37,563 nt of DNA from an uncultured Erysipelotrichaceae bacterium (GTDB taxonomy: Bacteria > Bacillota_I > Bacilli_A > RF39 > UBA660). Every line of letters begins with the position of its first letter. The stretch's first letter is position 1. The notes under the pieces are model-generated. The model was not told the DNA's origin. It did no database searches and worked only from the letters and a program-made list of their open reading frames with translations. The translations under genes were made by a program, and so were the position numbers. Shown piece after piece: positions 1-37,563 of this stretch. The stretch spans positions 1-37,563 of the forward strand of contig CAOJUX010000011.1 of the NCBI GenBank assembly GCA_948444795.1. The letters run 5' to 3'.

Positions 1-121
1 CTTTATATTCACCATTTTTTAAATAATGAATATTATAATCATATACATATGCAGTAAATGTACCATCATCATTCAAAAAATGTTTCTCTCTTTCTTTTCT
101 TAAATTAATTAATTCTTTCAT
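1..121 (-). CDS. Partial CDS, N-terminus of phage or surface protein
   Basis: The first 40 codons of a minus-strand gene run off the left edge. The start is ATG at 121, with AGAAAGGA seven or so bases upstream. The visible N-terminus begins MKELINLRKERE and continues through a DGTFTAY segment to IHYLKNGEYK. From family memory, this style of opening (KELxxLRxxxSKxFLNxDGTYT, then IHY) is seen in large repetitive surface or RHS-like and phage-borne proteins, so a long secreted or tail-associated protein is possible. It follows the gp10-like gene by 12 bases and is probably co-transcribed with it. The function cannot be fixed from 40 residues. Confidence 0.55.
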   Translation of the reverse strand, partial: MKELINLRKEREKHFLNDDGTFTAYVYDYNIHYLKNGEYK

Positions 122-133
122 TTTATTTCCTTT

Positions 134-688
134 CTAATTTGTTCTTTTCCACATATAGCAAGTAATATAAGGTGGTAAATTATTATGTGCTTGATCTCCT
201 CCTGTATTTCTACTGTTTTGGTTAAATGAAGGGTTTCCAGTACCAGTTATACAAGGTGTCCAAGCACCACTACCACTAACACTAGCAACTGTATTTTCAA
301 TATCATGTAAATGAGAATGACTAGGCATTTCATTCACAGTTAATTTATGAGTTTTTTCTCCCCCTATTTTATTTGGAGTATTAAATTCAGTTTGATCTTC
401 ATCTAAGCCAAATAAACAACGACCTTTTATTCTTTCCCAACTCCCACCAAAATAATTAGTAGGATTTGTTCCATTTGTACTTATATAAATAGATCCTACT
501 GGATATAACATATTAATAATAGGCTGAATAGCATTAATTGATTGAACATTTATATTGCCTAAATTATCAATTGAAAAATTATTATTTTTTGATGTAATAC
601 ATTCAACTGTTAGTTTATTTATATCCAAATTTACCTTTCCATTTTCTTTTGTAAAATTATCTTTAAAATACAATTCATTTAAATTCAT
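134..688 (-). CDS. Phage tail/baseplate protein, gp10 C-terminal-like
   Basis: A 184-residue protein whose C-terminal two thirds match the domain found at the end of T4 gp10-type baseplate proteins and many Firmicute phage tail proteins. Visible hallmarks are YPVGSIYIS, FGGSWERIKGRCLFG, the GGEKTHKLTVNEMPSHSH segment and the terminal NNLPPYITCYMWKR. The first 60 residues are a variable linker that probably attaches to the rest of the particle. The SD AAGGAGGAGAAAGAA before ATG is strong. The likely role is a structural part of a tail fibre or baseplate. It lies downstream of a phage-type regulator and just upstream of a partial surface or tail gene, so this edge is probably a prophage or prophage remnant. 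Confidence 0.8.
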   Translation of the reverse strand: MNLNELYFKDNFTKENGKVNLDINKLTVECITSKNNNFSIDNLGNINVQSINAIQPIINMLYPVGSIYISTNGTNPTNYFGGSWERIKGRCLFGLDEDQTEFNTPNKIGGEKTHKLTVNEMPSHSHLHDIENTVASVSGSGAWTPCITGTGNPSFNQNSRNTGGDQAHNNLPPYITCYMWKRTN

Positions 689-721
689 TTCTTTCTCCTC
701 CTTTTAATTGTATTTTTATTT

Positions 722-750
722 CAAAAAATAAAAAACGCTATCAGCGTTTT
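722..750 (-). terminator. Rho-independent terminator after the ArpU-like gene
   Basis: On the minus strand, AAAACGCT and AGCGTTTT form an 8-bp stem around a 3-base loop, followed by a T-rich tract. The hairpin overlaps the TAA stop of the regulator gene, so the gp10-like gene probably needs its own promoter or readthrough. Confidence 0.8.
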
Positions 751-1249
751 AATTTAAATCTTGAAATGCAAACCAAGTTTTAACAATACAACTCTTTTTT
801 ATATTTTGAAGAGTATTACGGCAAATATTTAGTTTTTCACTAATTATTTCTTCACTAATTCCTGAGAAAAAAGTATCTACTAGATATATAGATTCTTGTT
901 CTGTTAATTTAGGTGACAAATTCACAAGACATTCGTAAAAATCATAAGCCCAAATTTGTTCATCTACATTTTTGGCAACAGCTAATGAAGTTTTATCATT
1001 ATTACCAGAATGTACTTTAGTTACATTAAAAGAACTTGAAGTAATATTATAATTGAAAGGAAATTTATAAAGATATTTAACATCTTTGTAACGATTAAAA
1101 TATTTTTCTACTTTTTTACGTGTATCTTTTATATCATATTTATCATAAATATCTTTTCGAAGTAATTGCGCATATTTATCATATTTTTTAGATTCAGAAA
1201 GTATGATATTGGGTAATTCTAAAATCATATCAAAAGTTAAAATATTCAT
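749..1249 (-). CDS. ArpU/sigma-like phage regulator
   Basis: About 166 residues. The C-terminal 50 residues (SPKLTEQESIYLVDTFF onward, then EEIISEKLNICRNTLQNIKKS) look like a sigma-70 region 4-type helix-turn-helix, and overall length and layout fit the ArpU-like late-gene regulators of Firmicute phages. The rest is charged and helical with no enzyme motif. An upstream ATG is in frame at 1258, but the SD AAGGATGA fits ATG 1249 better. Its likely role is activation of late phage genes. The identification rests on the HTH and on the neighbouring tail gene, so another phage regulator is possible. Confidence 0.55.
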   Translation of the reverse strand: MNILTFDMILELPNIILSESKKYDKYAQLLRKDIYDKYDIKDTRKKVEKYFNRYKDVKYLYKFPFNYNITSSSFNVTKVHSGNNDKTSLAVAKNVDEQIWAYDFYECLVNLSPKLTEQESIYLVDTFFSGISEEIISEKLNICRNTLQNIKKSCIVKTWFAFQDLN

Positions 1250-1330
1250 ATAAATCATCCTTTTTTAATATTACCAAAATTTGCCATTTATTCTAATAAA
1301 AAAAATTAGTAATGTCAATATTTCTTGATT

Positions 1331-1374
1331 AATTAAAAAATGAATCAATCCTTTCTGAGAATTAATTCATTTTA
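1331..1374 (-). terminator. Probable terminator after the oxidoreductase gene
   Basis: On the minus strand, AAAATGAAT and ATTCATTTT form a 9-bp stem with a partly paired interior, followed by TTTTAATTAAT. It lies about 60 bases past the stop of the Gfo/Idh/MocA gene. Nothing else recognisable is present between 1250 and 1435. Confidence 0.6.
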
Positions 1375-1435
1375 CTTAATTATACTTATATTTTTATTAA
1401 AGTCTATCCCAAACATTGTATAAATTTTGTATGAA

Positions 1436-3157
1436 TTATTTAAGACGCTTTATAACTTTATTAATATTTAAAATATTTATCATAATTTTTAATTTAATGC
1501 CATAAACTTTAGCCATATATTTATTTTTAAATTCTTTATAAAATAAGGTACTAACTATTTCCTTAGTTGTATTAATACTTAAATAAACTTCAAAACTTTT
1601 TCTTTTCGTCATGTAGTTAACCAGTATTGCGCATGTATACATTTGTTTTAATAATTTATACTGACTAACGCATATTTTATTCTGTTTAAAATTATCATGA
1701 TTTGAATAGACTTTTAAATCTTTTAATTTAAATGGATAAATATTTTTCCCTTTTAAATTTATAATTTCTACTTTTTTATTTCTCTTATAATCATTATAAA
1801 CACTTTTAGCAAGTGCTGTTAAAAGTTCAATACTTAGAGCTTGATCTTTAACATCACTTTTTTTACATTTTCCATTCAAAAAATTTGTTAGAAATATTTC
1901 TCTTGCAAGTTCATTATATCCTAAAATATTTTGTTTTTCTTTATCTTTATATAAATTACCTAACGTTACTCTTTCATATGGGGATCCTCCAATGATATCA
2001 GTATTACGATAAATATCTATATCAAAATGTTCTAAACCGCCAGTTGCTTCTTCAATATTATTATCAGAAAGACGATTATTAATTTCTTTGGATTGATAGC
2101 TGTGAACTTGAATATTTAAAAGCGTTCCTACTTGGATATTTATTCTTTCATGTCTAACACGACCATTTTCTTTATAGAAATTTCTAGTTTCTATCCATCC
2201 TCTTCGAGAAAATCCTAAATGTAAAAGATTTAAATTTACATTAGTTATAGTTTGATTATTATAATTTGTAAATTTCATTAAACTATATAAATTCTTTTCA
2301 CCATATTTGTTAAAATTTGGAATTCTTTTTTGATAAAAATCAGGAATTTTTTGATTTTTAAATATTCTATTATAATCATCACTATTAAATATATTTGCCT
2401 CATCATTGGGAGTTAAAATATTAGAATAAACTTCCCCCTTAACAATTCTCTTGGTTTTAGTAAGTTGATTATTAATTTTTAAAAATTCGCTTAACAAATC
2501 AATAAAATGATAGCCACTATGAAATAATTTACCGTATCCATATTTATATGGATGATTTTCTTTATCTAAGTCATGAGCCATTTCCCAAGCTCCATCACAG
2601 TGATATATATCTATATAAGTAATAGGGATTTTATATTTAGAAACTACATCATTTAATATTTTTTTGATATATTCATATCCTTTATGATATTGTCTTTGAC
2701 ACATAACTTTACATATTGCTTTAGATTTATTTGCTAAAGATAATATATTATAATATTGCTTCCTCGTTTTACTAATACTTTTTTTATTTAACATATTTTT
2801 ATTTACTGTAATTGGTTTATCTGTAAGTACATGAATATTATTTTTTAAAGCAAATTCTAGATACATGTTATGAGCCTTAGGTTCTGTCGAAATTATAATA
2901 TGAGTTATTTCTAAAGTCTCACATATTTTTTTTAAATTATCAAATATTTTAATTGGTAAGTGAACATTATCTTTATATTTATCATCTAAAGTAAAAACTG
3001 GAGTATTTTTAAAATTATTTTCTTTTAAATAATTTTTTATGTTATCTTTTTTAGAATCTAATTCCACCACTAAACCTAGGTTAATCTTATACTTTTTAAA
3101 ATAATTCAGATAAATTCTTTTAGCATGCGGTCCCATACCAATTAAAGCTATTTTCAT
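1436..3157 (-). CDS. Gfo/Idh/MocA-family NAD(P)-dependent oxidoreductase
   Basis: A 573-residue cytosolic protein. The N-terminus is a Rossmann fold with the glycine motif GMGPHAKR at residues 7-14. A DKP at 113-115 corresponds to the family's EKP motif, and SGYHFIDLL (H216) lies in the expected catalytic helix of the second domain. The family oxidises or reduces sugars, cyclitols and related compounds with NAD(P). The substrate cannot be read from the sequence. The chain is much longer than the usual 330-400 residues: there is a long internal insertion and about 100 extra C-terminal basic residues. SD GAGGAGAG precedes ATG 3157. The LysR gene just upstream may regulate it. Confidence 0.8.
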   Translation of the reverse strand: MKIALIGMGPHAKRIYLNYFKKYKINLGLVVELDSKKDNIKNYLKENNFKNTPVFTLDDKYKDNVHLPIKIFDNLKKICETLEITHIIISTEPKAHNMYLEFALKNNIHVLTDKPITVNKNMLNKKSISKTRKQYYNILSLANKSKAICKVMCQRQYHKGYEYIKKILNDVVSKYKIPITYIDIYHCDGAWEMAHDLDKENHPYKYGYGKLFHSGYHFIDLLSEFLKINNQLTKTKRIVKGEVYSNILTPNDEANIFNSDDYNRIFKNQKIPDFYQKRIPNFNKYGEKNLYSLMKFTNYNNQTITNVNLNLLHLGFSRRGWIETRNFYKENGRVRHERINIQVGTLLNIQVHSYQSKEINNRLSDNNIEEATGGLEHFDIDIYRNTDIIGGSPYERVTLGNLYKDKEKQNILGYNELAREIFLTNFLNGKCKKSDVKDQALSIELLTALAKSVYNDYKRNKKVEIINLKGKNIYPFKLKDLKVYSNHDNFKQNKICVSQYKLLKQMYTCAILVNYMTKRKSFEVYLSINTTKEIVSTLFYKEFKNKYMAKVYGIKLKIMINILNINKVIKRLK

Positions 3158-3228
3158 AAAAAAACTCTCCTCAAAAAATTTAACTATATTCTATGTATTT
3201 TTTTGAAAAAAGTAAAATATCAATTTTT

Positions 3229-3260
3229 TATATAGCTATTCATAAATGAATAGCTATATA
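3229..3260. repeat. Perfect 15-bp inverted repeat with 2-base spacer
   Basis: TATATAGCTATTCAT, AA, then the exact reverse complement. It lies about 70 bases upstream of the oxidoreductase ATG and 72 bases past the LysR stop. Neither strand gives a clean T-tract after the stem (only TTTC on the plus strand). It may be a terminator for the LysR gene or an operator for the oxidoreductase gene. Confidence 0.7.
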
Positions 3261-3331
3261 TTTCAATATCTGTCATATTATAAGATTTATGTTTTTTACG
3301 TCACAGTAAATATCTGATAAAATATACTTTA

Positions 3332-4192
3332 CTATCTTTTTAAAAGCAATTCTACAAATTCTAAAGCTACTTTATTAGTTTTTTTTGAATATACTATCCC
3401 AAATGGATTAATTGGTAATTTTTCTTTTAAATTTAATTTAATTAGATTAGTATCATTAATTTCTTCCTCAATAAAATATCCAATAAAATTACTTTTTAAA
3501 ACAATATCTATCATTAATTTGGAATCAGGCATTTGCATTTTAGGTTTTAAAATAATATTATTATTTTGCAATACTTCATCTAACATTTGTCTTCTTCTTG
3601 AAGCACCAGGAATAATTAAATTATATTTTGATAAATCATGTAACGATTTAATATTTTTCTTGTTTTTTTCATAAAAACTTTTATTACAAGCAAAACAAGT
3701 ATTAAATTGAGACATAGTTTTAATTTCAAAACCATCTTTCTCAGTAAAATTTATTTGAGGAATATAGTCAATTAAAACGTCAATTCTATGATTTAATAAA
3801 TAATTATTTAAATTAGAAGCACTATCAGTAATTATTTTAATTTCTATATTTGGATGACTATTATAAAAAGCACATAAATAATTTGCAAGTATATTATCAG
3901 CAATATTTCTTGTTGTGCCTATAACTATAGTTTTAATCTCATTATCATAATTTAAATTATCAAAAACTACTTTAAGCTTATTAAATAATTGTTCTCCATC
4001 ACTAGTAAGTGAAATACCTTTATTTGATCTATTAAGTAATTTTAAATTTAAAATATCTTCTAATTGTCCAACATTTCTACTTAAACTTGGCTGAGAAGTA
4101 CAATTATTTCTTGCAGCTTTAGAAAAACTTTTATTACAAGCTACTATATAAAAATCATATAAAAGCGGAAGATTATTTCTTAAATTTAACAA
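3332..4192 (-). CDS. LysR-family transcriptional regulator
   Basis: A 286-residue protein with the standard LysR layout. A winged HTH occupies residues 8-65, with NKSFSKAARNNCTSQPSLSRNV as the recognition region. The effector-binding domain follows, from IVIGTTRNIADNIL to the end. It starts at TTG 4192, supported by AGAGGTGA six bases upstream; no better ATG is near. It has its own promoter (see 4219-4247). LysR proteins usually control a neighbour and respond to a small metabolite. The downstream oxidoreductase gene, in the same direction and preceded by a large palindrome, is the obvious candidate target. Confidence 0.88.
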   Translation of the reverse strand: MLNLRNNLPLLYDFYIVACNKSFSKAARNNCTSQPSLSRNVGQLEDILNLKLLNRSNKGISLTSDGEQLFNKLKVVFDNLNYDNEIKTIVIGTTRNIADNILANYLCAFYNSHPNIEIKIITDSASNLNNYLLNHRIDVLIDYIPQINFTEKDGFEIKTMSQFNTCFACNKSFYEKNKKNIKSLHDLSKYNLIIPGASRRRQMLDEVLQNNNIILKPKMQMPDSKLMIDIVLKSNFIGYFIEEEINDTNLIKLNLKEKLPINPFGIVYSKKTNKVALEFVELLLKR

Positions 4193-4218
4193 GATTAATC
4201 ACCTCTAAATTCCCGATT

Positions 4219-4247
4219 ATCCTAACATATACTTATACTTATGTCAA
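4219..4247 (-). promoter_or_regulatory. Sigma-A promoter for the LysR gene
   Basis: On the minus strand: TTGACA (4247-4242), a 17-base spacer, then TAGGAT (4224-4219) preceded by TATGT, an extended -10. Transcription would start near 4212, giving a short leader to TTG 4192. It lies between the SNF2 gene stop and the LysR start. Confidence 0.75.
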
Positions 4248-4255
4248 ATCATAAT

Positions 4256-7200
4256 CTACTGAATTTGTCCTAATAAATTCTTTATATCTTCTTCTGTTAA
4301 AGATGTTAAATTATTTGAAGAAGTATTGCCTTCTATTAGATTTTCACTTAATATTTTCTTTTTTTCTTGTAACTCTATAATCTTTTCTTCAATAGTTCCA
4401 TTAGTTACTAATTTAATTACATTAACTGTATTTGCTTGTCCTATTCTATGAGCCCTATCAGTAGCCTGATCTTCTACTGCAGGATTCCACCAAATATCAA
4501 GATGAATTACAACATCCGCTCCAGTTAAATTAAGACCAGTACCACCAGCTTTTAAAGTTATTAAAAAGCAATTAGTATTATCTTTATTAAAAGCTTCGAC
4601 AAGCATTGCTCTATCTTTAGATTTAACATCACCATTTATAGTATAACTAGATATACCATGATTATTAAACATTTTTTTAACATTTTCCAAAACTCTTTTG
4701 AAACTACTAAATATTAATATTTTATGCCCATTAGCAATATTTTCTTTAACAATTCTTAATAATTCCTCAAGTTTTATTGCCTCGCCATTATAATTAGTAT
4801 AAAGAACATTTGGATCTATACATAACTGACGTAATTTTGTAAGCAATTGTAAAATTTTCATTCTCGATTTTTGAAAACCACCATTTTTTATCAGTTCATC
4901 CATCTCTTTTTTGGTATCATTAAGCACTTTAACATATAATTTTTTTTGAACATCAGGCAGATCAATATAAACTTTATTTTCTATTTTTTCTGGAAGAGAT
5001 TTAATTACATCTTTTTTCTTTCTTCTTAAAATAAAAGGAGATATTTGATAATTCAAAGTTTTAAGTATTTTAATTCCATCCTCATCAACATCTTTAATAT
5101 TATATTTTTCTCTAAATTTTAAAACATTATGCAAATATCCTGGCATAATAAAGTCAAAAATACTCCAAATCTCTGTTATATTATTTTCAACGGGTGTACC
5201 AGTTAGGGCTATTTTACATTTGGCTTTGATTTTTTTGATTTCTTTAGTCATTCCAGCTTGATAATTTTTTATATTTTGGGCCTCATCTACAACACAAAGC
5301 TCAAAATCAATTTTTTCGTATTCATCATTATCATTTCTAACAAGCCCAAAACTAGTAATAAAAATATTATATTTATCTCTATTTTTAAATATTTCTTTTC
5401 TCTTAGATTTAACATCAGCAACAGTAACATATTTTAAATCTGAAGCAAATTTTTGGAATTCTTTTTGCCAATTATAAACTAATGCTGTTGGTACAACTAT
5501 TATTATTTTGGCATCTTTTTTAAGACTTAAAATTTGCTTAATAAAACTAATAGTTTGCAAACTTTTCCCAAGCCCCATTTCATCAGCAAGAATTCCACCC
5601 ATATCACATTTATATATAGTAGTAAGCCATTTAACTCCTTCTTTTTGATAATCTCTCAAAATCTTTTGGTCCATCTCATCAAAATCAATTTTAAGATTTT
5701 TATATTTTTTAAATTTTCTAATAAATTCATCAAATAAATTATTAGTTTTAATATCTTTATAAACATTTTCTTTCAAACTATCAATATACAAAGCACGATA
5801 CTTTGGTATTTCGGCATTACCACTATTTATATCATTTTGATTAAGTTCTAAATCTGTTATTAAATTATTTAATTCTTCTAATTTACTATTTTCACTTAAG
5901 TTTAAAACACTATTATTTTTTAATTTATAATATTTTTTATTAGATTTTAGAGCTGCAAATACACTTGATAACTCATCTTCATCTATTCCATCAGCTTTAA
6001 AAGAATATGACAAGATCCCATCTTTTCCAATTGCAAAATTATTGCTTGTATCAACATTCTTTTTAAAATTAGTATCATCTATTTTTTTACTTGTAAATAT
6101 TTCATACTTTAAAGCAAGGGTATTTAATATTTCATCTAAAAAATAATAATATTCTTGATCATCTTCTAATACTAGTTTCTTATCACTTACCACAAAACCA
6201 TATGATAATAATTCATCTATAACATTACTTTCATATTCATTATCCCTTAAAACATTATTTTGTTCAAAATAAGATATTTCCACATCATCATACGAAAATA
6301 TAGGTTTACATACTAAACGAGAATATAATATATCAAAATAAAGCTTTGCTTTAACAGATGATGGTATTTTAATATTTTCAATTTTTTCATCAATTATTAT
6401 ATTTTTCTTAATTTTATTTAAAAGACCATCTTTAAATTCATCAATATATTCTTCTCCAAATTCTAAGTGATTTATATTGTTATCAGCAAGTAAATTAATA
6501 TATTTTACTTCATCATCTTTTAATATATAAATATTATTTTTATAAAAAATAAATTTATTGTTTGGTGGCAAAAATATATAATTTTTTAAATCATCAATAT
6601 TTAATACATAATTACCCTTACTTTTAGTTAGATTAAAATTAGTAGGTAATCCCTCTTTCACTTCATTTATCTTATAATCTTCATAATCTATTGTAAAAAT
6701 TATTTTAATTCCTCTAAAATTTTTCAAAATATACAATACATCTTTAGAACTTGCAAAAATATCATTGTAATAATTAGATGGCATATTATCAATATAATCA
6801 AATAAATTTAAGCATTCCTCATCAAAATAATGTTTATCTGAGCTATAAGTTAAATTTCTGCCAAAATAATGTTCAAAATCATTAGTTAGATTATCATAAA
6901 AAGTTGAAAATTTATTTCTAGTAGATATTGTATATTTTCTTTTATTACCAATTTTTAATTTCAAAAAATATCTTGACCCATAAGATTGAATTATAATTTC
7001 AACATCTAATTTTTCTCTAACTGTTTTATTAATTTTCATATTATTTTTAAAAGCTTTCAAAATTTCTTTAGAAATAGCAAGTTCATCTACTATTTCATTT
7101 TCTACAATTTCACTAAAAAAATTTATTAAAACTGCCGCCACATGTTTACAAGTTTTTTTACTCTTAAACTGAGGACAATTACAAGAGAAACTTTTAATAT

Positions 7201-7384
7201 CTTCTCCATTATTATATATTTTTACATCATAATAAGAATAACCAGAAGATGATTTCACTTTAAAAATATGAATAAATTGCAAGTCTTCTTTATAACAATT
7301 TATATAATTAATATTACGATAAGAATACATTCTTCCTTTATAAAATGATTCATATCCTACTAATTTACTAATTTGATTATACAT
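4256..7384 (-). CDS. SWIM zinc finger SNF2-family helicase/ATPase
   Basis: A 1042-residue protein. Residues 68-81 carry a SWIM zinc finger (CxC at 68/70, CxH at 79/81). A long bacterial SNF2-associated region follows, then the two RecA lobes of a Swi2/Snf2 ATPase. Visible motifs are DEMGLGKSLQT (Walker A), VVDEAQ (DExx box), ALTGTPVEN (motif III), FILRRKKKDV, and in lobe 2 KAGGTGLNLTGAD and DRAHRIGQ (motifs V and VI). Such proteins translocate on double-stranded DNA and remodel protein-DNA complexes; the partner in this host is unknown. Start and upstream stop are one base apart (TAATATG), suggesting translational coupling to the 7386-7748 gene. No defect is visible in the motifs. Confidence 0.93.
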   Translation of the reverse strand: MYNQISKLVGYESFYKGRMYSYRNINYINCYKEDLQFIHIFKVKSSSGYSYYDVKIYNNGEDIKSFSCNCPQFKSKKTCKHVAAVLINFFSEIVENEIVDELAISKEILKAFKNNMKINKTVREKLDVEIIIQSYGSRYFLKLKIGNKRKYTISTRNKFSTFYDNLTNDFEHYFGRNLTYSSDKHYFDEECLNLFDYIDNMPSNYYNDIFASSKDVLYILKNFRGIKIIFTIDYEDYKINEVKEGLPTNFNLTKSKGNYVLNIDDLKNYIFLPPNNKFIFYKNNIYILKDDEVKYINLLADNNINHLEFGEEYIDEFKDGLLNKIKKNIIIDEKIENIKIPSSVKAKLYFDILYSRLVCKPIFSYDDVEISYFEQNNVLRDNEYESNVIDELLSYGFVVSDKKLVLEDDQEYYYFLDEILNTLALKYEIFTSKKIDDTNFKKNVDTSNNFAIGKDGILSYSFKADGIDEDELSSVFAALKSNKKYYKLKNNSVLNLSENSKLEELNNLITDLELNQNDINSGNAEIPKYRALYIDSLKENVYKDIKTNNLFDEFIRKFKKYKNLKIDFDEMDQKILRDYQKEGVKWLTTIYKCDMGGILADEMGLGKSLQTISFIKQILSLKKDAKIIIVVPTALVYNWQKEFQKFASDLKYVTVADVKSKRKEIFKNRDKYNIFITSFGLVRNDNDEYEKIDFELCVVDEAQNIKNYQAGMTKEIKKIKAKCKIALTGTPVENNITEIWSIFDFIMPGYLHNVLKFREKYNIKDVDEDGIKILKTLNYQISPFILRRKKKDVIKSLPEKIENKVYIDLPDVQKKLYVKVLNDTKKEMDELIKNGGFQKSRMKILQLLTKLRQLCIDPNVLYTNYNGEAIKLEELLRIVKENIANGHKILIFSSFKRVLENVKKMFNNHGISSYTINGDVKSKDRAMLVEAFNKDNTNCFLITLKAGGTGLNLTGADVVIHLDIWWNPAVEDQATDRAHRIGQANTVNVIKLVTNGTIEEKIIELQEKKKILSENLIEGNTSSNNLTSLTEEDIKNLLGQIQ

Positions 7385-7385
7385 A

Positions 7386-7748
7386 TTACTTAATATTTCT
7401 TTCTTTATTATCTTCTATATTACAGTCCATTGCTTCCATAATATTAATTATATCAGAATCTTGTTTTAAATTATCTCCTAAATATAAATATAAAGTTTCT
7501 AATATTATTTTGGCTGATTCCACTACTTTATTATATAATTCAAAGGCTTTATCACAATATACAGGATCTTGATAATACTCTTTATAAAAATTACTAGAAG
7601 CTATTACTTCCTCTATTACTAAATTAAATGCTCTTAAAACTATTTCTTTATCACTTCTTAAATTATAACTGCATTCTAAAAGTTTTGTAGGATCCATACC
7701 TACAGCTTTTAAAGCAATTTCTTTTTGAAAAATTAAATTTTCACTCAT
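7386..7748 (-). CDS. Small hypothetical protein upstream of the SNF2 helicase
   Basis: About 120 residues, mostly alpha-helical and acidic, with no signal peptide or membrane segment and no motif I recognise. A longer reading starting at 7760 is possible, but GGAGG followed by five T's points to ATG 7748 (MSENLIFQKE). It ends one base before the SNF2 start codon, so the two are very likely co-translated. It may be a partner or regulator of the helicase. That is inference from position only. Confidence 0.7.
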   Translation of the reverse strand: MSENLIFQKEIALKAVGMDPTKLLECSYNLRSDKEIVLRAFNLVIEEVIASSNFYKEYYQDPVYCDKAFELYNKVVESAKIILETLYLYLGDNLKQDSDIINIMEAMDCNIEDNKERNIK

Positions 7749-7795
7749 AAAAACCTCCACATTTGAAATAATACTATAACATAATTTTCAAATTA

Positions 7796-9658
7796 TTAAA
7801 AGCCATGGCCGCCTCCGCCGCCTCCACCGAAGCCGCCGCCGCTAGAAAATCCTCCACCAAAACCACTACCACTTGATGAATTCATATTAGTAATTGCTGT
7901 TCTATTAGCATTTACTGTTGAAGATATTGAATTTGATAATGAATTAAAAATATAAAAATCCATAAATGTTGGAGTATTTACATAAATTCCTTCAGTTTGC
8001 ATTTCATTTATTTTTACATTCATTGCTTTTGATACTTTATCAGCTATTCCAAAAACAGTAGCATAAACCATATATTTATCCCATAAAGATATTTCAGGTA
8101 ACTCTTTTACTTTAAAATCTCCAAAATCAATTAAAAATTTTTTAAAAGCTTTCCATTTGCAAAAGTGATCATTACCTTTAATAGTTCTTTTAGTAAATGT
8201 AGTTGTATAAATAAAGAATATTATTCCTGCAATTAAACTTGCATAAATAAATATATTATCCACATCAAAAGAAATCGAAATTACCACTATTAATACAGCA
8301 AAAGCCAAAGTAAGTGCTCCTATACAAGTGGCAGTTCCTTTTTTCTCGAAAAAATTTTGTTCTTTCCCATCTTTAATAACTTTAGACTTCCATGAAGAAT
8401 ATTTACTTGAGAATTTTTCACATGTTTTAGAACTTTTGGCATAAGATTTTAAATCACTTGTGCTAAATTTATTATCAGATCCAACTGTCTCGAATAAAAA
8501 ACTTACTAAATACTTTTCTGTATCATTTAAATTATTAGTATTTTTTAAAGTAAATAAATATTCTTTTTTCTTTTTATCGCTAGCTATTTCTTCTAAAGTA
8601 ATATTTTTTTTATAAACCAAATTCATAATTGCTGCAGATAAAGCATTAGGTGTAATATTTTTATTAAATAAGTAATCTACAACCTCTACATTATAATCAT
8701 CTATAAAATCACGATAATAATCAGTATTTAAAGTATTTGGATATTCTTTATCATATTTAATATAAGTATATATCCATATAATTATTAAAAATATATAATA
8801 AAGAATAGCTACTACCATCATAATTATTTTTTTATTTTTTTGAGCTTGCCTTTTTTTATTAGCAATATCTGCCCTTTCTTGTTCAACTTTTAATATTTCT
8901 AAAAAAGCATCATTCCCACTTTTTTTAGAAATGTTATCACTATTCACCAAATTTTTTGCAAATGTTGATCTAATATCTACACTGCTATAAGAATTTAAAC
9001 GATCAATATTTGCTTCCAAATAACTATCGTATTTATTAATATTACCATTTAAATCACCATGAGCCCAAACTCTGAAATTATCACTTTCATCTACCCTTGG
9101 TAAATTAACTCTTATATTTAAATTTCTAATAACATCATCGTATTCTTCTCCAATAAATGTCCAATAAAGTTCTGCAATATCATTATGGAGAACAACAACA
9201 TCTTTTATGATATAACTAAGTTTAAAAGCAACTTTTTCATCATCACTTCTAAAATACATCTTATAGCTATTTCCATTTATAATAGCAGTTTTTATAAACC
9301 CATTATTGGCAGCAACTCCACTTTTTAAAGTTTTAAAATCCGAGTCATTAAAAGTTGCAAAAGAAACATCTTTAACTTTTTTAGCTTCTATTTTAGAAAG
9401 TTCTATTCCTGATGCATTATAAATTTTATTATTACTATAACTATCATCATTTAAAGCATCATTTTTATAAACTATATCTCTTATATAGCCATTAAAAGTC
9501 CCATCAAGAACTATTAATTCTTCTACCTCTAAATCTCCATTATCTAATATATTAGCATTGATATAATAATCAGTTATATCATAGTCTACATCACTTGCAA
9601 TTACTATACTCGGTATTAATAAGCATAAAGCTATTAAACTATAAACTATTTTTTTCAT
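7796..9658 (-). CDS. DUF2207 membrane protein with Gly-rich tail
   Basis: A 620-residue protein with an N-terminal signal peptide (MKKIVYSLIALCLLIPSIVIA). An extracellular beta-rich domain (about 22-245) contains the DUF2207-like DYDITDYYINANILDNGDLE opening. A transmembrane helix lies near 275-298, a cytosolic region follows, and a second pair of helices sits near 440-485. The chain ends in a Gly/Ser tail, SGFGGGFSSGGGFGGGGG, then HGF. DUF2207 proteins are widely found next to lemA and their biochemical role is unsettled. Here lemA is immediately upstream, 38 bases away. The tail is encoded by a GC-rich run unlike the surrounding DNA. SD AGGAG precedes ATG 9658. Confidence 0.85.
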   Translation of the reverse strand: MKKIVYSLIALCLLIPSIVIASDVDYDITDYYINANILDNGDLEVEELIVLDGTFNGYIRDIVYKNDALNDDSYSNNKIYNASGIELSKIEAKKVKDVSFATFNDSDFKTLKSGVAANNGFIKTAIINGNSYKMYFRSDDEKVAFKLSYIIKDVVVLHNDIAELYWTFIGEEYDDVIRNLNIRVNLPRVDESDNFRVWAHGDLNGNINKYDSYLEANIDRLNSYSSVDIRSTFAKNLVNSDNISKKSGNDAFLEILKVEQERADIANKKRQAQKNKKIIMMVVAILYYIFLIIIWIYTYIKYDKEYPNTLNTDYYRDFIDDYNVEVVDYLFNKNITPNALSAAIMNLVYKKNITLEEIASDKKKKEYLFTLKNTNNLNDTEKYLVSFLFETVGSDNKFSTSDLKSYAKSSKTCEKFSSKYSSWKSKVIKDGKEQNFFEKKGTATCIGALTLAFAVLIVVISISFDVDNIFIYASLIAGIIFFIYTTTFTKRTIKGNDHFCKWKAFKKFLIDFGDFKVKELPEISLWDKYMVYATVFGIADKVSKAMNVKINEMQTEGIYVNTPTFMDFYIFNSLSNSISSTVNANRTAITNMNSSSGSGFGGGFSSGGGFGGGGGGGHGF

Positions 9659-9696
9659 AACATTACTCCTACTAAAAGAAAATTTTAAGCCTTGAC

Positions 9697-10245
9697 TTAA
9701 AATTTAACTTGAACATTTTTTCTTTCTTCTTCATTTGCTTCAAAGAAAGATTCTTTTTGAAATTTAAATAAAGATGCTACTATATTACTAGGTACTACCT
9801 CAATTTTATTATTATACTTTAAAACAGTATCATTATAAAATTGTCTAGCACTAGCAATCTTTCCTTCAGTATCATGAAGTTCATCTTGCATACTTATAAA
9901 ATTTTCATTAGCCTTTAAATCAGGATAAGATTCTGATAAAGCAAATAACTTAGAAACAGTAGCTTCAAGCATATTATTTGCCTCCATAACATCCTCTTTA
10001 GTTCCTGCTGAAAGATATGTATTTCTAGCTTTTATTACATCTTCCAAAGTACTTTTCTCATGTTTTGTATAGCCTTTTATAGTTTCCACTAAATTAGGTA
10101 TTAAATCAAATCTTCTTTTTAGTTGAACATCAATTTGTGACCATTGATCCTTTACTCTATTACGAAGTACAACAAGTTTATTATATGTTGCAATAAACCA
10201 TAATATAATTAATATTACTATAGCTAAAATTATCCATTTAAACAT
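9697..10245 (-). CDS. lemA: LemA family membrane protein
   Basis: A 182-residue protein of typical LemA length. One N-terminal transmembrane helix (residues 2-20) is followed by a long helical-bundle domain with the family signature [20 protein letters not shown], then [15 protein letters not shown]. The usual topology is a short outer N-terminus and the helical bundle inside the cell. Function in the family is poorly defined. Association with DUF2207 or other envelope proteins is common, and the DUF2207 gene follows directly. SD AAAAGGAGTGG precedes ATG 10245. A good promoter lies upstream (10266-10294), so lemA-DUF2207 form an operon. Confidence 0.92.
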
Positions 10246-10265
10246 TTTAATCCACTCCTTTTCTT

Positions 10266-10294
10266 ATAATAACATAAGTCATCATATTTGACAA
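10266..10294 (-). promoter_or_regulatory. Sigma-A promoter for lemA-DUF2207
   Basis: On the minus strand: TTGTCA (10294-10289), a 17-base spacer, then TATTAT (10271-10266). It sits in the short divergent region shared with the DUF368 gene. Confidence 0.7.
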
Positions 10295-10322
10295 TAAAAC
10301 ATATTATTAATTGGTGAAATTT

Positions 10323-11111
10323 ATGTATATTAAAACTGGTTTTTTAATTGGCCTTACAAGTTTAATTCCTGGCATTAGTGGAGGAACTATTCTAGTATTA
10401 CTTGGTAATTATAACGATATTTTTTCTTGTATAGCAGACTTTAAAAATAATTACAAAAATTTATTAAAAATTATTTTAGGGATTATTTTAGGGGCAGTTC
10501 TATTTTCTAGAATAATTGAACTTTTATTTTATTATTTGCCTAATGGTACTTTAATTGTTTTTTCATCTTTAATAATATTATCCTTACCAAAACTTATTAA
10601 ACAAGAGAATTTTAAAATAAATATATTCTTCTTTTTATTAGGAGCTTTTTTAATTTATTTTCTAGAAATCATAACAGGAGAATTTTCTTTACTAGAACCC
10701 GCCTTTTCTTTAAACATCATATTTTTAATAACATTTCTTATTTATGGTGCTATTGATGGTTTTTTCACAATAATTCCAGGTATATCTGGCTCCATGATTA
10801 TGATGATTTTAGGTCCATACTTTTTATACAATTTCTTTTTAGCAAATCTATCTTTTACCAACTTAATTTATATAATCCCTCTATTATTTTATTTTATAGG
10901 AGACATGATAGGTTTATTTTTAGGCAGTAAAGTATCTTTGTTTTGTTTAAAAAAAATACCCAATATATTTATGAGTATTATATTAGGTATGGTTCTAATA
11001 AGTTCTATAATTTTAATACCTAAACTTGAATTTTCCAATTTAAATATTTTAAAATATTTATTATTTTTTACTATTGGTCTTATTTTATATAAAATAACTA
11101 ATCAAAATTAA
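10323..11111 (+). CDS. DUF368 polyprenyl-phosphate transporter (PopT-like)
   Basis: The only convincing plus-strand gene. It encodes 262 residues of almost continuous hydrophobic helices (about eight), with the family's repeated signature: GLTSLIPGISGGTILVLLG near the N-terminus and FFTIIPGISGSMIMMILGPY in the second half. DUF368 proteins have been shown in other bacteria to recycle undecaprenyl phosphate across the membrane, the lipid carrier used by MraY and by surface polysaccharide synthesis. That fits the envelope genes in this window. A TTG at 10311 is in frame, but GGTGAAATTT places the start at ATG 10323. The 3' end overlaps the convergent metallophosphoesterase gene by 14 bases. Confidence 0.85.
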   Translation: MYIKTGFLIGLTSLIPGISGGTILVLLGNYNDIFSCIADFKNNYKNLLKIILGIILGAVLFSRIIELLFYYLPNGTLIVFSSLIILSLPKLIKQENFKINIFFFLLGAFLIYFLEIITGEFSLLEPAFSLNIIFLITFLIYGAIDGFFTIIPGISGSMIMMILGPYFLYNFFLANLSFTNLIYIIPLLFYFIGDMIGLFLGSKVSLFCLKKIPNIFMSIILGMVLISSIILIPKLEFSNLNILKYLLFFTIGLILYKITNQN

Positions 11112-12273
11112 TTTTTATAAAAGTTATTTCAGAATCTGTTAGAACTCTCATATTAGGTCCAAATAGTCCTATTCCACTAGTAGTTATACTATTCATATTA
11201 TTTATTTTTTTTATACCATAACTATTATCAAATTTCAATTTCATTATATATTGTAAAGGGAAAATTTGGCCATTATGAGTATGGCCCGATAAATCTAAAT
11301 CAACTGAAGCTTCGCTTAATTCTTCTAATTCCCTAGGCTGATGATCAACAACGATAATAGGCTTATTTTTATCTAAATTAGCAGTTATTTCTTTAGGAGA
11401 TCTTCTCCTAGTTATTCCTCTATTAGGTCTTGAATAATCAGGTCTTCCATAAATATACACATCATCATTAATTAAAACTGATGAATCCTTTAAAAGAGTG
11501 ACATTAGCCTCTTTTAGAAGTTTATCCATTAATATATTACTTTCCTTCTTATGCCTATCTTTAAATGTAAAACCAGCTAATATTTTCTCTTCAATATCAT
11601 GATTTCCATAAACAGCATACACCCCATATTTAGATTTAATATTGCTAAATAATTCTTTTATTTTCGAAGGATTATCAATAGCGTTATATTCATTATCAAA
11701 TATATCACCTGCCATTATGACTACATCTGCATTTAAAGCATTTATTTTATCAACCATTTTACTAATATGTTTACTAGTTATATTATAGCCAACATGTAAA
11801 TCAGCAACCATTGCTATATTAAGAGAATCCATATTTATTTTTTTATGAATATCTACTTCATAAGTTTTTAATTTAATAACTCTAGCATTAATAATTCCAT
11901 AAAGACTTACACTACTTACTAAAAAAATTAAAATAAAACCGCTAATTGCATATATTTTATCTGTATCATGCTTAATGATTTCTTTATATAATACTTTTTT
12001 TAAAATAAGGGCTATTATTAAAAATAACAATACATAAATAACTATTCCAAACCAATAATTTCCTATAAAATATAAAAAACGGCGTAATTTTGGTAGCTTA
12101 ATTAAAAAAGCAACTAAAAATGAAGAAGAAAGAAATATTTGAATAACAAGTAAAATACCACTAAAAATTTTATAATTAAAATACTTATTAAATATATATA
12201 GCCATTTTACCATTAATTTAAATAAAAAATAATTAAATACTAAATAAAAAGGTATAATTATCAAAGCTATCAT
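11098..12273 (-). CDS. Membrane-anchored metallophosphoesterase (YaeI/YkuE type)
   Basis: A 391-residue protein with four N-terminal transmembrane helices (about 1-20, 36-58, 70-92, 108-128), then a calcineurin-like phosphoesterase domain. Metal-binding motifs are all present: ADLH (D158, H160), GDIFD (189-193), GNHD (223-226), VVDHQP and GHTHNGQ (330-336). Relatives act on UDP-linked lipid precursors or other phosphodiesters at the membrane. The exact substrate cannot be inferred. SD AAAGGGTGA lies six bases before ATG 12273. It overlaps the convergent DUF368 gene at its 3' end, so antisense effects between the two are possible. Confidence 0.88.
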   Translation of the reverse strand: MIALIIIPFYLVFNYFLFKLMVKWLYIFNKYFNYKIFSGILLVIQIFLSSSFLVAFLIKLPKLRRFLYFIGNYWFGIVIYVLLFLIIALILKKVLYKEIIKHDTDKIYAISGFILIFLVSSVSLYGIINARVIKLKTYEVDIHKKINMDSLNIAMVADLHVGYNITSKHISKMVDKINALNADVVIMAGDIFDNEYNAIDNPSKIKELFSNIKSKYGVYAVYGNHDIEEKILAGFTFKDRHKKESNILMDKLLKEANVTLLKDSSVLINDDVYIYGRPDYSRPNRGITRRRSPKEITANLDKNKPIIVVDHQPRELEELSEASVDLDLSGHTHNGQIFPLQYIMKLKFDNSYGIKKINNMNSITTSGIGLFGPNMRVLTDSEITFIKINFD

Positions 12274-12315
12274 ATATATTCACCCTTTACATTATATATT
12301 TAATTCATCTTATAT

Positions 12316-13494
12316 TCAATATTTTGGTATTTTATTTGACATATATGTATTAAATTTATATTTTAAATCAAAATTAAATATTTTTTTTATATTTTTATGA
12401 GCTGATAACTTAGTTTTTACATAATTAAGCATATTTAAATATTCTTCACCTTTGGCATTAAATAAAGATATATAAGATTCCCTCATTTTTCTTTCTAACT
12501 CATTAAATTCTAATATAATTATATTATATTCTCTCATAAATTCTTTTTTTGATTTTTTCATATAATAAACTTTATAAAGATAATCATATTCTAAAGGTTC
12601 TAAATAATCTTCTAAATATATCAAAATAACTTTATCATGAAAATTTATGGGTTCAGTATCAAAATTCATAATTTTTTTAACGTCTAAAGCCATATCTTTA
12701 TCTAAAATATTTGAATCTTTAATTTTTTTTAAAATTTTATGATAAAGACTATAAATATTATTTGCACTTGTTCCTAAAACAGAAGCGATTAACTTAACCT
12801 TGTCTAAATTATCATTGATAATCATATGATAAATAATATAATAATCATAGCTAGATAAAAATTTTTTTAACTTATAAAATAATATTTTATTATCTATTTC
12901 AGAATTAATAATACTATATTTAAAATCATCTAAACCTACTTTTTCTGTCATTTTTATGTCATCTTCATCTACCAAATCACTATCTAAATATATAGGGATA
13001 TTCTGATAATACATAGCATTTAGTATATCTTTAATTTCATTTTCACTTGTATTAAGAGCCAAGCAAACCTCTTTCAAAGATGGATATTTTTGATAAGTTT
13101 CTTCATAGCGCTTAATATATCTAAGGTATTTATTATATAATTCAATTTTATTGTAAGATAAATTTACTAAATTCCTATTTTTACGATAATATCTATTAAT
13201 ATTACTACAAATACTTTTCACAGCATATGTAGAAAATTTTATATCCTTTTCCATATCAAAATTATCTATAGCTTTTATTAACGCTGTTACTCCTTCATTA
13301 TATAAATCACCATAATATAAATTTGATTTATCAACTCCTATTTTTCTTAAGGAAAAATCTATTAAACCTAAATTATGATTAATAAGTACATTTTTGACCT
13401 CTATATTATAACTATTAGCATATTCTCTCAAAAGCCTTTCATTTTCACTTTCACATAAATCTTTACATTTATCTTTAGCTTTAACTTCTATCAT
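12316..13494 (-). CDS. Divergent sigma-70-like factor with C-terminal extension
   Basis: A 392-residue protein. A region 2-like segment lies at about residues 40-110: LIDFSLRKIGVDKSNLYYGD, then YNEGVTALIKAIDNFD, then KFSTYAVKSICSNINRYYRK. This resembles the core-binding and -10-recognition helices of sigma-70 proteins. A region 3-like stretch follows (PSLKEVCLALNTSENEIKDI), then a region 4-like HTH near 215-255 (DKVKLIASVLGTSANNIYSL). The last 130 or so residues have no counterpart I recognise and contain another possible HTH. Region 1.1 is absent. It is transcribed from a strong consensus promoter. It may direct transcription of a specific gene set, or have drifted to another regulatory role. 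Confidence 0.65.
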   Translation of the reverse strand: MIEVKAKDKCKDLCESENERLLREYANSYNIEVKNVLINHNLGLIDFSLRKIGVDKSNLYYGDLYNEGVTALIKAIDNFDMEKDIKFSTYAVKSICSNINRYYRKNRNLVNLSYNKIELYNKYLRYIKRYEETYQKYPSLKEVCLALNTSENEIKDILNAMYYQNIPIYLDSDLVDEDDIKMTEKVGLDDFKYSIINSEIDNKILFYKLKKFLSSYDYYIIYHMIINDNLDKVKLIASVLGTSANNIYSLYHKILKKIKDSNILDKDMALDVKKIMNFDTEPINFHDKVILIYLEDYLEPLEYDYLYKVYYMKKSKKEFMREYNIIILEFNELERKMRESYISLFNAKGEEYLNMLNYVKTKLSAHKNIKKIFNFDLKYKFNTYMSNKIPKY

Positions 13495-13521
13495 TTATTC
13501 TATCCCCTTAAATTAGATAGT

Positions 13522-13551
13522 ATTCTAGCATAACCCCTACTCCAATGTCAA
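13522..13551 (-). promoter_or_regulatory. Strong sigma-A promoter for the sigma-like gene
   Basis: On the minus strand: TTGACA (13551-13546), an 18-base spacer ending in TATGC, then TAGAAT (13527-13522), giving a perfect -35 and an extended -10. Transcription should start near 13515, about 20 bases before ATG 13494, with AAGGGGAT as SD. Confidence 0.8.
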
Positions 13552-13569
13552 ATAGAATAAAAAAAATAA

Positions 13570-13995
13570 CTAATATTTATCAGCTATTTCATCTATTACT
13601 TCCACTTCTGTTTCTATCGCTTGTTTAAATTTACGTTTAAAATTAACTACTCTTCTTTGTAATTCTTCAGCATCTCTTTCAATTTCTTTATATTTAATTA
13701 ATGCCTCATTTACTATACGAGAAGCATTCCTTTTGGCTTCATTTACAATTGATTGACCTTCTTCTTTAGCAAGTTTCTTCATCTCTCTAGAAGTATCCTC
13801 AGCAACTGATATAGTTTTATTAAGAATATCTTCTAAATCTTCATATTTAGTATTCTTCTTTTTTAATATTTCAATTTCATTATCCTGAGTTTTTAGTTTA
13901 TTAAGCATAGATTCAAATTCATTTGTAACATTAATTATAAATTTATTTACTTCTTCTTTATTATATCCATTAATACTACTACTAAATTTTTTCAT
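13570..13995 (-). CDS. divIVA: DivIVA-domain cell division/polarity protein
   Basis: About 141 residues. The N-terminus has the DivIVA membrane-binding motif (FSSSINGYNKEEVNKFI), followed by a long coiled coil with many Glu/Lys/Asn heptads. It is shorter than Bacillus DivIVA (164 aa). DivIVA proteins bind negatively curved membrane at poles and septa and recruit division or envelope factors. The start is ATG 13995, because AGAGGTG lies eight bases upstream; an earlier in-frame ATG at 14016 has no SD. It lies 34 bases after sepF, the same order as in Bacillus, supporting a sepF-divIVA division operon. Confidence 0.88.
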   Translation of the reverse strand: MKKFSSSINGYNKEEVNKFIINVTNEFESMLNKLKTQDNEIEILKKKNTKYEDLEDILNKTISVAEDTSREMKKLAKEEGQSIVNEAKRNASRIVNEALIKYKEIERDAEELQRRVVNFKRKFKQAIETEVEVIDEIADKY

Positions 13996-14029
13996 ATGCT
14001 TAACACCTCTTTTCAAAACAATAGATTTA

Positions 14030-14437
14030 TTACCATTCTATTTCAGTTTCATCTTTACTATTTTTTTCAGTATCATCAGTTATCTTGCCCTGAATATTTA
14101 CATTTTTGGGAGTACATAAATAAATCCCTACACCTATTTTTTGCATCTTACCACCAATTGAGTATATACACCCACTTAAAAAATCTATTATTCTTTTAGC
14201 TTGAGCTGATGTAACCCTTTTTAAATTAACTACAACACTATTTCTATTTTTTAAATGATCTGCTATTTGTTGACTTTCAGAATAAGCACGTGGCTCCATT
14301 AAAATCATTTTATTACCAGTCTTATCTGCTTCTTTTAATGCTTCATCTTCACTAACTGAATAATATTCATCTTCAGTTCCCATTAAATTATCTTCTTCTT
14401 CATCTGCAAATAATTTTTTTAATTTACTTAATGCCAT
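14030..14437 (-). CDS. sepF: SepF cell division protein
   Basis: A 135-residue protein with an N-terminal amphipathic segment (LSKLKKLFADEEED), an acidic linker, then the SepF core at about 42-115. The core includes KMILMEPRAYSESQQIADHL, then VVVNLKRVTSAQAKRIIDFL and SGCIYSIGGKMQKIGVGIYL. SepF polymerises, binds the FtsZ C-terminal tail and tethers the Z-ring to the membrane through the amphipathic helix. Length and motifs are normal. It is transcribed from the promoter at 14474-14502, and divIVA follows on the same transcript. Confidence 0.94.
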   Translation of the reverse strand: MALSKLKKLFADEEEDNLMGTEDEYYSVSEDEALKEADKTGNKMILMEPRAYSESQQIADHLKNRNSVVVNLKRVTSAQAKRIIDFLSGCIYSIGGKMQKIGVGIYLCTPKNVNIQGKITDDTEKNSKDETEIEW

Positions 14438-14473
14438 ATAAAAATCCTCTTTCTGTTATTTTATTTCTATTTA

Positions 14474-14502
14474 ATAATATCAAATTATTTTATAATTTTC
14501 AA
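14474..14502 (-). promoter_or_regulatory. Sigma-A promoter for sepF-divIVA
   Basis: On the minus strand: TTGAAA (14502-14497), a 17-base spacer, then TATTAT (14479-14474). It is placed between the glyS terminator and ATG 14437. Confidence 0.7.
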
Positions 14503-14512
14503 TTAGTTTTAA

Positions 14513-14546
14513 GAAAAAAATATATATACCAATTATTGGCACATAT
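14513..14546 (-). terminator. Terminator of glyS
   Basis: On the minus strand, ATATATGTGCCAA and TTGGTATATATAT pair (with two G-U) around a 3-base loop, followed by seven T's. It starts immediately past the glyS stop at 14549. Confidence 0.8.
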
Positions 14547-14548
14547 AT

Positions 14549-15925
14549 CTAAAAATTTATTTTATTATTAATATATTCTGCAACTTCATTGACTTTCATT
14601 TTAATTTGTTCCATTGTATCTCTATCTCTTACTGTTACAGTCTCATCATTAATAGTTTCATCATCTATAGTTATACAAAATGGTGTACCAATTGCATCAC
14701 TTCTTCTGTATCTTTTACCAATAGATGCGGTCTCATCATATGAACACATAAATTCCTTACATAAAACTGCATAAACATCATTTGCTTTTTCACTATGTAA
14801 TTTTTTTATAAGAGGCAAAATTGTCGCTTTATAAGGAGCAAGAGCTGGATGAATTTTTAATACTTCTCTTTCTTCTCCACCATCTAAAGTCTCTTTTTCA
14901 TAAGCATTAACCAAAAAGGCAAGTAATGCTCTATCAAGGCCAATAGAAGGCTCTATAACATATGGCAAATATTTTTCGTTTGTTTCTGGATCTAAATATC
15001 TTAAATCAACACCTGAATGTTCCATATGAACAGATAAATCATAATCAGTACGATCAGCAATGCCCCATAATTCTCCCCAACCAAAAGGATATTTAAACTC
15101 TATATCAGTAGTTGCTTTACTATAAAAAGATAATTCTTCTTTAGCATGATCACGATATCTTAAATTTTCTTTTTTTATTCCTAAACTTTTTAAAAAATCA
15201 ATACAATAATTTTTATAATATCCAAACCACTCTAAATCCGTTCCAGGTTTGCAAAAAAATTCAAGTTCCATTTGTTCAAATTCACGAGTTCTAAAAGTAA
15301 AATTACCTGGTGTTATTTCATTTCTAAAAGCTTTTCCTGTTTGAGCAATACCAAAAGGAACTTTAGCCCTCATACTCCTTTGAACATTTAAAAAATTCAA
15401 AAATATTCCTTGAGCTGTTTCTCCTCGTAAATAAACTTTTGATTTAGTATCTTCAGTGACCCCAATATGAGTTTCAAATAATAAGTTAAATTTTCTAATT
15501 GAAGTAAAATCACATTTACCACATTTAGGACAAGGAATTTTATTTTCGAAAATAAAATTTTCTAATTTTTCATTTTCCCAATTATCTCCAGTTTCTTCTC
15601 CATTTGTAAAATCTTCAATTAATTTATCCGCTCTATGTCTTGATTTACATGATTTACAATCAATTAAAGGATCATTAAAATTAGTTACATGACCACTTGC
15701 TACCCATACTTCTGGATTCATTAAAATAGCGGAATCAAGCCCATAATTATATGGATTTTCTTGAACAAATTTTTTAAACCAGCATTTACGAATATTTTCT
15801 TTAAGTTCACGTCCTAATGGACCATAATCCCAAGTATTAGCAAGCCCATTATAAATTTCACTTCCTTGAAATATAAAGCCATATCCTTTAGCATAATTAA
15901 CAATCGTATCCATATTTATTTTCAT
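14549..15925 (-). CDS. glyS: Glycyl-tRNA synthetase, single-chain class II
   Basis: About 458 residues, the dimeric (eukaryote/archaea-like) class II GlyRS rather than the alpha2beta2 GlyQ/GlyS type. The N-terminus [20 protein letters not shown], then WDYGPLG, is diagnostic. A CxxC pair (CKSC and CPKC) forms the zinc-binding insert. Class II motifs 2 and 3 are seen at [20 protein letters not shown] and in the [10 protein letters not shown] region. The C-terminal anticodon-binding domain begins near [11 protein letters not shown]. It charges tRNA-Gly with glycine. An ATG at 15952 is in frame, but GAGGAGAG plus seven bases selects ATG 15925. Expression is controlled by the T-box leader at 15941-16065. 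Confidence 0.94.
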
Positions 15926-15940
15926 AATATATCTCTCCTC

Positions 15941-16065
15941 TTTAAAAAACACTAAAGAATGCTTAAGGGACGATTATTATACCGCGGTTCCACCCTTATT
16001 ATTCTCTAGTGAATCACTCTATTTTATATAGCTGCTGAGTTTTCCACACTCGTCATCACTTGTAT
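15941..16065 (-). promoter_or_regulatory. T-box leader of glyS with very short 5' domain
   Basis: On the minus strand, the canonical T-box GGGTGGAACCGCGG (about 15982-15995) is followed by CGTCCCTT, which pairs with AAGGG to form the antiterminator; TGGA binds the uncharged tRNA NCCA end. AGAAT/ATTCT flank it, and GTTTTTT follows as terminator tract. The promoter places the 5' end at about 16065, so only about 65 nt precede the T-box. The one clear 5' hairpin (16051-16037) is GAGT/ACTC with a loop holding GGA, a glycine codon. A TGATGA element precedes it. AGTG/CACT (about 16007-16017) may be Stem III. Canonical Stem I would need roughly 90 nt. Confidence 0.85.
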
Positions 16066-16071
16066 ATATAG

Positions 16072-16100
16072 ATTATATGCTAAAAATATTTAAAAATCAA
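16072..16100 (-). promoter_or_regulatory. Sigma-A promoter for glyS
   Basis: On the minus strand: TTGATT (16100-16095), an exact 17-base spacer, then the perfect -10 TATAAT (16077-16072). It fixes the 5' end of the T-box leader at about 16065. Confidence 0.85.
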
Positions 16101-16150
16101 TATTTGTTAATTAAATTGTTAATCATTAGTTAAAATGTCACCACTTATCA

Positions 16151-16639
16151 TTAGTAATAATCTAAATATTTTTTTATAATTTTATATTCCTCTATTAATT
16201 CAACATCTTTTATCTGGCAATTAGCAGGAGAAGTACTATTAAGACAAATAACATCTAAATGAATTTTATCTTTAAAATACTTTTGATAATATTTATATGC
16301 AGTTTTGCCAGTTGTAAATATTACTTTAATATTACTTTCTTTAATTATTTTTTTTATATTATTTGGTTTTTCTTTCTTTATACTAGAATCACTAGATTTA
16401 TTAATATCACATACCTTTAAAATATCCCAAAGCGCAATATGTTTATCAAGTAAAAATCTTTTTTTATCATCGATTTTTTCATTAAATACCCTCTCTAAAG
16501 TAGGCCAAAATCTATTTTGAGGATGAGCATAATAAAAGCCTTGTTCTCTTGATTTTTCGCTTGGCATAGAGCCTAAGATTAAAATTTCAGAATTAGTATC
16601 ATATATGGGATCTAAATTATGTTTAACTTTCATTTTCAT
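16151..16639 (-). CDS. DNA-deoxyinosine glycosylase, UDG family 6
   Basis: A 162-residue protein of the uracil-DNA glycosylase superfamily. GSMPSEKSREQGFYYAHPQN, then RFW (24-44), is the catalytic motif of the hypoxanthine-DNA glycosylase (HDG) subfamily. The C-terminal motif NSTSPAN matches the usual STSPAN. The enzyme removes deaminated bases (hypoxanthine) from DNA to start base-excision repair. The start overlaps the upstream glycosyltransferase stop by 17 bases. ATG 16639, or the second ATG at 16633 with AAAGGATG as SD, are both possible. It shares the transcript of the polysaccharide cluster but has no obvious link to it. Confidence 0.85.
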   Translation of the reverse strand: MKMKVKHNLDPIYDTNSEILILGSMPSEKSREQGFYYAHPQNRFWPTLERVFNEKIDDKKRFLLDKHIALWDILKVCDINKSSDSSIKKEKPNNIKKIIKESNIKVIFTTGKTAYKYYQKYFKDKIHLDVICLNSTSPANCQIKDVELIEEYKIIKKYLDYY

Positions 16640-17801
16640 CCTTTAAAAGTTCATCAACAAACTTACACCATTTTTCTTTAACATAATCATATGAAAACTC
16701 TAGACTTTTTTGATAAGCATTATTACCTAATTCTTTTAATTTTTTTTGATTATTTAATAAATCAAATATCTTTTTAGAAAATTCGAGTTTATTTCTATTT
16801 TTAATTAAATAACCGTTTTTATTATCAGTAATTATTTCTTTAGCACCTCTTGCACTATCAAAAGCAATAACTGGAATACCAAAGGCAAATGCTTCCAGTA
16901 AAACAAGACCAAAAGATTCTTCTAAAGATGCTGTAACATATAAGCTAGATTCTTTTAAAATACTTCTTATTTTATCTTTATCCAAATAACCATACATAGT
17001 AATATTTTCATCTAACCCTAATTCTTTTATTTTTCTTTCAATATCTTTATATTGATAACCATCTCCTATAATATGAAACTTAATATCCTTATCTTTTTTA
17101 ACACATACTTCTATTATATCTATCAAATCTAAATATCCTTTTTCTTTAGACAAACGTCCAATACTTACAACGTTTTTATTGTTAAGTATATTTTTTTTAT
17201 TACTGATATAATCAACACATAATGGCATATAAATTACTTTTTTTGTTAAAACTTTAGCATATTTATTAGAAATAAATTTAGAAACTGGTACCACAATATC
17301 TATATTATTTGTATATTTAACTAATTTATTTAAATATTTTTTATTGTCTGTATTATCACTGTGTTCCCAAAAAACTTTTAAAGCACTACCTTTATAATAC
17401 TTATTTAATAATTTTGTAAATTCTATTCTAGTTGATATAATTAAATCTGCATGACAAGTTTCAATATACTTTTTCATTACTTTATTTTTAGTAATTAAAA
17501 CTTTTAAAGCTCTTAGTGTATCTTTAAATAATGATATAACCTGACCTTTTTTTATATATATATTAAAAACATTTTTAATAATATTACCTTTTAATTTTCC
17601 TCCTAAACTCGCAGCATTACTATTAATTAAATATTTAACTTTAACATTATCATTTAATTTATATTTTGGATTTTCATACAATTTATAAGTAGAAATTATC
17701 CTAACATCATATTTACTACTTAACATATTCGCAACACTAGATAGTGCCACTTCAATGCCCCCTATTCCTAAATGAAGAGCTAAAATATCTATTTTTTCCA
17801 A
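16623..17801 (-). CDS. GT4-family glycosyltransferase
   Basis: A 392-residue GT-B glycosyltransferase. The N-terminal acceptor domain opens LHLGIGGIEVALSSVANML. The C-terminal donor domain has VSIGRLSKEKGYLDLI and the E-x7-E motif EESFGLVLLEAFAFGIPVIA. No signal peptide is present; a cytosolic membrane-associated enzyme is expected. It transfers a sugar from an NDP donor to a lipid-linked acceptor; donor and linkage cannot be deduced. It is the last glycosyltransferase of the polysaccharide cluster, 13 bases after the PssE-like gene. Confidence 0.88.
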   Translation of the reverse strand: MEKIDILALHLGIGGIEVALSSVANMLSSKYDVRIISTYKLYENPKYKLNDNVKVKYLINSNAASLGGKLKGNIIKNVFNIYIKKGQVISLFKDTLRALKVLITKNKVMKKYIETCHADLIISTRIEFTKLLNKYYKGSALKVFWEHSDNTDNKKYLNKLVKYTNNIDIVVPVSKFISNKYAKVLTKKVIYMPLCVDYISNKKNILNNKNVVSIGRLSKEKGYLDLIDIIEVCVKKDKDIKFHIIGDGYQYKDIERKIKELGLDENITMYGYLDKDKIRSILKESSLYVTASLEESFGLVLLEAFAFGIPVIAFDSARGAKEIITDNKNGYLIKNRNKLEFSKKIFDLLNNQKKLKELGNNAYQKSLEFSYDYVKEKWCKFVDELLKDENES

Positions 17802-17814
17802 AATTAATCACTTC

Positions 17815-18294
17815 CTAATTATTATCAATAAAATCACTAACTACTTTTACAAAATCATTATTGTTACTTTTATATTTTTTAGGTTTAAACTTCTTTATAT
17901 CTTTTATAGCACTACCTAAGTTATCTAAGTTTTGAACATGTTTTATGTAACCCATCTTATCAAATTCTTCTGCTATTTGCAGTTGATGATCATTATTATG
18001 TTCATGAAACGCTCTTTTTCTTGCCACAGCTATAACTTTTTTATTATTTAAAAGACCTGTCATAATAGAACCTACTCCAGCATGAGTTATAAGTAGATTA
18101 CATTTTTTAACATATTCATTAAACTCTGCAAGAGGAATCATCTTTTTTATTATCATATTTTTGGATTCATATGTAGAATATCCTGATTGTACTATTACTT
18201 CTTCTTTTATTGTACCTGCTACTATTTCTTTGTCTATCGCTTTTATAAGTCTATTAAATTGTTTATCTTGTGTTCCAAGTGTTACAAATATCAT
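17815..18294 (-). CDS. PssE/Alg13-like glycosyltransferase catalytic subunit
   Basis: A 159-residue single-domain GT28 C-terminal protein. It opens MIFVTLGTQDKQFNRLIKAI and carries the donor-binding segment LLITHAGVGSIMTGLLNNKK, then HEHNNDHQLQIAE. In capsule clusters this half works with a membrane partner of the PssD/Alg14 type, and that partner is the gene directly upstream (18304-18774). Together they form one two-subunit glycosyltransferase, often a galactosyl or glucuronosyl enzyme. The sugar here is unknown. SD GGAGG lies before ATG 18294. Confidence 0.85.
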   Translation of the reverse strand: MIFVTLGTQDKQFNRLIKAIDKEIVAGTIKEEVIVQSGYSTYESKNMIIKKMIPLAEFNEYVKKCNLLITHAGVGSIMTGLLNNKKVIAVARKRAFHEHNNDHQLQIAEEFDKMGYIKHVQNLDNLGSAIKDIKKFKPKKYKSNNNDFVKVVSDFIDNN

Positions 18295-18303
18295 AAAAAC
18301 CTC

Positions 18304-18774
18304 CTAAAAAATAAATCCAGCATAAACAGCTTTAGGATATAACTTTTTCATAGATTCCCACTGTACTATAAATAAATCAGCAACCAAATAAAGTAACTTT
18401 CCCGTAATAGTTTTAGTATTTACATTAGCCATAGTTTCAATATAAATAACTTTTCTTCTAAATATTTTGGCTAAAAGACAAATAGGACCAGCAGTATGAG
18501 TACCAGTTGTTACTACATATTTTGGATTAAATTTAATAAAATAATAAAGACTTATAAAACAATTAATAAATAGTTTAAAAGGATATGTTAGAGGATGATC
18601 TTTTGTTCCAAATAACATAAATCCCATTTTTTTACCCCATTTTTCTTTTAGTTTTAAGTTAGCATAAGTCTTTTCTGTTATTAAATAACTATTGTATTTA
18701 GAAAATAATTTTTCTAGCATTAATAGTTCTTTTAAATGACCTCCAGTTGATGATATAAATAATACCTTTTTCAT
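18304..18774 (-). CDS. PssD/Alg14-like glycosyltransferase membrane subunit
   Basis: A 156-residue protein of the Alg14 family, starting MKKVLFISSTGGHLKELLML (the SSTGGHL motif). It has a hydrophobic stretch (LFINCFISLYYFIKFNPKYV) that would anchor it at the membrane, and the TTGTHTAGPICLLAKI segment seen in PssD and CpsF. It recruits the soluble catalytic subunit, whose gene follows 9 bases later. Start and the upstream glycosyltransferase stop are directly adjacent. Confidence 0.85.
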   Translation of the reverse strand: MKKVLFISSTGGHLKELLMLEKLFSKYNSYLITEKTYANLKLKEKWGKKMGFMLFGTKDHPLTYPFKLFINCFISLYYFIKFNPKYVVTTGTHTAGPICLLAKIFRRKVIYIETMANVNTKTITGKLLYLVADLFIVQWESMKKLYPKAVYAGFIF

Positions 18775-19710
18775 TTAGCACCTCTTTAGTTTTTGATATA
18801 TATTACAATATATTTTAATTAAATTTTTATTTTTTTCAATTATAGTTTTATATATATTTCTTTCTTTTATATAAATACTATTTTTAAAATCAATATTATT
18901 ATTAACAAAATATTCAAATACTTGGTCAATAAATTTATTTCTTATATTTTTATCTTTTTGATATCTTTGTTGAATTGCATAATTTAATAAAATAGACGTA
19001 ATTAAATCATCAATATATTCATTATCATTTAATATTCTTTTTAAATAATCCATATGCTTAAATATATCAAAAACTTTTTCATCTCTAGTAGTTGTTTCAC
19101 TCATTTTATGAACTCTAAAATAATTTAAAACACTATTTTCTTTACTAATAATTTCACTTCTCATCATACATTCTGCAACAAAAGAAACATCTTCATATTT
19201 TAAATTAGTAAAATTAATATTATTATCAACAAGCATTTTTCGTCTAAATAATTTATTACATGGCCCAAGTGGAATATCATAAATAAGTTTTGGATTCTGT
19301 TTTAAATTTGTTGTAGAAAAGCAAGGCAATAAAACATCTTTTTCTGTATTATTTGCATAAATATACTTATAGTCACATATTACTAAATCACTATTGTTGG
19401 TTTTAGCGTTTTCATACATTTTTGAAAGGAAATCTTTAGAGATGTAATCATCTGGGTCAATAAAAGCAACATACTCTCCCTTAGCAGCTTTAAGCCCATC
19501 ATTTCTAGTAATGCCAATATATTTGTTTTTTTTGTGTTTGATTATTTTAATATTTTTGTATTTTTCTAGTATTTTTAAAGAATTATCAGTAGATGCATCA
19601 TCTATAGCAATTATTTCATAGCCAATAAAATCATTAGATAGAATACTATTTAGGCATTTTTCTATATATTTTTCTTGATTATACACAGGAATTATAATAC
19701 TAATTTTCAT
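18775..19710 (-). CDS. GT2-family glycosyltransferase
   Basis: A 311-residue GT-A enzyme. The nucleotide-binding start is ISIIIPVYNQEKYIEKCLNS, followed by IAIDDASTDNS. The DxD-type motif is FIDPDDYIS, and the acceptor segment includes GPCNKLFRRKML and NLKYEDVSFVAE. The C-terminal 110 residues are basic and helical with no transmembrane helix. It adds one sugar to the growing repeat unit. Its closest neighbour in the window is the next GT2 gene upstream, with the same layout, suggesting an old duplication. Confidence 0.88.
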   Translation of the reverse strand: MKISIIIPVYNQEKYIEKCLNSILSNDFIGYEIIAIDDASTDNSLKILEKYKNIKIIKHKKNKYIGITRNDGLKAAKGEYVAFIDPDDYISKDFLSKMYENAKTNNSDLVICDYKYIYANNTEKDVLLPCFSTTNLKQNPKLIYDIPLGPCNKLFRRKMLVDNNINFTNLKYEDVSFVAECMMRSEIISKENSVLNYFRVHKMSETTTRDEKVFDIFKHMDYLKRILNDNEYIDDLITSILLNYAIQQRYQKDKNIRNKFIDQVFEYFVNNNIDFKNSIYIKERNIYKTIIEKNKNLIKIYCNIYQKLKRC

Positions 19711-19713
19711 TTC

Positions 19714-20595
19714 TTAACCTCCAAATTTAGCTTTATATTTTGTTTTATTTAATTTTCTTTTAAGGGTATCACTATTCAGATAATCAAATACTTTTAATTC
19801 AATTATTTTATTTTTATATTTTTCTTTATTATCTAAATTAAAATATTTAAGAAGAATGCTTGTAGCATAGAAATGACTTAGTTCTTTTTTGTTTTTTATT
19901 TCATCTTGGACATTTTCAAATATATATAAAGCATCTTTCATTTTTTGTTCTTCTTTAGTTTTATCGGTCATAATACTATTTTCTCTTATAACATAATTAT
20001 AGCCAATAAAACTTAAAGACTTTACTTTGCTGGCATTATAAATAATTCTAGGTATTAAGTGAAAATCTTCATGATATATTCCTTTTAAAAATTTATAGTT
20101 ATTTTTTTGAAGATATGAGTTTTTTATGGCATATAGCTGAGCCATTTCAATGTATTTATATCTTACAATTTTAGTAAAAGCATCATTGCCACTACACGTA
20201 TTAAAGCCATCTTCCAAAATATCATTATTTTTATCATTATTTATTTCGCGTATTTGAAATCTTACTACATCTTCATCTTTAGTGAATGTATTTAGGGTAG
20301 CTAATAGTTCTTTGTCAATATAATCATCACTATCTAAAAAAAGAATATAGTCTCCAGTAGCTGTTTTTATTCCATTATTTCTTGCTACACTTAAACCCAT
20401 ATTTTTTTGTTTAATATATTTTATATTATCATATTTTTTTAAATATTTATTTATCAAATTTTCACTATTATCTTCTGTTCCATCATTAATTATAATAACT
20501 TCATAATTTTTATAAGAACTTGTAAATACACTATCTAAACATTTTTCTAAATACTTTTCTGTATTATAAACTGGTATTATTATGCTAAATTTCAT
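19714..20595 (-). CDS. GT2-family glycosyltransferase
   Basis: About 293 residues. GT-A fold with FSIIIPVYNTEKYLEKCLDS, IIINDGTEDNS and the DxD motif FLDSDDYID; YHEDFHLIPR marks the catalytic-loop region. ORF extension to 20607 is possible with a GTG, but GGTGAT plus six bases favours ATG 20595, which still overlaps the upstream GT4 gene by 11 bases. It is one of two tandem GT2 enzymes that probably build the same oligosaccharide unit. Confidence 0.88.
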   Translation of the reverse strand: MKFSIIIPVYNTEKYLEKCLDSVFTSSYKNYEVIIINDGTEDNSENLINKYLKKYDNIKYIKQKNMGLSVARNNGIKTATGDYILFLDSDDYIDKELLATLNTFTKDEDVVRFQIREINNDKNNDILEDGFNTCSGNDAFTKIVRYKYIEMAQLYAIKNSYLQKNNYKFLKGIYHEDFHLIPRIIYNASKVKSLSFIGYNYVIRENSIMTDKTKEEQKMKDALYIFENVQDEIKNKKELSHFYATSILLKYFNLDNKEKYKNKIIELKVFDYLNSDTLKRKLNKTKYKAKFGG

Positions 20596-21688
20596 TTTTA
20601 TCACCACTTAGTAATTTATCTATTTTTTCTCTTCTTTCTTGATTTATATAAGCAAAATCATACTTATTTTCTATCTTTTTATTATTTTTAATAATTTTTT
20701 CTATTTCTTTTTGCATTTTTTGAATATTTTTGTCTACAATAAAACAAGCAGAATTTAAATCAATATAATCATCACTAACACTAATCGTAGAAATAACTTG
20801 TTTTTTAAGTACTAAAGCTTCTAAAATAGTTACAGGGAAACCTTCATGATCGCTAGTTAAAATAACATAATCTGCCATTTTCATATAGGGATACGGATTA
20901 TTTTTGACACCTACTAAAGTTACATCATCTACTAAATTTTTCTCTTTAATTAATTTTTGATATAACGCTAAGTCTTTTCCTCCTCCAACTATTATAAGTT
21001 TTACTTTATATTTTTTATTCTTCAAATATTCTATTACTTCAATTATCTTTGATATTTTTTTAACTGTTTCATCAAGCCTTCCTACATAAGTAAAATATAT
21101 ATATCCATTTTCTTTTTTTAATGAAATTTTTTCTTTTGAAGATAATATTATTTTTTTATATTCTATAAAATTATTTATAACTACTGATTTATTTTTTATC
21201 TCTGGAATAACTTTAATTAAATTATTTTTAGATTCATTAGATACAAAAACAACTTTTTGAAAATCATTTATTTCCTGTTTATTAAAAAGTTCTAGGACGC
21301 CTTCTTTAGAAAGTTCTTCTGTATAATCCCCATGAATATAAATTATTCTATTATCACTACGTAATCTTGCATATAAACTACAAGGATAAGAATATGTCGC
21401 ATAACAGATTGAGATATCATACTTTTTAGAATTTAACAAATAAAATCTACAACGATTAAATAAATTTTTTAATTTTCTTAAAAAAGCAATTTTAAAAGTA
21501 CTTATATTATAATTGAAAACATGAACATTTTTATTTATATTTTTTTTCAAAGGTCCCTCAAATTTTTCTAAAAACAAAGTGACATCATACTTATCATAAT
21601 TAATATTATTTAAAAACTCTATTAAAGATTTCTCAATACCACCCATACACAAAGTACAAGATAAAATCATTACTTTTTTCTTTTTCAT
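20585..21688 (-). CDS. GT4-family glycosyltransferase
   Basis: A 367-residue GT-B enzyme. The N-terminus is MILSCTLCMGGIEKSLIEFL. The donor domain has FTYVGRLDETVKKISKIIEV and the motif LTSDHEGFPVTILEALVLKK (E-x7-E). The N-terminal half has the look of a cytosolic, membrane-associated enzyme. It overlaps the acetyltransferase stop by 4 bases (ATGA type), showing tight coupling in the cluster. Confidence 0.88.
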   Translation of the reverse strand: MKKKKVMILSCTLCMGGIEKSLIEFLNNINYDKYDVTLFLEKFEGPLKKNINKNVHVFNYNISTFKIAFLRKLKNLFNRCRFYLLNSKKYDISICYATYSYPCSLYARLRSDNRIIYIHGDYTEELSKEGVLELFNKQEINDFQKVVFVSNESKNNLIKVIPEIKNKSVVINNFIEYKKIILSSKEKISLKKENGYIYFTYVGRLDETVKKISKIIEVIEYLKNKKYKVKLIIVGGGKDLALYQKLIKEKNLVDDVTLVGVKNNPYPYMKMADYVILTSDHEGFPVTILEALVLKKQVISTISVSDDYIDLNSACFIVDKNIQKMQKEIEKIIKNNKKIENKYDFAYINQERREKIDKLLSGDKNEI

Positions 21689-22239
21689 AATTTAATTCCT
21701 CTTGCATTTTCAAATTGTTCCCATAATTTGTTTTCAGTTTCTAAATCTATATATTCTATTACATCATCATTATTTTTTTGCCTTTTTTCAATATATCTTT
21801 CAAATGTAGAAATTACTTTGGCAGGGTTTCCTGCTACTACCGAGTTATCAGGAATATCTTTTGTAATAACACTTCCTGCTCCAATAATAACATTATTTCC
21901 AATTCTAATATTTGGAAGTATTATACTATCACATCCGATAAAAACATTATTCATAACTTCTATTGGACCAGAATAATATTTATAATTATAAGAAGATATA
22001 TTATTAAGCATAAAATCAGCTATATCATGAGTTATAAATGTTACTCCACTTGTTACTACAACATTATTATGAAATTTAATTAATTTTGGATCCGCTGGAA
22101 TAATACGTGGTTGAAAAAAAAAGTTTTCTCCTACACTTTTAAAAATATTATGTTTTATTAAATACTTAGTTCTCTTTTTGGCGTCAATTATAAGTGCTAT
22201 TCTTATTTTTTTTAATTGGTCTTTTTTATATCTTCTCAT
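21685..22239 (-). CDS. Left-handed beta-helix acetyltransferase
   Basis: A 184-residue hexapeptide-repeat protein. Repeats of [LIV]-G-x4 are visible in EVMNNVFIGCDSIILPNIRI, then GNNVIIGAGSVITKDIPDNS and VVAGNPAKVI, the last a hallmark of the CysE/LacA/NodL acetyltransferase group. An active-site-like H is seen in FITHDIADFM. It probably O-acetylates a sugar of the polysaccharide using acetyl-CoA. SD GGAGGAATAAACT precedes ATG 22239, four bases after the Wzy-like gene stop. Confidence 0.86.
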   Translation of the reverse strand: MRRYKKDQLKKIRIALIIDAKKRTKYLIKHNIFKSVGENFFFQPRIIPADPKLIKFHNNVVVTSGVTFITHDIADFMLNNISSYNYKYYSGPIEVMNNVFIGCDSIILPNIRIGNNVIIGAGSVITKDIPDNSVVAGNPAKVISTFERYIEKRQKNNDDVIEYIDLETENKLWEQFENARGIKL

Positions 22240-22242
22240 AGT

Positions 22243-23511
22243 TTATTCCTCCATAATTTTATTTGTTAAAACTAGTATAATTATAACATAAATTGCTACA
22301 GCTGGGGTAGATAATACATGCCCAGTTAAACAGGCACAAAGAATTGAAATAATAACCGCTATAAAACAAGATGATTTTATTAAATTATTAAAATTGTTTT
22401 TGAAATTTTTAAAGTAATTTCTAAATATTTTATATAATATTTTAAAATACAAAAAATAAATTATTATAAAACCAATTATTCCTTGACTTATAATCATATC
22501 TAAATAATCCATTTCAACAATTTTCAAATAGCTATTATTAATAGTATAACCAATACCAAATAATTTTTGATAAATATTTGCATTTTGATAAATTTCTAAA
22601 TTATTTTCAAAAAAAGTTAATCGATCACTAAAAATAAAACGATCTAAACATTTAAACGAAAAGAAGTCTTTAAAAGAGTGTATTTCTAAAAAATTTAAAT
22701 GAATTATAATATTTTGATAAAAAGGTGTTTTAGGAATAAGAATAATAAATGCTATTATAAATACTGATAATAAACCAATTAAAATAATAAATAATATATA
22801 TTTTCGTGTTTTTATTAAATAATAAAATAAATAAATCAAGTAATAAATAAATATTAAACTAGCACATAATAATGGTGCTTTTGTTCCAATATTTAAAAGA
22901 CAATAAACATACACTATTAAAAGAATTAAAAGTCTTACTCTATTTTTACACTTCTGCATATATGCTATAGCACCCCCAATTAAAAGGCTAATTATACTAC
23001 CTACAGCATTAGCTGAATAAAAAAAACCAATAGCTCCTGTTTTAGCATAAGAATAACTATTAAAACCTATATTTAATAAATTAGGAACAAAAATTAAAAT
23101 TAAATATATTTCTAAAATAATACTGATTTTTTTTAAAGAAATTTTTTTATAATTAAATATTCTAATAGTAAATAATAAAATTATAGGAAAATATAAAATA
23201 TTTAAAAGCATTTTTGATTCAAAAAGAAACATATTCATGCCCTTAAAAATATATATACCACTCAAAAAGAAAATGGAATAAAATAATAATACTATTAGAT
23301 ATTTTTTATTCCTTTCTTGATTAATAAACCATAAATAATATACTCCAAATAGCAAAAATAACATTCTAATATAAGCCGAAATTGATAAATCTAAATTAAA
23401 TTTATTTAATAAAATGCCAGTTGTTAAATCAAGGATTGGTTGTAAGAACAAATATATCATATAAATTACAATAATATTACTTTCTATTTTTTGATTTACT
23501 TTTTTTAGCAT
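22243..23511 (-). CDS. Wzy-like polysaccharide polymerase (O-antigen ligase family)
   Basis: A 422-residue polytopic membrane protein with about ten to twelve hydrophobic helices and one large external loop (about 265-315, FYQNIIIHLNFLEIHSFKDF onward). It contains the AKTGAIGFFYSANAVGSIIS segment typical of this broad family. In this setting it most likely polymerises lipid-linked repeat units on the outer face of the membrane. Sequence in this class is poorly conserved, so the call rests on topology and context. It is the first gene of the cluster after mraY. SD ATAGGTGAT lies before ATG 23511. Confidence 0.75.
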   Translation of the reverse strand: MLKKVNQKIESNIIVIYMIYLFLQPILDLTTGILLNKFNLDLSISAYIRMLFLLFGVYYLWFINQERNKKYLIVLLFYSIFFLSGIYIFKGMNMFLFESKMLLNILYFPIILLFTIRIFNYKKISLKKISIILEIYLILIFVPNLLNIGFNSYSYAKTGAIGFFYSANAVGSIISLLIGGAIAYMQKCKNRVRLLILLIVYVYCLLNIGTKAPLLCASLIFIYYLIYLFYYLIKTRKYILFIILIGLLSVFIIAFIILIPKTPFYQNIIIHLNFLEIHSFKDFFSFKCLDRFIFSDRLTFFENNLEIYQNANIYQKLFGIGYTINNSYLKIVEMDYLDMIISQGIIGFIIIYFLYFKILYKIFRNYFKNFKNNFNNLIKSSCFIAVIISILCACLTGHVLSTPAVAIYVIIILVLTNKIMEE

Positions 23512-23542
23512 TTAAATCACCTATTATAATTTTATCAAAAAT

Positions 23543-23571
23543 CAAAAAAAAAGTATAGCTATAGCCATACT
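23543..23571 (-). terminator. Terminator overlapping the mraY stop codon
   Basis: On the minus strand, AGTATGGC, TATA, GCTATACT forms an 8-bp stem (one G-U), followed by nine T's. The mraY TAG lies inside the hairpin. The only TATAAT after it (23523-23528) is too close to ATG 23511 to serve as a normal promoter, so the polysaccharide genes may depend on readthrough. Confidence 0.8.
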
Positions 23572-24551
23572 CCATATGTTATTGCTGCCATTGCAAGTAA
23601 AAAACCTATTACCCAAAAGAATTTAACAATATCTGTTTCCGCCCAACCAAGTTGTTCAAAATGATGATGAAGAGGTGCCATTTTAAATATTTTTTTATTA
23701 AACTTTTTTATAGCAAATATTTGAATCATACTTGATAAAGTTTCAACTACAAATACTCCTCCTACTAAAACAAGAGATAGCTCGTGTCTAGTAAGTATTG
23801 CAATAGTAGCTAAGGCACCTCCTAAAGCAAGTGAGCCCAAATCCCCCATAAATATTTTAGCAGGATGACCATTATATAATAAAAAGCCGAGTAAACTCCC
23901 TACTAATATAAAACAGAAAATAGCAAGTTCTTCATAGCCTTCAAGCCACCCAGTATTCCAAGCAATTATTCCAAAAGCTAAAAAGGCTATGGCAGATAAA
24001 CCACCAGCAAGACCATCCAGTCCATCTGTTATATTAACAGCATTACTTGTTCCCACTAAAACGCAAAGAATAAAAATCCCAAAAAGCCAACCCATATTAA
24101 TATTTATTCCAATAGATGTAATATTAAGTATTGGCTCTCCACCATTTTTCATAAATACATAAAAGAATACTAAAGCAATTGCCATTTGAATCAAAAATTT
24201 TACACTAATACTAAATCCTTTATTATTTTTAAATTTAATTTTTAAGAAATCATCTATTCCCCCAAGAATTGCGTAAGCAATAAATACAAAAAGCAATATA
24301 AATAAATTATGATTAAACTCAATGCTTTTCTTAAAGTACAAAAGTCCAATAGAAATTATAGTTGGAATTATAAATATAAATCCTCCCATAGTTGGAGTTC
24401 CATTTTTCTTCATATGTCTTTCCCCAATAGTATGGCTAACATTTTGATTAATCTTTTCTCGTCTAGCAAATTTAACAAAGAAAAAACCAAATATCATAGA
24501 TATTACAAAACCAAGCATTATTGCCATTGCAGCTTTTGCAAGTATTAGCAT
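23559..24551 (-). CDS. mraY: Phospho-N-acetylmuramoyl-pentapeptide-transferase
   Basis: A 330-residue integral membrane enzyme that makes lipid I from UDP-MurNAc-pentapeptide and undecaprenyl phosphate, the first membrane step of peptidoglycan synthesis. Hallmarks are the DDFLK motif, NAVNITDGLDGLAGG, HPAKIFMGDLGSLALGG and the HHH motif in MAPLHHHFEQLGW. About ten transmembrane helices are present and the length is standard. It follows ftsI by 72 bases. A TATAAT-like -10 lies in that gap without a good -35. DUF368 elsewhere in the window recycles the same carrier lipid. Confidence 0.96.
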   Translation of the reverse strand: MLILAKAAMAIMLGFVISMIFGFFFVKFARREKINQNVSHTIGERHMKKNGTPTMGGFIFIIPTIISIGLLYFKKSIEFNHNLFILLFVFIAYAILGGIDDFLKIKFKNNKGFSISVKFLIQMAIALVFFYVFMKNGGEPILNITSIGININMGWLFGIFILCVLVGTSNAVNITDGLDGLAGGLSAIAFLAFGIIAWNTGWLEGYEELAIFCFILVGSLLGFLLYNGHPAKIFMGDLGSLALGGALATIAILTRHELSLVLVGGVFVVETLSSMIQIFAIKKFNKKIFKMAPLHHHFEQLGWAETDIVKFFWVIGFLLAMAAITYGVWL

Positions 24552-24623
24552 AAAATCACCTCTAATATTTTTATTATACTATTCTTTATACAATTTTCTT
24601 ATATTTTTATATGAATTTTTACA

Positions 24624-26531
24624 CTAGTTAGACAGCATTAAAGATACAGTTCCATTTTCTTCGATATAATAACCACCTTCTGGACTTTGATACATTACTT
24701 TATCTCCAGTACCACTTGTATTAATATTAAATCCTGTAAGTTCTTTTTTTGCTTCTTCTAAAATTTTTCCAACTACATCAGGTAGTGTTTTATATTTAGT
24801 ATCAAGCCATGTATAAGTTCTTGGCATTCCTTCTTTTGTTTTAGAAAATTTATATAAATCTATAGCACTTTTAAATACATTTTTGGCTATAGGAGCAGAT
24901 ACAACCCCACCATATTGAGTTATACCTTTAGGATTGTCTATTGCAACATATACAACTATTTCTGGATCATCTGCAGGCATAAAGCCCATAAAAGAAACAA
25001 TATAATTTCCCACCATATAAACACCATTATTTACTTTTTGGGCTGTTCCTGTTTTTCCTCCTACTCTATAATTTTCAATATATGCATTTTTACCACTACC
25101 ATTAGCCACAACGCTTTCAAGTGCATATCTCACAAGTTTACTTGTTTCTTCACTAATAACTCGTGTACCATTTTCTTTTTCATGTTGTTTAATAACACTA
25201 TTTGTTTCTGGTTCTCTCATTTTTGAAACTATATATGGTGTATACAAAATTCCTCCATTTATAGCTGCTGATACTGCTCTTACTTGCTGAATCGGAGTTA
25301 CACTTATGCCTTGACCAAAACTAGTAGTTGCAAGTTCAACTGGCCCCATTTGATCAAGTGAAAATAAAATTCCTGAAGATTCCCCATTTAAATCAACTCC
25401 AGATTTTTTTCCAAATCCAAAATTATTTATATATTTAAGTAAAGTCTCTGCTCCAAGTTTTTGACCCATAACAACAAATCCTGGATTACATGAATTTTCT
25501 ACTACTTGTAAAAATGTTTCTGCACCATGACCTCCTGCTTTCCAGCATTTAATTCTTGCTCCTTCAACATTTATAGATCCACCATCATAATAATTATCTT
25601 TAAATAAGTTTATAGTTTTTTCTTCTAAACTAGCTGATAAAGTTATTATCTTAAAAGTACTTCCTGGCTCATATGTCATCCAAATTGGCAAATTTCGATT
25701 TATAACTTCTACCGAATATGTTTGATAGTTATTAGGATTAAAGTTAGGTCTGCTTGACATTGCTAAAATTTCACCAGTTTTAGGATTCATTGCCATAATT
25801 AAAGCTTGTTCAGGATTATATTTAGACACAACATTATCTAATTCATTTTCAACAGCAAGTTGTAAATCTAAGTCAATAGTTAAATCAACATTAATACCAT
25901 TTTGTGGTTCTTCATAAACTTCAGATAATTTAAGCCTATTACCTTTACCATCTGAAAAATATTTTATAGCTCCATTAGCACCAGTTAAATAATCATCAAG
26001 TTCAAGTTCAATTCCAGATAATCCTTGATTATCTATTCCTACATATCCTAAAACATGTGATAAAACATTACCATATGGATAATTTCTTTTACTTTCCTTT
26101 ACTAAATATACTCCATCATAATTTAAATCATTAATTTTCTCTGCTATTTCATAAGATAGTTGACGTCCTTCAGGATGTACTCTTTCAATAGAGGTTTTTT
26201 TAGATACATGAGCATACATTTTATCATAATCAACATCTAATATTTCTGCAATTTTTTTAGCTACTTCCTCTTTATTTTTTATTTGATTTGGAATTACAAC
26301 TAAAGAAGTAGTCGTTACATTACTTGCCAAGACTTTACCATTCCGATCCCTGATTTCACCGCGATCAGCAGTTATAGGAAGCTCTCTACTCCACAAAGAT
26401 TCTGCCAAATTATTAAGCTTATTGTATTGAAAAATTTGAATATATAGAACTCTAAATATTATAGCAAGTAAACATACTATCACTATTATTAAAACTACTC
26501 TCATTCTTGTATGAATATTATTAAAAAACAT
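24624..26531 (-). CDS. ftsI: FtsI/SpoVD-type penicillin-binding protein with PASTA
   Basis: A 635-residue class B PBP. A single N-terminal transmembrane helix (about 10-33) is followed by the dimerisation/pedestal domain (ADRGEIRDRNGKVLASN at 55-71). The transpeptidase domain has STFK (291-294), SCN (347-349) and KTG (493-495), all intact. One PASTA-like domain (about 578-635, LPDVVGKILEEAKKEL) ends the protein. It cross-links septal (or spore cortex, if the host sporulates) peptidoglycan. Position before mraY is typical of the dcw cluster. Other dcw genes are not visible in this window. SD AAGAGGAG precedes ATG 26531. Confidence 0.93.
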   Translation of the reverse strand: MFFNNIHTRMRVVLIIVIVCLLAIIFRVLYIQIFQYNKLNNLAESLWSRELPITADRGEIRDRNGKVLASNVTTTSLVVIPNQIKNKEEVAKKIAEILDVDYDKMYAHVSKKTSIERVHPEGRQLSYEIAEKINDLNYDGVYLVKESKRNYPYGNVLSHVLGYVGIDNQGLSGIELELDDYLTGANGAIKYFSDGKGNRLKLSEVYEEPQNGINVDLTIDLDLQLAVENELDNVVSKYNPEQALIMAMNPKTGEILAMSSRPNFNPNNYQTYSVEVINRNLPIWMTYEPGSTFKIITLSASLEEKTINLFKDNYYDGGSINVEGARIKCWKAGGHGAETFLQVVENSCNPGFVVMGQKLGAETLLKYINNFGFGKKSGVDLNGESSGILFSLDQMGPVELATTSFGQGISVTPIQQVRAVSAAINGGILYTPYIVSKMREPETNSVIKQHEKENGTRVISEETSKLVRYALESVVANGSGKNAYIENYRVGGKTGTAQKVNNGVYMVGNYIVSFMGFMPADDPEIVVYVAIDNPKGITQYGGVVSAPIAKNVFKSAIDLYKFSKTKEGMPRTYTWLDTKYKTLPDVVGKILEEAKKELTGFNINTSGTGDKVMYQSPEGGYYIEENGTVSLMLSN

Positions 26532-26601
26532 TTTAATCTCCTCTTATTTAAAATATATTAAAAAGCTAAATAATTATGTTTATTTAATAATTTTTATAAT
26601 A

Positions 26602-26628
26602 AAAAAAGAAGAGTTTTTCTCTTCTTAA
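26602..26628 (-). terminator. Terminator of the bacteriocin operon
   Basis: On the minus strand, AAGAAGAG, AAAAA, CTCTTCTT forms an 8-bp stem followed by six T's. It lies a few bases past the stop of the second peptide gene and closes the operon. Confidence 0.85.
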
Positions 26629-26632
26629 TTTA

Positions 26633-26788
26633 CTAGCAATAATTTCTAGTCCAAATTCTTCTAATAGCAGTTCCAACTGTGCGTCCAAAATCCATTATTG
26701 CATTTGCAGCACGTGCCACAGCATTAATCCAAGTTGCTGTTGTTGCACCACCAGTTACTAACATCAATTCTTTTGATTCTAATTTCAT
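26633..26788 (-). CDS. Double-glycine-leader bacteriocin-like peptide B (51 aa)
   Basis: The predicted leader is MKLESKELMLVTGG (14 residues, with the hydrophobic spacing and GG end that C39 peptidases recognise). It is followed by a cationic 37-residue core that starts ATTATWINAVARAANAIMDF, continues GRTVGTAIRRIW and ends TRNYC. GRTVG is a GxxxG helix-packing motif; the core would be an amphipathic helix. The SD TAAGGAGG six bases before ATG 26788 is the strongest in the region. The gene starts 11 bases after peptide A and a terminator follows. The stop position could be off by a couple of bases, so the last few residues (NYC) deserve checking. Confidence 0.78.
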   Translation of the reverse strand: MKLESKELMLVTGGATTATWINAVARAANAIMDFGRTVGTAIRRIWTRNYC

Positions 26789-26799
26789 CTTAAACCTCC

Positions 26800-26931
26800 T
26801 TATCTACATTTATATGGTCTTACAATACCATCTACTACTCCGGCAATAAATAAAGCTATTCCACCAATTATGGCAAAAACTTTATATCCTCCACCTTCTA
26901 TAGTTTTTAATTCATAGTCATTTAATATCAT
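26800..26931 (-). CDS. Double-glycine-leader bacteriocin-like peptide A (43 aa)
   Basis: The leader MILNDYELKTIEGG resembles known bacteriocin leaders (LxxxELxxIxGG). The core of 29 residues starts GYKVFAIIGGIALFIAGVVD and ends GIVRPYKCR. It is a strongly hydrophobic helix with a GxxxG motif (GVVDG) and a basic C-terminus carrying one Cys. The SD AAAGGAG lies inside the end of the upstream accessory gene, whose TGA is 5 bases before this ATG, so translation is coupled. With peptide B it has the features of a class IIb two-peptide bacteriocin: two adjacent genes, GG leaders, GxxxG in both, and a shared C39 exporter. A signalling peptide is an alternative. Confidence 0.8.
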   Translation of the reverse strand: MILNDYELKTIEGGGYKVFAIIGGIALFIAGVVDGIVRPYKCR

Positions 26932-26935
26932 TCTA

Positions 26936-27358
26936 TCACTTCTCCTTTACTTTTTTAATGACTAATTTTAATAAACTTATTTTTTCGTTTATTAAATCTA
27001 ATTTTACTATTTCATTATTTTTTAAATCATAATCATTGGGTATTATTGATATTTTTTGAAAATAATTATTATCATTATCAGTTTCTAACTCTCCATAAAA
27101 TATATCCTTAATTAAATATTCTTTGTCATTTATTTTTATTTTATTAATATTATAAGGACTATCATAACTTTGATAAAAATTTAAAGTACATAATTCTTCA
27201 TTACAAGAAGTTAATGCTTTGATTTTGACCTTATCTTCTAAAGAATAGAGAAGGCTTGTAAGTATTGCAAAAATAGTTATTGTAAATAAAATAATTAAAT
27301 AAGGTCTTTTCTTAACTATCATATAATTATATTTATTATATATTAAATCATTTATCAT
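26936..27358 (-). CDS. Short bacteriocin-export accessory protein (mini-HlyD-like)
   Basis: A 140-residue protein. The N-terminus is cytosolic and basic, then a transmembrane helix (about 20-41, YLIILFTITIFAILTSLLYS), then a 95-residue external beta-rich domain with a CxxxxC pair (SCNEELC). The position matches that of HlyD/LcnD-type accessory proteins, but the protein is about a third of their length and has no coiled coil. It looks like the membrane anchor plus membrane-proximal barrel only. It overlaps the exporter stop by 4 bases (ATGA). It could instead be an immunity protein, since none other is visible in the operon. Confidence 0.6.
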   Translation of the reverse strand: MINDLIYNKYNYMIVKKRPYLIILFTITIFAILTSLLYSLEDKVKIKALTSCNEELCTLNFYQSYDSPYNINKIKINDKEYLIKDIFYGELETDNDNNYFQKISIIPNDYDLKNNEIVKLDLINEKISLLKLVIKKVKEK

Positions 27359-29394
27359 AAGCTCTCAAAATCTATTATTTCATCAAATATATTATCATAA
27401 TTTTTATGACTAACATATATAATAGTTTTATCTTTAAATTTTTTACGGAGTTTATCCAAGATATTTTGCTCTAAATCTTTATTTACTTCACTTAATGCTT
27501 CATCTAAAATAAGAATCTCAAAATAACTTAAAAGAGCACGGGCAAGAATAATTCGTTGCTTTTCACCACCAGATATATTCGTTGCATCTTTTAATATTTC
27601 AGTTTCAAATCTTAATGCTTTTCGAGAAACTATATCTTCAATATGACAAATATCAACAATCTCTTTAAAATCTTCTTCTTTAATTTTTCTATTTAGAATA
27701 ATATTATTTCTAATAGTATCTTGAAGTAAAGATTCTTTTTGACCTATATACATAATATTTTGACGGTATGTTTTTAAACTATAATCGTTTATGCTACTTT
27801 CTCCTATATATATATTATTATTTTTATTTTCTATTAAACGACTTAGTATTTGACAAATTGTTGATTTACCACACCCACTTCTTCCTTTAAATAATATAAA
27901 GCTATTCTTTTTAATTTTTAAACTAAAATTATCAAATAACATATTATAATTATCATAAGAGTAGGATAAATTATTAATTATAATATCATCATTTTTAAAG
28001 TCTTTTATCCCAATAGAATCATCTTCTAAAGTAACATTATAAAATTCATTTAACTTATTTAAAGAGATTTTAAAATAATTATAACTTGGTATTATATTAA
28101 TAAGAGTTTTAAAAGGCATCGTAAAATAACCTACTAAACTTTCAATTATTATAAAATCTGTTATATTTAAGCTTTGTTTTGATATATAAAATATCGCTAT
28201 AGTTACAAGAGAAAAATTTAATAATTCTTCTATAATATAACTAAAATTAGTACTTTTTAAGACTCTTCTATCGAATATATTTAATTTAGTCAAATATTTA
28301 AATAAACATGTATTTACTTTTCTTTTAACTAAATTCATAATATTAAGATTTTTAAAAGATGTATAAGTATCAATAGTTTCAATAATATTGGTATTAAAAG
28401 ATATTTCCGCTTCATTACTATCAATTGCCTTATAATATATTTTTTTCCCTTCATATATTCCATATAAAAGATAAATTACAACAAATAATATAATGATTAA
28501 AAAAATATTCAAATTAATTTTACATATTATTATTCCTGCTGATAGAGCAGTAATTCCATCTACACTTAGTGCTATTAAAAATTCAGATATAATCATTTTC
28601 AAATTTCCTACTTCAGATATTCTAGTCATAATCTCTCCCGTTGTCCTATTTTTAATGAAATAGTTTGGAAGTGAAAATAAGTGTTCTATAAAATCAGAAT
28701 AAATAATACCATCAATATGTTTATTTAAAGTTAATTTATAATAATTTCTTATAATATAAATAAAGAATTTAATTACCATTAAGTTAAAGAAAAAAATGCA
28801 AATTATTTTACTCGATAAATCATAAGATACATTTAAAATAACTTTAAAGTAAAAACTAGTAATAATTGTAAATAAAGAAAATAAAATTGTTAAAAATATA
28901 ATTTCTAAAATTAATTTCTTTTTTTCATGTAATACTCTAAATAATAAACCTTTTAAATAATTTTTATTATTTTCAATAATTATTTTGTTTTTAGGATAAA
29001 GAATTATCAAATTTTTACTCCATACATTTTCAAATTCTTTAAGGGGCATTACTACCCTTCCTTTTGCTGGATCCATAATAGTTATCTTATTATTCGATAT
29101 TTTATAGATAACAACAAAATGATTTAAATTATCTAAAACAACATGAGCAATAGCTGGCATAATGATATTTTCTAAATCACATATATTATCACATTTTATT
29201 CCATATGCATCAAAACCATAACTTTTACTAGCATTTATTATATTTAAAGCATTTGTTCCTTCCATATTAGTTAATGTATCAACTCTCAATTTTTCCATCG
29301 AAACATAACCATTATAATATTTTATAACTGATAATAAAGAACAAACTCCACAATCTTTAAAATCTTGTTGGATTACTACACATTTTGATTTCAT
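27355..29394 (-). CDS. C39 peptidase-containing bacteriocin ABC exporter
   Basis: About 679 residues. Residues 1-135 are a C39 leader peptidase with Gln9, Cys15 (QQDFKDCGVCSLL), His92 (NHFVVIYKI) and Asp108 (MDPAKGR). Residues 150-435 are an exporter transmembrane domain. The C-terminal nucleotide-binding domain has GRSGCGKST (about 504-512), ISGGEKQ signature, ILILDEA Walker B and a YVSH switch His. It cuts double-glycine leaders while exporting the peptide. Its likely substrates are the two peptides just downstream. GTG 29400 is in frame, but AGGAGG plus five bases selects ATG 29394. Confidence 0.93.
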   Translation of the reverse strand: MKSKCVVIQQDFKDCGVCSLLSVIKYYNGYVSMEKLRVDTLTNMEGTNALNIINASKSYGFDAYGIKCDNICDLENIIMPAIAHVVLDNLNHFVVIYKISNNKITIMDPAKGRVVMPLKEFENVWSKNLIILYPKNKIIIENNKNYLKGLLFRVLHEKKKLILEIIFLTILFSLFTIITSFYFKVILNVSYDLSSKIICIFFFNLMVIKFFIYIIRNYYKLTLNKHIDGIIYSDFIEHLFSLPNYFIKNRTTGEIMTRISEVGNLKMIISEFLIALSVDGITALSAGIIICKINLNIFLIIILFVVIYLLYGIYEGKKIYYKAIDSNEAEISFNTNIIETIDTYTSFKNLNIMNLVKRKVNTCLFKYLTKLNIFDRRVLKSTNFSYIIEELLNFSLVTIAIFYISKQSLNITDFIIIESLVGYFTMPFKTLINIIPSYNYFKISLNKLNEFYNVTLEDDSIGIKDFKNDDIIINNLSYSYDNYNMLFDNFSLKIKKNSFILFKGRSGCGKSTICQILSRLIENKNNNIYIGESSINDYSLKTYRQNIMYIGQKESLLQDTIRNNIILNRKIKEEDFKEIVDICHIEDIVSRKALRFETEILKDATNISGGEKQRIILARALLSYFEILILDEALSEVNKDLEQNILDKLRKKFKDKTIIYVSHKNYDNIFDEIIDFESL

Positions 29395-29467
29395 TTTCAC
29401 CTCCTATTACACATATACACCCCAAATTCGTATTTTCCTTCTTTTTTTATTAATTTTTTTTAATTAA

Positions 29468-29501
29468 TCAAAAAAATCGTAATAATATCCCATTACGATT
29501 T
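29468..29501 (-). terminator. Terminator of the retron RT gene
   Basis: On the minus strand, AAATCGTAAT and ATTACGATTT form a 10-bp stem with an 8-base loop, followed by more T's. It separates the RT gene (stop at 29624) from the bacteriocin operon. I see no clear promoter between 29401 and 29467 or other gene between 29502 and 29623. Confidence 0.85.
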
Positions 29502-29623
29502 CTTTAAAGCTATTAAATAGTTTTATTAAAATATTTCAGATTTTATTAAACAATATAATACATCAATTATTGTATTTAATCTTCTTTTATCTTATTTATA
29601 TATTTAACTTTTGAATAGTGAAT

Positions 29624-30571
29624 TTAAATATTATACTTATTAATTATTTCTTTATATTTTAAGAACTCACTATTATTCTTATCAATTTGTAACACATATA
29701 ATACTTTCCCATATAATTTCTTCAAATATTTTTCAGGGGCAATGTTTATATTACATTTCTTTAAATGAGAATGTAAGCCAAATTTATTTATATAGTATAT
29801 TTCTTTTCTAATTTCCTTGCGATATTTTGAACATACTTGTGCTTTTTCATTAACTACAATTCCTGTAACTATCTGACTCGAATTTTGATTTACTACATGA
29901 ATTTTACTACTATTTAGTTCTAGCCCAAATTTATAAAGTAGTTTTCTAACTTTAATTATAATTTCACTAGGGTTAAAATCTCCAGAAAAAGTCATATCAT
30001 CAGAATATCTGGTATAAGTTATCATATTTAAATCACACCATCCCCCTATTTCATTATCAAAATCTTTCATAATAAGATTTGAAATATATGCTGATGTTGG
30101 AGCCCCTTGAGGCAAATGTTCATCATAAGTACATAAATAAGTTAATAGCATTCCAACAGATTTAGGAAAATATTCTATTGAAAAACAGCAATTATAAATA
30201 TCCATAAAAGATATATTTCCAAAAAAATTTTTAACATCAAGTTTTAAGATTACTTTTTTATTTACATGCAAAAGAGCATTATCTTTTAATGAAATTCCTT
30301 TATGATACGCTTTTGCATATTTGGATATAGATTTATTATTAAGTATATTAGTTAAAATTTTTCTTTGAATTTTTTTTAATAATGGACTTGGTTCATATAT
30401 AGTTCTACATTTACCATTAGTTTTTCTGATTTTATATAATTTATAATTTGATTCTATATTATTAGTTATTGAGTAAAGAGTTTTTATATACCATTTTTCT
30501 TCTTTATAATCAAATAGATTAAGAGATAGCAAAAATTCATTACATTCTTTAGTTCCTATGTATTTCCACAT
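29624..30571 (-). CDS. Retron reverse transcriptase
   Basis: A 315-residue RT. Retron-specific motifs are intact: NALLH at 98-102 (NAXXH, region X) and VTG at 235-237 (region Y). RT motifs are LKLDVKNFF (109-117, first catalytic Asp112), PQGAPTS (154-160) and YSDD (189-192). The protein has no fused toxin or protease domain. It would use the RNA at 30594-30756 as primer and template to make multicopy single-stranded DNA. ATG 30571 with GGAGG seven bases upstream is the start; a longer reading to 30658 runs through the RNA. No clear effector gene is adjacent. Confidence 0.92.
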   Translation of the reverse strand: MWKYIGTKECNEFLLSLNLFDYKEEKWYIKTLYSITNNIESNYKLYKIRKTNGKCRTIYEPSPLLKKIQRKILTNILNNKSISKYAKAYHKGISLKDNALLHVNKKVILKLDVKNFFGNISFMDIYNCCFSIEYFPKSVGMLLTYLCTYDEHLPQGAPTSAYISNLIMKDFDNEIGGWCDLNMITYTRYSDDMTFSGDFNPSEIIIKVRKLLYKFGLELNSSKIHVVNQNSSQIVTGIVVNEKAQVCSKYRKEIRKEIYYINKFGLHSHLKKCNINIAPEKYLKKLYGKVLYVLQIDKNNSEFLKYKEIINKYNI

Positions 30572-30593
30572 TTTACTACCTCCAATTAAATCT

Positions 30594-30756
30594 GCAGTAC
30601 TAATGATATTGTAATATGGAAATGGGCATAAGCAAAGTGCAACGAAGCGTCTACACAAAGTGTAGTTTAGCCCTTTGAAATATTACCATTTAATTATCAT
30701 AATAATTATAGTCCCTTAGCGACTCGCTAAAGTAGGAAAAATCCAATCACTACTGC
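30594..30756 (-). ncRNA. Retron msr-msd RNA (predicted)
   Basis: The minus-strand RNA directly upstream of the RT gene folds like a retron template. a1 (30756-30742, GCAGTAGTGAT) pairs with a2 (30611-30594, ATCAT, 3-base bulge, TACTGC). Then comes TTAGCGAG, the same string that surrounds the branch G of retron Ec86. Two short msr hairpins lie at 30716-30730 and 30692-30707. A long msd hairpin runs from 30686 to 30611, with base GTAATAT/ATATTAC, middle GGGC-TAA/TTA-GCCC and tip CTACAC-TTT-GTGTAG. The msd abuts a2, as expected. The fold was read by eye, and exact cDNA ends are unknown. Confidence 0.8.
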
Positions 30757-30762
30757 GTATTT

Positions 30763-30785
30763 ATTATAGCATATATAGTAAATAA
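30763..30785 (-). promoter_or_regulatory. Extended -10 promoter of the retron
   Basis: On the minus strand, TATGCTATAAT is a perfect extended -10 (TATAAT at 30768-30763); the -35 is weak. Transcription would begin around 30756, exactly at the first base of a1. Confidence 0.75.
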
Positions 30786-30926
30786 ATAAACTATTAATTC
30801 CATTCTTCACTGGTAAGATTTAAAAACTTATTTTGTACTCTTGCACTAAAGTGTATTGAATTAAATTTTTTTATTCTATGTAAATTCCCTCGACATAATT
30901 TTTGAGTTCTTACAAAAAATTTATTT

Positions 30927-32678
30927 TCATAAATTATTAATTTTTAAAATTTTTTCTAATTCTTCAATATCTTGTTCCATTACCTTAAATCCATTATCAA
31001 TTATATTTGAATTTGTAAGATCAATATTAAGCATTTTTAATAAATCTAATGAATATAAACTACTTCCTGAAGATAAAAATTCTAAATATTGTTCTTTAGA
31101 TAACGATTGCTCACCTAATAAAGAATTTACAACAACACTTGCAATAATAAGACCTGTAGCATATTTATATGGGTAATAACTCCATCTATATAAATGACCT
31201 AGTCTTGTCCATTCTATTCTAGATATTTCATCATATACGATATCACTTCCATAATATTTTTTTATAAGACTTTCATATTTTTCTGATAATATTTTTGGCG
31301 TTAGATTACTCAATGTTTTTGTACTATATAAATTCTGCTCAAATTCAGTATACATTGTTTGTTTAAATACAGAAGTAAAATAATTTTCTATTTCTTTACT
31401 TAAATAAAATATTCTTTCTTCTTTAGATTTAGCATTTTCATATAAATATTTATTTAATAATATTTCATTTACTATAGATGCTGTTTCTCCTACAAAAACT
31501 GTACTATCTTCATATAAAAACGGAAGATTATTTTTTGATAAATGGTAATTAACTATATGTCCAAGTTCATGAATCATATTTTTCAAATCTATATAGGCAC
31601 CTCTAAAATTCATAAATGAATAAGTATTCCAAGAAAAAGTAATAGATTGATGCTTGTTTTCATCTGGAACTGCATCTATATGACCATTAAGTAAATATTC
31701 AACAACTTGCAAGTATTCATCACCTAATGGTTTTAAAGCATTCTTTATTATTTCAACTGCTTCTTCAAAAGAATATTTAATTTTTAAACCATTATCTAAA
31801 GGGACTCCAAAATCATATAAATGAGGATTATTAATACCTAATAAATTTGATTTTATTTTTAAATATTTTTGAATTAAACTTAAATTATTATTTACTGATT
31901 TTATAAGCGATTCTACAATCTTTGAATCTATATTTTCTTCAAATAAAACTTTTTGTAAAACCGAATTATATTTTTCAAGTTCCGCATTTTTAATTCTATA
32001 GCCAAATATTAAATCTAATATACCACCAAAAGTTTCTTCTGAATCTTTAAATTTTTGGTTTACAAGTAAATATACTTGTTTTCTTGTTTCTCTATCTCTA
32101 GAAGACAGGTATTTGGTAAAATTGGATGAAGTAATTTCTATCAATTCACCATTTATTTTGATACTACCATATTTTATATCCCTTAATAAATTATTATATA
32201 AATTCAACTCATAATTTATACCATCAATATTTTGTTTTATTTCTGCGTTCGTATTATCATCTTGAACATGGCCTTGCATTCTAAACAGATTATCTAAGAA
32301 TAACTTATATATACTCAATTGGTTATTTTTATTAATAAATTCATTGACTTTGTCTTTTCCTAAATTTAAAATTTTTCTATCTATAAAACTCAATTCCAAA
32401 TTCACCTGATTATTCAAATTCTCCGCAATTGATTTAAGTTCTATACATTTTTCAGATTTAATATTTTTGTAATACATTAGTGATCCATAAATTAAAACAT
32501 TATTAGTCATTTCTTTAATATTCCATTTTTGGGTTAGCATATCCAGAAATAATTTTTCATCTAATTCTTTATTTTCATATATTTTAATATCTGATAGCAT
32601 TTTCTTTATCTTTTCAATTTCTATATAAAAATCATCATTATTTTTAAATAAATCTTCTAAATTCCAATTTAAATTCAT
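30927..32678 (-). CDS. pepF: PepF/M3 family oligoendopeptidase
   Basis: A 583-residue cytosolic zinc metallopeptidase. The catalytic motif HELGH is at 370-374 (MIHELGHIVNYHL), with the third zinc ligand Glu in VGETASIVNE (about 398). No signal peptide is seen. PepF cleaves short and medium peptides (roughly 6-20 residues) inside the cell and recycles them. Length fits the PepF group. SD AGGAG lies eight bases before ATG 32678, after a 214-base gap with only weak signals and an 8-bp inverted repeat. It lies upstream of the retron but is a housekeeping-type gene. Confidence 0.93.
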   Translation of the reverse strand: MNLNWNLEDLFKNNDDFYIEIEKIKKMLSDIKIYENKELDEKLFLDMLTQKWNIKEMTNNVLIYGSLMYYKNIKSEKCIELKSIAENLNNQVNLELSFIDRKILNLGKDKVNEFINKNNQLSIYKLFLDNLFRMQGHVQDDNTNAEIKQNIDGINYELNLYNNLLRDIKYGSIKINGELIEITSSNFTKYLSSRDRETRKQVYLLVNQKFKDSEETFGGILDLIFGYRIKNAELEKYNSVLQKVLFEENIDSKIVESLIKSVNNNLSLIQKYLKIKSNLLGINNPHLYDFGVPLDNGLKIKYSFEEAVEIIKNALKPLGDEYLQVVEYLLNGHIDAVPDENKHQSITFSWNTYSFMNFRGAYIDLKNMIHELGHIVNYHLSKNNLPFLYEDSTVFVGETASIVNEILLNKYLYENAKSKEERIFYLSKEIENYFTSVFKQTMYTEFEQNLYSTKTLSNLTPKILSEKYESLIKKYYGSDIVYDEISRIEWTRLGHLYRWSYYPYKYATGLIIASVVVNSLLGEQSLSKEQYLEFLSSGSSLYSLDLLKMLNIDLTNSNIIDNGFKVMEQDIEELEKILKINNL

Positions 32679-32892
32679 TTAAAATACTCCTATCATTACT
32701 ACAGTATTCAATACCATTTGAATCAATATCTTCAAATATAGTGTTATTTCCTTTTTTACAATTTTTATTTATTCAAAATAAATTCTCTTTGTAGTAACTA
32801 TATTTTATCATAATTTAAATCTTAATTTAAGTTTTAAATCTTTTGATTTATAAAATAATTAATTACTTCCTTCTTTGCATAGAAAATTTAAA

Positions 32893-33408
32893 CTAATCAA
32901 TAGATATTTTAGATTTTTTACCATAAGCATTTCTTTTAATATATGCTATCATTCTATTGTTTTCTATAACACCACTAATAAAACCTATAATCATAAACAA
33001 ATATTGTAGTCCATTGTCTTTTATAAAACCATATATTATAAAAAATACGATTACTATCATTACAATAATTAATTCAAAAAAATGTTCTTTTTGCCATTTT
33101 TTCTTAAAAAATTCAATTTTTTCCTTTAACGTAAAAACACTATTTTCTAACGTGCTCAACAAATTATTATCAGCAACTTCCTTAAATGTTTCATCTGGTA
33201 ATCTTTCCCCTGAAAAAAATTCATTAAGTGTAATATCTAATATTTTACATATTTCTTTATAAAGGGAAACATCTGGCAAACAAACACCATTTTCCCATTT
33301 TGAAACAGATTTATCAGTAACTCCTAAAAGATTAGCCAACTGAACTTGTGTTAACTTTTTTGTTTTACGACATTCTGCAATTAATTTTCCTATTTTTTCT
33401 TGATTCAT
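32893..33408 (-). CDS. Xre-family regulator with membrane-spanning C-terminus
   Basis: A 171-residue protein. The HTH-3 domain at 5-60 has the classic signature KKLTQVQLANLLGVTDKSVS, then KWENGVCLPDV. Two hydrophobic helices follow (about 112-148, FFELIIVMIVIVFFIIYGFI and LQYLFMIIGFISGVI). This layout, an Xre HTH joined to C-terminal membrane helices, is common in Firmicutes and may sense an envelope state or a partner. SD CGAGGAGG is before ATG 33408. Its target is unknown. It points the same way as pepF downstream. Confidence 0.85.
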   Translation of the reverse strand: MNQEKIGKLIAECRKTKKLTQVQLANLLGVTDKSVSKWENGVCLPDVSLYKEICKILDITLNEFFSGERLPDETFKEVADNNLLSTLENSVFTLKEKIEFFKKKWQKEHFFELIIVMIVIVFFIIYGFIKDNGLQYLFMIIGFISGVIENNRMIAYIKRNAYGKKSKISID

Positions 33409-33496
33409 AACATTCCTCCTCGTAAAACATTATATATTATCAAGCAAATATCTAACACCTCTTAAAAGTAGAGTTAGTCCCAAATTGCCTTGTAAT

Positions 33497-33712
33497 TTAT
33501 CTTTTAATATGTGTTGTAATAACTTTATAACTATATGATTTAATAGTTATTACTATATTATCAATTTCACAATACCAATTCTTATCTAATTTAAGATTTT
33601 TCTTGATTCTATTAATACCAATTTTAGTAGTATTAATTTTATCAATATTTAATAATAGTATTTTTTCATTATAAACATCTTCATGTCTTACAATTTGAAT
33701 TATAATTCTCAA
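33497..33712 (-). CDS. DUF3781-like small protein, internally shortened
   Basis: A 71-residue ORF. NIDKINTTKIGINRIKKNLK and KNWYCEIDNIVITIKSYSYK, then VITTH, resemble the two halves of DUF3781 proteins (family usually has about 20 more residues between them). Here LKLD runs straight into KNWYC, as if an internal segment has been lost. The start is TTG 33712 overlapping the methyltransferase TGA; no SD is seen, so the gene may be a degraded remnant or translationally coupled. The function of DUF3781 is unknown. Recognition is from memory of the family and moderate. Confidence 0.5.
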   Translation of the reverse strand: MRIIIQIVRHEDVYNEKILLLNIDKINTTKIGINRIKKNLKLDKNWYCEIDNIVITIKSYSYKVITTHIKR

Positions 33713-34641
33713 CGTTTTGATTTTTTCTTCAATATATGATTCATATATACAGACAAATCCATTTCAATTGTATCTGCCATAAAATATACAGGCACAATAT
33801 TTCCTAAAACTTCTTTAGGAAATATTTTACAAAATAAAGTCAATAATGCTCCAAAGTTAAAATATCTTTGTATCCTAGTTTGGTAATGTTTCAAATGGCT
33901 AATAACTTTATTTTTCATATTTTCTTCTCTAACAACTTCAAAATCATTATTTTTTATATATTGATTGATATTTCCAATATATTCAAATTCATTTAAATAG
34001 TATCCGTTTTCAACTAATTTAGCACCAATTTCCTCTATTTCGGATAACTCAGTTCTCTTTTTGTTTAAATATGCATCATAAATTATAAAGAAACCATTAG
34101 GTTTTAATACTCTATTTACTTCTTTAAATATTTGATTCTTATTTTGTGAATAACATAATGTTTCTATAGCATATACCATATCAATAGAATTATCTTCAAT
34201 CATACTTAGATTATGATAATCATTTTGAATTAAAGTTATATCATGTTTTTTATTTTTCTTATCTAAACCAGGATACAAATCAATTCCTGTAAATTTAACA
34301 TTAGGATGCCTTTTTGCTAAATAAGCCATATTAGCACCTTGACCACATCCCAATTCCAGTACATTTTTAATTTCTAAATTGTCTTTTAAAATCTCACTTA
34401 ATTTTTCTTCATGATATTCTTGATATTTTACACCTTTTTTGTGTATTCCATCATCTGATATGCCTATATGCATTTCTCCATTTTTTGATCCTGTCAAACG
34501 ATATAAAAGATATTTTGTTTTTTTATAGTATCTAATAACATCATCATTAGAAAAAGTATCCTTTTCATAAATAAAGTCAAAATTTATTTTACTTCTTAAC
34601 CATATTAAATCTTTTATTAGTTTTTTCTTGTATTGTTCCAT
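33709..34641 (-). CDS. Class I SAM-dependent methyltransferase
   Basis: About 310 residues. Motif I VLELGCGQGANMAYLAKR lies near 94-111, followed by FTGIDLYPG and the post-motif IYDAYLNKK. The fold is of the small-molecule methyltransferase type with an N-terminal helical cap and a C-terminal helical extension (FGALLTLFCKIFPKEVLGNI). Substrate unknown; sterol or fatty-acid type methyltransferases share this build. An ATG at 34653 gives four more residues but has no SD. The 34641 start is preferred, though its SD is weak too. The next ORF overlaps its stop by 4 bases. Confidence 0.82.
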   Translation of the reverse strand: MEQYKKKLIKDLIWLRSKINFDFIYEKDTFSNDDVIRYYKKTKYLLYRLTGSKNGEMHIGISDDGIHKKGVKYQEYHEEKLSEILKDNLEIKNVLELGCGQGANMAYLAKRHPNVKFTGIDLYPGLDKKNKKHDITLIQNDYHNLSMIEDNSIDMVYAIETLCYSQNKNQIFKEVNRVLKPNGFFIIYDAYLNKKRTELSEIEEIGAKLVENGYYLNEFEYIGNINQYIKNNDFEVVREENMKNKVISHLKHYQTRIQRYFNFGALLTLFCKIFPKEVLGNIVPVYFMADTIEMDLSVYMNHILKKKSKR

Positions 34642-34815
34642 AAATTTCCACATCCATTCATAAAAATTACTTATATATCAATTATATCAAAAATTGCTAA
34701 TAATTGATATGTCATTACATAAAAATGTTAAAAAATAATATTTTATTTCTCAAAATAATTATCTTTATTTTTAAAATTGTTTTAAATCATATAAATTTTC
34801 TTTTATCATTCATTA

Positions 34816-35430
34816 CTAATTTTTAATTCTTTTTCTTATCATTAAAAAATCAAAATTGTCTCTATAAATATCTTTTACAATTTGCTCATAAGAAAATGTT
34901 ACATCAATTTGTACATCACCCTCATACCAAGAATTTGATATATAAAATTCGTTTTTATCTTTATTCAAACTAGTTATTACAATATAATGTCCTTCTTCAG
35001 CAAATATATTTGGATGTGGTCCTACTCCAATTATTGCCATATATCCTTCTTTAATCATTTTTATTACAGTTTGCTTCATTAATTCTGGATGGTTATAGTT
35101 AATTTTAATTATTTTATATTCTATATCCATTTTTTCTTCTATTAATTTATTTAAACAATATATTATCGACACTCCATTAATTCCTTCAAAATATCCTTCT
35201 GAAAGAAATCCATATTCATTAAATAGCATTTTTTTCGAAATAGAAATAGGATCTTCATCATATCCTAAACTTGCCAAAATAGTAGCTAATGAGGTTGGTC
35301 CACAACCATTCTTTTTTATTATCCAATTAGTATCTTCTAATGGTTCTGTATATTCATATTGTTTAAATCTTTTAGTTAAACGCCTTCCATATTTATTTGG
35401 ACCTATCAAATCATATTTTCTGTCACTCAT
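34816..35430 (-). CDS. C39-like papain-fold cysteine peptidase, cytosolic
   Basis: A 204-residue protein with a C39_2-type papain-like domain: Cys43 in NGCGPTSLATIL, His148 in EEGHYIVITSL and Asn166 in FYISNSWYEG give a plausible Cys-His-Asn triad. There is no signal peptide or membrane helix, so it acts inside the cell or is released some other way. Substrate unknown. It could be a protease, an acyl or peptide hydrolase, or a toxin-type effector. SD TGAGGTAATTACT precedes ATG 35430. A terminator at 35462-35500 lies upstream, so it starts its own unit. Confidence 0.75.
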   Translation of the reverse strand: MSDRKYDLIGPNKYGRRLTKRFKQYEYTEPLEDTNWIIKKNGCGPTSLATILASLGYDEDPISISKKMLFNEYGFLSEGYFEGINGVSIIYCLNKLIEEKMDIEYKIIKINYNHPELMKQTVIKMIKEGYMAIIGVGPHPNIFAEEGHYIVITSLNKDKNEFYISNSWYEGDVQIDVTFSYEQIVKDIYRDNFDFLMIRKRIKN

Positions 35431-35461
35431 AGTAATTACCTCAAAGTTTATATTTTATTTT

Positions 35462-35500
35462 AAAAAAAAAATAGTCAGTAATAATTTATTAACTGACTAT
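35462..35500 (-). terminator. Terminator after the split-gene locus
   Basis: On the minus strand, ATAGTCAGT and ACTGACTAT form a 9-bp stem with a 12-base loop, followed by nine T's. It lies 16 bases past the stop of the 35516-36054 ORF. Confidence 0.9.
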
Positions 35501-35515
35501 AATATAACATATATT

Positions 35516-36054
35516 TTAATTATTTTGGATATTTTTATCTAAAGTTCTCACTATTTTTTTTATATTGTCATTTCCAATTTGAGTAGTTGTAGTTTTAACA
35601 TCAGGATCTTCATCCCACATATATACGCGATCTACTTCATGACTTTCTTTAAATGTTGATGATGCTAAATCTATATCCAATGAACTTTTATATTCGCCAA
35701 AAGCTATACCAAACATATTTTGATAACCATTAATTAACAATTCATAATTTGCTCTTGCCAAATATCCACCACCACAATTACTGATTTTCAAAGTCTTATC
35801 TTGTTGATATAAAATTGCAATTCTTCTTGAAATTACTCTATAAAAATCTAATAATTCTTTTCTCATTGATTTAAGGCCAATAATTTCAGCTAAATCCATT
35901 TCAAATAAATATTTGTTAATATCTTTGCATTGCTCTGGCCATTTATGATATTCAACTTGCTTATTTATATAACTATTCCAAATATTTTTAACAATTTCTG
36001 CAGTAAGATACTTTCCAATCATTAAAGCATTTTCTTCAATTTCAAGAGTATCAT
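35516..36054 (-). pseudogene. C-terminal part of a frameshifted hypothetical gene
   Basis: The first ATG in this frame is at 36022 and gives 168 residues (MIGKYLTAEIVKNIWNS...), but it has no SD. The same frame stays open upstream to about 36054, reading KRAIDDTLEIEENALMIGKY, and continues the sense of the preceding ORF. It meets that ORF at a run of six A's. Removing one A would join both into a single protein of roughly 330 residues. I do not recognise a catalytic motif; the region is helical, with NCGGGYLARANYELLINGYQ near the middle and a TTTT tract late on. Taken alone, it could also be an independent gene. Confidence 0.55.
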
Positions 36055-36503
36055 CAATTGCTCTTTTTTGGCTGGTCTGATAAATATTTACCTATCAAAT
36101 TTCTTATTTCTGTTGTTTTTCCTTCACCATATCTTCCACTAGGCATAAAATATGTATTTATAACGCTTCTATCAAATTCACTCAATCTATAATTAGCTTT
36201 TATAATATAATCTCCATCAGTTTCACTATATATCATATCCATATGTGGTATAACTTGTTTTTCATTTGGATTCCAATTTATAGTTATAGACCAATCATTT
36301 TCAGCTTTTCTTTTAAAAAATCTTTGAAATAATTTTTCATTCTCATGTAAAGAATCTTGAACTGGCATTTTACTTTCAAAAAAATATAAAAAACTTATAA
36401 ATTCAGATGTTAAGAATTGTGGTTCATATCCATTGTTAACTTTGTACATCATATATTCTACAATTAAATCATCTACTGTTAGATTGTGCTCTAAATTAAC
36501 CAT
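36054..36503 (-). pseudogene. N-terminal part of a frameshifted hypothetical gene
   Basis: A 149-residue reading, MVNLEHNLTVDDLIVEYMMY to LSDQPKKSN, with a good SD (AAGGAG before GTGATAAAATG). It stops right after CCAAAAAAGAGC, a homopolymer where a +1 shift leads into the following frame. The protein is acidic-helical in its first 70 residues and has WSITINWNPNEKQVIPHMDM in the middle. No known domain is recognised. The good SD here and the missing SD of the following ORF support one broken gene rather than two. A sequencing error, a real mutation or a programmed +1 shift are all open. Confidence 0.55.
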
Positions 36504-36577
36504 TTTATCACTTCTCCTTGTTGGTTATATATTTTACTACTTTTCTTTTAATATTGGAATACTTTTAATCAATTTAA

Positions 36578-36597
36578 CAGGATAAACGCATGAATTT
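36578..36597. repeat. Possible terminal end of the ISAs1-type element
   Basis: CAGGATAAACGCATGAATTT lies just beyond the transposase stop and resembles, from memory, the end sequence of ISAs1-family elements. No partner end is visible in the window. Confidence 0.35.
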
Positions 36598-36604
36598 TTG
36601 AAAC

Positions 36605-37036
36605 TTATGTGTTTTTATATTTAAGAATAAGAGAGTCAGCTTCAATTATTTTAAGAATATTATCCATCTCATTTGCAAAATCTAATGATAATTCATACAT
36701 TATTAATTTCATACTTTTATTATAAATTGATTTAACTAATTTCATGATTATTAATGCAATTCTTCTGATTACTCCTAAATTTTTCGCTCCATTTTTTTCA
36801 AGTATTTTATTTTTATCTTCTTTAAATATTATATTCAATGGTGCATGCAAATTATTTTCTACTCCCCAATGTTTTCTTACTGCATCTGCAAAATCAATTA
36901 TATTATTTTCAAAACTAACTATATAATGTCTTCTTTCTTCTGTTATTTCTCCTGTATTAATATTTTCTATTGTTTTTATTTCAAGACCAATTGATTTCAA
37001 TCCTTTCCATTTTTCATATCCATTTAATATTATTTG
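36605..37036 (-). pseudogene. ISAs1-family transposase remnant (C-terminal part)
   Basis: About 144 codons open from 37036, after an in-frame TAA, to the stop at 36605. The protein GLKSIGLEIKTIENI, then RRHYIVSFENNIIDFADAVR and KHWGVENNLHAPLNIIFKED is the C-terminal third of an ISAs1-type DDE transposase (HWGVEN carries the catalytic Glu). The N-terminal two thirds are absent; the open frame begins at the NGYEKWKGLK segment and has no ATG. The element is therefore dead and marks an old insertion next to the split gene. Confidence 0.8.
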
Positions 37037-37106
37037 TTAAATAATATTCTCTTGTTATTACCAATTATTTGAACAAGGAAATTTAATAACTAAATCTTTA
37101 CATCTC

Positions 37107-37151
37107 AAATTAAAAGAAGTAAGTGATTCCGCTCTTATTTTCACTTACTTC
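37107..37151 (-). terminator. Terminator, 11-bp stem
   Basis: On the minus strand, GAAGTAAGTGA and TCACTTACTTC form an 11-bp perfect stem with a 14-base loop, followed by TTTTAATTT. It probably ends the transcript of the partial gene at the right edge. The rest of 37037-37372 holds no gene that I can support. Confidence 0.65.
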
Positions 37152-37372
37152 ACTCACATCAGCTCTTAATGATTATTTCTTCCAATTTTCAATTAAGATT
37201 TGATACTTAATTATATACCATTTGTTCTTTGATTGTTCTTTGATTTCACTACTTTTTTTACTTTTCTTTTTTGCGTGATATAAACTTTTGCTTTTATAAA
37301 TTATTTTTCTCTCATTTTTATAGATTTTTTCTTTTTTTGAATTAGCTTTTTCTCTGTGCTACTTTATAATAA

Positions 37373-37563
37373 TTAAGAATGTTTTGTTCTTTGTCGTGTT
37401 TGGTCTGGTTGTACTGGAATTTCATCACCACAAGATAATTTAATTAAATCTAGTGTTTCTCTTAAATTTTCTAAAGATTGTCTTACATCTTTTCTTAATT
37501 CACTTCTAGTTGTTACCTTTGCAATAGTGTTTACTAACCCATATTGTGAGATATTTTCTAATG
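37373..37563 (-). CDS. Partial CDS at right edge, unknown function
   Basis: A minus-strand reading frame open from the right edge to TAA at 37373-37375, at least 62 codons. The 3' end of the protein contains NISQYGLVNTIAKVTTRSEL, then RKDVRQSLENLRETLDLIKL and ends TRQRTKHS. It is a helical, charged tail of a longer protein whose start is outside the window. No domain is recognised. Codon use is like that of its neighbours. A plasmid or phage protein is possible but not shown. Confidence 0.5.
   Translation of the reverse strand, partial: LENISQYGLVNTIAKVTTRSELRKDVRQSLENLRETLDLIKLSCGDEIPVQPDQTRQRTKHS

What the first reader, a model, noticed from the sequence alone, without database searches (positions are those of the whole stretch)
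26633..26931. Unannotated two-peptide (class IIb-like) bacteriocin pair
Two tiny adjacent genes (43 and 51 aa) sit in a gap downstream of a C39 exporter. Both have 14-residue leaders ending in GG and strong SDs. Both cores carry GxxxG (GVVDG and GRTVG), the helix-packing motif of class IIb pairs. The core sequences match no bacteriocin I can recall. They end the operon at a terminator.
Basis: partly seen in the sequence, partly recalled or inferred. Interest (0 to 1): 0.88.

Follow-up and report, generated by a model that had tools for sequence, protein, structure and literature searches.

The report
Conserved secreted two-peptide pair, cysteine-coupled
The two tiny genes are real and belong to a peptide-export cassette found in about nine of ten genomes of a large family of uncultured gut bacteria; they probably make a membrane-active peptide duo, perhaps joined by a disulfide, but no killing activity has been shown.

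Summary
Two adjacent double-glycine precursors, A (43 aa) and B (51 aa), follow a C39 exporter and end at a terminator. What looked like a local find is a core cassette of the host's bacterial family (about 1 Mb gut Bacilli/'Tenericutes' MAGs): at least 347 of 386 genomes and 142 of 150 genera carry B, and no full-length match was found in about 700 genomes outside the family. The exporter tree keeps 36 of 37 genera monophyletic, so inheritance is vertical; the cores evolve no faster than the exporter. GxxxG is nearly invariant in both cores. Each core has one C-terminal cysteine: 172 of 176 pairs have both, 3 lack both, 1 (contig edge) is discordant. One genome carries two tandem pairs, one with both cysteines and one with neither. 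This suggests a disulfide-linked A-B heterodimer. The third gene (M) is a reduced membrane-fusion-protein-like accessory. About a third of loci, not this window, add a membrane peptide homologous to B overlapping B's stop, a candidate immunity mimic. It works like a class IIb two-peptide system. Membership is unproven: killing was not tested and no immunity gene is recognisable here. Antagonism is most likely; an envelope or signalling role is not excluded.

The parts
27355..29400 (-). C39 peptidase-containing ABC exporter (681 aa), the only C39-ABC exporter found in this assembly
   Evidence: Pfam Peptidase_C39 112 bits, ABC_membrane, ABC_tran; the other ABC hits in G000 start after residue 129 of the query and so lack C39; orthologue in 19 of 22 genus genomes, own included
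26936..27358 (-). gene M, 140 aa: short N-terminus, one TM helix, beta-barrel domain, C-terminal helix; reduced membrane-fusion-protein-like accessory
   Evidence: AlphaFold2 pLDDT 90; structural matches led by MFPs: BesA Z 8.6, Spr0693 7.8, then AcrA/MacA about 7; no Pfam/NCBIfam hit
26942..26947 (-). Shine-Dalgarno-like AAGGAG before A
   Evidence: sequence
26800..26931 (-). peptide A precursor, 43 aa; leader 26890-26931, core 26803-26889 with GVVDG, RP and C-terminal Cys
   Evidence: TIGR03949 25.9 bits over cut-off 21.5
26795..26801 (-). Shine-Dalgarno-like AAGGAGG before B, overlapping A's stop codon
   Evidence: sequence
26633..26788 (-). peptide B precursor, 51 aa; leader 26747-26788, core 26636-26746 with GRTVG, IRR and C-terminal NYC
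26606..26626 (-). intrinsic-terminator-like hairpin ending the operon

Best explanation
The window holds one copy of an ancestral, family-wide two-peptide secretion cassette. Steps: (1) A and B are made together, with B's SD overlapping A's stop. (2) The C39 exporter, helped in most lineages by the reduced accessory protein M, cuts each leader after GG and exports both cores. (3) Outside, the A helix (GxxDG) and the B helix (GRxxG) pack through their GxxxG faces, and the single C-terminal cysteine of each locks them into an A-S-S-B heterodimer. (4) The dimer inserts into membranes and permeabilises neighbouring cells, giving the auxotrophic producer a competitive or nutrient gain. (5) In about a third of the loci (not this one) a membrane peptide derived from B protects the producer by imitating B and capturing A. 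Basis: the gene content, leaders, GxxxG conservation, coupled cysteines, M fold and B-like membrane peptide are shown by sequence or model. Cleavage and export follow from the known C39 family. Disulfide pairing is inferred from co-occurrence. Membrane attack, nutrient gain and immunity by mimicry are hypotheses.
For: Cassette order conserved across the genus. B in 342/386 family genomes and 142/150 genera, 5 more found on re-search of missing ones. Genomes lacking B lack a C39 exporter of this kind. Across 176 pairs: GxxxG glycines 169 and 175 (A), 175 and 176 (B); Cys 173 (A) and 172 (B) in the aligned column. Cysteines are present or absent together: 172 both, 3 neither, 1 discordant at a contig edge. 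G066 carries a Cys+/Cys+ pair and a Cys-/Cys- pair in tandem in one operon. The B-like membrane ORF overlapping B's stop occurs in 57 of 174 loci when defined by position alone, all with GxxxG, against 23 of 3640 random positions; it aligns to B over 34 columns including the Cys (HHalign E 4e-8 to 6e-8; reversed-B control 0.018; against A 0.39). M has an MFP-like fold. Precedents: gallocin A, whose immunity peptide GIP is modelled as a mimic of the bacteriocin peptides (PMC10100652), and CbnZ, a 42-aa single-TM immunity protein directly downstream of its pair (PMC6957408).
Against: No activity, export or disulfide has been measured. Near-universal vertical inheritance and core divergence no higher than the exporter's are unusual for a bacteriocin under an arms race. 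41 of 169 loci have neither M nor the B-like membrane peptide, so no universal immunity candidate was found. No DsbB or VKOR homologue in 59 of 59 family genomes, so the enzyme that would make the disulfide is unknown. The cysteine-less pairs may reflect only one or two evolutionary events. The D(A)-R(B) charge pairing is not significantly coupled (Fisher p 0.09).
Confidence: 0.5

Rival explanations
1. A and B are not weapons but a core component of the producer's own envelope: after export they insert into the producer's own membrane or surface as a covalent heterodimer with a structural or transport role.
For: Near-universal, vertically inherited, often placed next to bS21-YqeY core genes (58 of 86 genera), cores under purifying selection, no universal immunity gene, retained in genomes of about 1 Mb.
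Against: The whole cassette is lost in some near-complete genomes, so it is not essential. A double-glycine leader and C39 exporter normally release the peptide. The B-like membrane peptide fits immunity better than structure.
Confidence: 0.22
2. An ordinary class IIb bacteriocin system in which M is the immunity protein, and lineages without M use an unlinked immunity gene.
For: M is co-transcribed, has a TM segment and sits beside the pair in 117 of 169 loci; class IIb immunity proteins vary widely in length and number of TM segments (PMC6957408).
Against: M's fold is that of a membrane-fusion-protein barrel, which fits export. M is absent in 52 loci that keep A and B, and a better immunity candidate (the B-like membrane peptide) exists.
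Confidence: 0.12
3. A and B are secreted signalling peptides (pheromone or quorum type) sensed by relatives.
For: GG-leader peptides exported by C39 transporters include pheromones; some A and B members match the ComC or BlpC leader models weakly.
Against: Two unlike peptides with GxxxG and coupled cysteines are unusual for pheromones. No histidine kinase or response regulator was seen beside the operon in this window.
Confidence: 0.1
4. The peptides are remnants, translated but without function.
For: A few loci have a damaged copy (L221 A-B fusion, L015 altered B end at a contig edge).
Against: Near-invariant motifs across 87 genera and matching cysteine states.
Confidence: 0.02

Closest known systems
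Class IIb two-peptide bacteriocins (lactococcin G, plantaricin EF/JK, carnobacteriocin XY; leader families TIGR03949, PF10439)
   Same: Two adjacent genes, GG leaders, C39 exporter plus accessory protein, GxxxG in both cores, operon ends after the peptides.
   Different: Core sequences match no family; one C-terminal Cys in each core, whereas most class IIb peptides have none (PMC10100652); no immunity gene recognised in the window; family-wide vertical inheritance instead of patchy distribution.
Gallocin A / brochocin C / thermophilin 13 / ABP-118 subgroup
   Same: Cysteines important in a two-peptide system (shown for gallocin A); a third gene whose product resembles the peptides (GIP) and is proposed to compete with them (PMC10100652).
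   Different: Those peptides have two cysteines each and intramolecular bonds (shown for gallocin A, predicted for most of the others); here one each, so only an intermolecular bond is possible. The immunity-like peptide here is homologous to B in sequence, not only in a model.
Cdz glycine-zipper contact-dependent killing system of Caulobacter
   Same: Two small GxxxG-containing proteins exported by a type I system, with a small membrane immunity protein (PMC5380434).
   Different: CdzC/D are 84-86 aa with extended glycine zippers, in a Gram-negative with outer-membrane localisation; a sequence relation was not tested.
Membrane fusion proteins (BesA, Spr0693, AcrA, MacA)
   Same: Beta-barrel domain of M matches them best.
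   Different: M keeps only a TM helix and the barrel; hairpin and lipoyl domains are missing in a 140-aa protein.

Membership tests
Class IIb two-peptide bacteriocin | Two different small precursors encoded side by side in one operon | tested here: met
Class IIb two-peptide bacteriocin | Double-glycine leaders and a C39 ABC exporter (with accessory protein) | tested here: met
   accessory M is reduced but MFP-like
Class IIb two-peptide bacteriocin | GxxxG or GxxxG-like motif in both cores | tested here: met
   A 169 and 175 of 176, B 175 and 176 of 176 at the two glycines
Class IIb two-peptide bacteriocin | Dedicated immunity protein in the cluster | tested here: inconclusive
   none recognised in the window; a B-like membrane peptide in about a third of related loci; 41 of 169 loci have neither it nor M
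Class IIb two-peptide bacteriocin | Both peptides needed in about equal amounts to kill | not testable with these tools
   needs synthetic or expressed peptides
TIGR03949 (lactobin A/cerein 7B family) | Precursor score over curated cut-off 21.5 bits | tested here: inconclusive
   A 25.9 bits, B no hit; A core without leader gives no hit, so the match is largely leader-driven
Gallocin-like disulfide subgroup of class IIb | Two cysteines per peptide forming an intramolecular bond | tested here: not met
   one Cys per core in 163 A and 162 B of 176 pairs examined; the window's cores have one each
Membrane fusion protein (for M) | MFP barrel fold next to an ABC exporter | tested here: met
   BesA Z 8.6, rmsd 2.5, 83 residues; most of the top 10 VIA rows are MFPs or MFP-containing pumps; Foldseek gave no significant hit
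Membrane fusion protein (for M) | Coiled-coil hairpin and lipoyl domains | tested here: not met
   absent from the 140-residue model
Quorum-sensing pheromone | Cognate histidine kinase and response regulator near the gene | tested here: inconclusive
   none among the window ORFs read or profiled; an unlinked receptor was not searched for

The most novel reading that the evidence does not exclude
Nearly every member of a large family of genome-reduced, fatty-acid-auxotrophic gut bacteria exports a covalently linked (A-S-S-B) two-peptide membrane agent as a core lifestyle trait, using it to open neighbouring cells for lipids and other nutrients, with self-protection by a membrane-anchored duplicate of one of the two peptides.
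Probability: 0.15. Interest if true: 0.88.

Novelty: new variant of a known kind. Interest (0 to 1): 0.66.

Why it matters
Two-peptide systems are usually found as scattered accessory traits, mostly in lactic acid bacteria. Here one is a near-universal, vertically inherited trait of a family of uncultured gut bacteria with genomes of about 1 Mb, so it points to a core part of how they live, about which little is known. The single-cysteine pairing is a design not found in the class IIb papers read here; PMC10059821 says disulfide formation from single cysteines has never been reported in bacteriocins. It is easy to test with synthetic peptides. The membrane peptide homologous to B gives sequence evidence for immunity by mimicry, a mechanism so far proposed from models for gallocin A.

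Tried and rejected
Viral contigs: no relative of the exporter. Phage records: no match to B. Plasmid records: only distant C39 exporters under 30% identity among the best rows, so no sign of a mobile origin. Charge pairing between the Asp of A's GxxDG and the Arg of B's GRxxG: not significant. M as carrier of a conserved cysteine pair for disulfide exchange: rejected, 45 of 117 M proteins have no cysteine. Disulfide-forming enzymes DsbB and VKOR: none in the family sample. Structure prediction of the natural A-B fusion L221: dropped, because the alignment placed A rows on B's leader. Foldseek against PDB gave no significant match for M (E >= 0.04, MHC-like rows at rmsd 6-13 Angstrom ignored). 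Marginal B-profile hits outside the family (G405, G786, G798) cover only the leader and the first residues, in ORFs of 118-139 aa, and were not counted as relatives. Rfam over the whole window: nothing.

Full report
OBSERVATION. Both ORFs exist as described: A (26800-26931, minus, 43 aa) and B (26633-26788, minus, 51 aa), each with a 14-residue leader ending in GG, an SD-like sequence and a GxxxG in the core; a terminator-like hairpin follows at 26626-26606. B's SD overlaps A's stop codon. Upstream lie a 140-aa gene (called M here) and a C39 peptidase ABC exporter with all three domains. In the same assembly the other ABC hits start after residue 129 of the query, so this is the only C39-ABC exporter found.

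CONSERVATION IN THE GENUS. The exporter has an orthologue at 44-54% identity in 18 of 21 other genomes of the genus. Beside it the same two peptides recur, in the same order, with M between exporter and A in all but one (L027) of the loci.

CONSERVATION IN THE FAMILY. A profile of B finds it in 342 of 386 genomes sampled evenly over the family, 142 of 150 genera, and 233 of 251 genomes that are at least 90% complete. Re-searching 19 of the missing ones (plus three genomes of the genus) with a wider profile found 5 more. Genomes lacking B (G006, G009, G020, G173, G177, G087, G101, G121, G146) show no C39-bearing hit of this exporter type, so peptides and exporter are lost together. Samples of the class and phylum gave hits in nearly all sampled genomes of the family (51 of 54 listed, and 19 of 19 listed), and outside it only three partial, leader-only matches. 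I extracted 182 loci. In the exporter tree 36 of 37 genera with two or more loci are monophyletic, and core identity keeps pace with or exceeds exporter identity over most of the range. In 94 of 176 loci (58 of 86 genera) a nearby downstream gene is a bS21-like protein, in several followed by a YqeY-like one (identified by eye and by a small profile). This is a vertically inherited core locus, moved in the window's own genus.

CYSTEINES. Nearly every core has exactly one cysteine, near its C-terminus. Of 176 complete pairs, 172 have it in both, 3 in neither (L116, L180, L186) and 1 in A only (L015, where B ends 36 nt from the contig end). The script's raw table differs because it looked only at the last 8 residues: it counted an internal Cys of A in L180/L186 as terminal and missed the Cys 10 residues from the end of A in L252. 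The exceptions fall in genera g44 and g46, where other members keep both. In g46, genome G066 carries exporter-M-A1-B1-A2-B2, with cysteine in A1 and B1 and no C-terminal cysteine in A2 and B2. The two residues thus travel as a pair. The simplest reading is an A-B disulfide; this is inference, since no bond was measured. Against it, no DsbB or VKOR homologue is found in 59 of 59 genomes. Most class IIb peptides lack cysteine; gallocin A has two per peptide and intramolecular bonds (PMC10100652).

A FIFTH GENE ELSEWHERE. In 57 of 174 loci an ATG ORF of 40 aa or more starts within -30 to +10 nt of B's stop, mostly 7 or 13 nt before it. All 57 contain GxxxG in their C-terminal part; only 23 of 3640 random positions give an ORF of that size with GxxxG. 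These products have a basic N-terminus, a hydrophobic helix and a B-like tail, and align to the B core over 34 columns (HHalign E 4e-8; 6e-8 for the set chosen by position only; reversed-B control 0.018; against A 0.39). I propose immunity by mimicry, as suggested from models for gallocin's GIP (PMC10100652); the position and size also fit known small immunity proteins such as CbnZ (PMC6957408). The window's genus lacks this gene, and 41 of 169 loci lack both it and M.

GENE M. The model (pLDDT 90) is a TM helix plus a beta-barrel domain. The best structural matches are membrane fusion proteins (BesA Z 8.6, Spr0693 7.8, then AcrA and MacA about 7). Foldseek alone gave nothing significant, and Z near 8 is moderate, so the assignment rests on fold, on the cluster of MFP rows and on position beside an ABC exporter. 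M is present in 117 of 169 loci and so is helpful but dispensable.

FAMILY NAMES. Precursor A passes TIGR03949 (25.9 against 21.5 bits) and B does not. Without leaders neither core matches any NCBIfam model apart from one chance-level hit. The cores are therefore unclassified.

HOST. Record titles say uncultured Tenericutes or Bacilli MAGs, some with sample labels that point to rabbit or mouse. fabF is missing in 74 of 77 family genomes, which fits the reported loss of fatty-acid synthesis in order RF39 (PMC6784871). The papers on RF39/UBA660 that I searched do not describe bacteriocins of these organisms.

MECHANISM AND VERDICT. The anatomy fits a co-exported, helix-pairing, membrane-active peptide duo that works like a class IIb system. 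Antagonism towards neighbours is the most likely role because of the leader-exporter type, the GxxxG pair and the B-like membrane peptide. Near-universality, vertical inheritance and the lack of a universal immunity gene leave an envelope or signalling role open. Filing it as a class IIb bacteriocin is not warranted until killing by both peptides is shown. I rate it a new variant of a known kind.

Noticed in passing
window 29624-30658 (-): Reverse transcriptase of retron type (NCBIfam retron St85 RT 215 bits, cut-off 235) directly upstream of the exporter; no Rfam retron RNA found over the window.
   Followed up: partly
L270 (G066), downstream of the exporter: Two tandem A-B pairs in one operon, one pair with both C-terminal cysteines and one with neither.
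   Followed up: yes
L221:3416-3688 (+): A and B fused in one open frame after loss of A's tail and stop; natural fusion or assembly error.
   Followed up: partly
L083, L085, L137 (genus g98): A third GG-leader peptide without GxxxG (for example MQRMENEELMSYSGGGLFTTIANLVISIISLTKAIFSLKNLRG) lies between M and A.
   Followed up: no
G405, G786, G798 (other family of the class): ORFs of 118-139 aa match only the leader and first residues of B: possibly other GG-leader exported proteins in small-genome relatives.
   Followed up: no
window 134-688 (-): Phage baseplate Gp10 C-terminal domain protein at the window edge.
   Followed up: no
window 34816-35430 (-): Peptidase_C39_2-like protein unlinked to the cassette.
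   Followed up: no
window 17815-23511 (-): Run of glycosyltransferase-like, acetyltransferase-like and O-antigen-ligase-like genes (by eye) beside MraY-like and SpoVD-type PBP genes, suggesting a surface polysaccharide locus next to the cassette.
   Followed up: no
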